Positions 1-47,275 of a stretch of DNA of 47,275 bases are shown in pieces (position 1 is the first letter of the stretch; every line of letters starts with the position of its first letter). Source of the stretch: Clostridia bacterium (GTDB lineage: Bacteria; Bacillota; Clostridia; RGIG6154); the NCBI GenBank assembly GCA_017410375.1, contig JAFQQW010000042.1, positions 1 through 47,275 of the forward strand, read 5' to 3'. Under the pieces are notes generated by a model. That model saw only the letters and a program-made list of their open reading frames with translations, did no database searches and had not been told where the DNA came from. The position numbers were made by a program, and so were the translations under genes.

Positions 1-70
1 ATTATACTATATTTTAGCTGTGTAGTCCAGGAATTTCAGTACAAGCCATTGTAAAATTTAATATAATTTT

Positions 71-265
71 TCATATCGAGTATTGCTCCTCTATGTATTT
101 AAGGAATTTATTTTTCTTGATAAGTCGTTTGGATCCAATCCATAATACAAAATCGCAATCCTCGTTATCGGTGAGGTCGCGTAATTTCTGCTGTCCGATA
201 CTAAAATACGCTGCAGCTTCCTCTAAGGTTAAGTTCGCCTTTTCCCAAAAAGGAATTTCTTTCAT
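71..265 (-). CDS. xis: Excisionase-like winged-helix protein (Tn916 Xis type)
   Basis: Small basic DNA-binding protein of 64 residues. The order 'IPFWEKANLTLEEAAAYF', then a GQQKLRDL recognition-helix-like stretch and a C-terminal KKNKFLKYIE, matches the MerR-like excisionase family of Tn916-type elements. Such proteins bend DNA at the element ends and steer the tyrosine integrase towards excision. The ATG at 265 is chosen because AAAGGTGG lies about 10 bases upstream; a longer reading from 295 has no good ribosome site. In Tn916-like elements int follows xis, so the integrase should lie left of base 1, outside the window. A leader ORF ends one base before this start. The family call is from sequence pattern only. 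Confidence 0.75.
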   Translation of the reverse strand: MKEIPFWEKANLTLEEAAAYFSIGQQKLRDLTDNEDCDFVLWIGSKRLIKKNKFLKYIEEQYSI

Positions 266-266
266 A

Positions 267-302
267 TTACGCACCCACCTTTCCGATTCTTGCAAATCTC
301 AT
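267..302 (-). CDS. Possible 11-residue leader peptide upstream of xis
   Basis: An ATG at 302 sits behind a strong Shine-Dalgarno site (AAAGGAG, 7-8 bases upstream) and opens a 12-codon frame, MRFARIGKVGA, ending in TAA. One base separates the stop from the xis ATG, so translation of the two could be coupled. A second AAAGGAG further upstream (about 368-376) is followed by a small CTCAAA/TTTGAG hairpin. The arrangement resembles a translational leader, but no known leader-peptide family is recognised and the ORF may be incidental. Confidence 0.35.
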   Translation of the reverse strand: MRFARIGKVGA

Positions 303-464
303 GTGAGTTCTCCTTTCGATTTACTAAGTCATATATTTAATACTCAAATCACCGAAAGTTTGAGTTTCTCCTTTCTTTTAGATTTTTGACCGCCGTTCGT
401 TAAAGATAATCGGTGAATGTGTAAGTATTATCAAGTTAAGTTTGTTTTACATCAAAATGGAAGC

Positions 465-742
465 AGCACCTTCCCACAGGAGTTTCACCTCAGCCCATTC
501 TGATGGCCTGCCGTCCAATTCAGTGACGAGTTCAAGACGGGAGTATCATTATCAGCAATAATGGTCTTCGCATAACGGTTTGCAAATCCGCCTTATTGCA
601 TGAAGTTTATCGCTCGCTTCTACGGAGTAGAGAAGGTCTTCGCGCCTTTGCAAAACTGCTCGCATTATTACTTGTGTGTTTTGATGTTGTTATTCAATTT
701 TCAAGGTTCAACTTATATATTTTAGCTAGGATTTTCTTCTTG
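465..742 (-). ncRNA. Candidate structured non-coding RNA or long leader upstream of xis
   Basis: This gap has no credible ORF but is unusually GC-rich for the region. On the minus strand it holds a series of hairpins: CTTCT/AGAAG with a CTAC/GTAG core near 620-645, CATTAT/ATAATG around 560, GAG/CTC near 485-500, and GGAAG/CTTCC (463-480) near its 3' end. A strong promoter (750-780) lies directly upstream. It could be a free small RNA or the 5' leader of xis, located as expected for a regulator of excision. I could not match it to a named RNA family. The 3' end is set by the last hairpin and is approximate. Confidence 0.5.
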
Positions 743-749
743 GGCTATC

Positions 750-780
750 ATTATAGCGCGTGAACCTAGGGGCCTGTCAA
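750..780 (-). promoter_or_regulatory. Promoter of the candidate RNA/xis transcript
   Basis: On the minus strand a perfect TTGACA (780-775) and a perfect TATAAT (755-750) are separated by 19 bases. The spacing is slightly long, but both hexamers are consensus. Predicted transcription starts near 742, immediately before the structured region. Confidence 0.6.
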
Positions 781-898
781 GGCCTTTTTGCTCGCGTCAC
801 GAAATTTTAACAAAAGTGCAGCAAACGCGCAATAATTAAAAAATCGGTAGACAATCTTTTACTTTTTGTAACCGCTATACATGTCGCACTTTCACCTA

Positions 899-932
899 TA
901 AAAAGAGCAGGTGGGGTAATTACCCTACCTGC
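899..932 (-). terminator. Rho-independent terminator of the 998-1527 operon
   Basis: Read on the minus strand, GCAGGTAGGG and CCCCACCTGC form a 10-bp stem (one G-U pair) around TAATTA, followed by TCTTTTT. It lies about 65 bases downstream of the stop codon at 998. Confidence 0.8.
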
Positions 933-997
933 GATAGTTTTGTGCCACAAAGGGCTTATACAGCCGTCACATTCGCTCTTAAAATCGATTGTAGTTA

Positions 998-1285
998 TCA
1001 GTCTTCATCGTATATGTCACTATCATTCTCGAAACATGCTATCACGAATCTTGCTCCGAGTTTGAATCCCTTAATAAATGTTTGACACTCTGTAGTCTGT
1101 ATCATCTCATCATAGCAAGCCTTAAATTTGTCAAACACCTCTTTTTCTTGTTCGTTTAAGTTTTCAAGCAACTTTTCTTCATTCTTGACAAGCAACCTAA
1201 ATGTCTTATCAAATTTCCTTTGCCTTTGAAATGGTCGCTCCATCGGGTTTATGTTTCCGTACCAGAATTCTTCAAGTATATGCAT
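998..1285 (-). CDS. Small hypothetical protein resembling DUF6809
   Basis: A 95-residue acidic, mainly helical protein. The N-terminal pattern ILEEFWYGNINPMER, a central run of charged helix (EEKLLENLNEQEKEVFDKF), and a C-terminal FIKGFKLGARFVIACF resemble the small DUF6809 family common in Clostridia mobile elements and prophages, whose function is unknown. Its ATG overlaps the stop of the upstream 80-residue gene (TAATG), so the two are translationally coupled. Cysteines 57 and 84 do not form a recognisable motif. The family name is from memory and should be treated as a suggestion. Confidence 0.6.
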   Translation of the reverse strand: MHILEEFWYGNINPMERPFQRQRKFDKTFRLLVKNEEKLLENLNEQEKEVFDKFKACYDEMIQTTECQTFIKGFKLGARFVIACFENDSDIYDED

Positions 1286-1527
1286 TATTTTCCCTCCTTA
1301 TGCAAAGAGAGCGACTCAAGTTCCGGTATATCCGAAATCGAGTCACCCTCTTCAATCATTTTCTTTGCTGTTAGCAGTGCATGCTTGACATAAATCATAT
1401 TTAGTTGTTTTCGTATTGTTTTGGCATCAACCTTTTGTTCAACCATTTTGAATACTTCTACAAACACGGCACTTTCAATCCCATATTTGTCGCCATACAT
1501 AATTTCTTCCAATGTGTACTTTGCCAT
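1285..1527 (-). CDS. Small hypothetical protein, first gene of a two-gene operon
   Basis: An 80-residue protein (MAKYTLEEIMYGDKYG...) that I do not recognise. It appears helical, with a basic middle (KTIRKQLNMIYVKHALLTAKKM) and an acidic tail. The ATG at 1527 follows GGAGGTGA by 7 bases, so the longer reading back to 1602 is rejected; that extra stretch crosses the promoter. The promoter at 1552-1580 would give a leader of about 18 bases. It is coupled to the DUF6809-like gene by a one-base overlap. Confidence 0.6.
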   Translation of the reverse strand: MAKYTLEEIMYGDKYGIESAVFVEVFKMVEQKVDAKTIRKQLNMIYVKHALLTAKKMIEEGDSISDIPELESLSLHKEGK

Positions 1528-1551
1528 ATGTGTCACCTCCTTGTGACACAA

Positions 1552-1580
1552 ACAATACCATAGAAGGGGAGAGAAGTCAA
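1552..1580 (-). promoter_or_regulatory. Promoter of the small-gene operon (shared block)
   Basis: TTGACT (1580-1575), a 17-base spacer and TATTGT (1557-1552) on the minus strand. The block CACAAACAATACCATAGA (plus-strand sense) that covers the -10 recurs upstream of the recombinase pseudogene at 8954-8971, suggesting shared control. Confidence 0.6.
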
Positions 1581-1626
1581 CGAAGATATGAAAACAAATC
1601 ATTTCTTTATTTTCAATATTCTTATA

Positions 1627-2025
1627 TTATGGAATTTTAACATAGTTACCAGCGGCATCTACAAAATCATCACCCCAATGTCTATATGCTCCGCTACTGT
1701 CCTTGTATGTATTACCCCAATGAATATAATTATCATCATAATCATAAAAGCCCGAACCCCAACTACAATAGTTCCCTTTGTGGTCTATAAATGTGTCACC
1801 CCATTTTCTATATGCACCCGAACAATCTACGAAAGAAAATTGTTTGATTTTCATTTCTCTTACATCTTGCTTGTATGATTTATATGTTGAGCTATTTGAT
1901 TGAGAATTGGAATAATATGTATTATTTCTATTAGTGTTATTATTCGCACTATCGCCTGTGTTAGGTTCAAGAAGTCTTGTCCATTTTCCTTTTTTATTAT
2001 TGTATTCATACCATTTATTAAGCAT
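1627..2025 (-). CDS. WG-like repeat domain in the -1 frame of the Sel1 gene
   Basis: This frame continues the Sel1-repeat gene after an A7 run. Its first residues, MLNKWYEYNNKKGKW, extend the last Sel1 helix naturally. A Ser/Asn-rich linker (about residues 20-55) follows, then five 14-residue repeats of the form F-x-D-x-x-G-x-Y-x-x-W-G from about residue 64 to the end. No separate ribosome site precedes it, so it is probably expressed as the C-terminal half of a Sel1-WG fusion by -1 frameshifting, or the gene is broken by one lost A. The repeat resembles beta-strand repeats of unknown ligand. Confidence 0.55.
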   Translation of the reverse strand: MLNKWYEYNNKKGKWTRLLEPNTGDSANNNTNRNNTYYSNSQSNSSTYKSYKQDVREMKIKQFSFVDCSGAYRKWGDTFIDHKGNYCSWGSGFYDYDDNYIHWGNTYKDSSGAYRHWGDDFVDAAGNYVKIP

Positions 2026-2408
2026 TTTTTTGATTCGGCATCACCGTTTTGAACAGCTTTGTAGAACCAATACCCAGCTTTTTCTTCGTCAAGACTTAAC
2101 GGGGATATATTCCCATGAAAGAGAAGTCCCAAATTGTATTGTGAATCTACATCTCCGGCTTTTGCTGCTCTTGTCCACCAATATTCTACACGTTCAGGGT
2201 CATATCCGATACGCTTGCCTTTATAATACCAATTTCCAACCTCGACCATTGCTTTTACATTTCCATTTTCAGCAGCCTTTACTATCTTGTTAAAAAGTGC
2301 TTTTGTTTCTTCGTCCATATTTTCGGCCTTAGATGCAGTTCTTTTTATACGCAAACTTTCGCCCAACATTCCTGCTATATGATTAATAAAATCTCCAAAT
2401 AAACCCAT
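1860..2408 (-). CDS. Sel1-repeat (TPR-like) protein, zero frame
   Basis: A 182-residue frame. Residues 35-127 carry two to three Sel1-like helical pairs (A-x-x-G-x-x-x-A-M-x-x-x-G-x-x-Y and A-A-x-x-G-x-x-x-S-x-Y-N-L-G), which usually scaffold protein interactions. The last 55 residues (after ESKK) look like out-of-frame sequence, rich in I, N and H, and do not resemble the family. The true product is likely a shift into the -1 frame at the A7 run (2031-2025). The start ATG at 2408 has AAAGGAGAA upstream. There is no signal peptide, so it is probably cytoplasmic. Confidence 0.6.
   Translation of the reverse strand: MGLFGDFINHIAGMLGESLRIKRTASKAENMDEETKALFNKIVKAAENGNVKAMVEVGNWYYKGKRIGYDPERVEYWWTRAAKAGDVDSQYNLGLLFHGNISPLSLDEEKAGYWFYKAVQNGDAESKKCLINGMNTIIKKENGQDFLNLTQAIVRIITLIEIIHIIPILNQIAQHINHTSKM
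2025..2031 (-). other. A7 slippery site or indel joining the Sel1 and WG-repeat frames
   Basis: In the zero frame the codons read TCA AAA AAA TGC, so the heptamer A-AAA-AAA is phased exactly as in classical -1 slippery sites such as dnaX. Moving back one base gives AAA ATG CTT and continues the Sel1 helix into the WG-repeat frame. I see no strong downstream hairpin or upstream AGGAGG stimulator, so a one-base deletion in a homopolymer is equally possible. Confidence 0.5.
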
Positions 2409-2435
2409 AGTATAAATTCTCCTTTGCTTTAATAT
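2406..2435. repeat. 30-bp direct repeat, copy 1 (Sel1 gene start)
   Basis: Covers the Shine-Dalgarno site and ATG of the Sel1 gene. It matches 3504-3533 at 29 of 30 positions. Confidence 0.8.
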
Positions 2436-2486
2436 GGTAATATATGAAATATATTCGCTTTCAATACACTAGTATTTAATAACTAA

Positions 2487-3434
2487 TTAATTTTTGAAAT
2501 AACTATACATAGCCACAAATTGCGAACTAACTGCTGCAATTTTAGAGTTATATTCAATTTGAGAAACCTGAGAATTCAGCTCCGTTAACTCCTTAGTCAT
2601 ATTTTCTGACAGATTATTCAAAGATGCATTTAAAGAATTTAAACTATTGTTAGTTTCTTGAATAGCATAATACAGTTCTCTTTGATTATCTCTTATATCT
2701 TCTAAAGTTTGTGATATATAGTCAAGTTTTTCTACAATTCTTGCATACTTTATATCATTCTCTAATAAATTATATGCACCATATGGTCCTGTAAGGCTAT
2801 CACATCTATCTGATTCAAGGTATTCATATATAGAGCAAATATATACTAGGTTTCTATATTTAGGATATATTATATTTAAATCATAATATTTACCCAACAA
2901 TTCCTCTGTATCTTTTATGTGTTTGCTTAATAGTTGATATTCTTCTGTTAAAACAGATAAAAATGATTCATTTTTTAATGCTATTTGCTTATTACTTTCG
3001 TTTTTTGTCCTAATTTGTTCGTTTTGTAAGTTAGTCTCTTTTATTATTTGCTCATTCTCTTTATCAGTAGTGTCAGGCACAAGACAACAAAAAATAAAGA
3101 ACAAAAGCCCTATTATTGCACCTGCAATCCCTCCGCCTTTTGCAGCGGTATTGAACCCTTTAAATAGTCCTAGTAAAACACTGCATACAATTGCACCAAT
3201 TATAGCTCCCACAAAGACAAAATACAAAAGCACCGAAACATTAGTAAAAAAGTCATTTGAAGGTTTTTCTTTTAGTTTTGCTTCTATGTATGGTATTTCC
3301 TCATATTGTGTATGTTTCTGGTAATGATTAATATTATTCTTTATCTGTGATATAGCTCTGTATTGTCCATACAAAGAAATTTCCATATCCTTTATACATT
3401 TTACATATTCGATTAATTTTTGTTTATTATCCAA
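2487..3434 (-). CDS. Two-TM coiled-coil membrane protein, function unknown
   Basis: A 315-residue protein I cannot assign to a family. It starts with a helical region of about 60 residues, then two adjacent membrane segments: one around residues 68-90 (FVFVGAIIGAIVCSVLLGLF), the other around 98-118 with a GGGIAGAIIGLLFF start. A long Gln/Asn/Glu-rich coiled coil follows (about 125-180), and another Asn/Ser/Leu heptad-rich coiled coil at about 225-300. Both termini are probably on the same side of the membrane. It lies between the Sel1 gene and the SLH protein, with its own start at 3434 and gaps under 100 bases on both sides. Confidence 0.6.
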   Translation of the reverse strand: MDNKQKLIEYVKCIKDMEISLYGQYRAISQIKNNINHYQKHTQYEEIPYIEAKLKEKPSNDFFTNVSVLLYFVFVGAIIGAIVCSVLLGLFKGFNTAAKGGGIAGAIIGLLFFIFCCLVPDTTDKENEQIIKETNLQNEQIRTKNESNKQIALKNESFLSVLTEEYQLLSKHIKDTEELLGKYYDLNIIYPKYRNLVYICSIYEYLESDRCDSLTGPYGAYNLLENDIKYARIVEKLDYISQTLEDIRDNQRELYYAIQETNNSLNSLNASLNNLSENMTKELTELNSQVSQIEYNSKIAAVSSQFVAMYSYFKN

Positions 3435-3503
3435 AACAGACGCCCCCTTTATGTGTAATAGTATCTATATTTTAATCTTTTGAGAAAATATTATAAATAG
3501 ACA

Positions 3504-3533
3504 CATAGTATAAATTCTCTTTTGCTTTAATAT
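3504..3533. repeat. 30-bp direct repeat, copy 2 (remnant gene start after the SLH gene)
   Basis: Nearly identical to 2406-2435. It overlaps the stop codon of the SLH gene and contains an orphan ribosome site and ATG. The frame that opens there reads MCLFIIFSQKIKI and stops; the MxLF opening resembles the MGLF of the Sel1 protein, suggesting the scar of a lost paralogue. Confidence 0.75.
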
Positions 3534-5359
3534 TCAAAAATGTTATTTACGCATCTTACAGAAATAAGAATTGATTGCTCTTTTGTTGCAGTATCTAAAG
3601 GAGCAAAATGAGCACCGTCAACACCTTTTACAATTCCGTATTCTGCCATAAAGTAAACACTTTCTTTGGCATAATCGGATATTTCTGAATCATCATAAAA
3701 TTTTCGCACATTATTCACATCAAAATCGTATATTTTATCATTTTCAGCAAGCTTGATAACTCTATACAGCATAGTGGCAAGCTGTTCTCTGCTTATATTA
3801 TCGTAAGGTGAAAATGTTGTTTCGCTTGTACCTTTTGTTATTCCTAATTCGTATGCTATGGCAATATATGAAAGATACTCGCTTTCATAGTCGCAATCCG
3901 TAAAAGGCATATCGTCAATATCTACATAGGGAGCCTCGCCGACTATATTTTCATATAATGTTACTGCAATAGCTGCAAATTCTTCTCTTGTGATAGTGTC
4001 GTACAATGTATCTTCTAACATTTCATCGGGAATAAGACTATTTTGATATGCTTCGTAAACTTCTTCAGCAGCCCAATCTGATGTTGCAAATTCGATTTCG
4101 GTTTCCTCTGTATTTTCTTCTATATCATATATGAATTCATCACAATAAGGACATATTTCATATCCGTCTTCGTCATAGACAGCTTGGCTATCCTTAAAAT
4201 TTTCTCCGCAATGTGGACACTCGATGTAGTATTGTTCTTCTTCGTCTTTTTCCTGAGTTAAATTTTCATCACAGTATGGACAAATTATATTACTGTTTTC
4301 ATCATAAACATCGTCTGTAACATAAAATTTTTCGTCACAATATTGACATATCATTTCTTCTGTTTCTTCTTCGAGTTCCTGCAAATAATTATAGCAATCT
4401 TGACATATTAAATTATCATTTTCATCATAAAATTCATCGTTATCTTTAATCTCTGCTTCGCAGGAAAAACATATTATTGTTTCATTTTCTTGTGCTTTTT
4501 TCTTTTCCTCTTGAAGTTCATCATTGCAGATCTTGCATATTGTATTGCCTTCGTCATCATAAAATATGATATCATCCACTATTTCATCATCGCATATAAA
4601 ACATATTTGTTTATGTATGATTTCCTCTTCTGTCAAACATATAACTTCCACATTGTCTAATACAGAATTACCAGAACCGATTGTTATGTTTTCCCATTGA
4701 GTTCTTGTTCCACCATAATATATAGTATTAAGCGAATTACAACCATAAAATGTTCTATTACCAATTTTTTCTACCGTGCTGGGAATATGTACTGTTGCAA
4801 GGCTTGAGCAATTTGTAAATGCACCTTGTCCAATGTCTTTCACCCCATCGCTTATCTCTATCTCTTTTAAATTCTTACACATTGCAAATGTAAAATGATA
4901 TATGTTTTGTAAATAATCAGGTAGTTTTATAGAGACAAGATTTGTACAACCTTCAAATGCACTTGAACCAATTATTTTAACTTCACTAGGGATAGAAATT
5001 GATGCTAGTGAGGTACAATTTTTAAAAGCACTATAACCGATTTCTGTTACAGCGTCAGGAATTTGTACTTCTTCAATCTTTTCACACCCATAAAACACAT
5101 AATTTCCTATATATGTTAATTCTTCTGGCATAATAATTTCTTTAATCAAAGGTGAAAATACATACCAGCCACCACCATTATCAAAGTTATACATATCTCC
5201 GGAACCAGAAATTGTTAACATTCCGTTATTGTCCAACTCCCAAGTTAAATTATTGCCACAAGAACCATTGGATAAAATGCTGGCATTTACACTTAAACTG
5301 AATGTCGAACATATAATTATAAAACATATAAGTAAACTTATTATTTTTTTCAAAAACAT
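3527..5359 (-). CDS. Secreted LRR, zinc-ribbon and S-layer-homology protein
   Basis: A 610-residue surface protein. Residues 1-26 are a signal peptide ending SVNA. Residues 65-240 are BspA-type leucine-rich repeats (I-P-x-x-V-x-x-I-G-x-x-A-F-x-x-C-x-x-L), often used for adhesion. Residues 250-410 hold four modules with CxxC pairs at C253/C256 and C275/C278, C297/C300 and C319/C322, C338/C341 and C360/C363, and C381/C384 and C403/C406, separated by acidic spacers. Residues 428-610 are three SLH motifs that bind pyruvylated cell-wall polymer. Zinc-ribbon-like modules in an exported protein are unusual. The start follows a GGAGTG-type site. It is third in the proposed phase-variable surface operon. 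Confidence 0.85.
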   Translation of the reverse strand: MFLKKIISLLICFIIICSTFSLSVNASILSNGSCGNNLTWELDNNGMLTISGSGDMYNFDNGGGWYVFSPLIKEIIMPEELTYIGNYVFYGCEKIEEVQIPDAVTEIGYSAFKNCTSLASISIPSEVKIIGSSAFEGCTNLVSIKLPDYLQNIYHFTFAMCKNLKEIEISDGVKDIGQGAFTNCSSLATVHIPSTVEKIGNRTFYGCNSLNTIYYGGTRTQWENITIGSGNSVLDNVEVICLTEEEIIHKQICFICDDEIVDDIIFYDDEGNTICKICNDELQEEKKKAQENETIICFSCEAEIKDNDEFYDENDNLICQDCYNYLQELEEETEEMICQYCDEKFYVTDDVYDENSNIICPYCDENLTQEKDEEEQYYIECPHCGENFKDSQAVYDEDGYEICPYCDEFIYDIEENTEETEIEFATSDWAAEEVYEAYQNSLIPDEMLEDTLYDTITREEFAAIAVTLYENIVGEAPYVDIDDMPFTDCDYESEYLSYIAIAYELGITKGTSETTFSPYDNISREQLATMLYRVIKLAENDKIYDFDVNNVRKFYDDSEISDYAKESVYFMAEYGIVKGVDGAHFAPLDTATKEQSILISVRCVNNIFEY

Positions 5360-5410
5360 TCACTCCTTCTAACAAATTAGCGGAGGGCGATTCCCTCCGC
5401 TTAATAAGAC

Positions 5411-6502
5411 TTAATTTACAGAAATATAACCACAGAAACTATATCCACTTTTATATCCTTTTGTTATTTTGCCATTAGCTGAATTTACAGTATATGTAAT
5501 TTCTTTTACAATATCTGGGCCATAATATGATCCCGTGTTGCCTTCGATAATTGTTATAGTTTTTTTTGATTTATCTACTGATGTGACAATTCCCACATGG
5601 TCGGAATCGGACAAGTTTGATGTTTTTGCAAAGAATATAACATCGTTTTTCTTTAACGATTTTAAGGAGTTTTTATCCCATTTGTGATAACTATTACTTT
5701 TGCTTTCCATAGTATCACAATCTGCGGTTTTATAAATAACATTTGTTGAAATTCCTGCCTTGTTTGCACACCAACTTACAAAACTCGCACACCATTGTTG
5801 TCCGTTTGTTCCTGTAAATGCACCATACTTTGTATAATCACCCGTACCTTTTCCATTTTTGTTAGTACCTTGATAACCTATTTCTGCTTTTGCAACATCA
5901 GCTAAAGATTTTGTGTTTGAAGATGATGTGCTATCATCTTTAGATGTGGGTGTTTTTTTAGTCATTTTAGCATAGTCAGAGCCTTTAACCCAACCCATCT
6001 TATGTCCTTTAGAAACAGGATAGATTATTTGTACCCAATCACTTTTCTCATTTCCACTTAACAGATAGCATGTATCACCTTTTGCAACCGAACCGAATGT
6101 ACTTGATTTTCCTTTCCATTTATATGTCGTTGCCTTTGTTTTTGCTGTAAATGATGAATCTGCTGCATCTTTTGCTAAATCACGCTTTGTAAATGCATCT
6201 CTTGAAAACCAAGCTGTCTTTGTTCCATTAGATACAGGATAAGTAACTTTTACTGCTTTTCCGCTTATTTCTATAATCTTACATTCATCAGTTGGGCAAG
6301 CAATATATCCGCCTGTCTTTGTTTTTAGATTAGATGCTGTATAGGCATATACTTTTCCTGATGAATTATATGTATATGTTGTTAATGGCTTGCTTTTTGA
6401 TATTGTCGGCAAATTCGTTTTTGCTAATACATTAACACTAAAAATTGTTGATAGGATTAACACAAAAGTCAATACTGATGATAAAATTCTTTTTGATTTC
6501 AT
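5411..6502 (-). CDS. Secreted CHAP-domain cell-wall hydrolase with two SH3-like domains
   Basis: A 363-residue exported peptidoglycan hydrolase, amidase or endopeptidase type. Signal peptide 1-27 (SVNVLA). Two bacterial SH3-like segments (about 45-108 and 122-180), with GTKTAWFS and GHKMGWVK signatures, should bind the wall. A Ser/Thr linker (183-198) leads to the CHAP domain (200-363). The catalytic set is visible: Cys238 in QQWCASFVSW, His302 in DHVGIV, and the EGN pair at Glu320/Asn322. Its start lies 50 bases after the lipoprotein stop. It may act in wall remodelling or, within a mobilizable element, help local wall opening; the first is the safer reading. Confidence 0.85.
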   Translation of the reverse strand: MKSKRILSSVLTFVLILSTIFSVNVLAKTNLPTISKSKPLTTYTYNSSGKVYAYTASNLKTKTGGYIACPTDECKIIEISGKAVKVTYPVSNGTKTAWFSRDAFTKRDLAKDAADSSFTAKTKATTYKWKGKSSTFGSVAKGDTCYLLSGNEKSDWVQIIYPVSKGHKMGWVKGSDYAKMTKKTPTSKDDSTSSSNTKSLADVAKAEIGYQGTNKNGKGTGDYTKYGAFTGTNGQQWCASFVSWCANKAGISTNVIYKTADCDTMESKSNSYHKWDKNSLKSLKKNDVIFFAKTSNLSDSDHVGIVTSVDKSKKTITIIEGNTGSYYGPDIVKEITYTVNSANGKITKGYKSGYSFCGYISVN

Positions 6503-6552
6503 AATAAAAATCCTTTCTTTTCATAAATTTTTGTTATATTTTTTAAAATAGT

Positions 6553-7716
6553 TTACTTCTTAATTTCACTGTAATAGTAAATATCAAATCCCGTTTCGCT
6601 TTCTATCGGAATAATAATACTATTTTTTCCCTCGTGTATTACTTTTACTTCAGTTTTTTCTTCTTCCTTATTTACCATATAAACTTTCTCTTCATCTTCA
6701 TTATATTCCAGGAGCCCGAAATCTATATATTTAACACCGTTTCTGCCTACGATACAAAGTTGATTATCTTCGTTAGTTAAACCAACACAATCATTTTCAC
6801 CGCTTGGAGATAAACTATCAAAGTATCTTTCTTCATATAATGTATTTCCATCCCAATCTTCAAGCTTCATTGTTGAGTTCGAGCCATACAAGTTATATGG
6901 TTTTTTTGACTTATTTTCTTTTTTGTTTTCCGCTGTAATAGCAGAATATTTACTTAAGTATTCATTAAATGTAATAATATTACCCTTTGATTTAATATTT
7001 CCATCTGCATCTATAATAACTTCTTCAAGGTCTTTTTCTTCAGCGTTAGAAAGCAAATACATATTAAATAGATCACCGGATTTAACTTTATATCCAAGTC
7101 CTTTATCAAATCGATGCATTTCCTCGCCCTTGTAATTATAAACCACCATATCTGCAAAAGACCATTCTATGTAACATTTATTACTTAACCAAATAGTACC
7201 TCCTAATTTTACATGTCTATCAACTCCGCTTAGAAAGTCACCATTTTTATTATAGAATTTATATTTTTCTATTGTGTTTTTGTCAGAACTCATTATGCTT
7301 TCATAGAAAAACGGTGTGTTGTCATCAGCATCGTTATCCAATTCAAAACTCAAGTCATATAAATGACCTGTGCTTTTTAAAATCTCATTTCCCTTAACAT
7401 CAAGAATCATTTCGAATTCTTCTCGTTCTGCCTTGAGATATAAGTTTTCATGTTCAGATGTGACATATTCATCCTTATTAACAAAATCTAAATCATCATA
7501 GTCAACTGGAAGGATTTCTTTTCCTTTATTATCCAATAGTCCATAGACTTTTCCATCAGTTTTGCTTACAATAATGGCATTTTCACAGTAGTCTTCAATG
7601 TCATATTCAGTAGTGAATAATTTGCCGGTTTTGCTACCAGTACAACCAGTACACACAGACAGAGTCATGAGCAATGCCAAACTTCTAGTAATTAGTTTGA
7701 ACTTTGATTTAATCAT
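6553..7716 (-). CDS. Probable lipoprotein with WG-type repeats
   Basis: A 387-residue protein. The N-terminus (KLITRSLALLMTLSVCTGC) is a lipoprotein-like signal; the lipid-bearing Cys is probably Cys25, although the residue at -3 is an atypical Cys. The mature part repeats short blocks like KVYGLLDNKGKEILPVDYDDL, the WG-repeat pattern, which builds a beta-propeller-like fold with unknown ligand. It is the first gene of the surface block. The ribosome site AAGGAGGAAG is strong, yet no convincing promoter lies between the start and the inverted repeat at 7751-7772, which supports the inverton hypothesis. Confidence 0.7.
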   Translation of the reverse strand: MIKSKFKLITRSLALLMTLSVCTGCTGSKTGKLFTTEYDIEDYCENAIIVSKTDGKVYGLLDNKGKEILPVDYDDLDFVNKDEYVTSEHENLYLKAEREEFEMILDVKGNEILKSTGHLYDLSFELDNDADDNTPFFYESIMSSDKNTIEKYKFYNKNGDFLSGVDRHVKLGGTIWLSNKCYIEWSFADMVVYNYKGEEMHRFDKGLGYKVKSGDLFNMYLLSNAEEKDLEEVIIDADGNIKSKGNIITFNEYLSKYSAITAENKKENKSKKPYNLYGSNSTMKLEDWDGNTLYEERYFDSLSPSGENDCVGLTNEDNQLCIVGRNGVKYIDFGLLEYNEDEEKVYMVNKEEEKTEVKVIHEGKNSIIIPIESETGFDIYYYSEIKK

Positions 7717-7750
7717 ATAAACTTCCTCCTTAGTTGTATCCTATACTTTG

Positions 7751-7772
7751 CTACATAATCTGTATTATGTGG
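7751..7772 (+). repeat. Left inverted repeat of a candidate invertible promoter
   Basis: A 22-bp site made of two 9-bp inverted arms (ACATAAT.../...ATTATGT) around a 4-base asymmetric core, CTGT. It is the reverse complement of 7990-8011 at 21 of 22 positions. Paired arms around an asymmetric core are what a tyrosine recombinase site looks like. Confidence 0.7.
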
Positions 7773-7832
7773 TAATTGGACAAGTAAATAGTTATTTGCA
7801 AGCAGTCTATTAACTTATTATGCAACGATTTT

Positions 7833-7868
7833 TAGACCAATGTTAGTACATTTTGGGGCATTGGTCTA
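7833..7868. repeat. 10-bp inverted repeat inside the invertible segment
   Basis: TAGACCAATG (7833-7842) and CATTGGTCTA (7859-7868) are perfectly complementary around 16 bases. No T-run follows on either strand, so a terminator is unlikely. A protein-binding operator or a recombination accessory site is possible. Confidence 0.6.
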
Positions 7869-7925
7869 GTTGTCGTGGTTATTTATATTTTTTATAAATT
7901 TCAAACTTAAAAGTTTCGCAAATTA

Positions 7926-7954
7926 TTGACTTTTTTCAGTATTGGTAGTATAAT
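7926..7954 (+). promoter_or_regulatory. Strong promoter within the invertible segment, present orientation
   Basis: TTGACT (7926-7931), exactly 17 bases, then TATAAT (7949-7954). Predicted start near 7961. In the present orientation it faces away from the surface genes and produces about 57 nt before the terminator at 7990-8017. Confidence 0.75.
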
Positions 7955-7989
7955 ATTATCTATAATTATATGTATATCTAGCTTTTTCA

Positions 7990-8011
7990 CCACATAATAC
8001 AGATTATGTGG
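7990..8011 (-). repeat. Right inverted repeat of the candidate invertible promoter
   Basis: Perfect 9-bp arms, CCACATAAT and ATTATGTGG, around the core ACAG. It is the inverted partner of 7751-7772; the one difference is in an outer arm. Confidence 0.7.
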
Positions 8012-8017
8012 TTTTTT
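7990..8017 (+). terminator. Hairpin plus T-run overlapping the right repeat
   Basis: The right repeat forms a 9-bp stem with a 4-base loop and is followed at once by TTTTTT (8012-8017). It should stop the transcript from 7961. The T-run lies outside the invertible segment, and no T-run follows the left repeat in the leftward direction. Confidence 0.7.
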
Positions 8018-8022
8018 GTTTT

Positions 8023-8864
8023 CTAACAGAGTAGAAGTCCTAATTTTTGAATTTGCATTCTATGGATTTCACCTGACTCCATTGTATATATTCTCGTTGT
8101 GTTTACACTTGAATGTCCAAGAATATCAGCAAGTCGTACGACATCTTTTTGGATAGAGTAGTAGGTACGAGCAAACAAATGGCGCGGAGATTGTGAGGGA
8201 ATACTTTATCTTTTGATATCCTTGCGCTTTCGCATAGTTTCTTCATATCAGACCATATGTTGCTTCTATCAAGCGGTTTTCCGTTTTTGCTAACGAATAC
8301 GGAACCACTTTTTATATTGTTTTCTTTCATATATCCTTTTAGCATTTTGCAAAGTTGCTTAGGTAAGATAACTATTCTCATTTTACCTTTACAGTTGATT
8401 GTTGCTTGTCCAGATTTGACGGCAGAAACCGTTATAGCTTTAAGTTCTGATACACGGATACCTGTTGAACATATGGTTTGCATAATGTGATATAGCCTTT
8501 GATTTTTCTTTTGCTTTGCAGCAACTAACAACCTTTCATACTCAGCTTTTGTCAGTTCTTTATCCTTGTTTGCAAAAATCTGTCTTTGGATTTTTAGTGC
8601 CTTTACCTTCAGGTCATACCACTCATTATATGCAAAGAAACTGTTAAGTGAGGACGGTATAGAATTTACACTTGCTGGAGCATATTTTTCCACAATATCT
8701 TGCTTGTATTCAAGCACAACACTTTTGTTCAACTCTGATTCTTTGCACCAATCCATAAATACTGATATGTCACGGATATACTTTTCCAAGGTAGAGGAGG
8801 ACTATTCCTCGTCAATTAAATATTCTTTAAACTTTTGTATTAGTTCATTTGTGATTTTTCTCAT
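8023..8864 (-). pseudogene. Tyrosine recombinase, broken by an amber codon and a frameshift
   Basis: Reconstructed, this is a full-length recombinase of about 280 residues with an N-terminal SAM-like core-binding domain and a C-terminal catalytic domain. The gene starts at ATG 8864 (AAAGGAG upstream) and reads MRKITNELIQKFKEYLIDEE, then a TAG at 8804-8802, then SSSTLEKYIRD in the same frame. The first catalytic Arg (TGIRVSEL) and HNLR are intact. An extra GC near 8182-8187 shifts the frame right after HNLR; the lost frame still encodes HLFARTYY, LGHSSVNTTRIYT with the catalytic Tyr, and a stop at 8025-8023. Internal reinitiation (8789-8103) would lack the Tyr. The shared promoter at 8957-8985 drives it. 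Its adjacency to the inverted repeats suggests it was the invertase. Confidence 0.85.
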
Positions 8865-8956
8865 TTTGAATCAACTCCTTTGATTTTATTTTACCACCAA
8901 CGATAAAATATATAAGAGCTGTCAATGATTTGCGTTATCTCCTTATTCAACCACAA

Positions 8957-8985
8957 ACAATACCATAGAGAACATATGAAGTCTA
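8957..8985 (-). promoter_or_regulatory. Promoter of the recombinase pseudogene (shared block)
   Basis: TAGACT (8985-8980), 17 bases, TATTGT (8962-8957). An 18-base block around the -10 is identical to the one at the 1552-1580 promoter. Confidence 0.5.
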
Positions 8986-9075
8986 TAGGCCAATTGTAAC
9001 AAAACATTTTAGTTATAGTAATTTTCAACGTTATCTTTAGATTGGTTATTCGTAAAGAATTTTAATACTTAAATC

Positions 9076-9123
9076 AAAAAACGATAAGATATAGCCTAAA
9101 CATTTAGCTATATCTTATCGTTT
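9076..9123 (-). terminator. Strong terminator of the defence-like operon
   Basis: A 17-bp perfect stem (9079-9095 with 9107-9123), 11-base loop, and a run of six T on the minus strand. It begins 9 bases after the methyltransferase stop codon. Confidence 0.9.
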
Positions 9124-9131
9124 AACACACT

Positions 9132-11378
9132 CTAAAAAAGATATTTGTGTGCACTATTTTTAATGTCATTTGGCAAATTAGCTATAGGAACCCTGAGCAA
9201 TTCGCCTGGTTCAATCTTCTTTAATCCTCCGGCATAAATGCGAGAAAAGTTAGGCAGAATATTTTCTGCAGTATAATTCAAAGCTGAAAGCAATATATCA
9301 TATAATGAGTTATCTCTTTTTAACATATCCATTAACCAACTTTTGGGATATAATAAAATATATGTGTTTAGTGCAATAGCATTAGATTTATTCCACAAAA
9401 AATAAATAGGTTGCTTATTTTTACTTCCTCTGCCCATGTAAGTCATCAAAAAAGGTGGTGGCAAACGTGTTTCTTGTTTATACCATGGTTCTCTAGATTT
9501 TACAAGAGTTCTATCAATTATCCTTTTTCCGTCGTTTTGCTTTATTTTAGCTAATTGCAGATATTCATAAAATTTTGGGAAAGTATTTTTTATATACTCT
9601 TCATCCATATCCGAATCTATTATTACAAGTTGTTGTTCTAATAATGGATATCCCTTATCATCAGAATCTATAATGTTAGACTCCAAAAACCTAGACTTAG
9701 GCAATATAGGTTTTAAGGCAACTTCAGGAATTTCATATTCTACAGCTTTTCCTCTATCTAATACAAAATAAGAATTTGCGCCTGTAGCAATTCCTCTTTT
9801 AATATCAAACAAATCTGCAAATGTAATTCTATTATTTTCATCAAATTGGTATAAACCCTCATGGCCATTTAAAATAATATTTCGCCAGTTTGTTTTTTCA
9901 TTTTTTAATAATTGAGAATTTATTTTTGTTTTCATCTCTGGTTTTTCTGAAGAATAACCATATGAGACTTCGATATCATAATCATAGTCACATTTACACT
10001 TTTTAAAAGTTACTATACATGTAGAAACATTTGCTTTTTCAAATTGTCCCTCTTGCTCTTTATATATATGCAGTCTCATAAGTTGCACATTATTCAATAA
10101 ATATTCTCGGATTGCCCTGCCATATTTAGTTTGAAGAAATAGGGAAGGAATCAGCCATGAAGCCACTCCTCCTTCTTTGAGCCATTTATCCATTATTAGT
10201 AAATGGTATACATATAAACTTGCATCTCCTGGAATATCTATTCCTGTCTGTAATTTTGCACACTCTTTTGCCACTTTCAAATAGCCTGTTGATATATCCT
10301 CATGTCTATTATATGGTGGATTTGCTAATATTAAATTCCGTTGGGGGGGTATTTTTATTGTGGTAGATATAGCATCTCCTAATATCACTTCTAGTCCACG
10401 AAGTTGATATCGTGTAGATGCATCTCTAACTGCATCCTCATTAATATCAATGCCAGTTGCCGTTTTAATCAAATAATCTTCATTAATATTTTGATTTAGT
10501 AAGGCTAAATAAAGTGCGCCATTTCCTATAGTAGGATCTCCAAAATGAATTTCTTTCTGCTCATCATAAAAAAATTCCATTGCACAAGAAACCATTTCTC
10601 GAGCATACTCTGGGGGAGTTACATAAATATTAGCCTTATCTTTATTAATAAAAATCTTATCTTCATAATATATTTCCCCGTTTGGAGATACTACAAAATT
10701 CTCTTGCCTTTTATTTTCTGTACTAGAGTTAGTTTGATTTAAATAAACTGATTTTGCAATTCCTTTTTTCTTGGCTTTTGATTTTTTTATATATATATTA
10801 AGCCCTTCAATAATTGATTTTATATAACTTATTTTATACTTTTGATTACTCAAATTATTATTAAAATCTTTAACCCTCTCGTAAGGTAGTAAGTCATTGA
10901 CCAAATTTTCAATATTTTTTATCGAATTCCCTTCAGGCTGTCTTCCTATTGTGTTTAAAACGAGTTTTTGCGGATGACTAAATTTAAGTTTGTAATTCCA
11001 ATCTATTTCCAAAAGCATATTATATAATTTAGTGGCAAAAGTATAATCTTTTCCTTCATATAATGTTAAATGGAGTCTGCTAAAAGGATAGTCAGGCTTA
11101 TAATCAATTTTTTCCAGTTCCTCAGATTCACATCTTAAAAAGACTACATAATTTGTGCTTTCATTTAACATGTCAAGATTAAAAGCCCCAGGTTCTATGA
11201 GATTTAAATATGCAGGCATAATTTCTTCAATATACTCTGTTGCAAGCCCTTCATTTTTTAATGGTCTAAGTGTTATGTGGGGCAGTGATTTGCTGTTTGG
11301 GTTGCAAATATATTTTATCAATGTCAAACACTTTTCTATATATTGATTATTGTTTAAAAAAAGTGCATAATATTTCAT
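9132..11378 (-). CDS. 2H-phosphoesterase-like domain fused to N6-adenine DNA methyltransferase
   Basis: A 748-residue, probably cytoplasmic protein. Residues 1-150 carry two HxT motifs, H34-I-T and H103-L-T, 69 residues apart inside hydrophobic strands, the hallmark of 2H phosphoesterases (RNA ligase-like enzymes that open cyclic or 2'-5' phosphodiesters). Residues 250-500 form a class I methyltransferase: SAM loop F-G-D-P-T-I-G-N-G-A (279-288), acidic GIDINED (309-315) and catalytic NPPY (353-356), so adenine-N6 is the expected target. The rest, with KRGIATGANSYFVL, resembles the TaqI/Eco57I-type specificity region. No nuclease motif is seen. ATG 11378 follows AGAGG; it is 17 bases after the nucleotidyltransferase stop and last in the operon. 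Confidence 0.8.
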   Translation of the reverse strand: MKYYALFLNNNQYIEKCLTLIKYICNPNSKSLPHITLRPLKNEGLATEYIEEIMPAYLNLIEPGAFNLDMLNESTNYVVFLRCESEELEKIDYKPDYPFSRLHLTLYEGKDYTFATKLYNMLLEIDWNYKLKFSHPQKLVLNTIGRQPEGNSIKNIENLVNDLLPYERVKDFNNNLSNQKYKISYIKSIIEGLNIYIKKSKAKKKGIAKSVYLNQTNSSTENKRQENFVVSPNGEIYYEDKIFINKDKANIYVTPPEYAREMVSCAMEFFYDEQKEIHFGDPTIGNGALYLALLNQNINEDYLIKTATGIDINEDAVRDASTRYQLRGLEVILGDAISTTIKIPPQRNLILANPPYNRHEDISTGYLKVAKECAKLQTGIDIPGDASLYVYHLLIMDKWLKEGGVASWLIPSLFLQTKYGRAIREYLLNNVQLMRLHIYKEQEGQFEKANVSTCIVTFKKCKCDYDYDIEVSYGYSSEKPEMKTKINSQLLKNEKTNWRNIILNGHEGLYQFDENNRITFADLFDIKRGIATGANSYFVLDRGKAVEYEIPEVALKPILPKSRFLESNIIDSDDKGYPLLEQQLVIIDSDMDEEYIKNTFPKFYEYLQLAKIKQNDGKRIIDRTLVKSREPWYKQETRLPPPFLMTYMGRGSKNKQPIYFLWNKSNAIALNTYILLYPKSWLMDMLKRDNSLYDILLSALNYTAENILPNFSRIYAGGLKKIEPGELLRVPIANLPNDIKNSAHKYLF

Positions 11379-11395
11379 ACATATACCTCTCAAAA

Positions 11396-12349
11396 TTAAT
11401 ACAAATCTAGCTTCTCCTTTAAAACACTATTTGTTTCAGATACTTTCTTCATTAGTTCATGTATAACAAGTTGGTGAAACTCATCGGCTTTTTTAAATGC
11501 CTCATTCTTATTTTTAATAGTCCACCAATTGATGTCATATTTTCTTAGATCCATATACCATTTGTATTCTGTTTTAATTCTCGATATAATTGAATTTATA
11601 TCGGGGACAAAAGTTTCTAACTCATTTATTCTCTCAAATGGTGTTAACAACATATATTTTTTTACATCTTCAGGAGTAAGTTGAGGTTTGAATAAGCAAG
11701 CAATCATTGAATAGCATGTGATTAGCCTAGCAAATTTCAATTTTAATCTTTTCCAATTCTTTTTGTTTTCATCATCTAATGGATCTCTTCTGTACTCATA
11801 ATTTAAAGCTAATGTGTACCAATAACGCAATATGTCATTAATTAGAAACAGAGGATAGAAGTTATCACTATGCTTTTCGTAATCCACAAAATATTTTTCA
11901 ACTATGTTGTCTACAATTTTATTATATAATTCCTCATTATAAAGGGGTCTGCTCTCTAACATTAGAAGCATTCTAGCAGTAAAACTGTTATTAAAATCTT
12001 CATTTCTGCTACCAATGTCTAATAAATTTTCTTTTTTTATAAACTCCCAATACTCACCTTGTTTACTAGGTTCCGGAAATTGATTCTTTTTATTGATATC
12101 ATACATTTTTGAAAAAAAGTTATACTTATCTAAATTGGAGACAGGCTTTGGTTCATTAGAATCAATGATGAAAAAAAGATCCAAATCTGAATTGTTAGAC
12201 ATCTCAAGCCTTCCCAGTGAGCCACATGTAAAAACACAAATTTTTTTATTAAATGAACTATCAAAAGAAAACGTACTTTGCATATTATCTTTTAATAACT
12301 TTATTTTATCTAATGATTGGGTTTTCAATTCAAAAAAATAGTTGTTCAT
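11396..12349 (-). CDS. Pol-beta-type nucleotidyltransferase (GlnD/DUF294-like)
   Basis: A 317-residue cytoplasmic protein. The signature G43-S-L-G-R-x-E-M-x-x-x-S-D55-L-D57-L is that of DUF294/GlnD-like nucleotidyltransferases; the two Asp should bind metal. The C-terminal 200 residues are helical with conserved-looking aromatics (YPLFLINDILRYWYTLALNYEYRR). Substrate is unknown: it could modify a protein, an RNA or a small nucleotide. It is not a clear CD-NTase, whose GS motif lacks the downstream GRxEM. ATG 12349 has AGGAG nine bases upstream and begins 16 bases after the SLATT-like stop; the longer frame to 12442 overlaps that gene and is rejected. Confidence 0.75.
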   Translation of the reverse strand: MNNYFFELKTQSLDKIKLLKDNMQSTFSFDSSFNKKICVFTCGSLGRLEMSNNSDLDLFFIIDSNEPKPVSNLDKYNFFSKMYDINKKNQFPEPSKQGEYWEFIKKENLLDIGSRNEDFNNSFTARMLLMLESRPLYNEELYNKIVDNIVEKYFVDYEKHSDNFYPLFLINDILRYWYTLALNYEYRRDPLDDENKKNWKRLKLKFARLITCYSMIACLFKPQLTPEDVKKYMLLTPFERINELETFVPDINSIISRIKTEYKWYMDLRKYDINWWTIKNKNEAFKKADEFHQLVIHELMKKVSETNSVLKEKLDLY

Positions 12350-12365
12350 GCTTATTTCTCCTGTA

Positions 12366-12821
12366 TTAAATGTGTTTAATGGCTTTCTGCCAGTATTTAA
12401 TATTCTTTTGTTGGAGATTGTCCAACTTGTTTTTATAAACATTTAAATTAGCTGAGTCCATTTTGTTTGAAATTGCATCAAACACAAAATTATCTCTCAA
12501 AATATTTAACTCAATATGAATTGTTATGTTTCTAACCCAATATTCCTCAAAATTAAAATATGCGGATATTGCAGTAAAGAAAGTAATTGCGGATGTCGCT
12601 GTAATTCCCAATATTTTATGAAAGGTAGAATTAATAACATCATTAATACCACATATAATTGTACTTAACATTGCCAACAATAAAATAAGTATTTTCAGTG
12701 TTCTAACAATCACTTTATATTTCTTGTCCTGGTTGCTGAAATAATTATGATATTTATCTATCATATCAAAAGTATATCGAGCCTCTGGGGTTAATTTTTC
12801 ATACCATTCTTCGCTTTTCAT
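12366..12821 (-). CDS. SLATT/DUF4231-like two-TM protein
   Basis: A 151-residue protein with two adjacent membrane segments (about 43-62, ILILLLAMLSTIICGI; and 70-90, GITATSAITFFTAISAYFNF), then an amphipathic helical tail. This layout, and the YWVRNITIHIELNILRDNF region after TM2, match the SLATT/DUF4231 group. Published comparative analyses of SLATT proteins link them to nucleotide-activated conflict systems and predict a membrane-damaging effector role. It is the first gene of the operon, with a strong promoter 25 bases upstream of its ribosome site. Family assignment rests on topology plus local pattern; a structural match should be checked. Confidence 0.65.
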   Translation of the reverse strand: MKSEEWYEKLTPEARYTFDMIDKYHNYFSNQDKKYKVIVRTLKILILLLAMLSTIICGINDVINSTFHKILGITATSAITFFTAISAYFNFEEYWVRNITIHIELNILRDNFVFDAISNKMDSANLNVYKNKLDNLQQKNIKYWQKAIKHI

Positions 12822-12845
12822 ACTACCGCTCCCTTCTTTTTACAT

Positions 12846-12874
12846 ATTATAACATAATTTATGTTTATTTGCAA
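12846..12874 (-). promoter_or_regulatory. Promoter of the defence-like operon
   Basis: TTGCAA (12874-12869), 17-base spacer, TATAAT (12851-12846) on the minus strand, about 7 bases before an expected start. The leader is short. No operator is evident, so basal expression is likely. Confidence 0.8.
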
Positions 12875-13184
12875 TATTAACCATGTAGATTTTTTATAAG
12901 CATATAATTTTATATATCAATTCAATTATATTAACAAAGGAAATAAACTAAATTCTATTATTTTATTGTTAATTAGGTTGAGCTATGTTTCATCTTATAT
13001 TTGCCAGCTAAGGTGCGATATCACAATATGAGCGTTATAAGGTTTTTGTTTAAATGGTTTACATACATAAAAAGCATAGCCATCATTTATAACTATATTT
13101 TTGCTATACACTTAAGAATTCTTAAATCTTAATGTTATTTCGAAATATGTATCTCTACCACAAAAGGTCACAAATAAAATCATC
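12875..13184. other. AT-rich gap between the defence operon and relaxase gene
   Basis: About 310 bases with no credible ORF. The only structure noted is a 14-bp perfect palindrome, TTAAGAATTCTTAA (13112-13125), and no clear terminator for the relaxase transcript. Confidence 0.6.
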
Positions 13185-14717
13185 TTACATCCCCAACTGA
13201 ATATCATTGTCTTGAATTTCTTCGTATTCATCAATATCGACTTCGTCTATCTGGTTTGCTTTGAGAGATTCATCAGATGCTGTTGATCTAAGAGTTGCCC
13301 CCTGATTAATACCTTTTGTTAAGATAGCACCTATGAGCCCAGCTGCACCACCTAATGCAAACCCAAAGTTTGAACCGGCATCTTTGGCATCGAGTTTCTT
13401 TTTCTTCTCTTCGGGATCGTCATCTTGGTCGTTATCCATCAGCGAAGCCAAAGCTGTAAGAGTACCGACACCAGCGTCGAGAAGAATGTTGCTGCTCCTA
13501 TCGTAATTTCCAGGAACTTCAACAGATGTTTCTTCAGCATATCTGTAGCTTCCTCCAATGCTTCTAAGTTGGTTCTCATTTCCGAGGAGAACTCTGAAAT
13601 AAAATTCTCTCTCATCTTCCCATCCTGTTTCAAAGTATTCTCCACATCCTTCACTGTCTCCGTGTGTTTTCTCTGAATATAGTTGGTCATATCCGCCAGT
13701 TTCTGCAATAGCTGATTCATCAGGTCGATCTGATTCTCTTCTATCATATCGCTCGTCGCCAACTTCGAAATTACTTCGTACAGTTACGGCTGAAATTCTA
13801 CCATATCCTTCATCAGTTGTATCTCGATTGACCTCTGTTCCTTTGGTATGGAACATATCTCCACTTGATAAGTCTGTTGTGCGAGTTCTTCCAAATTTGA
13901 AGAGTTCCTCTTGATTAATTCTTCCATCGAGAAGTTCTTTTGTGAGTTGTTCTCGTATCTTGAATTCATTCTCAATCATCTCCTTTAAAAATTTATCATC
14001 ATGCAGTTTAATATCTCTGCACAGTTTTCCATTTGGACAAGTAAAAGTGATATTTTTTCTTTCATCTGTCCATCTCATTTGGTATCCTCGTTTTGCCATT
14101 TCTTTTGTAAATTGATTTCGATTACCGCTATATTTCATACTCTCTTGAATATCACTTATAAGCCTAAATTTCCAGCTCTGACCTTTTTCTGCGGCACGAT
14201 ATTCTCTTGTTGAAATACTTCTGCCGCCTTTTTCATAAGGAGGCAACACAGAGAAGCCTTGACTGATACAAATTTCATCACTAATATCTCTTAAAACCTT
14301 TAGGGAATTGGGAGTGAAATGTATCTTAGAACCGTTTTCAAAATTCACAGAATTAACAACAAAATTGGAATGTAAATGAGGCTCGTCCATATGTGTACAA
14401 ACTAAAACCTCATGTCCCGGCCAAGCTCGTTTAGCAAACTCAATCCCAACCTCATGTACTTGCTCAGGCGTAATTTTTTCTTCAGGTGAAAACGATTGAG
14501 AAAAATGATAGAAATTCATACCGGTTTCTTTGTGATAAACTGCTTTTGTTGTCATAAATTCTGCATAGGCATTTTCGCCAAAACAATTAATTCCGGTGAT
14601 TAATTTTCTTCCTGAATTCACATCAAACGTTTTCTCTTTCCTCAGACAATAATTGATGAGACCACGCATTGCACTTGGGCTTTGTTTTGCTTCAGGAATT
14701 ACATTTACTGTTGCCAT
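13185..14717 (-). CDS. mobA: Mobilization relaxase (MobA/VirD2-like)
   Basis: A 510-residue relaxase that nicks the element's oriT and pilots the DNA strand into a recipient, using another element's conjugation apparatus. The N-terminal 160 residues contain the metal-binding HxDxxHxH motif, seen as HMDEPHLHSNF, preceded by the HFSQSF strand and Tyr residues suitable for catalysis. The C-terminal half is hydrophilic and of low complexity, with a final hydrophobic Gly/Ala segment (FGFALGGAAGLIGAI). Two other ORFs are nested there out of frame. Its ATG at 14717 overlaps the mobC stop (TGATG), so the genes are coupled. No type IV secretion genes are in the window. Confidence 0.85.
   Translation of the reverse strand: MATVNVIPEAKQSPSAMRGLINYCLRKEKTFDVNSGRKLITGINCFGENAYAEFMTTKAVYHKETGMNFYHFSQSFSPEEKITPEQVHEVGIEFAKRAWPGHEVLVCTHMDEPHLHSNFVVNSVNFENGSKIHFTPNSLKVLRDISDEICISQGFSVLPPYEKGGRSISTREYRAAEKGQSWKFRLISDIQESMKYSGNRNQFTKEMAKRGYQMRWTDERKNITFTCPNGKLCRDIKLHDDKFLKEMIENEFKIREQLTKELLDGRINQEELFKFGRTRTTDLSSGDMFHTKGTEVNRDTTDEGYGRISAVTVRSNFEVGDERYDRRESDRPDESAIAETGGYDQLYSEKTHGDSEGCGEYFETGWEDEREFYFRVLLGNENQLRSIGGSYRYAEETSVEVPGNYDRSSNILLDAGVGTLTALASLMDNDQDDDPEEKKKKLDAKDAGSNFGFALGGAAGLIGAILTKGINQGATLRSTASDESLKANQIDEVDIDEYEEIQDNDIQLGM
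13439..13747 (-). CDS. ORF nested in the relaxase gene: coiled coil plus C-terminal TM
   Basis: About 102 residues in another frame on the same strand. It has a long amphipathic helix (IEENQIDLMNQLLQKLADM...VENTLKQDGKM) and a C-terminal membrane segment (FLEITIGAATFFSTLVSVLLQL). This is far more protein-like than a chance shadow. ColE1 and RSF1010 mobilization loci also carry small genes inside the relaxase gene, one of them membrane-associated. The start is uncertain: ATG 13747 has a weak site, and TTG 13762 is another option. Coupling to the upstream nested ORF is plausible. Confidence 0.55.
   Translation of the reverse strand: MIEENQIDLMNQLLQKLADMTNYIQRKHTETVKDVENTLKQDGKMRENFISEFSSEMRTNLEALEEATDMLKKHLLKFLEITIGAATFFSTLVSVLLQLWLR
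13784..13969 (-). CDS. Small ORF nested in the relaxase gene
   Basis: A 61-residue hydrophilic, helical frame (MNSRYENNSQKNFSMEELIK...). ATG 13969 has AAAGGAG ten bases upstream, itself inside the relaxase codons for KE. It shares a reading direction with the second nested ORF, 37 bases downstream. Similar to the two nested genes of ColE1-type mob regions in layout, not in recognised sequence. Confidence 0.4.
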   Translation of the reverse strand: MNSRYENNSQKNFSMEELIKRNSSNLEELAQQTYQVEICSIPKEQRSIEIQLMKDMVEFQP

Positions 14718-15031
14718 CAATCTCGCCTCGCAATCTCTCCAATGCGATCATTTAATTTATTAATCGCATTGATAAATTCTTCGAAATTATACGAGTAAAA
14801 CACCTTTGCATTAACCTTTTGCGTGAGCTGATTAATGTTGTTACCTATGCGCTTAAGTTCTAATAAAAAAGGTTGCATATTTACGGGAATATAGATAGGC
14901 GTTTCGTTGGAAAGTCTGACCATATAATCTGAAACACTTAGATCTGCTTTGTCTGCACGTTTTTGAATATATTGTTTTTCTTTCTCCGTAACTCGTATTG
15001 TTAATGTCTTATCTCTTTTTCTTTTTGACAT
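14717..15031 (-). CDS. mobC: MobC-like relaxosome accessory protein
   Basis: A 104-residue protein with an N-terminal ribbon-helix-helix (KTLTIRVTEKEKQYIQKRA, then LSVSDYMVRLS) and a C-terminal helix with ELKRIGNNINQLTQKVNA, the pattern of MobC/NikA-like proteins that bind oriT and help the relaxase melt it. The ATG follows AAGGAGG by 8 bases. It sits between the hairpin-rich presumed oriT and the relaxase gene, with which it overlaps by one base. Confidence 0.85.
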   Translation of the reverse strand: MSKRKRDKTLTIRVTEKEKQYIQKRADKADLSVSDYMVRLSNETPIYIPVNMQPFLLELKRIGNNINQLTQKVNAKVFYSYNFEEFINAINKLNDRIGEIARRD

Positions 15032-15060
15032 TTATATTACCTCCTTAATCAAAGTGGGTC

Positions 15061-15150
15061 CGGGCTTCTGCCCGAACAGTGTGCCGTCATGGTGGCACAA
15101 CGCGTCAGGCGGACAGCCGGACGCTATGCTTGCCCCAGACCAAGTCTGGG
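15061..15150. other. Candidate origin of transfer (oriT)
   Basis: A GC-rich island in AT-rich surroundings just upstream of mobC, with three hairpins: CGGGC/GCCCG (15061-15074), TGTGCC/GGCACA (15080-15099), and CCCAGAC/GTCTGGG (15134-15150). This position and shape are typical of oriT. The nick site is not identified. From 15151 to 15360 the sequence is AT-rich and holds nothing I can name. Confidence 0.5.
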
Positions 15151-15360
15151 AAAAATCTCAAATTCTCGTGCCCGATAATTTTCAGGGATATTGGAATAAA
15201 AAATAATTGATTTGCAAATCTCTATAAGAGTTGTCAATTAATTAAATCATCTTACTGTTTTTTGCTTATATTATTCTTTTCCAATAATCCTATGTTATTA
15301 TTAACTTAGTATTATTTGCAGCCGTTTTTCACACCACCTAAGTCAAAAACCAACTACCAT

Positions 15361-15657
15361 TTATTCAAGAACTTTGTTGGTCAACCTATAGAGATTAGAT
15401 GTGGAACATCCATTACTCTTTTTGCGATTAACTTTGATTATGTAACCTAACTCAACCAACTTGGGTATCGCAATTTTAACAGTTGATAAACCAATACCAG
15501 TATCCTGATGTATAGTATCAAGAGAAGGGAAGCAGGCGTTGTCATTACCAGACCTCATACAAAGATAACATAGTATCTTAAATTCATTCCCAGTGATATT
15601 TTTATCAGTAATAATTTTATTGAGTATAGTTGTAAAATTCCCTTTCAGTTTTTGCAT
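15361..15657 (-). CDS. Winged-helix DNA-binding protein (replication/regulation type)
   Basis: A 98-residue protein with the pattern ILNKIITDKNITGNEFKILCYLCMRS...CFPSLDTIHQDTGIGLSTVKIAIPKLVELGYI. This is the helix-turn-helix fold used by plasmid initiator-like and GntR-like proteins, with S-x-x-T-I as wing entry. It may be a copy-control or mob regulator of the element. It is too short for a full Rep protein. AGGAGG precedes the ATG at 15657, and the terminator at 15681-15708 insulates it from the upstream gene. Confidence 0.65.
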   Translation of the reverse strand: MQKLKGNFTTILNKIITDKNITGNEFKILCYLCMRSGNDNACFPSLDTIHQDTGIGLSTVKIAIPKLVELGYIIKVNRKKSNGCSTSNLYRLTNKVLE

Positions 15658-15680
15658 TTTTTAACCTCCTTTTTGCAAAC

Positions 15681-15708
15681 AAAAAAGCCGTACCATTTCT
15701 GATACGAC
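15681..15708 (-). terminator. Terminator between the two-TM gene and the winged-helix gene
   Basis: Read on the minus strand, GTCGTATC and GGTACGGC pair (with G-U pairs) around AGAAAT, followed by six T. Confidence 0.7.
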
Positions 15709-15723
15709 TTGATTAGTAGTGTG

Positions 15724-16461
15724 TCATGCGATTATAATAAGTGCAAATAATAAAATTAAAATACCATATGTAATAGGACTGGTGAGAATAGTTATAAATT
15801 TGCATTTTAAGGCAATGAATAATCTTTTTGCTTTTCGTGTTTTATAATTTGAATTTTGATATTGATGCTCTAATTCAGTATAGTAAAATTCTTGAACTTC
15901 TTTTTTATAAATTTTACCTTGTGATTCATATTTTACTCGATTCCATTCACTCTTCAAATAAATTTGAACTTTTTCTGTAAGTAAGTCAATGTCATTTTCA
16001 ACAGATGTTCTATATTCCTTTGATTCTTTTGTTTCTATAAAAAAATCATTTTCATCTGTATCCATATTATGCATTTCATCAACATAATTACGAAAATTAT
16101 CAAGAATATTTTCTGTAAGTGTAACAATTTCATTGTCTCGCTTATCGCAACAATTAAGTAGTAGTTTGATTTTTGAACATACCTTTTGACACTCGGCAAG
16201 ATGCTGCCCACTTTTAACATAGTCATTTTTATAGTATACATTATTGTATATGTTTGTATGTGCTATAAAATCAGCTATACTGTCTCTTAATTTTTCTATC
16301 CATTCAACCCTATTTTTTGTAATAGAATTAACATAGTGAATAGCTTTGTTATTCTTGAATGTCATGTACACGGATAGTAGAGTGGTTGCAAAAGTCAAAA
16401 TAATTCCTATAGCATATATAGAATCTTTATATAATTTTAACCATTCTATAATGTCTTGCAT
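15724..16461 (-). CDS. Membrane-anchored hypothetical protein near the element's right end
   Basis: A 245-residue protein I cannot assign. It has an N-terminal membrane helix at about 14-34 (IYAIGIILTFATTLLSVYM), a helical charged cytoplasmic or exposed core (40-215) with cysteines 89, 94, 103 and 104, and a C-terminal membrane helix (225-245). The VEWIEKLRDSIADFIAHTNIY segment recalls small phage-defence and DUF4760-like membrane proteins, but this is only a hint. AGGAGG lies before the ATG at 16461. Base composition matches the mobile element. Confidence 0.55.
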   Translation of the reverse strand: MQDIIEWLKLYKDSIYAIGIILTFATTLLSVYMTFKNNKAIHYVNSITKNRVEWIEKLRDSIADFIAHTNIYNNVYYKNDYVKSGQHLAECQKVCSKIKLLLNCCDKRDNEIVTLTENILDNFRNYVDEMHNMDTDENDFFIETKESKEYRTSVENDIDLLTEKVQIYLKSEWNRVKYESQGKIYKKEVQEFYYTELEHQYQNSNYKTRKAKRLFIALKCKFITILTSPITYGILILLFALIIIA

Positions 16462-16500
16462 TTTATTTTTCCTCCTTAAAAGTATATTAATGAATCTTTT

Positions 16501-16534
16501 GAAAAACTCCTTGCAACAGTATCATTGCAAGGAG
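16501..16534 (-). terminator. Terminator downstream of lysS
   Basis: A 10-bp perfect stem, CTCCTTGCAA with TTGCAAGGAG (16507-16534), followed on the minus strand by TTTTTC. It ends transcription from the lysS side, or protects the element's right-end gene. Confidence 0.75.
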
Positions 16535-16580
16535 TTTAATAGTTAAGGTTCCTATTTAGTGCATAACCTTTTGCATATTA

Positions 16581-16608
16581 TGGCGTAAGTTTGGCGTAAA
16601 TTGGCGTA
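16581..16608 (+). repeat. Three TGGCGTA repeats near the element's right edge
   Basis: TGGCGTA starts at 16581, 16592 and 16602, spaced 11 and 10 bases, which is one helical turn. This pattern fits arm-type integrase or excisionase binding near an element end. The exact attachment core was not identified. Confidence 0.5.
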
Positions 16609-16660
16609 TTTTTCAATTTTACTAATTTGTCAAACCCACTATTTTACTGCACTTTTTTAA

Positions 16661-18142
16661 TTATTTGTTATCCAACGGCTTCATTGTAGGGAATAATAAC
16701 ACATCACGAATTGCAGGAGAGTCGGTCATGAGCATGCACAAACGGTCGATGCCGTAGCCGATACCACCCGTGGGGGGCATGCCAAGCTCTAATGCATACA
16801 TAAAGTCTTCGTCGGTGGTGTTTGCTTCTTCGTCACCTAAAGCAAGGAGTGCTTCCTGTGCCTTAAAGCGTTCTCTCTGGTCGATGGGGTCGTTCAGCTC
16901 GGAGTATGCGTTTGCCATTTCCCAGCCGTTCATGAAGAATTCGAAACGTTCTACATAATTGGGATCTTCCGGTTTTTTCTTGGTGAGCGGAGAGATTTCA
17001 ATGGGGTGGTCCATAACAAAGGTGGGCTGAATTAAGTGTTCTTCTGCAAATTCTTCAAAGAACAATGCTAAAATATCACCCTTCTTGTGATGGCCTTCAT
17101 ATTCTACATGATGCTCGTCCGCCACTTTCTTTGCAGCTTCGGTGTCTGCGATTTCGTTAAAGTCAACGCCTGCATATTTTTTAACTGCATCTACCATGGT
17201 GATGCGTTCAAAAGGCTTGCCTAAATCCATTTCCACACCGTTGTAGGTGATGGTGGTGGTGCCCAGTACTTCCTGTGCTACATGGCGGAACAGATTTTCA
17301 GTCAAATCCATCATGCCGTGGTAGTCGGTGTATGCCTGATAAAGTTCCATCAAAGTAAATTCGGGGTTATGACGAGTATCTAAGCCTTCGTTGCGGAATA
17401 CTCTGCCGATTTCATAAACGCGTTCCAGACCGCCTACGATTAAGCGCTTTAAATACAATTCCAGAGAAATGCGGAGCTTGAAATCTTCGTCCAGCGCATT
17501 AAAATGGGTTTCAAAGGGACGTGCTGCCGCACCGCCTGCGTTTGCAACCAGCATAGGGGTTTCTACTTCCAAAAAGCCCTGGCTGTTCAAAAAGTTTCTG
17601 ATGGTAGCGATAATCTTGGAACGTTTGATAAAGGTATCTTTCACATCAGCGTTCATGATTAAGTCCACATAGCGCTGACGGTAACGGGTATCGGTATCGG
17701 TCAGACCGTGGAATTTTTCGGGCAAAATCTGCAGGCTCTTGGAAAGGAGCACCAACTCTTCTGCGTGGATAGAAATTTCACCTGTCTTGGTTTTGAAAAC
17801 GGTACCCTTGATACCGATGATATCACCGATATCCATTTTCTTAAAATCTTTATAAGCGTCTTCACCAATGCTGTCACGGGCAACATAGGACTGGATGCTT
17901 CCCTTTAAATCCTGTACATTACAGAAAGAAGCTTTACCCATTACGCGTTTGAACATCATACGGCCTGCGATGGTTACGGTTTTGCCTTCCATCTCGTCGT
18001 AGTTTTCTTTGATGTCGGTGCTGTGGGCATCCGGATTATACTTGGTAATCACAAAGGGATCTTTGCCTTCTGCCTGCAGCTCGTCCAGCTTGGTTCGTCT
18101 GATTTTTAAAAGTTCATTTAATTCCTGTACTTGTTCAGCCAT
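16661..18142 (-). CDS. lysS: Lysyl-tRNA synthetase, class II
   Basis: A 493-residue enzyme that charges tRNA-Lys in the cytoplasm, at the usual bacterial length. Residues 55-145 are the OB-fold anticodon-binding domain ([18 protein letters not shown]). The catalytic core has class II motif 1 ([10 protein letters not shown]), motif 2 ([23 protein letters not shown]) and motif 3 ([12 protein letters not shown]). It starts with ATG 18142 after a GGAGAA site, with its own promoter. The mobile element abuts its 3' side, but the reading frame is complete. Confidence 0.98.
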
Positions 18143-18177
18143 TTAAATTCTCCTTAACATAAAATTACATATACTAT

Positions 18178-18206
18178 ATTATAATACAAAATTTCGAAAA
18201 AGTAAA
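18178..18206 (-). promoter_or_regulatory. Promoter of lysS
   Basis: TTTACT (18206-18201), 17 bases, TATAAT (18183-18178) on the minus strand. The leader is only about 30 bases, too short for a T-box. Confidence 0.7.
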
Positions 18207-18227
18207 TACAAAATTTATACAAAACAC

Positions 18228-18256
18228 TTGATTTTTTTTAATTTTTTTGGTAAAAT
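18228..18256 (+). promoter_or_regulatory. Promoter of nrdR
   Basis: TTGATT (18228-18233), 17 bases, TAAAAT (18251-18256), about 34 bases before the ATG. It diverges from the lysS promoter with about 20 bases between. Confidence 0.7.
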
Positions 18257-18289
18257 ATACAAAAAAGAACGGAACCGGAGGATGAAAAT

Positions 18290-18745
18290 ATGAAATGTCC
18301 CTTTTGCGGTCACGAAGAAAGTAAGGTTATAGACTCCCGTCCGACGGATGAGGGCACCATTATCAGACGTCGCAGAGAATGTATTTCCTGTGAAAAGCGT
18401 TTTACCACCTATGAAAAAGTGGAAAACATTTCGGTGATGGTTATTAAGAAAGATAAATCGCGTCAGCTGTTTGATGCGGGTAAATTGCTGGCAGGTATTT
18501 CGCATGCCTGCGAAAAGCGCCCCATTTCCAGAGCGCAGCTTGAGGATATTGTAAGCAAGATTGAAAATGCCATTTACAATACCGAGGATAAAGAACTCCC
18601 CACAACCACCATCGGTGAAATGGTTATGGAAGAGCTTCGGCAACTTGACCAGGTGGCATACATCCGATTCGTTTCGGTATACCGCGAGTTTGACGATATC
18701 GAAACCTTTATGAAGGAACTGAAAATCTTAAAAAAGAGCCAATAA
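18290..18745 (+). CDS. nrdR: Transcriptional repressor NrdR
   Basis: A 151-residue regulator of ribonucleotide reductase genes; it binds NrdR boxes in response to ATP/dATP. The N-terminal zinc ribbon has CPFCG (Cys3, Cys6) and CISCEKRF (Cys31, Cys34), and the following ATP-cone runs from about 49 to 139 ([20 protein letters not shown]). Length is typical. The site GGAGGATG is 9 bases before the ATG. Monocistronic, closed by the terminator at 18752. No nrd genes are nearby. Confidence 0.97.
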
Positions 18746-18751
18746 AAAGAG

Positions 18752-18785
18752 AATCCGCAGACTTAAAAAGTCTGCGGATTTTTTA
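18752..18785. terminator. Bidirectional terminator between nrdR and the M14 gene
   Basis: A 13-bp stem AATCCGCAGACTT/AGTCTGCGGATT with AAAA loop, and T-runs on both strands, placed between two converging genes. Confidence 0.9.
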
Positions 18786-21700
18786 TTTGTTCAACAAGTA
18801 GGTTTCAAACGCCTTGCCGACATTTTCGCCAAAGTGGTGCATTCTTGCAGGGGTATATTCGTTGCCGACTCTTCCGGTGTACGGAAATTCCAGAGTGGTG
18901 GCAAGGGGAGCACTCTTTTTCAGGAAGAAATAGCCTCTGGAGCAGGATGTAAAGTATGCATCGTCATAATCGGTGTTGCCGAGGTATTCAATTTTATCAG
19001 GCGTTGTGTCTTCTGCTATTGTCTGCAATAAAGCTTCTCTGAACGAAGCAAGAGGCGATTCGTCTTTGGTGGAATCATAATAGAAGTACGGGTCGGGTGT
19101 TTGCAGACCCGGGCAATGGAAGTCCATAAACGCCACAACATTTTTATCCTCTACAAACGAAACAAGGCTTTTTACGGAATTGTAAATCTGTTCGTCGTAG
19201 TCGCGGTTGTGGTCGTGCGGAATCCGGAGCTTGCCCTGATCGCCGTTTTCAACGCCGTCTACATCCATCATGGGCACAATGTAGAAGCAGTATTTGTCAA
19301 GCAAATCTGTACTTGCTTCGGTGGCAAGATAGTCTACAAGCCCTTCCAGCAGGAAAGAGGGGGTTGTTTCACAGCAATGGTGGCGCGAGGTCATCACAAC
19401 ACACTCTTCACTTTCGGTGTTGCCTAAGGTCAGCATGGGCACAACCCGTTCCTGTTCCGAAAGACAAAGGGTAGAAACGGTAACCGCTTGGCTGTAATCG
19501 GTTTCACAGGTGTCCAAAAATGCGGTTAAATCACTGTATACATAAGGAATCGCACACGCAAAGTGTACGGTTTCACCTGCTTTTAAATCAAAGGTGAATT
19601 CGGTTTTGTAAGCACTTTCCGAAAGGTAGTTCCAGGTTTCGTCATCATAGGAGTACGCCACGCCGGAAGCAGAAATAATATAGGGTGTGCCTTTGAATTT
19701 AAAGGTTACGGTGCGGTCGGTTTCGGAGGTTGCCTTGAAATTCCAGTAGAACCAGTCGGTGGAGGTGTCAGACAAATCGGGACGGACATATATCACATTT
19801 TGCTTCATGCCGTCCACAAGGATGTTACCGCCGCTGAAGTTTTCATCTATGGTTACGTCACGCATAAAGTCTGCTTCGGTAAATTGCGTGGGCAAATTCT
19901 GAACCTTGTTTGCGTAAGTGGTAAGTTCTTCGTAGCTTTCGGAAGGCACATGGCTTAAATCTTTTGTCAGAAGAATCGCATCTAAACGTGCATAATAGCA
20001 GGAACTGTCGATAACAGATAAGATGTTTTCCCCTTCATTTAAGGTTACGGTGCCGCCGTCTTCCCAAATGTAACCGTCTTCTACAACAGAGCCGAAGACA
20101 GCTTCGCTTTCTGTACCGTTTACGGCAACTTTAAAATGTCGTTTCCCGGCGGTGTCGGCGAAGTTTCTGCCACGCACCCAAAGCTTATAGGTTCCGGGTT
20201 CTGAACAGTTTAAAGTATAGGTTGCAGGACGGGTTTCTCCATCTGTGGTAAGTCCCGAGAGTACCGATGCAGAAAATGCGGAATCATCATTCGGTAATCC
20301 TAAACTCCAGGAGCCTATTTCCGTAAAGTCGGTTGCCAAAACCAGATAAGGCGAAACCGCGGAGTAGGGGTATACGAAGGAAGCTTCGGTCAGCGGATGC
20401 ATACCCGACACAGAATCCCAGATCATGATTTTTAAGTAACTGTTATCGGTGATTTGTTTGATCGAAAGGTCTGTGCTTAAGGTTGCTTTCCCGTTCGTTA
20501 AAGGTGCACAGTCCGATGCAGAGATGTCTTTTAAGGTTTTGCCGTCAAAGAGGGCAACAAATAAGGTTGCGGTGCCACTTGGATTATCGGGATTTAAAAC
20601 GTCGGCTTCAATGTTGAAATCGCCTGCTGAAAGACAGAACACCTGTTCACCGTTCATCAGGTTGTCGCTTAAGCGGATGATTGCGTGTTTTTTATTGGTT
20701 GCTTCTTCAAAATACAGCTTTCCGTTATTCAGATTTCCGTTAAACTGCATGGTGATAAATTCGTTTTCAGGTAGTACAAAGGTGCCAATTTTGTTTTTTT
20801 GTCCGTCTGATACAATACGGTTTACGGCAAGTTCTTCTTTGTTGCGAAGGATGCGCATGGTGCCGTTTGTGATACCGTCTGTATAGAAAGTGTATATACC
20901 GCCCGGGCTGTCGAGCTTTAAATTGCTCTGCAAAGCAACAGAGGTCTTGTCTGCAATCAGGGTATAGTCTGGTGTGTAGTTTTCCTGCAATTCAAATTTT
21001 ACGTCAGCTACGCGGGCATAGCTTCCGCCTGTAGCGACGAGGGAAACATATTCGGTGTTGTCACCGTTAAAATAAAATGTGCCGATTTCGCTCCAGATAC
21101 CGCCTCTGTCTTCCGATTCGGTATTTACGGGAAGCGGAAGATTCTGATGCAGGCGACCATCCGAATACACACTTGCATTCATTTTCATGGGGTTCTGGTT
21201 GGACTGATATTTGATGTTCCAGAAGCTTACTTTGTACCAGCCCGGTGTAAGCTTACTTGGTGTGTACATGGCATATTCTCCTTTAAGGGTTGTGTATAAA
21301 CTGCTTTCCGTACCTGCCGAGTCGGGCATTTTTGCCGTTTCCCAGTTTCCGGATTTTGAAAAGCCTTTGTTTGCAAGGGCGATTCTTTCAAAGGTTTTTA
21401 ATACTACGGGCGGTGCAGGGTAGCTTGGAAGCGAGAGTTTTTCGCTGTCATACATGTAAAACTCTGACATGGACCAGCCCGATACCGCGGCTTGCTGCGA
21501 CGCATTGTGATTCTGCATCTCGAAACTTTTGATGGCGGAATCGGCGGTGACCTCAGATGCCTTCGGGGCAATGCCGGAAATGCTTTCTACAAGGTATTGA
21601 TTGTCTAAATCGTATACCTTGATGTCGTAGGTTGCGCTGCCTGTATGGAACACAATCACGAAGCGGTAATTGGTACCGGGAATGAAATAGTAACCGCTGT

Positions 21701-22937
21701 CCGATACAGTAGCAGTGGATGAACCGTTATAGTATTGGAGCTGGATGCCGTCGGCGGTCTGATACAGCTCACTGTGCATGAAAAGCTTGTTTGCGTTTCC
21801 TGCGCGGACTAAAAACACCATTTTGTTGGACATCTGCGCAATGTTTGTGGTAAAGTCCAGTACAACATCTCCGGTAGCAGGTGTGTTTTTTAAAGCAGGG
21901 AAAGTAATATTTGACTGTGTGCTTCCGGTGTGGGTGAAGCTGAGACAACCGTTTGCTACAGACAGTTCACCCTGATTTGCGCTGATGTCTGAAAGTTCTG
22001 CGTCACTGTCAAAAGGAAGTGTTAAGTAATTGGTATCGGTGTTTCCAATGCGTACGAATTTAACGGCTGTTGCACGGGTGTATCCGTTTCGGGTCAATGT
22101 TATACCATCGCCCGGCTTTAGGTCAAAAACGGCATCAGCACCGCCGACGCGAATCCAGTTGCGTACCGCTGTGGCGGTGGTTGTATAACCGTAAGAAGAA
22201 GGTGTCAGGGTGTAGCTGTTACTGCCAATGCTTGCAGTGTAGCCGGAGGTTGTGTGGGTTAAATAGTAGTAAATCGCATACGAGCCTGCTGTTGCATTTT
22301 GGGGTAGTGGGAAAAAGGCGGTAGAATTTGCAGTTGAGGTCATGGAGCTTGTGGCGGTTGTTTCATCTGCATACTGGTTGGCGGTTGTCCACGTGCCGGT
22401 ATAGGTTACAGAGCTGTCATTATACAAAACCTTATGGGTTTCTTTTGTCTGACCCATATATACAAATTTTACAGAGGTAGCTCTTGCATAACTTGCAGAG
22501 CTACCGGTCAAAACAACCTTGTCGGTGCCGTCGCCCTTCATGGTAAAGGTTGTGTCACCGCCTAAACGTATGTACTGGTTTACCGCACCTGTCGGATAGC
22601 CGTAAACAGTTGCGCTGAAATGCGTATTGATGTCATTTACCGTAACGGTCATGCCGGTTGTGGTGGTGTGGGCAAGAAAATAGTACACCGCATATTCCCC
22701 TGCAGGAGCGCCGCTCGGCAAAGGAAATGTTGCAGTGCCTGTTTTATTAGAGGTCATTTTACTGCTTGCGGTGGTGGCATCGCTGTATTGTGAGCTGGCT
22801 TGCCAGGTTCCGGTGTAGGTGACGGATGCATTGTCATAGCGTACAACGTATTCTGTTTGGGTTGCCTGTGCCTGCAAGCTTATAAAGCAAGGCAACAAAA
22901 GCAATATTGCCAGAAATAGTGAAAAAATTTTTTTCAT
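18783..22937 (-). CDS. Large secreted multidomain protein with C-terminal M14-type metallopeptidase
   Basis: A 1,384-residue exported protein. The signal peptide (about 1-28) ends SLQAQA. Two tandem modules of about 130 residues follow (30-155 and 160-285), each with YTGTW...TATFPLP/AFFPLP and YARATSVKFV/YTRATAVKFV, similar to golvesin/carbohydrate-binding-like domains. Middle regions look like further beta-sandwich modules. The last 200 residues are a zinc carboxypeptidase (M14): HxxE in RHHCCETTP, HxHNRD, third ligand His in DFHCPG, and catalytic Glu in TTLEFPYTG. It may trim peptidoglycan peptides or host glycoprotein. ATG 22937 is chosen because GGGAGG is 8 bases upstream. Confidence 0.85.
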   Translation of the reverse strand: MKKIFSLFLAILLLLPCFISLQAQATQTEYVVRYDNASVTYTGTWQASSQYSDATTASSKMTSNKTGTATFPLPSGAPAGEYAVYYFLAHTTTTGMTVTVNDINTHFSATVYGYPTGAVNQYIRLGGDTTFTMKGDGTDKVVLTGSSASYARATSVKFVYMGQTKETHKVLYNDSSVTYTGTWTTANQYADETTATSSMTSTANSTAFFPLPQNATAGSYAIYYYLTHTTSGYTASIGSNSYTLTPSSYGYTTTATAVRNWIRVGGADAVFDLKPGDGITLTRNGYTRATAVKFVRIGNTDTNYLTLPFDSDAELSDISANQGELSVANGCLSFTHTGSTQSNITFPALKNTPATGDVVLDFTTNIAQMSNKMVFLVRAGNANKLFMHSELYQTADGIQLQYYNGSSTATVSDSGYYFIPGTNYRFVIVFHTGSATYDIKVYDLDNQYLVESISGIAPKASEVTADSAIKSFEMQNHNASQQAAVSGWSMSEFYMYDSEKLSLPSYPAPPVVLKTFERIALANKGFSKSGNWETAKMPDSAGTESSLYTTLKGEYAMYTPSKLTPGWYKVSFWNIKYQSNQNPMKMNASVYSDGRLHQNLPLPVNTESEDRGGIWSEIGTFYFNGDNTEYVSLVATGGSYARVADVKFELQENYTPDYTLIADKTSVALQSNLKLDSPGGIYTFYTDGITNGTMRILRNKEELAVNRIVSDGQKNKIGTFVLPENEFITMQFNGNLNNGKLYFEEATNKKHAIIRLSDNLMNGEQVFCLSAGDFNIEADVLNPDNPSGTATLFVALFDGKTLKDISASDCAPLTNGKATLSTDLSIKQITDNSYLKIMIWDSVSGMHPLTEASFVYPYSAVSPYLVLATDFTEIGSWSLGLPNDDSAFSASVLSGLTTDGETRPATYTLNCSEPGTYKLWVRGRNFADTAGKRHFKVAVNGTESEAVFGSVVEDGYIWEDGGTVTLNEGENILSVIDSSCYYARLDAILLTKDLSHVPSESYEELTTYANKVQNLPTQFTEADFMRDVTIDENFSGGNILVDGMKQNVIYVRPDLSDTSTDWFYWNFKATSETDRTVTFKFKGTPYIISASGVAYSYDDETWNYLSESAYKTEFTFDLKAGETVHFACAIPYVYSDLTAFLDTCETDYSQAVTVSTLCLSEQERVVPMLTLGNTESEECVVMTSRHHCCETTPSFLLEGLVDYLATEASTDLLDKYCFYIVPMMDVDGVENGDQGKLRIPHDHNRDYDEQIYNSVKSLVSFVEDKNVVAFMDFHCPGLQTPDPYFYYDSTKDESPLASFREALLQTIAEDTTPDKIEYLGNTDYDDAYFTSCSRGYFFLKKSAPLATTLEFPYTGRVGNEYTPARMHHFGENVGKAFETYLLNK

Positions 22938-22959
22938 ATACATTCCTCCCTTTTTCTTC

Positions 22960-22989
22960 ATTATAATATTTAAGGGAAGTGTGGGTCTA
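22960..22989 (-). promoter_or_regulatory. Possible promoter of the M14 gene
   Basis: TATAAT (22965-22960) with a weak TAGACC 18 bases upstream on the minus strand. Confidence 0.35.
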
Positions 22990-23087
22990 TAATGATTCGG
23001 TTATCTTGTTTATATAATTTGGTTAACTATAGAAAGGCATTCATTGCCCGGGAAATAAAAGGGGAAAAAAGTAATAATACAGCAAGT

Positions 23088-23115
23088 AAAAAAAGGGCGG
23101 TAAAGCCCTTTTTTT
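23088..23115. terminator. Terminator after the gerA operon
   Basis: AAAAAAAGGGC and GCCCTTTTTTT enclose GGTAAA. It is T-flanked on both strands and lies about 100 bases past the gerAC stop. The remaining gap to the M14 promoter shows nothing else. Confidence 0.85.
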
Positions 23116-23212
23116 GTTGTTTAAAGCAGTAAAGGGCAAAAGAGGCGGTGCGGAGGGCGGAAATGAGAGTTAAAATGTATAAAAGGGAAGGGAACAAGGT
23201 ACAAAACTCCTT

Positions 23213-24280
23213 TTAATTGGTTTTGGTGTTTCGGAAATTGATATGCACCGAAAAGGCGGAAAAGGGATATTTTAGGCTCCATTTGTATTGCTTAAGCTTT
23301 TTTTCGGTGGCAAAGCAGGGGCGTGCATATTGCTCAAAAAACATCAGGTCGCAGTTGTCTTTTTTCGTTTTTTCCAGGAAAGCGGAAATGTCTTTTTTTA
23401 AGGTGTCTGTGATGTCCTGCACGGCTCTTTTGTTGTCTGAAAACAGGAAATCCTTGCCCGAAAGGGGTTCGCCTGTCAGGTCGAGCGAGACCGAGATTAC
23501 GGGATTGCTTTCGGCGCGGATTGTGATTTGGGGCTTGGAACGCGCATCTATGCGGTACACGCCGTTTTCAGTTTCATACTTTAAATCCGAAAAGGTGCTT
23601 TTTAAGAGATTATAGAGTAAAATATCCTCTTTGAGATAGATTTTTAAAAGACTGTCCTCTTTTAAAACTGCCATGCCCGAAATTTCAAAGGGATTATTTT
23701 TTTGCAGAAAGGGGAGTGCCAGTGCGTGGTGCTTTTGCAGAAATACGGCAACCGTTTGCTTTAAACCGTAGCCCGAGGCAGGATTGGCGAAAAAATCTGT
23801 ATAAAAACGGGTGGGAGAAAGCTCTAAAGGGGAAGAAACCGAATTTAATTTTTCTTCAGCCTTTCCCTCACAAATTGCCATACACGCATCATGGCGCAGG
23901 TCGGATACAGTTTTTATGTCCTCCCGGAGGTAATCCAAATCAGATTTGGCTGCTTCTTCACCAATCAGAATCACGCTTAAATGAGATAAATCGGTAATTT
24001 TGGCAATCTTGCTGTTGGCGGTATCCAACGCCAGATGCAGAGAGTCGGTGTCAAAGGTGAGGCTGTTTAGGGGTGCTTCTTCTCCCTTGCTTCCGTCAAT
24101 ACCGCTCGCAATGTTCAAAGGGACAGCATACTGAAAGGTGATGCGGAAGGTGTTGCTTTCGCTTTTGTCTATACCGACAGCAACCACATACGCAAGCTCG
24201 TCAATTTCAATGGCATCGTAACAGCCGGCACAGGGCAATAACAAAAATATCAGTATAAAGCAAAGCGTTTTTTTACACAT
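23213..24280 (-). CDS. gerAC: Spore germination lipoprotein, GerAC family
   Basis: A 355-residue Ger(x)C protein, the lipoprotein subunit of a GerA-type germinant receptor in the spore inner membrane. The signal ends LLLPCAGC, so Cys20 is the lipidated residue. The start of the mature chain, YDAIEIDELAYVVAVGID, is the typical Ger(x)C opening. The C-terminal domain ends near KYPFSAFSVHINF. ATG 24280 has AGGAG 8 bases upstream and overlaps gerAB by 8 bases. The ligand cannot be predicted. Confidence 0.93.
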   Translation of the reverse strand: MCKKTLCFILIFLLLPCAGCYDAIEIDELAYVVAVGIDKSESNTFRITFQYAVPLNIASGIDGSKGEEAPLNSLTFDTDSLHLALDTANSKIAKITDLSHLSVILIGEEAAKSDLDYLREDIKTVSDLRHDACMAICEGKAEEKLNSVSSPLELSPTRFYTDFFANPASGYGLKQTVAVFLQKHHALALPFLQKNNPFEISGMAVLKEDSLLKIYLKEDILLYNLLKSTFSDLKYETENGVYRIDARSKPQITIRAESNPVISVSLDLTGEPLSGKDFLFSDNKRAVQDITDTLKKDISAFLEKTKKDNCDLMFFEQYARPCFATEKKLKQYKWSLKYPFSAFSVHINFRNTKTN

Positions 24281-25301
24281 GGGGTGTCTCCTTTTTCTTT
24301 TTGGGCAGCATCATAAGGATAAGCGGAATCAAAAACGGAATCAGCCATAGAAACAGCCCTGCGTGCTTTAAAAAGGCTTGTCCTTCAGGATTTAAAAACG
24401 TAATTTCGCTGAACGCAATACAAAGCAAGGCAAGCGGTGTGCATAGGGGCTTCCGGTGTGGCGTCAAAAATGCTTTTTGGAACATTCTTGTGGCAAAAAA
24501 GAGCATGGATGAAAGATACAGCAGTCCCGAAAGGGTGTACAAAATTAAAAACAAGCCGTCGCTTCTGCCAAACAAGCCTGTCTGCATAACGGTAAAAACG
24601 GCGGGCAAGGTGCGTGACGTGTCTGTAAGCAGGGTGGCACCGATGACAAACAGATACAAAAGGGCAGAAATGAACAAGGAAGGAAATGCAACGGCAGAAA
24701 TGTTCCCGTTGTAATCCTCGGTCAGATAAAACAAAATCAGAATTTCAAACAGCGAGGAAAGCATAAAAATACCGCTTACAAATGTTTCGGACACGCCTTT
24801 CCCGAAAAAGGGAAACAGGTTGAAAAACGAAAATTTCTTAAGGTGCAGGGCAAGCAGAAACAAAAGTACACCGAACAGAATGGGTACAAAAAAGCCGTTG
24901 GTTTTGCCGATGCTTTGTATACCGCCCTTTGCGCAGACAATCATACCAAGCCCGAAGGGGATTGCCAGGAATAAAAAGGGGGAGCGGGGGAATGCCAGAA
25001 GCTTTAAAAAGTAGATGAGCAGGCTTAAGTTTACGGTACAGCAAAACAGGGTCAGAAGCAGAGCGGTAAAATGAAACAGGCGCTTTAAAAAAGAGGATGG
25101 CATCAGAGAAAAGAGATTGCTGTCTGTTCTTTTTTTAAAAAACAGAAAAAACAGAAGTGCGATTGCGTAAATCATCAGTACGGTTAAAAGCGAAGCACTG
25201 CCTGCGTTTTCAATGAAAAATGAGGGGGTTAATAAAAACAGCTTACAGCAAAGCAGATTTACGGTAAGAGAAACCGCCTCGAAACGGGATATTTTTTGCA
25301 T
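24273..25301 (-). CDS. gerAB: Spore germination permease, GerAB family
   Basis: A 342-residue integral membrane protein with about ten membrane helices, of the APC-like GerAB/YndE family that binds the germinant and moves ions across the spore inner membrane. Typical features are the N-terminal RFEAVSLTVNLLCCKLFLL helix and the FKGISFFNLFPFFGKG-like loop mid-protein. ATG 25301 follows GGTGG and overlaps the gerAA stop by one base (TAATG); a GTG at 25313 is less likely. Confidence 0.92.
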   Translation of the reverse strand: MQKISRFEAVSLTVNLLCCKLFLLTPSFFIENAGSASLLTVLMIYAIALLFFLFFKKRTDSNLFSLMPSSFLKRLFHFTALLLTLFCCTVNLSLLIYFLKLLAFPRSPFLFLAIPFGLGMIVCAKGGIQSIGKTNGFFVPILFGVLLFLLALHLKKFSFFNLFPFFGKGVSETFVSGIFMLSSLFEILILFYLTEDYNGNISAVAFPSLFISALLYLFVIGATLLTDTSRTLPAVFTVMQTGLFGRSDGLFLILYTLSGLLYLSSMLFFATRMFQKAFLTPHRKPLCTPLALLCIAFSEITFLNPEGQAFLKHAGLFLWLIPFLIPLILMMLPKKKKETPHV

Positions 25302-26923
25302 TATTCCACCCACTTTCTGCTGATTTTTGCCTGCAATTCGGTTTGTTGTGCCTGCACATAGCTGTGTCGACTTTCTTTTTTCCAGGCAGGCGGTTGGAAC
25401 AAAAAGGATAAAAGGCTTTTTTTGTCGTCACTTGCTAAGGTGGTAAAAAGAGAAACACCCAAGGATTTTACTTCGGAAAGGAGGGTTGCGTGCAAAAATA
25501 GCCCAGCAGTAATGCCCAAAAAGCCAAAGCTTGCGCCTAAAAGAATGTAGAGATAACGGGCAAAGCGGAAGGTAAAGTTTAAGGCGTAATTGGGCGTTGC
25601 AAACGAACCGATGCCCGTCAGCGAAACAATGATGATGGCAAGGGGACTCACTAAGTTTGCAGAAACTGCCGCCTGCCCCACAATCAGACCGCCGATGATA
25701 CCGACGGTTGAGCCGATGGGAGAGGGAACACGCAGGCTGGCTTCGCGGATAATGTCAAAGGCGATTTCCATCAGCAAAATCTCAAAAAGAGCCGAAAACG
25801 GAACCGATTCCCGCGCGGATTCTATGGCAAACAGCAAGTCGGGCGGAATCATTTCATGGTGAAAATTTACAATGGCAATATAAATGCCCGACAATAAAAA
25901 GGAAGAAAGGATGCCCAAAAGGCGGATTCCTTTCATTAAGTTTGCAAAGGGAAAACGGACATTCTGATCCTCGGGGCTGGTTAAAAATTCGGTAAATGCC
26001 ACCGGTGCGATCAGCGCAAAGGGACTGCCGTGCACAATGATGGCGACCTTTCCTTCCACCAGCGCGCTTGCAGTTTTGTCGGGACGTTCGGTGGTTAAAA
26101 ACTGCGGAGAAAGGGCAAAGGAAGCATCTTCGATAAATTGCTCCACTTCGCCTGCCTGATACACAAAGTCGGCATCAATGCTTCTAAGCCTGCGTTTCAT
26201 TTCTTTAACCAGAGACATATTGGTTACGTTTTTAATATAAAGCAATGCGCAGGGAGTCTTGCTTTGTTTTCCTAAAGAAAGGGTTTCGCATACTAAATTT
26301 TCGTTTCTTAAATTTTTGCGGATGAGTGCGGTGTTGACCTTGAAATTTTCGTTAAAGCCCTCGTGGGGACCGTAGATGACATGCTCGGTGATGGGAGAAT
26401 CAATACCACGGCGTTCCCAACCTTTGACGTCTACCGAAAATGCCGAAGAAAAGCCTTCTACAAAAACCAGGCAGTTTCCCATGTTCACTTCGCTGAAAAC
26501 GTCTGCAAAGGTTTGCTTTTGGGTGACTTGGTTGTTCAGGAGCAGTTGGTCGTTTAATTTGTCAGGGGTGATGTCTGATTGGGGCAGAAGCATTAAAGGC
26601 GCTAAAATGTGGTTGCCGATGCTGTCGTCCCGAACTAAGCCTTCCACAAACAGTAAAAAGGCTTTTTTGGATTGGCCGATTAAAAATTCGCGCACCTTTA
26701 TATCGCTGTTTTGAGGCAGGGAATAAACCGCTCGGATAAAGGTCAGATTTTCGGCACAGCTTAAGAAAATATTTTGTGCTAAATCAGGCTCTTCAGGCGG
26801 TGCCTCAGGGGCTTTGGGAACAAAATCGGTTTTGGGTGTTTCAGGGGTGTAACGAAACAGTTTTTTAAAAAAATTAGATGTTTTCATGTCCTTAGTATTT
26901 GAAAAGGCGGTAATTTTATACAT
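25301..26923 (-). CDS. gerAA: Spore germination receptor subunit, GerAA family
   Basis: A protein of about 540 residues. The cytoplasmic N-terminal half has the GerA signature DFVYQAGEVEQFIEDASFALSPQ and SALVEGKVAIIVHGSP. The C-terminal half has five or six membrane helices (GIRLLGILSSFLLSGIYIAI; PIGSTVGIIGGLIVGQAAV). It forms the scaffold and probable ion pore of the receptor. The start is uncertain: ATG 26923 (weak AAGAG) is listed; ATG 26887 (MKTSNFFKKLF) lies too close to its AAGGA. It is first of the gerAA-AB-AC operon and diverges from sipL. Confidence 0.93.
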   Translation of the reverse strand: MYKITAFSNTKDMKTSNFFKKLFRYTPETPKTDFVPKAPEAPPEEPDLAQNIFLSCAENLTFIRAVYSLPQNSDIKVREFLIGQSKKAFLLFVEGLVRDDSIGNHILAPLMLLPQSDITPDKLNDQLLLNNQVTQKQTFADVFSEVNMGNCLVFVEGFSSAFSVDVKGWERRGIDSPITEHVIYGPHEGFNENFKVNTALIRKNLRNENLVCETLSLGKQSKTPCALLYIKNVTNMSLVKEMKRRLRSIDADFVYQAGEVEQFIEDASFALSPQFLTTERPDKTASALVEGKVAIIVHGSPFALIAPVAFTEFLTSPEDQNVRFPFANLMKGIRLLGILSSFLLSGIYIAIVNFHHEMIPPDLLFAIESARESVPFSALFEILLMEIAFDIIREASLRVPSPIGSTVGIIGGLIVGQAAVSANLVSPLAIIIVSLTGIGSFATPNYALNFTFRFARYLYILLGASFGFLGITAGLFLHATLLSEVKSLGVSLFTTLASDDKKSLLSFLFQPPAWKKESRHSYVQAQQTELQAKISRKWVE

Positions 26924-26976
26924 AAAAGAATCTCTTTGCGCATAGGATGGAACAGAAAACGAACGGAGGAGAGAGC

Positions 26977-28506
26977 ATGGACATGAAAAAAGACGAAATT
27001 TTATATCAGGCGGTGGCGGGAAACGGGAAAACGGGTGTGTCGCAGGAGATGGACATGACGTTGACGGAAGCGGATACCGAGCTTGAAAAGGTTTTGCGGA
27101 CAGAAGCAACCGTAACGGTAAACAGTACCGAAGTGCAAAAGGATAAGGTTATGGTACAGGGCATAGTGCATTGCTTTGTGCTTTGTCAAAATGCGGACGG
27201 AGATGTAAAACGGCTTTCGGGTGAGCAGGCGTTTACCGAGGCGGTGGATGTAAAGGGATGCGACACAGACTGCATTGCGATAACCGATACAGCGGTTCAA
27301 AAAGCAGATGCACGCATTGTAAATGGCAGAAAGGTAAGCGCAAGAGTGCACGCAGACATTGCGGTTTGCAGCTATAAAGAAGAAAGACAGGAGTTGGTTA
27401 CCGAAATTGAAGAGCAGGGCATAGAACAAAAAAGGCAACCCCTTTCGTTTATGCAAAGCTGTGGAGCGCATCAGAAACGGTTTGAAATCCGCGAGCAGGT
27501 AGAAATTGCAAACGAAAATCCGTCGGTTTACGAAATTTTGAGGGTGGACGGTAAAATCAGCACCGACGGGTATAGAATCGTAAACAACAAGGTGGTGGTC
27601 AAAGCGGATTTGAACGTGGTTATTTTGTATGTAAATGACGAAAACTATCAGCTTTGCACCGCATCGCTTTGTATTCCGTTTACCGAAATTTTTGAGGTGG
27701 ACGGCATCGAAGAGGATTGGCTGTTTCTGCAAAACATTGCAGTAGAAAGTATTCAGTTTGAATCGGAAGCCGATACAAAGGGCGAAATGCGCGTGCTGAA
27801 TATAAATTGCATGGCAAACGCAACCGCTAAAATGTTTAAACCGCAAACGATAGCCGTACTCAACGACTGCTACGGGGTACGACAGAATGTGGAAAAGGTG
27901 ACCGATCGCTTTTCGGTTTTCCGGCATGCGGGGGATTTAAGCGGTCAGACAGGCTTTAAAGGACAGATTGAACTCGGTGAGATGCCCAAGGTGGGGCAGG
28001 TGTTTTATTTAAGTGCCGAGCCTGAGGTGAAGCACACGACCGTTGAAAACGGCATGTGCGATATACAGGGAACGGTGAAAGTGCAGGTGCATTATATTAC
28101 GGAGGATGCTAAGCTGCCCCTCGCGGTGCTGGAAAAGGAGATTCCTTTTGCCGAGCGGTTTTCCTGCAGTGCAGAAAACGCAAAACCGGAACTTTTGGTG
28201 CAGGCAAGCGGAATCAGTTATACCTTAAACGGAGATTATGTGATTGATATCCGCGGAAATTTGGTGTTTACGGGTGTGTTACTCTCGGAAGAACCTGTGC
28301 AGGCGGTGCGTGCGGTATCCGTAACCGAGGCGGAAAATAAAAAGGATTTACCCTCGGTTACCATATGCTTTGCAAAGGACGGAGAAGGATTATGGGACGT
28401 GGCAAAGCGGTATTCCACATCGGTGCAGTCCATTATGGATGCAAACGGTATTCATGAAAACACTTCTCTTTCGGGCAGGCAGTTGATTGTACCCAAATAT
28501 AAATAA
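26977..28506 (+). CDS. sipL: SipL-like spore morphogenetic protein (DUF3794 + LysM)
   Basis: A 509-residue protein. Repeated beta-rich DUF3794/SPOCS domains fill the first 440 residues (for example VTVNSTEVQKDKVMVQGIVH), and a LysM domain ends the protein (DGEGLWDVAKRYSTSVQSIM...LIVPKYK). In Clostridioides difficile, SipL binds SpoIVA through this LysM and tethers the coat to the forespore; the same role is likely here. ATG 26977 is selected for GGAGGA six bases upstream. The gene diverges from gerAA across about 50 bases, so both probably use sporulation promoters; none was identified with confidence. Confidence 0.85.
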   Translation: MDMKKDEILYQAVAGNGKTGVSQEMDMTLTEADTELEKVLRTEATVTVNSTEVQKDKVMVQGIVHCFVLCQNADGDVKRLSGEQAFTEAVDVKGCDTDCIAITDTAVQKADARIVNGRKVSARVHADIAVCSYKEERQELVTEIEEQGIEQKRQPLSFMQSCGAHQKRFEIREQVEIANENPSVYEILRVDGKISTDGYRIVNNKVVVKADLNVVILYVNDENYQLCTASLCIPFTEIFEVDGIEEDWLFLQNIAVESIQFESEADTKGEMRVLNINCMANATAKMFKPQTIAVLNDCYGVRQNVEKVTDRFSVFRHAGDLSGQTGFKGQIELGEMPKVGQVFYLSAEPEVKHTTVENGMCDIQGTVKVQVHYITEDAKLPLAVLEKEIPFAERFSCSAENAKPELLVQASGISYTLNGDYVIDIRGNLVFTGVLLSEEPVQAVRAVSVTEAENKKDLPSVTICFAKDGEGLWDVAKRYSTSVQSIMDANGIHENTSLSGRQLIVPKYK

Positions 28507-28510
28507 GAAC

Positions 28511-28547
28511 AAGGCGTGAAAGCAAAGCTTTTCACGCCTTTAATTTT
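28511..28547 (+). terminator. Terminator after sipL
   Basis: AAGGCGTGAAA pairs with TTTCACGCCTT around a small loop, followed by TTAATTTT, five bases after the sipL stop. Confidence 0.8.
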
Positions 28548-28643
28548 ATCCGAATTTAAAGATTGTGTATCTGAATTTATATATACTTTTAGATTTAAAG
28601 TTTTTATAATAAAGATAAGAAAATAAAAAAAGGAGAGAGAAAT

Positions 28644-29699
28644 ATGAAAACAATAGCAGTTATCGGTTGCGGTAGAATTGCGGATGCTGCACATTTTCCG
28701 GCGTTTGAAAAAATTGATGGCGTGCGCATCAAATATGCCTGTGACCTGATTTTGGAAAAAGCAGAAGCAGCAAAAGCAAAATACACCAAAATTGAACAGT
28801 GTATTACAGATTATAACATTGCCTTGGCAGACGAGGAAGTGGAAGCGGTTTATGTACTTACCCCGAACTATGCGCACTACACCATAACCATGGATGCGTT
28901 AAAGGCGGGCAAGCATGTATTCTGTGAAAAGCCCATTACCGTAAACTATGATTTGTCCTGCGAAATGGCAGAAGCGGCAAACAAAGCAGGCAAGCTTTTA
29001 AATATTGGTGTTTGTAACCGTTATCATAAGTCGGTTGAAATGCTGGAAGAAATGAACAGACAGGGTAAATTCGGTAACATTTATCATGTTTACTGCTCTT
29101 TCCGCGCACATCGCTCCATTCCGGGACTCGGTGGTGCGTTCACCACAAAAGCGGAGTCGGGCGGTGGCGTTCTGATTGATTGGGGTGTGCATTACATGGA
29201 CTTGATTTTGTACATCTTAGGCGGTCCGAAGCTGGAAACTCTTACCTGTAACGCGTATAACGAAATGGCAAAGGATATGAAGAACTACAAATATACCAGC
29301 ATGTGGGCAGAAAATACCGCTGATGTTGAAAACGGTACCAATGATGTAGACGATTTTATTACCGGCTTTATCCGTACCGATAAGGCGTCCATTTCCTTTA
29401 ACGGTGCATGGGCACAGAATATTTTCAAAGGTGATACCTTTATTGATTTTATGGGTGATAAGGGCGGTGCGCGTCTGACTTACGGCGGTAAGTTTGAATT
29501 CTATGACGGTGAAACCCTGTCTACCATTATTCCCGAATACAATATTCCGAATATGTACGAAGAAGAAAATAAAGCATTCTTAAAAGCAATCGATACCGGC
29601 GAAAAGACTAAAACCCATATCGATAACATTTTAGAAAGTGCAAAGCTTCTTGACAGACTGTACAAGTCGGCAGACCTTAAAAAAGAAATCGAAGCCTAA
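28644..29699 (+). CDS. Gfo/Idh/MocA-family oxidoreductase
   Basis: A 351-residue NAD(P)-dependent sugar or inositol dehydrogenase-like enzyme of the cytoplasm. The Rossmann motif is IGCGRIADAAHFPAF near residue 7. EKPI (97-100, in FCEKPITV) is the family's catalytic lysine motif, and the C-terminal domain has DWGVHYMDLILYILG with the His expected at the active site. The exact substrate is unknown. A strong AGGAGAG site precedes ATG 28644, and a -10-like TATAAT lies at 28605-28610. It is a single gene between two terminators. Confidence 0.9.
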   Translation: MKTIAVIGCGRIADAAHFPAFEKIDGVRIKYACDLILEKAEAAKAKYTKIEQCITDYNIALADEEVEAVYVLTPNYAHYTITMDALKAGKHVFCEKPITVNYDLSCEMAEAANKAGKLLNIGVCNRYHKSVEMLEEMNRQGKFGNIYHVYCSFRAHRSIPGLGGAFTTKAESGGGVLIDWGVHYMDLILYILGGPKLETLTCNAYNEMAKDMKNYKYTSMWAENTADVENGTNDVDDFITGFIRTDKASISFNGAWAQNIFKGDTFIDFMGDKGGARLTYGGKFEFYDGETLSTIIPEYNIPNMYEEENKAFLKAIDTGEKTKTHIDNILESAKLLDRLYKSADLKKEIEA

Positions 29700-29706
29700 A
29701 AAAACA

Positions 29707-29736
29707 ACCCCGAGCAAACATGCTCGGGGTTACATT
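29707..29736. terminator. Terminator between converging oxidoreductase and rny
   Basis: A 10-bp stem ACCCCGAGCA/TGCTCGGGGT around AACA, with T-rich sequence on the plus side. It serves the plus-strand oxidoreductase and may also stop rny. Confidence 0.85.
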
Positions 29737-29737
29737 T

Positions 29738-31282
29738 TTATTTTGCGTAGTCGATTGCGCGGGTTTCGCGGATAACATTGACTTTAATCTGACCGGGATA
29801 TTCCAGTTCGCTTTCAATGCGCTTAACAATATCTCGTGCCAAAATGATTGAAGAATCATCGTCAATCTTTTCAGGCTTAACCATGATGCGGATTTCACGA
29901 CCTGCCTGGATTGCAAAGGAGTGGTCAACACCCTCAAAGGAGCATGCGATTTCTTCCAGTTTTTCCAGACGCTTGATGTAGGTTTCAATATTTTCTCTTC
30001 TTGCACCGGGACGGGCTGCGGAAATGGTATCTGCTGCCTGCACGATGAATGCAAGGGGAGTGGTGGGTTCAATGTCACCGTGGTGCGCATGAACCGCGTT
30101 GATGATTTCGGGGTTTTCCTTGTGCTTACGCAGGATATCCACACCGATTTCCACGTGTGAGCCTTCGATTTCATGGTCAACGGCTTTACCGATGTCATGA
30201 AGCAGACCTGCGCGCTTTGCGGTGGTGGTATCTAAACCAAGCTCATCTGCTAAGATACCCGAAAGGTGTGCGACTTCCATAGAATGCTTTAACACATTCT
30301 GACCGTAGCTGGTTCTGAATTTCAGTTTACCTAAAAGCTTAACAATATCGGGATGCAGACCGTGTACACCGGTTTCAAAGGTTGCTTTTTCGCCCTCTTC
30401 TTTAATGGTATTGTCTACGTCGCGTTTTGCACGCTCTACGGTTTCTTCGATTCTTGCGGGATGGATTCGACCGTCACCAATCAGCTTTTCAAGGGCAACA
30501 CGTGCCACTTCTCTGCGGATGGGGTCAAAGCCGGAAAGAACAACTGCTTCGGGGGTATCGTCGATAATCAAATCAACGCCGGTGAGCTGTTCAAGTGTAC
30601 GGATGTTACGGCCTTCACGACCGATGATTCTGCCCTTCATTTCATCAGACGGCAGGTTTACAACCGATACAACACTTTCTGCCACATGATCGGCAGAGCA
30701 TTTCTGAATTGCGGCACTTAAAATGTTGCGTGCGCGTTTTTCAGATTCGTCCTTGATGTTTCGTTCCACATCTTTAATCAGCATGGCTGCCTCATGTCTG
30801 ATTTCACTTTCCATGTTTTTCAGCAGATATTCCTTCGCTTCTGCGGCGGATAATCCAGACAACTTTTCTAAAATTTCAATTTCCTTTTTGAGTGTTTGTG
30901 CAACTTCTTCTTTAACTTCTTCCGCTTCTTTGATTTTTTTGTTTAAAGTTTCATCTTTCTTTTCGAGTGCATCTACCTTACGGTCAAGCGACTCTTCTTT
31001 TTGCTGAATTCTGCGTTCCTGACGCTGAATTTCACTTCTTCTTTCTTTGAGTTCTTTTTCCAGTTCTGCTTTCAATGCATGAGATTCTTCTTTTGCTTCT
31101 ACCAGAATTTCACGCTTTTTGTTTTCTGCGGCTTTCACAGCATCATTTACTAAGTTTTTAGCCTGTTCTTCAGCACTGCCGATCTCAGCTTCGGCAATCT
31201 TTTTTCTGTATACAACGCCTAAAACGAAAGCGATAATACTGCATACCACAGCAGCAACAACCGGGATAATCCAATCTAACAT
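29738..31282 (-). CDS. rny: Ribonuclease Y
   Basis: A 514-residue membrane-anchored endoribonuclease that starts mRNA decay. Order: N-terminal TM helix ([20 protein letters not shown]), long coiled coil (25-200), KH domain ([19 protein letters not shown]), HD domain with [10 protein letters not shown] and HDIGKAVDH metal ligands, and the conserved C-terminal end [22 protein letters not shown] 31282 is preferred over GTG 31294 because GGGAGGTG lies nine bases before it. Confidence 0.97.
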
Positions 31283-31412
31283 TATGTAGAACACCTCCCT
31301 GTTGTGTATTCATTAAAATGGTTTTATGGTCAATCAAAGAATTATTACACAAAACTACTATTTTAGTATACTATTTTTTTAAAACTATGTCAAGGTTTTT
31401 CTTCAATATTTA

Positions 31413-31441
31413 TTGATTTTTTTTTAAGAGTATGTTATACT
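31413..31441 (+). promoter_or_regulatory. Promoter of the fhs operon
   Basis: TTGATT (31413-31418), 17 bases, TATACT (31436-31441), about 45 bases before the fhs start. No riboswitch fits the short leader. Confidence 0.75.
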
Positions 31442-31485
31442 ATAAACTAATAAAATATGTTCGTGTAAAAAGGAGTGTGTGGTAA

Positions 31486-33156
31486 ATGAAAACTGATATC
31501 GAAATTGCGCAGAGCGCGAAAATGCTTCCGATTGGTGAAATTGCTAAAAAACTTGGTGTTTCGGAGGATGACCTGGAATACTACGGCAGATACAAAGCCA
31601 AAATCACCAATGATGTGCTTAAAAAACTGGAAAATAAAAAGGACGGTAAGCTGGTTTTGGTTACCGCCATCAACCCTACCCCTGCAGGGGAAGGAAAAAC
31701 CACCATTACGGTAGGGTTGGGGCAGGCAATGGAAAAAATCGGCAAAAAAGCAGTTATTGCATTGCGTGAGCCTTCCCTCGGACCTGTTATGGGTGTAAAG
31801 GGCGGTGCGGCAGGCGGCGGTTATTCGCAGGTTGTGCCGATGGAAGATATCAATCTCCATTTCACCGGTGATTTTCATGCCATTACTGCGGCGAACAATC
31901 TGCTGTCTGCGGCAATTGACAACCACATTCATCAGGGCAACGCGTTAAACATTGACGTGCGCAGAATTGTATTTAAGAGAGTTTTAGACTGCAATGACAG
32001 AGCGCTTCGCAGTGTGGTTGTAGGTCTTGGCGGTAAAGTCAACGGCATTCCGCGTGAGGATGGCTTTATGATTACCGTAGCTTCCGAAATTATGGCGATT
32101 TTGTGTCTGGCAACCGACCTTATGGATTTGAAGGCAAGACTTGGCAGAATCGTAATCGGCTATACATACGATGATAAGCCGGTAACCTGTGAACAAATCG
32201 GTGTTGCAGGTGCGATGACCATGCTTTTGAAGGACGCGGTTAAGCCCAATCTGGTACAGACGTTGGAAAACACACCCTGCATTATTCATGGCGGTCCTTT
32301 TGCGAACATTGCCCATGGCTGTAACAGTATTTTGGCAACCAAAACCGCATTAAAGCTTGCGGACTACTGCATTACCGAAGCAGGCTTCGGGGCAGACTTA
32401 GGTGCCGAAAAATTCTTGAACATCAAATGCCGTTACGGCAACTTAAAGCCGGATGCGGTTGTGCTTGTGGCAACTATCCGCGCACTTAAATACAATGGCG
32501 GTGTGAAGAAAGAGGATTTAAAAGAACCCAATGTTGAGGCTTTGAAAAAAGGCGTATGTAACCTGGAAAAGCATATTGAAAACATCCAGAAATACGGCTT
32601 GCCGCTGATTGTCGCCATCAATGCGTTTGATACCGACAGCGCGGAAGAAAATCAGGTGATTTATGATACCTGTGCAAAGCATGGCGTTAAATGCGTTTTA
32701 GCATCCGTTTTTGCAAACGGCGGCGAGGGTGGCAAGGAGTTGGCAACCGCACTTTGCGATTTGTTGGACAACGAGCCTTCCAATTTCAGATTCCTGTATG
32801 ACGAAAAGGAATCTATCCCTACAAAGATTGAGACCATTGCAAAAGAAATTTACGGCGCAAGCGGTGTACAGTTTACCGCAGAAGCAAAGAAAATGCTGAA
32901 AACCTTAGAGGATATGGGAATGGACAAGCTTCCCGTTTGTATGGCAAAAACACAGTATTCTCTTTCGGATGACCAGACAAAACTGGGCAGACCCGAAAAC
33001 TTTGATATTACGGTGCGTGAGCTTCGTCTTTCTGCAGGGGCAGGCTTTATCGTAGCCCTTACCGGCAGTATCATGGTTATGCCCGGGCTTCCGAAAGTGC
33101 CTGCCGCAAACAAAATCGATATTGACGCGGACGGCAATATTACAGGATTATTCTAA
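31486..33156 (+). CDS. fhs: Formate-tetrahydrofolate ligase
   Basis: A 556-residue enzyme that makes 10-formyl-THF from formate, THF and ATP; in anaerobes it feeds the Wood-Ljungdahl methyl branch or purine synthesis. The P-loop ([19 protein letters not shown]) lies at about 64-82. Other family blocks are [25 protein letters not shown] and the FTGDFHAI segment. AAGGAG precedes the ATG. It heads a nine-gene plus-strand run; tsaE follows one base after its stop. Confidence 0.98.
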
Positions 33157-33157
33157 G

Positions 33158-33568
33158 ATGATGGAATTTTACAGCAAAAGCGATATGGAAACCCGCTCCA
33201 TAGCAGAGGGGTTTGCGAAAAACTTAAAAGCAGGAGATGTGGTTTGCCTCACCGGAGATTTAGGTGCAGGCAAAACCACTTTTACCAAAGGGATTGCAAC
33301 GGCTTTGCAGGTGCCTTATGAGCCCACAAGTCCCACCTTCAACATTGTAAACGTGTATGAGGGAAATACAGACTTGTATCATTTTGACCTGTATCGCTTG
33401 CAGGAAACAGAGGATTTGTACAGCATTGATTTTGACAGCTATCTGTTCGGGGATGGCATTTTGGTGATTGAGTGGCCGGAGATTGCATACCCCTTGCTGG
33501 ATAAATATTACAGTGTACACTTGACCTATGACGGGGAAAACCGCAAAATTGAAATCACGGAGGTGTGA
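33158..33568 (+). CDS. tsaE: t6A threonylcarbamoylation ATPase TsaE
   Basis: A 136-residue P-loop ATPase of the t6A complex. Walker A is GDLGAGKTTF, followed by SPTFNIVNVYEG and YHFDLYRL, both diagnostic. It regulates TsaB-TsaD in adding threonylcarbamoyl to A37 of ANN-decoding tRNAs. Two ATGs are possible (33158, 33161); the first is listed. It overlaps the leader of tsaB closely. Confidence 0.96.
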   Translation: MMEFYSKSDMETRSIAEGFAKNLKAGDVVCLTGDLGAGKTTFTKGIATALQVPYEPTSPTFNIVNVYEGNTDLYHFDLYRLQETEDLYSIDFDSYLFGDGILVIEWPEIAYPLLDKYYSVHLTYDGENRKIEITEV

Positions 33569-33570
33569 GC

Positions 33571-34233
33571 ATGAAGGTTCTTGCAATGGATACCGCGACC
33601 AAAGCGGCAACAGTAGCTGTGACCGAGGACGGAAAGCTTTTGGGAGAAGTTACTTTAAATTTGAATAAACCCCATTCCCAAAAGGTGATGCCTTTGATTG
33701 AAGGCTTACTTTCGGAATTAGAACTTAAGGCTTCTGATATCGACCTTTTTGCCTGCGCCAACGGACCCGGGTCCTTTACGGGGCTCAGAATCGGTGTTGC
33801 GGCGGTGCAGGGACTTGCGACCTCGGTGAATAAGCAGTGCGCAGGCGTTTCTACGTTAGAGGCAATGGCATATAATTACACTAAAATTACCGATATGTGC
33901 GTGTGTCCCGTGCTGGATGCAAAGCGCGAACAGCTGTATTACGCGCTGTATAAGGGCGATAAGGTGATTATTGCACCCTCGTTGGAAACGGTGGACAATG
34001 TGCTCGGACAGCTGGCGTGCCTTGGGAAGCCCGTGCTTTTTGTTGGGGATGCGGTTTCGGTATATGCGGAGAAAATCCAAAAGGCTTTGCCTGATGCAAA
34101 GCTTGCACCTGAGGTGTTTAACGTAAATTATGCATATCATGTGGCAACCCTTGCACAAAGCAAGGTGGATGCGGGTGTAGAAGCAAAAGCAAATCCGGAA
34201 TATCTGATGAAATCATATGTAGATAAGGAGTAA
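33571..34233 (+). CDS. tsaB: t6A threonylcarbamoylation subunit TsaB
   Basis: A 220-residue ASKHA-fold partner of TsaD. KVLAMDTATKAATVAV opens the first domain; HSQKVMPLIEGLL and GPGSFTGLRIGVAAVQGLA are typical. It lacks the metal site of TsaD and acts as its platform. ATG 33571 uses GGAGGTG within the end of tsaE; the stop of tsaE lies two bases upstream. Confidence 0.96.
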   Translation: MKVLAMDTATKAATVAVTEDGKLLGEVTLNLNKPHSQKVMPLIEGLLSELELKASDIDLFACANGPGSFTGLRIGVAAVQGLATSVNKQCAGVSTLEAMAYNYTKITDMCVCPVLDAKREQLYYALYKGDKVIIAPSLETVDNVLGQLACLGKPVLFVGDAVSVYAEKIQKALPDAKLAPEVFNVNYAYHVATLAQSKVDAGVEAKANPEYLMKSYVDKE

Positions 34234-34239
34234 AGAATT

Positions 34240-34677
34240 ATGGCAATTGCAATCGGTAGTGATCATGGCGGTTTTGAATTAAAAAACGAAATTAAAAAAC
34301 ATCTGGAGGATTTAGGTCTTGCGGTGCAGGATTTCGGCACATACACAAAAGACTCGGTGGATTATCCGGATATTGCAGAAGCAGTTTGCGTGCCCGTTGC
34401 GGCAGGCGCATTTGAATTTGGTGTGTTGGTTTGCGGAACCGGTATCGGTATTTCCATTGCGGCAAACAAAGTAAACGGCATCCGTGCAGCGCATTGTACA
34501 GATGCATACAGCGCGGCAAAGGCAAAGGAACACAACAATGCCAATGTAATCTGCCTGGGTGGCAGAATCACAGGTGTGGATTTAGCACTTACCATTGTGG
34601 ATGCATATCTGAATGCTGAATTTGAAGGTGGCAGACACCAGAACCGTGTAGACAAAATTATGGCTCTGGAAAAATAA
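34240..34677 (+). CDS. rpiB: Ribose-5-phosphate isomerase B
   Basis: A 145-residue enzyme of the RpiB/LacAB family interconverting ribose-5-phosphate and ribulose-5-phosphate. SDHGGFELKNEI begins the active site, and VLVCGTGIGISIAANKV carries the catalytic Cys (Cys65). AAGGAG precedes the ATG. Allose-6-phosphate isomerase activity is also known in the family. It lies inside the t6A operon without obvious functional connection. Confidence 0.95.
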   Translation: MAIAIGSDHGGFELKNEIKKHLEDLGLAVQDFGTYTKDSVDYPDIAEAVCVPVAAGAFEFGVLVCGTGIGISIAANKVNGIRAAHCTDAYSAAKAKEHNNANVICLGGRITGVDLALTIVDAYLNAEFEGGRHQNRVDKIMALEK

Positions 34678-34695
34678 AAATATAGGAGAAAAAAG

Positions 34696-35184
34696 ATGGG
34701 AAGAACAGATAAAATCAATTACTATCTGGACATCGCGGAAACCGTTCTGGAGCGTGGCACATGCCTGCGACGGAATTTTGGCGCAATTATTGTAAAAAAC
34801 GATGAAATTATTTCGACCGGCTACACAGGCGCACCCCGTGGCAGAAAAAACTGCATGGATATGGGTGTTTGTACCCGTGAAAAATTAAAGATTCCGAGAG
34901 GTACACGTTATGAAATGTGTCGCTCGGTACACGCGGAAGCAAACTGTATCATCAGCGCATCCCGCAGGGACATGATTGGAGCAGACCTGTATCTGGTGGG
35001 AATCGAAAAATCAACCGGTGAATATGTAGCCAACACGTCCTCTTGCGCCATGTGCAAACGGCAGGTGATAAATGCCGGCATTGAACGGGTGATTATTCGC
35101 GACGACAAAACCAATTACAGAATCATTCCGGTTTCGGAATGGATTGAATTTGATGACAGTTTAGACTTTATTGAAGGCTATTGA
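34696..35184 (+). CDS. comEB: dCMP deaminase / ComEB-like zinc deaminase
   Basis: A 162-residue cytidine-deaminase-fold enzyme. The zinc site is HAEAN (His79, Glu81) with CAMC (116-119), and the substrate loop GAIIVKNDEIISTGYTGAPRG is typical of dCMP deaminases making dUMP for thymidylate. AGGAG precedes the ATG. Its stop overlaps the next start (TGATG). Confidence 0.93.
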   Translation: MGRTDKINYYLDIAETVLERGTCLRRNFGAIIVKNDEIISTGYTGAPRGRKNCMDMGVCTREKLKIPRGTRYEMCRSVHAEANCIISASRRDMIGADLYLVGIEKSTGEYVANTSSCAMCKRQVINAGIERVIIRDDKTNYRIIPVSEWIEFDDSLDFIEGY

Positions 35185-36203
35185 TGATGAAAACAGAACT
35201 TGTAACAAACATAACAGAATCTATAATAGAGCAAGCCGCCGAAACTTTAAAAAACGGCGGTTTGGTTGCGTTTCCGACGGAAACGGTTTACGGGCTTGGT
35301 GCAGACGGATTAAACGGTGAAGCGGTAAAAAAAATCTATGAAGCAAAGGGCAGACCTTCTGACAATCCGTTGATTTTGCATATTGCAGATACGTCCATGT
35401 TAGAGGGGATTGTGCAGTCTGTAAACGATACCGCAAAAGTGTTGATGGACGCATTTTGGCCGGGACCGTTAACATTGGTTTTCCCGAAAACCGATCAGGT
35501 GCCCAAAGAAACCTCGGGCGGTTTAAACACAGTTGCGGTGCGTTTTCCGGCACATCCGCTGGCACAAAAGCTGATTTTAAAAAGCGGTACACCCGTTGCG
35601 GCACCCTCTGCCAACTCCTCCGGCAAGCCGTCTCCTACAAGGGCAGAGCATGTTTACGAGGATTTGAACGGCAAAATTCCGTGGATTTTAGACGGCGGTG
35701 CCTGCGAAATCGGGGTAGAGTCGACGGTTGTGGATGTTACGGGAGAAAAACCGGTGATTTTGCGTCCCGGTAAAATTACAATCGAACAAATTTCGGCACT
35801 TTTCGAGGGTACAACCTACGACAGACATCTCATTGCAGAGGCAGGCGAGGTGGTTGCTCCAAAAAGTCCCGGCATGAAATACAAGCATTATGCGCCCAAG
35901 GGCAAAATTGAAATTTTGTCCGGCAGTTTAGAGGCGATGCAGACATATATTGACAAAAACAGCGGAGAACACACCGCTGTATTAACCTTTGACCAGTTTG
36001 AAATCAAGCATCAAAACATTTATTCCCTGGGAAATATTTTAAATCCGGAAGAGGGGTGTGCCCGTCTGTTTGACGATTTCAGAACCTTTGATGCGTTGGG
36101 CATCGAACAGATTTTTGCGGTGATGCCTGAGAAAAACGGTGTGGGCTTTGCCCTTTATAACCGTTTGCTGAAAGCCGCCGGCGGAAAGGTAATCTTACTA
36201 TGA
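35184..36203 (+). CDS. tsaC: Threonylcarbamoyl-AMP synthase (TsaC/Sua5)
   Basis: A protein of about 339 residues: the catalytic YrdC domain (GGLVAFPTETVYGLGAD; KAKGRPSDNPLILHI-like; SANSSGKPSPT) plus the C-terminal Sua5 domain after about residue 210 (SPGMKYKHYAPKG). It condenses threonine, bicarbonate and ATP to the activated intermediate that TsaBDE transfers to tRNA. Start ATG 35184 (a second follows at 35187) overlaps the comEB stop. The 3' end overlaps rimI by four bases. Confidence 0.96.
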   Translation: MMKTELVTNITESIIEQAAETLKNGGLVAFPTETVYGLGADGLNGEAVKKIYEAKGRPSDNPLILHIADTSMLEGIVQSVNDTAKVLMDAFWPGPLTLVFPKTDQVPKETSGGLNTVAVRFPAHPLAQKLILKSGTPVAAPSANSSGKPSPTRAEHVYEDLNGKIPWILDGGACEIGVESTVVDVTGEKPVILRPGKITIEQISALFEGTTYDRHLIAEAGEVVAPKSPGMKYKHYAPKGKIEILSGSLEAMQTYIDKNSGEHTAVLTFDQFEIKHQNIYSLGNILNPEEGCARLFDDFRTFDALGIEQIFAVMPEKNGVGFALYNRLLKAAGGKVILL

Positions 36204-36649
36204 GAATTGTGAAGCTGGAAGAGAGACATTTAGACGCGCTTTCGGAAATTGACGCGGTTTCTCATGCCCCCTGGAGTAAAGAAAGCTTTAAATCCGAGTT
36301 GGATAACGCGGTGGCATTTTACCATGTGGCAGAATCGGACGAGGGTGTTGTTTTAGGATATATCGGCTACTGGTGGTCGTTTTTTGAGGTGCAGATTACG
36401 TTTTTGGCGGTACATCCTGATTACCGAAGACAAGGTATTGCGGAAAAACTGATTGCACATATTTATGAGGAACTGGCAGAAATGGATGTGGAAACCATTC
36501 AGCTGGAGGTACGGGCAGGGAACGAGCCTGCCATCCGCCTTTATAAAAAGTGTGGATTTGTGGAGGTTGGACGGCGTCCCCGTTATTACGGCGGAAAAGA
36601 GGATGCCATACTTATGGATTTGACCATTGAAAGGAACGCAGAAGCATGA
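36200..36649 (+). CDS. rimI: Ribosomal protein S18 alanine N-acetyltransferase
   Basis: A 149-residue GNAT acetyltransferase. [15 protein letters not shown] is the acetyl-CoA loop, and [18 protein letters not shown] is typical of RimI. It sits in an ATGA overlap with tsaC and another with tsaD, the arrangement seen in many bacteria, which supports the RimI call over a generic GNAT. Confidence 0.93.
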
Positions 36650-37659
36650 TTAGAATTTTAGCCATTGAAAGCTCTTGTGACGAAACAGCCGCGGCTGTGG
36701 TGCAGGACGGTGAAAAAGTACTTTCCAATATCATATTTTCCCAGGCAGACCTGCACAGTAAATACGGCGGGGTTGTACCGGAGGTGGCTTCGCGCCTGCA
36801 TATTGAATGTATTGACACGGTTGTAAAGGAAGCCCTCAAGGAGGCAGACATGACTTTAGAGGAAGTGGATGCGGTGGCAGTCACCTTTGCACCGGGACTG
36901 ATCGGCTCTGTGCTGGTGGGTTTGTCTTATGCAAAGTCCCTTGCCTTTGGGGCAGGTAAACCGCTCATTGGTGTACATCATATCGAAGGGCATATCTGTG
37001 CAAACTATCTGCACGGCTTAAAACCGCCTTTTGTATGTTTGGTGGCTTCCGGCGGACACAGCCATATCATTGAGGTTCAGGACTACAGAAAGTATAATAT
37101 TTTAGGTAAAACCCGTGACGATGCGGCAGGAGAAGCCTTTGACAAGGTGGCGCGCGTGTTAGGGCTCGGGTATCCGGGCGGCCCGAATATTGATAAGGCG
37201 GCAAAACAGGGCGAAAACAATATTCCGTTTACCAAGCCCAAGTTTCAGGACGGCACACTGGATTTTTCGTTCAGCGGCATTAAAACGGCTGTGATTAATT
37301 ATGTGCATAACATCGAGCAAAAAGGCGGCACCTATAGCAAGGCCGATCTTGCGGCAAGCTTCCAGACTACGGTGGTGGAAATGCTGACCGATAACACCTT
37401 TGAGGCGGCAAAACGCGCAGGGGTTAAAAAAGTAGCACTTGCAGGCGGTGTTGCAGCAAACACGGCACTTCGGGAAGCATTCTGCCGAAGAGCAGAGCAG
37501 GCAGGGATGGAATTTGTTTGTCCGGATTTCGTGTATTGTACCGATAATGCGGCAATGATTGGTGCCGCGGCATATCACTATTTTGTGCGGAATGAATTTT
37601 CGGGCATGGACTTAAATGCCAAGGCATATCTGCCCATCAACTTTAAGGACGGAGAGTAA
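36646..37659 (+). CDS. tsaD: tRNA threonylcarbamoyltransferase TsaD
   Basis: A 337-residue catalytic subunit of t6A synthesis. It has [13 protein letters not shown] at the N-terminus, the metal motif HHIEGH (109-114), the phosphate loops ASGGHSHI and GEAFDKVAR, and [19 protein letters not shown] near the end. It is coupled to rimI by ATGA and completes the t6A set in this operon. Confidence 0.98.
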
Positions 37660-37664
37660 GAGAA

Positions 37665-38147
37665 ATGGCAAAAGAAGCAAAAACAAACGCCATGCGTATG
37701 TTAGAGCGGGCAAAGGTGAACTACAAGGCTTTGACCTATCCGACCGACGATGGCGGTATTGACGGCATTTCCATTGCCACGAAAATGGGAGAGCCTTTTG
37801 AATTGGTTTACAAAACATTGGTGACCAAAGGACACAGCGGAAATCATTTTGTGTTTGTGGTGCCGGTGGCAAAGGAGCTGGATTTAAAAAAAGCCGCCAA
37901 GGCGGTGGGCGAAAAGAATGTGGAAATGATTCCTGTTGCGGATTTGTTAAAAACCACAGGCTATATCCGTGGCGGTTGTTCCCCAGTGGGCATGAAAAAG
38001 CAGTTTGTGACGGTGATTGATGCGTCGGCAGAGACACTTTCCGAAATGTATGTTTCGGGCGGAAGAATCGGGTTGCAGATTTGCGCAAATCCCAAGGAAC
38101 TGGCGAACGCTGTCGGTGCAAAATTTGAATTTATCACACATGAATAA
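37665..38147 (+). CDS. ybaK: Cys-tRNA(Pro) deacylase YbaK family
   Basis: A 160-residue editing enzyme that hydrolyses misacylated Cys-tRNA(Pro). EPFELVYKTLVTKG contains the catalytic lysine region, and GYIRGGCSPVGMKK is the family signature. It begins five bases after tsaD and is followed by a terminator, so it is the last gene of the fhs-t6A run. Confidence 0.93.
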   Translation: MAKEAKTNAMRMLERAKVNYKALTYPTDDGGIDGISIATKMGEPFELVYKTLVTKGHSGNHFVFVVPVAKELDLKKAAKAVGEKNVEMIPVADLLKTTGYIRGGCSPVGMKKQFVTVIDASAETLSEMYVSGGRIGLQICANPKELANAVGAKFEFITHE

Positions 38148-38151
38148 AAAT

Positions 38152-38182
38152 AAAAGCTGACTTGTTTTCAAGTCAGCTTTTT
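38152..38182 (+). terminator. Terminator of the fhs-t6A operon
   Basis: A 13-bp stem AAAAGCTGACTTG/CAAGTCAGCTTTT with TTTT loop and a T-run, just after ybaK; symmetrical enough to serve both strands. Confidence 0.9.
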
Positions 38183-38186
38183 GTAA

Positions 38187-38441
38187 TCAGAATATGGCAA
38201 GCAACAGATGAATGACGGTTATAAAGACAATTAGAATCAAAAGCGTACCAATAATTATAATAGATGGAAAGAGAATCCCGAAATGCGGTTTTTTTGTTTT
38301 ATTGTCATCCTGCAACAATTGCTCAATCAACTGTTGCTCCCGTTCTTTTGCGAGTCGTTTGCTTTCGGGCAACGTTTTTAAGTTTTCCTCTATAATTCTT
38401 TCCTGTTCTTCTTTAATGCTCTGTGCATCGAAATCAGTCAT
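38187..38441 (-). CDS. Small single-pass membrane protein, unknown function
   Basis: An 84-residue protein: a Glu-rich charged helix (1-50) and a C-terminal TM helix (FPSIIIIGTLLILIVFITVIHLLLAIF). Its ATG overlaps the stop of the beta-helix gene (ATGA), so they are co-translated. No family recognised. It might anchor or be a transport-associated small protein; the sequence does not say which. Confidence 0.65.
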   Translation of the reverse strand: MTDFDAQSIKEEQERIIEENLKTLPESKRLAKEREQQLIEQLLQDDNKTKKPHFGILFPSIIIIGTLLILIVFITVIHLLLAIF

Positions 38442-40216
38442 TCTTTTACCCCTTTATCTTCGCAATCGTTTTCAATCCCCGGCATTAGCATGTATGGGGA
38501 GTTTACAAATGTGTTGTTTTCGTCGGTAAGGTTGCTTCCTAAGGCTGCCCAGATGCTTCCGCGCTCGGGATTGTTGTAGTTGCGCGGTACATTATTTATA
38601 AATGTATTGTTTTTCAGGTGTACACCATCAAAGGACGTTAAAATCATGGCACGACGGGGATACTCTTCAATGGTGTTGTTTTCAAAGGTAATGTTTTTGA
38701 ACATGGGATATGCGGTTCTGAAATCTGCACCTGAATCGCCGACTGTTGTGGTGGGATTGGGATGCTTGGTGTTCTGAATCGGGATACCTGCAGGCAGGAA
38801 GGTACTCATGTAGATGACACCCTTGTCCCAGTCGTTGATGTCGCACTCTTTGATTTTGTTGTTGCGTATCATCAGGTTTTCAACGCCCATCCCTTCTGAC
38901 CAGAGCGGACTGGCACCCGTTTCAATCTGAATGGCGGCACCCTGAATCCGATAAAATGTGCAGTTTTCAATGATGCCGTTGTCTGCCTGGGCTAAAATGC
39001 CCCGGGCACGGGTTTCATGGAAATAGCAGTTGCGGATTTCATAATGTCCCGAATCGTACGAGCGGTTGAAGATAACCGAGTCGGGTTTTATGGAATCGGG
39101 AATTTCTTTGTCTAAGGTGAGTACAGACCAGCCGTCCTGCTGTTTGATATTTAAAATGGTAGCGAAAAAGCCGGTAGGGGATAAATCTCCGTTTCTGAAT
39201 TCCAACAGCTCGCCTTGTTTGTCTGCGGAGTATTTGGTGTTTTTGTATCTGAAAGTGTCGGCAGATAGCTTTTCTACGCCCATTTCCACCCAGGTATGAA
39301 TGTTGATGCAGTCATCTCCCTGATAACCTAAATCGCATTCTTCAAACAGCATGTAACCATCACTTCGGGTTACATGTACGCCGTCAACCGTTGCGGTGAT
39401 ATAGCGTTTTTCAAAGTCAGGCAGGGTGATTTTAAAGCGGTGGAACAGCAAATGATGGCTGTGTCCGCTTACATGCAGACCAAAGCCCGGAATGGAGTAA
39501 ATGGTCACATCGGTAAGCGAAATATGTTCGCAATTTTTTAAGGTAAAGCATCCGCCGTTATATACAAAGTGGCGCACCAGATAGAAAGTGCCCTCCTTAA
39601 AATAGCGGTCATTTAAAGTGGTCGGGTCTAAGTGACAGCGATACACCTTTTCCGAAATTTTTTCCCGTTTTGTAAAAGGCTCTTCCGAAAAACGCTTGGG
39701 ACCTATGTATTCGGTGCCATCCTCCACACCGGGAGTAAAGGTTTCGGGGTTGACCTGGTTTAAGGTGATAAAAAGCGAAGTGTCGGGAAGCGGTCTTTCT
39801 TCCATGTATTCAAGATCCACAAATTCGGGTGTGCGTTTTACCACTTTTACAAGGCTGGCTAAGGGTGCAGTTTCCCAGTCCCAGTCGATATTTAAGTTGC
39901 AGATTTGTGTATTTGAACAATTTTCCAGCTTGAAATACATCATGGTCTGCAGATGGTTGATGGGGCTGTAAAATATAAACCGCGCACCGTTGCCGTTGAG
40001 TTCAAAATTGTGCATATCAAAAATTTCAAGGGGCTTTTGGATGGTAATGCGGTATATGCCGGGGTCAACAGTCAGACGGTCAATGCCATTTTCCTTACAA
40101 TGGTTAATGGCATTTTGTAAAAGCGATGCGTCAAAGGCTTTGTCTGTGGTAATGCCAAAAGCATTTGCGTTGATTTCGGTTTTTATAATCGGTTTGTTAA
40201 AATCTGAAATATGCAT
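38438..40216 (-). CDS. Cytoplasmic right-handed beta-helix protein, glycosidase-like (GH110/GH28-like)
   Basis: A 592-residue protein without a signal peptide. The N-terminus (DASLLQNAINHCKENGIDRLTVDPGIYRI) and repeated N-N-x-I/F turns mark a parallel beta-helix. Candidate acids lie in DGVHVTRSDGYMLFEECDLGYQGDDCINIH, which resembles GH110 alpha-galactosidases and polygalacturonase-type GH28 enzymes. The substrate is presumably an intracellular oligosaccharide. It has its own promoter at 40242-40270. AGAGG precedes the ATG, and the next gene is coupled. Confidence 0.75.
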   Translation of the reverse strand: MHISDFNKPIIKTEINANAFGITTDKAFDASLLQNAINHCKENGIDRLTVDPGIYRITIQKPLEIFDMHNFELNGNGARFIFYSPINHLQTMMYFKLENCSNTQICNLNIDWDWETAPLASLVKVVKRTPEFVDLEYMEERPLPDTSLFITLNQVNPETFTPGVEDGTEYIGPKRFSEEPFTKREKISEKVYRCHLDPTTLNDRYFKEGTFYLVRHFVYNGGCFTLKNCEHISLTDVTIYSIPGFGLHVSGHSHHLLFHRFKITLPDFEKRYITATVDGVHVTRSDGYMLFEECDLGYQGDDCINIHTWVEMGVEKLSADTFRYKNTKYSADKQGELLEFRNGDLSPTGFFATILNIKQQDGWSVLTLDKEIPDSIKPDSVIFNRSYDSGHYEIRNCYFHETRARGILAQADNGIIENCTFYRIQGAAIQIETGASPLWSEGMGVENLMIRNNKIKECDINDWDKGVIYMSTFLPAGIPIQNTKHPNPTTTVGDSGADFRTAYPMFKNITFENNTIEEYPRRAMILTSFDGVHLKNNTFINNVPRNYNNPERGSIWAALGSNLTDENNTFVNSPYMLMPGIENDCEDKGVKE

Positions 40217-40241
40217 AGATTCTCATCCTCTCTTTCTAAAA

Positions 40242-40270
40242 AGTATAGCAGAGAAAGAATGAAATTGCAA
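40242..40270 (-). promoter_or_regulatory. Promoter of the beta-helix gene
   Basis: TTGCAA (40270-40265), 17 bases, TATACT (40247-40242) on the minus strand. Confidence 0.75.
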
Positions 40271-40329
40271 TCCTTTTTTTCACCGGGAAGGGATGAATTT
40301 TTTTGCAAAATTCTTTCTGTTTATAGTCA

Positions 40330-40358
40330 TTGACAGCTACCTTAAAATGTGGTATACT
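40330..40358 (+). promoter_or_regulatory. Promoter of the MATE-mrp operon
   Basis: TTGACA (40330-40335), 17 bases, TATACT (40353-40358), 30 bases before the MATE start. It diverges from the beta-helix promoter. Confidence 0.8.
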
Positions 40359-40391
40359 ATTCTTTGTGCTTAAGAAAAGAGGTGCTGTTGT

Positions 40392-41759
40392 TTGGAAACA
40401 CAAAGAGAGAATAAAATGGGCGTTATGCCCATCAACAAGCTGTTAATCACCATGTCACTTCCCATGATTGTTTCCATGATGGTGCAGGCACTTTACAACG
40501 TGGTAGACAGTATATTTGTAGCACAAATCAGTGAAAATGCGTTAACTGCCGTTTCACTGGCTTTCCCGGTACAAAACTTAATGATTGCAGTGGCAACCGG
40601 TACGGGTGTGGGTGTCAATTCTTTGGTTGCAAAGAATTTAGGTGCCAAAAAGCCGGAAGAAGCAAACCGTATTGCAACCAATGGCGTTATTCTGGCATTT
40701 GTCAGCTATCTGGTGTTTTTGCTGATTGGTCTTACCTGTTCAAAGGTGTTTTTTACGGCACAGACCGATGTAAAAGAAATTGTGGACAACGGCTTTTGGT
40801 ATATGCTGATTTGTTGTGTGGCATCTTTTGGTGTGTTTGGACAGATTATATTTGAACGATTACTGCAGGCAACAGGCAAAACGGTGCTTTCTATGTGTAC
40901 CCAGGGCTTAGGCGCGGTGGTGAACCTGGTTTTAGACCCGATTTTGATTTTCGGCTGGTTGGGACTGCCTGCCATGGGCGTTGCGGGTGCGGCACTTGCA
41001 ACGGTTATCGGGCAGATTGCGGCGTTTTTCTTCGGCATGTTTTTAAATCGCAGATGCAACAAGGAAATCCATGTTTCTTTACGGAAATACAAGCCGGATG
41101 CAAAGAGCATCAAGCAGATTTACGGCATCGGATATCCGTCCATAATCATGCAGTCTATCGGATCTGTCATGACCTTTGGCTTTAACAAAATTTTGATTGC
41201 CTTTACCGAAACAGCGGCAACCGTGTTTGGTGTATACTTTAAACTGCAAAGCTTTATCTTTATGCCGGTGTTTGGGGTAAACAATGGTTTGGTGCCTGTG
41301 TTCAGCTTTAACTACGGCGCGCAAAACCGCAAACGTATGATGCAGGCATTAAAGGTGGCAACCCTTTATGCCATGGGTTTTATGGTGTTTGGTATTTTTA
41401 TGTTCCAGGTTTTCCCAACGCAACTTCTTGGTATGTTCAACGCATCGGAGGAAATGCTTAAAATCGGTGTGCCGGCAATGCGGATTATCTGCTTGAGCTA
41501 TGTGTTTGCAGGCTTTTGCATCACGGTGGGTTCTGCATTTCAGGCGTTGGGCAAGGGACTGTATTCCATGCTGGTATCGGTGGCAAGACAGCTTATCGTA
41601 TTGCTTCCGGCTGCATATTTGTTGTCACTTACGGGAAATGTCAATATGGTATGGTGGTCGTATCCGATTGCCGAACTTGCCTCCCTTGGCATGACCGTTT
41701 GGTATTTGGTAAAAATTTATAAGGCGGTTATTTCCAAAATACCGCTTGAATCTAAATAA
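40392..41759 (+). CDS. MATE-family efflux transporter
   Basis: A 455-residue protein with about 12 membrane helices, an H+ or Na+ driven exporter. The opening KMGVMPINKLLITMSLPMIVSMMVQALYNVVDSIFVAQ and the mirrored second half (PVFGVNNGLVPVFSFNYGAQNRKRM) are typical. The listed start is TTG 40392, with GAGGTG eight bases upstream; ATG 40416 is an alternative. Substrate unknown, probably drugs or small metabolites. Mrp follows 16 bases later. Confidence 0.95.
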   Translation: METQRENKMGVMPINKLLITMSLPMIVSMMVQALYNVVDSIFVAQISENALTAVSLAFPVQNLMIAVATGTGVGVNSLVAKNLGAKKPEEANRIATNGVILAFVSYLVFLLIGLTCSKVFFTAQTDVKEIVDNGFWYMLICCVASFGVFGQIIFERLLQATGKTVLSMCTQGLGAVVNLVLDPILIFGWLGLPAMGVAGAALATVIGQIAAFFFGMFLNRRCNKEIHVSLRKYKPDAKSIKQIYGIGYPSIIMQSIGSVMTFGFNKILIAFTETAATVFGVYFKLQSFIFMPVFGVNNGLVPVFSFNYGAQNRKRMMQALKVATLYAMGFMVFGIFMFQVFPTQLLGMFNASEEMLKIGVPAMRIICLSYVFAGFCITVGSAFQALGKGLYSMLVSVARQLIVLLPAAYLLSLTGNVNMVWWSYPIAELASLGMTVWYLVKIYKAVISKIPLESK

Positions 41760-41775
41760 GAAAGGATGTTTTAAA

Positions 41776-42615
41776 ATGAGTGAATGTACACATAACTGCG
41801 AAACTTGCACCGCAAACTGCGGCAGTGCAGGTGAAAAACCGGCTCCCGAAAGCTTTTTGGAAAAGCCCAACGAGCTGAGCAGCATCAAAAAGGTTATCGG
41901 TGTTGTAAGCGGTAAGGGGGGCGTTGGTAAATCTTTGGTTACTTCGCTTCTTGCCATTGCAATGCAGAGAAAAGGCTTTAAGTGCGGTATCATGGATGCC
42001 GACATCACAGGTCCTTCCATTCCGAAGGCTTTTGGTATTACTGAAAAGGCGCAGGGAACTGAAAATGCTCTTTTGCCCGTAACCAGTAAAACCGGTATTG
42101 ACATTATGTCCTTAAACCTTTTGTTGCAGGATGAAACCCAGCCGGTGGTATGGCGCGGTCCCGTTATCGGCGGTGTAGTAAAGCAGTTCTGGACAGATGT
42201 TATCTGGAACGATGTGGACTTTTTGTTTGTGGATATGCCTCCCGGAACAGGTGACGTTCCGCTGACCGTGTTCCAGTCCATTCCGGTAGACGGTATTGTA
42301 GTTGTAACCTCGCCCCAGGAACTGGTAACCATGGTTGTGGCAAAGGCTGTAAACATGGCAAAGATGATGAATATCCCGATTTTAGGTCTTGTGGAAAACA
42401 TGTCTTATTTCGAATGCCCCGACTGCGGTAAAAAGCATTCTATCTATGGTGAAAGCCATTTAGAAGAGGTTGCCGAGAAGTTTGGCATTGCAGATGTTGC
42501 AAGAATTCCGATTGACCCGAAGGTTGCGGCAGCTGTGGATCAGGGCATGATTGAACTGACCAACGGCGAATGGGTATATGAATTATCCGACAAGATTGAA
42601 GCAAAGATGAAATAA
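41776..42615 (+). CDS. mrp: Mrp/NBP35-type P-loop ATPase (iron-sulfur carrier)
   Basis: A 279-residue cytosolic scaffold/carrier for Fe-S clusters. The N-terminus carries CTHNCETCTANC, a possible cluster-binding Cys cluster. Deviant Walker A is GKGGVGKS, and CPDCGKK-like cysteines in YFECPDC (about residue 215) are the usual CxxC. ATG 41776 has AAAGGA eight bases upstream. It is downstream of MATE, probably co-transcribed, and closed by the terminator at 42621. Confidence 0.93.
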   Translation: MSECTHNCETCTANCGSAGEKPAPESFLEKPNELSSIKKVIGVVSGKGGVGKSLVTSLLAIAMQRKGFKCGIMDADITGPSIPKAFGITEKAQGTENALLPVTSKTGIDIMSLNLLLQDETQPVVWRGPVIGGVVKQFWTDVIWNDVDFLFVDMPPGTGDVPLTVFQSIPVDGIVVVTSPQELVTMVVAKAVNMAKMMNIPILGLVENMSYFECPDCGKKHSIYGESHLEEVAEKFGIADVARIPIDPKVAAAVDQGMIELTNGEWVYELSDKIEAKMK

Positions 42616-42620
42616 TTGTA

Positions 42621-42651
42621 AAAAGCCTTGCGTTGCAGGGCTTTTTCTTTT
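42621..42651 (+). terminator. Terminator after mrp
   Basis: AAAAAGCCxTGC pairs with GCAxGGCTTTTT around GTT, followed by CTTTT. Confidence 0.85.
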
Positions 42652-42658
42652 AAAATGC

Positions 42659-42687
42659 TTGAATTTTGTTTTTCAGTATGATATACT
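42659..42687 (+). promoter_or_regulatory. Promoter of the DUF4432-to-nucleotidyltransferase operon
   Basis: TTGAAT (42659-42664), 17 bases, TATACT (42682-42687). Five closely packed genes follow without another promoter. Confidence 0.75.
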
Positions 42688-42708
42688 GATTTAGAAGGCA
42701 GGTAATTT

Positions 42709-43656
42709 ATGACATGGGGTGAAAAAATGACAAAACAGGAGTTGTTAAAGCATGTCGGCTCGGTGGAGCAGATTGGCGGTATAACGGATTATACCTTAAA
42801 TGACGGCAAAGGAAAAGGCGTCAGAGTGATTGAAATCAACACCGGTACGGTGCGGGTTTCGGTTTTGCCTGACCGCTGTATGGACATCGCGAATGCGTTT
42901 TACAAGGCGCACGCGGTAAGTTGGATTTCCAAAACCGGCATTACGGCACCTGCTTTTTATGAAAAGGACGGCTTAAGCTGGCTTCGGGGCTTTTACGGTG
43001 GGCTTTTAACCACCTGCGGTCTGAAAAATCTGGGAAAACCGACGGAAAATTGCGGATTACATGGCAGAATGGCAAATACCCCTGCCGAAAAGGTGAGTGT
43101 GTTTGCAGACTGGGTCGGCGATGAATATGTGATGTCCGTTTCGGGACAAATGCGCGAAAGCGTAGTATTCGGCGAAAATCTGGTTTTAAAACGTACCATC
43201 AGTACAAAACTGTTTTTGGATGAAATTACGGTGGAAGATACCATTGTGAATTTGGGCTTTGAAACCGAAGATGTTGCCATTTGCTATCATTGTAATTTCG
43301 GCTATCCGCTGGTACGCGAGGGCGCAAAAATGGTTAATGTTCAGCCTGAAATTGCAAATATTCCGGCTCCTATTCACGGCAAAGAGGAAGAATGTCATGC
43401 GGTAATGCACACGGGTGAAGTGGCAACTGCCGGCATTGAAAACGGTGAGATTGGTGCATATATTACTTATGAACGCAACACACTTCCCGAATTTTTAGTA
43501 TGGAAAATGCCGGGTGAGAGTGAGTATGTGGTCGGCTTAGAGCCGCGCACCACAAATCTTGGCGGTGACAGCATTGCAGAACAGAATGCGTTTGTAAAGG
43601 TTAACCCCTTTGAAGAATACAAAACCAAGCTGACCTTCAGTTTTAAGACATTATGA
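42709..43656 (+). CDS. Aldose 1-epimerase-like protein (DUF4432)
   Basis: A 315-residue galactose-mutarotase-fold protein. VRVSVLPDRCMDIANAFYKA and GGLLTTCGLKNLGKPTENCGLHGRMANTPAE carry the substrate-loop His residues of the DUF4432 family, thought to act on sugars. Start ATG 42709 (AGGCAGG upstream) is listed; 42727 behind GGGGTG is nearly as good. It is coupled by ATGA to the following gene. No signal peptide, so it acts in the cytoplasm. Confidence 0.88.
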   Translation: MTWGEKMTKQELLKHVGSVEQIGGITDYTLNDGKGKGVRVIEINTGTVRVSVLPDRCMDIANAFYKAHAVSWISKTGITAPAFYEKDGLSWLRGFYGGLLTTCGLKNLGKPTENCGLHGRMANTPAEKVSVFADWVGDEYVMSVSGQMRESVVFGENLVLKRTISTKLFLDEITVEDTIVNLGFETEDVAICYHCNFGYPLVREGAKMVNVQPEIANIPAPIHGKEEECHAVMHTGEVATAGIENGEIGAYITYERNTLPEFLVWKMPGESEYVVGLEPRTTNLGGDSIAEQNAFVKVNPFEEYKTKLTFSFKTL

Positions 43657-43670
43657 AAGGACGAAAGAAT

Positions 43671-44513
43671 ATGAAAATTTTAATGATTGGTGCGCATCAG
43701 GATGACAACGAATTTGAAAGAGGCGGTTTAGCTTCCAAGCTTTTGAAAAAAGGACATGACGTTCGCTTTTTAAGTATGTGTAACGGCTGTGGCGGGCATC
43801 ATATTTTAAGTCCTGAAGAGACTACGGCAACCCGTGCAAAGGAATCTGCGGCAGTGGCAAAGTTTTTGGGGATTACCTATGATGTTTGGGATGTGGATGA
43901 CTGTAATTTAGTTGCGGATTTGCCCACCAGAAAACGTACCATCCGTTATATCCGCGAATACAATCCCGATTTGATTATTTCACACCGTCCCAATGACTAC
44001 ATGGCAGACCACAGAGCGGTGGCACAGCTGGTGCAGGATGCGTCTTATCTTCTGACTGTCCCGCACGAATGTGCAGATGTACCTGCAATGCGATTTATGC
44101 CGGTTATTATGTACAGCGAAGACAAGTTTTCAAATCCCGTATTCCGCCCCGATGTGTTGGTGGATGTGGACGATGAAATTGATATTAAATTACAGATTGC
44201 AAACTTAAATGTTTGTCAGGTTTACGAATGGTTGCCCTATACCTACGGCGAAGAAGTGCCTGAAGGTGCAGAGGCACGTTTTGAATGGCTTAAGGGTATG
44301 GAAGTGACTGCAGATACTACCGACGAAGAGGTTATGGCAGCACCCCGCGGTTATATGCCCAGATACGCCAAAACTGCGGCACGTTTCAGAAAAGAACTGA
44401 TTGAACAGTTTGGTGAAGAAAAGGGGTCTAAAATCCGTTTTGCGGAAGCTTATGAGGTTTGTGAATACGGCAAGCCCTTAAGTGAAGAAATGAAAAAGGA
44501 GCTGTTCCGTTAA
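43671..44513 (+). CDS. PIG-L/LmbE family deacetylase
   Basis: A 280-residue zinc-dependent N-deacetylase. The metal motif AHPDDE appears as GAHQDDNE, and the third ligand lies in SHRPNDYMADH. The P-to-Q change and shifted acid are seen in many Firmicute members. It should deacetylate GlcNAc-like sugars or related amides. Start 43671 has AAAGGA upstream; 43653 would overlap the previous gene's stop. Confidence 0.88.
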   Translation: MKILMIGAHQDDNEFERGGLASKLLKKGHDVRFLSMCNGCGGHHILSPEETTATRAKESAAVAKFLGITYDVWDVDDCNLVADLPTRKRTIRYIREYNPDLIISHRPNDYMADHRAVAQLVQDASYLLTVPHECADVPAMRFMPVIMYSEDKFSNPVFRPDVLVDVDDEIDIKLQIANLNVCQVYEWLPYTYGEEVPEGAEARFEWLKGMEVTADTTDEEVMAAPRGYMPRYAKTAARFRKELIEQFGEEKGSKIRFAEAYEVCEYGKPLSEEMKKELFR

Positions 44514-44515
44514 AA

Positions 44516-45913
44516 ATGAACGAAGCTTTGCTAAAAAGAATTGATGAAAAAATTGAGCAGACGAAAAATGCTTTGATAAAGGATATTACAACTCTGGTGC
44601 GCATTCCGAGTGTACAGGGTGAAGCAGAACCGGGCGCGCCTTTCGGAAAAGCACCGAAAGAGGTGCTGGATACCGTTTTAAAAATGGGAAGCGAGGAAGG
44701 CTTTTACGGTATGGATTATCATGTAGGCGTTGTATCGGTTGCCATGAAAGAAGGACAGCCCGATCTGGGCATTTGGGCACACGGCGACGTGGTGCCTGCA
44801 GGAGACGGCTGGAATTTTGAGCCTTTTGATGTAACGGAGCATAACGGTTGTATCATAGGTCGCGGTGTAACCGATAACAAGGGTCAGCTTGCGGCAGTAT
44901 TTCATGTGTTCAAAATTTTTAAAGAGCTTGGCATCAAGCTTAAATTCAATCCTGCGATTTATGTGGGAAGTAATGAAGAAAACGGTATGGCGGACATGAC
45001 GGGCGTGAGCGGAAATTCTGATGCAAAAGGATTTATGAATGTGTGTACGCCACCTGCAATGTCCCTTGTGCCCGATTCTTCTTTTCCGGTAGGCTATGGC
45101 GGAAAGAGTGCTATGAACATCACTTTAAAAAGTGAAAAGTCTTTAAAAAGCTGTGCGTTTGAAGCGGCGCAGGATGCTTCTCCCGGCAGTGCAACGGCTG
45201 TTTTTTCAGACGCAAATCTGCCTGAAAAATTACCGCTTTGCACCATTGAAAACGGCAAGGTTACAGCATTTACTCCGCCGAGACACGGATCAAATCCCGA
45301 TCCTGACGGCAACATGATTACCAACATCTGTGGTGCGTTGCTGGACGCAAATCTGGTTTCGGAAGAAGAAAGGCCAATTCTTGAATTTTTTAAACGCGTT
45401 TCATTGGATATTCACGGCAAAACCCTGAATGTGGAAACCGAGCATCCCGTTTTAGGGAAGCTTACGGTGTTTACAAAACGTATTGATTATGCGAAAGGAT
45501 TTCCGGAATTTACTTTAAACATCCGCTATCCCTTAGGAATTACAGCGGAGGAAATTGCAAAGAATATATCAGAAAAAGCAACAGAGGCAGGGTTTACGGT
45601 TACCGATATGAAGTCGATGATTCTTCCGTATATGCAGGACCCGGAATCAAAAATGGTACAGCTGTTGTATAAGGTGGCTGAAAGCATTACGGGAGAAGGA
45701 AACAAACCGTATACACTAAGCGGCGGTACATATGCGCACCGTTTGCCCAATGCCTATGTGTTTGGCACAGACTGTTGTGTTCCGCCTGCGGATTTCCCGA
45801 AGGGCAGAGGCAACGAGCATGGCGTGGACGAAGCGGCGTCGATTGAAAGACTGCTCCGTGCCATGCGGATTTATGCAAGAGTTTTACTTGCACTTAACGA
45901 AACGGAATGGTAG
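44516..45913 (+). CDS. M20-family dipeptidase (PepV/Sapep-like)
   Basis: A 465-residue dizinc peptidase. Ligands are seen in GIWAHGDVVPAG (His, then Asp), GRGVTDNKGQ (bridging Asp), SNEENGM (Glu pair) and GNEHGVDEAA (late His). The inserted domain (about 180-330) is typical of PepV, which cleaves Xaa dipeptides in the cytoplasm. Here GRGTSDDKG is GRGVTDNKG, a modest variation. It overlaps vanZ by seven bases. Confidence 0.92.
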   Translation: MNEALLKRIDEKIEQTKNALIKDITTLVRIPSVQGEAEPGAPFGKAPKEVLDTVLKMGSEEGFYGMDYHVGVVSVAMKEGQPDLGIWAHGDVVPAGDGWNFEPFDVTEHNGCIIGRGVTDNKGQLAAVFHVFKIFKELGIKLKFNPAIYVGSNEENGMADMTGVSGNSDAKGFMNVCTPPAMSLVPDSSFPVGYGGKSAMNITLKSEKSLKSCAFEAAQDASPGSATAVFSDANLPEKLPLCTIENGKVTAFTPPRHGSNPDPDGNMITNICGALLDANLVSEEERPILEFFKRVSLDIHGKTLNVETEHPVLGKLTVFTKRIDYAKGFPEFTLNIRYPLGITAEEIAKNISEKATEAGFTVTDMKSMILPYMQDPESKMVQLLYKVAESITGEGNKPYTLSGGTYAHRLPNAYVFGTDCCVPPADFPKGRGNEHGVDEAASIERLLRAMRIYARVLLALNETEW

Positions 45914-46380
45914 AAAAGATGCGAAAAATTTTAAAGCATTTTATTTTAATACTTTTGATTGCACATTGTGCGCTGATATTTGGATTTTCGGCACAAAACA
46001 AAAAACAGTCATCGGTAGGCAGTGAAGGCATTACCCAGAGAATTGTAAAGCAGTTAGACAGTGAAAGCACATCAAAGGGGATGCACCTGAAACGGATGCG
46101 TGTGGTGGAAAAAGTTGTACGAAAATCCGCACATGTGTTTTTGTACGCGATTTTAGGTGTGCTTGCGTATTTGAATGCCAGAAAGTATTCGAGAAACAGA
46201 CATTTGATTTTGGCGATGCTTTTCTGCCTGTTGTATGCGGTATCGGATGAATTGCATCAGGCTTTTGTGCCGGGCAGGGCGGGGCTGATTTCGGATGTTC
46301 TGATTGATTTTGCCGGCAGCATGCTCGGAATGGGAATTGTGTGTTTGATAATAAAACTAAAACGGAGGAAAAAAGCATGA
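45907..46380 (+). CDS. VanZ-like membrane protein
   Basis: A 157-residue protein of the VanZ family with four TM helices. SAQNKKQS after the first helix, RKSAHVFLYAILG, and SDELHQAFVPGRAGLISDVLIDFAGS are the three family signatures. VanZ proteins affect glycopeptide sensitivity in some bacteria; in general their role is unclear. ATG 45907 overlaps the M20 gene; ATG 45919 is an alternative. Confidence 0.92.
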   Translation: MVEKMRKILKHFILILLIAHCALIFGFSAQNKKQSSVGSEGITQRIVKQLDSESTSKGMHLKRMRVVEKVVRKSAHVFLYAILGVLAYLNARKYSRNRHLILAMLFCLLYAVSDELHQAFVPGRAGLISDVLIDFAGSMLGMGIVCLIIKLKRRKKA

Positions 46381-47111
46381 AAGGGATTATTTTAGCGGCA
46401 GGATACGCAACACGTTTGTATCCGCTTACAAAAGATCGACCGAAGGCTTTGCTGGATGTGGCGGGCAAACCGATTATTGATTATATTGTGGAGGAGTTTG
46501 AAAAAATTCCCGAAATCAATGAAGTGATTATTGTGTCTAACCATAAATTTGCCTCACATTTTGAAAAATGGGCGGAAAACTACAAAACACAGTTAAAACT
46601 TACGGTTTTAGACGATAACACCACCGATGATTCCAATAAACTGGGTGCGGTAGGTGATATCGGCTTTGTGGTAGACACGCTGGATATCAGAGAAGATTTG
46701 TTTGTCATTGCAGGGGATAATATTTTTACGTTCAACCTCAAGGATTATTACGATTTCTATAAAGAAAAGAATGCAGACAGCATTTTAGTCAAAGAACTTT
46801 CGCGTAAAGAAGATTTGCGGAGAATGGCAAATGTTTTAACCGATGAAACCGGAAAAGTAACTTTCATGGTGGAAAAACCGCAGGAACCGAAAAGCAACCT
46901 TGCGGCATTTGCGGCATACATTTATAAAAAAGAAACTGTGCCTATGATTAAGCAGTATCTGGAAGAGGGAAATAATCCCGATGCGCCCGGCTTTTTCCCG
47001 TCCTGGCTGTATAAAAAACAGCCCGTCTATGCATACACCTTTGACGGAGAGTGCTACGACATCGGCACCCACGAGTCCTATGCAGAGGTGCAGGAAATAT
47101 TCAGTAAATAA
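46377..47111 (+). CDS. Sugar-phosphate nucleotidyltransferase (GT-A fold)
   Basis: A 244-residue cytoplasmic enzyme. ILAAGYATRLYPLTKDRPKALLDVAGKP is the nucleotide-binding signature; VIAGDNIF and VEKPQEP continue the NTP-transferase fold; the end is CYDIGTHESYAEVQ. It resembles glucose-1-phosphate thymidylyl- or uridylyltransferases; the exact nucleotide and sugar are not predictable. It overlaps vanZ by ATGA, has GGAGGAA before the ATG and ends the operon. Confidence 0.93.
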   Translation: MKGIILAAGYATRLYPLTKDRPKALLDVAGKPIIDYIVEEFEKIPEINEVIIVSNHKFASHFEKWAENYKTQLKLTVLDDNTTDDSNKLGAVGDIGFVVDTLDIREDLFVIAGDNIFTFNLKDYYDFYKEKNADSILVKELSRKEDLRRMANVLTDETGKVTFMVEKPQEPKSNLAAFAAYIYKKETVPMIKQYLEEGNNPDAPGFFPSWLYKKQPVYAYTFDGECYDIGTHESYAEVQEIFSK

Positions 47112-47115
47112 AAAC

Positions 47116-47142
47116 AAAGGACTGTCAATCGGACAGTCCTTT
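47116..47142 (+). terminator. Terminator of the final operon
   Basis: An 11-bp perfect stem AAAGGACTGTC/GACAGTCCTTT with AATCG loop, four bases after the stop. Confidence 0.85.
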
Positions 47143-47172
47143 CAGCGTGTCGATAAACCTATCGACACGCTG
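47143..47172. repeat. 13-bp perfect inverted repeat with 4-base loop
   Basis: CAGCGTGTCGATA (47143-47155), AACC, TATCGACACGCTG (47160-47172). It begins directly after the terminator hairpin and has no T-run, so termination does not explain it. Confidence 0.8.
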
Positions 47173-47197
47173 TAGACTTAAGAAAAAGGAAGTTATA

Positions 47198-47255
47198 TTT
47201 TGTCAATTTGAATTCGTCGGCGTACAGAGGTACGGTAGAGTTCAAATTGACAAAA
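47198..47255. repeat. 15-bp inverted repeat enclosing a second palindrome
   Basis: TTTTGTCAATTTGAA (47198-47212) is complementary to 47241-47255. Inside it CGTAC/GTACG (47221-47234) forms another stem. The whole would fold into one long hairpin or a mobile palindrome end. Confidence 0.75.
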
Positions 47256-47275
47256 AGCAAGCAATGGAGCGGAAT

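Follow-up and report, generated by a model that had tools for sequence, protein, structure and literature searches.

A probable phase-variation switch with an Xer-like recombinase pseudogene in a gut Clostridia genome

The invertons of gut bacteria (PMC11892184) share with the locus considered here a short intergenic promoter segment that lies within inverted repeats, often near surface genes. The RecV switches of C. difficile, including cwpV (PMC5903667, PMC2784873), likewise employ a tyrosine recombinase that flips a short segment upstream of a surface gene. RecV itself is unlinked and acts on several sites (PMC5903667), and an intrinsic terminator has been proposed for the OFF state of cwpV (PMC5903667, PMC2784873). 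A third point of reference is the Xer/dif system (PMC2731167), in which E. coli dif reads GGTGCGCATAA-TGTATA-TTATGTTAAAT; three of its traits recur in the elements described below, namely the family of the recombinase, the CATAA/TTATGT inner arm and a centre of 6 bp. Our literature searches on the site sequence, on dif-like promoter inversion and on invertible promoters in Lachnospiraceae, Oscillospiraceae or Ruminococcus found nothing on the present family.

Here, we analysed a DNA stretch of 47,275 nucleotides (the window) from a gut Clostridia genome, in which a switch of ~240 bp lies between three predicted target genes and a recombinase pseudogene (Table 1). Homologous loci were gathered from 60 related genomes and from a scan of 84,980 species genomes, and about 90 of them carry the same module of an Xer-like recombinase, two palindromic dif-like sites, a promoter and a target. 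Nearly all of these loci come from gut metagenome assemblies of Clostridia, and a close recombinase relative (E at most 1e-90) was present in 46 of the 291 sampled genomes of the class. We put a probability of roughly 0.85 on the reading that the window holds a phase-variation cassette of a Clostridia-wide family, with an invertible promoter and a dead recombinase of its own, probably frozen OFF. The observations behind it concern the anatomy of the switch, its conservation in the family, inversion between loci and the lesions of the recombinase gene.

Table 1. Features of the switch and its neighbouring genes (window positions)
Feature	Position	Strand	Basis or detail
BspA-type LRR protein with S-layer homology domains (610 aa)	3527..5359	-	domain match
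CHAP-domain protein (363 aa)	5411..6502	-	domain match
First target gene, putative lipoprotein (387 aa)	6553..7716	-	AAGGAGG ribosome site; no Pfam match
Distal (target-side) recombination site	7751..7772	none	CTACATAA-TCTGTA-TTATGTGG
Conserved internal dyad/hairpin, upstream of the promoter	7825..7876	none	GACCAATG...CATTGGTC core; GACCR..YGGTC motif, fold
Predicted promoter TTGACT-17-TATAAT	7926..7954	+	sequence match; position conserved in relatives
Terminator-like hairpin of the proximal site (10-bp stem, 4-nt loop) with T6	7989..8017	+	-11.3 kcal/mol
Proximal (recombinase-side) recombination site	7990..8011	none	CCACATAA-TACAGA-TTATGTGG
Xer-like tyrosine recombinase pseudogene	8023..8864	-	TAG 8802-8804 (codon 21); GC duplication within 8182-8185

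Anatomy of the switch

The distal site (CTACATAATCTGTATTATGTGG) and the proximal site (CCACATAATACAGATTATGTGG) are inverted copies that agree at 21 of 22 positions across a gap of 217 bp, in the places that a sequence-only reading of the window had assigned to two facing 22-bp sites, and they thus enclose a short segment in the manner of an invertible-promoter switch. That reading had divided each site into 9-bp arms and a 4-base core. The inverted arms hold, but 8-bp arms around a 6-bp centre (TACAGA) fit the variation of the family better, since all six centre positions vary between loci and match within a locus. In a scan of the 2.77-Mb genome at up to three mismatches (<=3), the window repeat recurred at only three sites, all in one homologous locus on contig C28, and the reversed control pattern gave no matches in the same scan.

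Inside the segment, the predicted promoter matches the consensus at 11 of 12 positions and points right, toward the 3′ end of the recombinase gene and away from the surface genes (the OFF orientation), in agreement with the near-consensus promoter reported before. It is the best of five sigma-70 matches in the region; as such matches are not enriched there (5 found, 8.2 expected), the call of an outward-facing promoter rests on its conserved position in relatives. Flipping the segment about the site centres would move the predicted start from near 7961 to near 7801 and, with the start codon at 7716, would give a leader of 85 nt, which reproduces the earlier estimate of about 85 bases. The accompanying proposal, that the flipped promoter would lie upstream of the genes from 7716 down to 3527, is well backed by the ~90 homologous elements, many of which are oppositely oriented, and by the conservation of gene order and direction. 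The lipoprotein gene was absent from every other genome in the window's family, which left no copy of this locus there to be seen in the opposite orientation.

The earlier reading had overlooked the terminator-like hairpin that the right site forms together with the adjoining T6. A T-run (at least six T in nine) borders the proximal site on its outer side in 55 of 72 relatives, as against 3-4 of 72 at the other three site flanks. As a caution for a terminator reading, the same stretch doubles as the short A-rich spacer that follows the stop codon of the recombinase gene. Given its place beside the proximal site, this T-run should terminate the OFF transcript soon after its start, which would shield the recombinase gene from antisense transcription.

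The motif of the internal dyad (GACCR..YGGTC) was detected in 44 of 72 elements, where 0.1 would be expected, and the fold of the dyad has z scores of -5 and -6. It lies at a nearly constant distance from the -35 box, mostly about 60 bp, with a few cases at 50 and 70. Its interpretation as a simple terminator found only partial support: a T-run follows the hairpin in a minority of elements (16/44 on the promoter strand, 9/44 on the other strand), while the clustered distance to the -35 box would be compatible with a protein site in helical phase as well, with termination as the alternative.

Several further features were recorded elsewhere in the window. Upstream of the recombinase gene and on the same strand, positions 9132-12821 encode a type II-like adenine methyltransferase, a PDC-M70A (candidate defence) protein and a SLATT-domain protein. 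Relaxase and MobA-like genes at 13185-15031 suggest a mobilizable element that includes this region, and a pemK RNA motif (Rfam RF02913) lies at 474-552 (-).

The recombinase gene and the present state of the switch

The family recombinase is Xer-like. Among solved structures, archaeal XerA (4a8e, 5hxy) and E. coli XerD (1a0p) come closest to it, and its scores fall below the equivalog cut-offs of XerA, XerC and XerD (157 bits vs 220 for XerA_Arch and 140 vs 330 for XerD). In the window, the domain matches the tyrosine recombinase model PF00589 and not the serine recombinase catalytic domain of Hin and Mpi, and the reading as a serine DNA invertase was dropped. A tyrosine recombinase gene does adjoin the right site, as had been noted, but a working enzyme is not to be expected from it: codon 21 is a TAG stop where 12 of 12 aligned relatives have Lys, and directly behind the HxxR motif the reading frame is disrupted by a duplicated GC (2 bp), with loss of the last catalytic His and of the Tyr. 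As assembled, the gene cannot encode an active enzyme. Errors in the draft assembly are possible, but two separate lesions make decay the likelier explanation. The dedicated recombinase, intact in nearly all relatives, is therefore a pseudogene in the window genome, and the switch is a member of the family by descent, at present perhaps frozen. With its own recombinase a pseudogene, it is probably locked OFF or reliant on another recombinase.

The sole close paralog in the window genome, encoded on contig C28, is intact and 70% identical to the window recombinase. It belongs to a second switch of the family (L035, 4394-5768), which has three sites and stands in the ON orientation before the start of a TetR-like regulator gene, within which the contig ends.

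Most loci of the family have G as the base that follows TTATGT, and others have T. Residue 205 of the recombinase (C28 numbering) is K or S in 44 of 51 loci with G (R in 2) and R in 16 of 20 loci with T. On the tree, the site state changed about 10 times, and among well-supported independent pairs the residue changed the same way in about two of five and the opposite way in none, so that the covariation is suggestive only and weak once the tree is considered. The window remnant combines S205 with G-type sites, whereas the C28 enzyme combines R205 with T-type sites, which makes rescue in trans by the C28 enzyme doubtful.

The main alternative to a frozen switch is one that remains active, with the C28 recombinase or chromosomal Xer recombinases inverting it in trans, or flipping in cells that carry an intact allele elsewhere in the population. 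The intact state of the C28 enzyme and its similarity to the window recombinase, the identity of the CATAA/TTATG arms, the occurrence of loci with mixed G and T arms and the precedent of C. difficile RecV, which works on several distant switches (PMC5903667), all speak for this alternative. Against it stand the differing residue and site types just described, the adjacent recombinase kept by nearly all family loci and the single orientation in the assembly. Taken together, we regard continued flipping as rather unlikely and lean toward a switch that is frozen OFF.

Inversion, spacing and targets across the family

The family sites are dif-like palindromes of the form CCACATAA-N6-TTATGTGG, with two XerD-like arms; their CATAA/TTATG-type arms around a 6-bp centre are a likeness of site and not of role. 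Among the two-site loci, which were taken for having a proximal and a distal site and not selected for a matching centre, the inverted 4-nt cores matched in 72 of 72, with 40 different cores and 4.5% matching expected from their frequencies. Such matching is the trace expected if strand exchange needs an identical overlap sequence. In 93 pairs, the inner arms CATAA and TTATG are invariant and the four middle positions vary freely between loci; these pairs were picked for a matching centre and the arm pattern and are hence descriptive, the 72-locus set being the test.

The promoter points toward the recombinase in 49 of the 72 elements and away from it in 22 (one is unclear), and many of the ~90 homologous elements sit in the orientation opposite to that of the window segment. 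Five pairs of related loci (L111/L124, which are paralogs in one genome, L036/L037, L036/L062, L052/L061 and L078/L082) have segments that are 79-84% identical only when one is flipped and at shuffle level when it is not, while the recombinase side is 84-88% identical unflipped. Their target-side flanks have mostly diverged, with some similarity retained in L111/L124 and L052/L061. Two other candidate pairs (L098/L105 and L070/L114) are only 61-63% identical when flipped and were kept out of the main evidence. Furthermore, six contigs (L081, L096, L101, L109, L117 and L121) end 0-9 bp from a site edge, a hint of both orientations in the sample, as this is where an assembler would then stop. 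The flipped segments and these contig ends together argue that the family inverts; both orientations appear between homologous loci, and the window segment was assembled in one orientation only.

The spacing of the sites provides a further regularity. In a scan of periods from 7 to 14 bp, the centre-to-centre distances of 72 elements were best described by a period of 10.5 bp (R=0.597), with whole turns favoured, and 22 later elements gave R(10.5)=0.47 (p=0.0075) at nearly the same phase, with an own best period of 10.2. With one element per cluster, the median p was 2e-7 at 75% recombinase identity (53 clusters) and 0.012 at 70% (26 clusters). The distance from promoter to site edge is phased as well, being mostly 36-39 or near 27 bp, and the window switch, at 239 bp between centres, falls 2.5 bp short of 23 turns. 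We read the periodicity as probable selection for a small DNA loop with both sites on one face.

An extra, directly repeated site with the same core occurs in 13 of 94 elements (L035, L039, L044, L050, L076, L084, L087, L104, L114, L126, L127, L158 and L180), at 32-34 bp (in a few, 41 or 63 bp) from one main site, equivalent to 3, 4 or 6 helical turns. Three paralogous switches of one genome (L111, L118 and L124 in SIG626) have the common core TTTC, so inter-locus recombination would be possible there, unlike in most genomes seen. Genome G106 contains three short elements (L178, L181 and L184) with 149 bp between sites and a promoter-like sequence 4 bp from a site. Viral-collection contigs (L142, L143 and L146) hold recombinase relatives with inverted sites of the family type, and among plasmid records, one from Monoglobus pectinilyticus contains a recombinase relative at 53%.

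An Xer-like enzyme acting at dif-like sites, with relaxase and MobA-like genes nearby, could also mean that the repeats are att-like or dif-module sites for the excision or integration of a mobile cassette, but we hold this to be very improbable: the main sites are inverted, lie 149-377 bp apart and enclose a promoter-like sequence that is flipped between relatives, and the directly repeated extra sites sit beside an inverted pair. Slimmer still is the chance that the repeats are mere terminator hairpins or a coincidence, as the fold and T-run of the proximal site might suggest; the distal site lacks a T-run, and the flipped segments and the centres that agree within every locus and differ between loci refute this for the family.

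An invertible-promoter cassette also accords with the layout of the targets, in that 62 of 65 loci have a first open reading frame past the distal site that is directed away from the switch. First targets matched SLOG (6), TetR (5), List_Bact repeat (4), SPFH (4), cohesin (3) and LRR_5 (2) models, and single targets matched Hsp70, GGDEF and the CAP12/Pycsar TIR domain; some single targets match anti-phage models, a type IV restriction enzyme among them. The cassette is not restricted to a particular type of gene. The targets of L108 and L115 resemble anti-phage proteins (a TIR effector and a helicase/restriction-like protein), with the pairing of hit to locus drawn from sequences and tallies.

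Proposed mechanism and relation to known systems

From these elements we infer how the promoter would be transcribed and its transcript terminated, how the operon would be controlled and that the switch is probably frozen. An Xer-like recombinase would act on two facing dif-like sites about 23 helical turns apart, whose identical 6-bp centres would permit strand exchange, and recombination between them would invert the promoter in between. In the OFF state, the promoter would fire toward the 3′ end of the recombinase gene, and the proximal site with its T6 would halt the transcript as an intrinsic terminator. In the ON state, the flipped promoter would drive the lipoprotein, CHAP and LRR-SLH genes. 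In the window, the loss of the recombinase would leave the switch frozen OFF, apparently a switch without its motor.

For the family as a whole, we find it reasonably likely that a self-contained switch cassette, widespread in gut Clostridia, fronts unrelated genes (surface proteins, regulators and some anti-phage-like genes), with a locus-specific 6-bp centre, a proximal site that serves as the OFF terminator and a spacing in whole helical turns suited to the small loop that synapsis requires. Since regulators and some anti-phage-like genes are found among the targets, the reach of phase variation in gut Clostridia may extend beyond surface proteins. Invertible promoters are already known; the family offers about 90 natural replicates that vary in centres, spacings, arms and targets, and thus rules that can be tested from sequence. 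The matching centres display, across a whole family, the homology rule that governs tyrosine recombinases, and the spacing periodicity suggests that DNA looping is under selection in living cells.

The switch had been likened to clostridial phase-variable switches, and the comparison applies to the invertible promoter but not to a RecV-like arrangement, since the enzyme is Xer-like, the sites are dif-like and each locus has a linked recombinase that adjoins a site, in place of an unlinked master enzyme. In cwpV, the promoter lies outside the segment and the terminator at the junction of repeat and segment, whereas in the present switch the segment contains the promoter and the hairpin is formed by the recombinase-side site itself; the OFF-state terminator that we propose parallels the model put forward for cwpV. 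In contrast to Xer/dif, the present sites have two symmetric arms and occur as an inverted pair, and the predicted outcome is inversion rather than dimer resolution. Compared with the invertons of PMC11892184, the family is coherent: its recombinase is linked and Xer-like, its sites are dif-like palindromes whose centres match and are specific to the locus, and their spacing is phased. Its repeat may belong to one of the unpublished Firmicutes_A motif groups 139 or 125 in that work. Three features of the family look new against these systems, namely the T-run at the proximal site, the quantisation of spacing at ~10.5 bp and the recombinase residue that tracks a base of the site.
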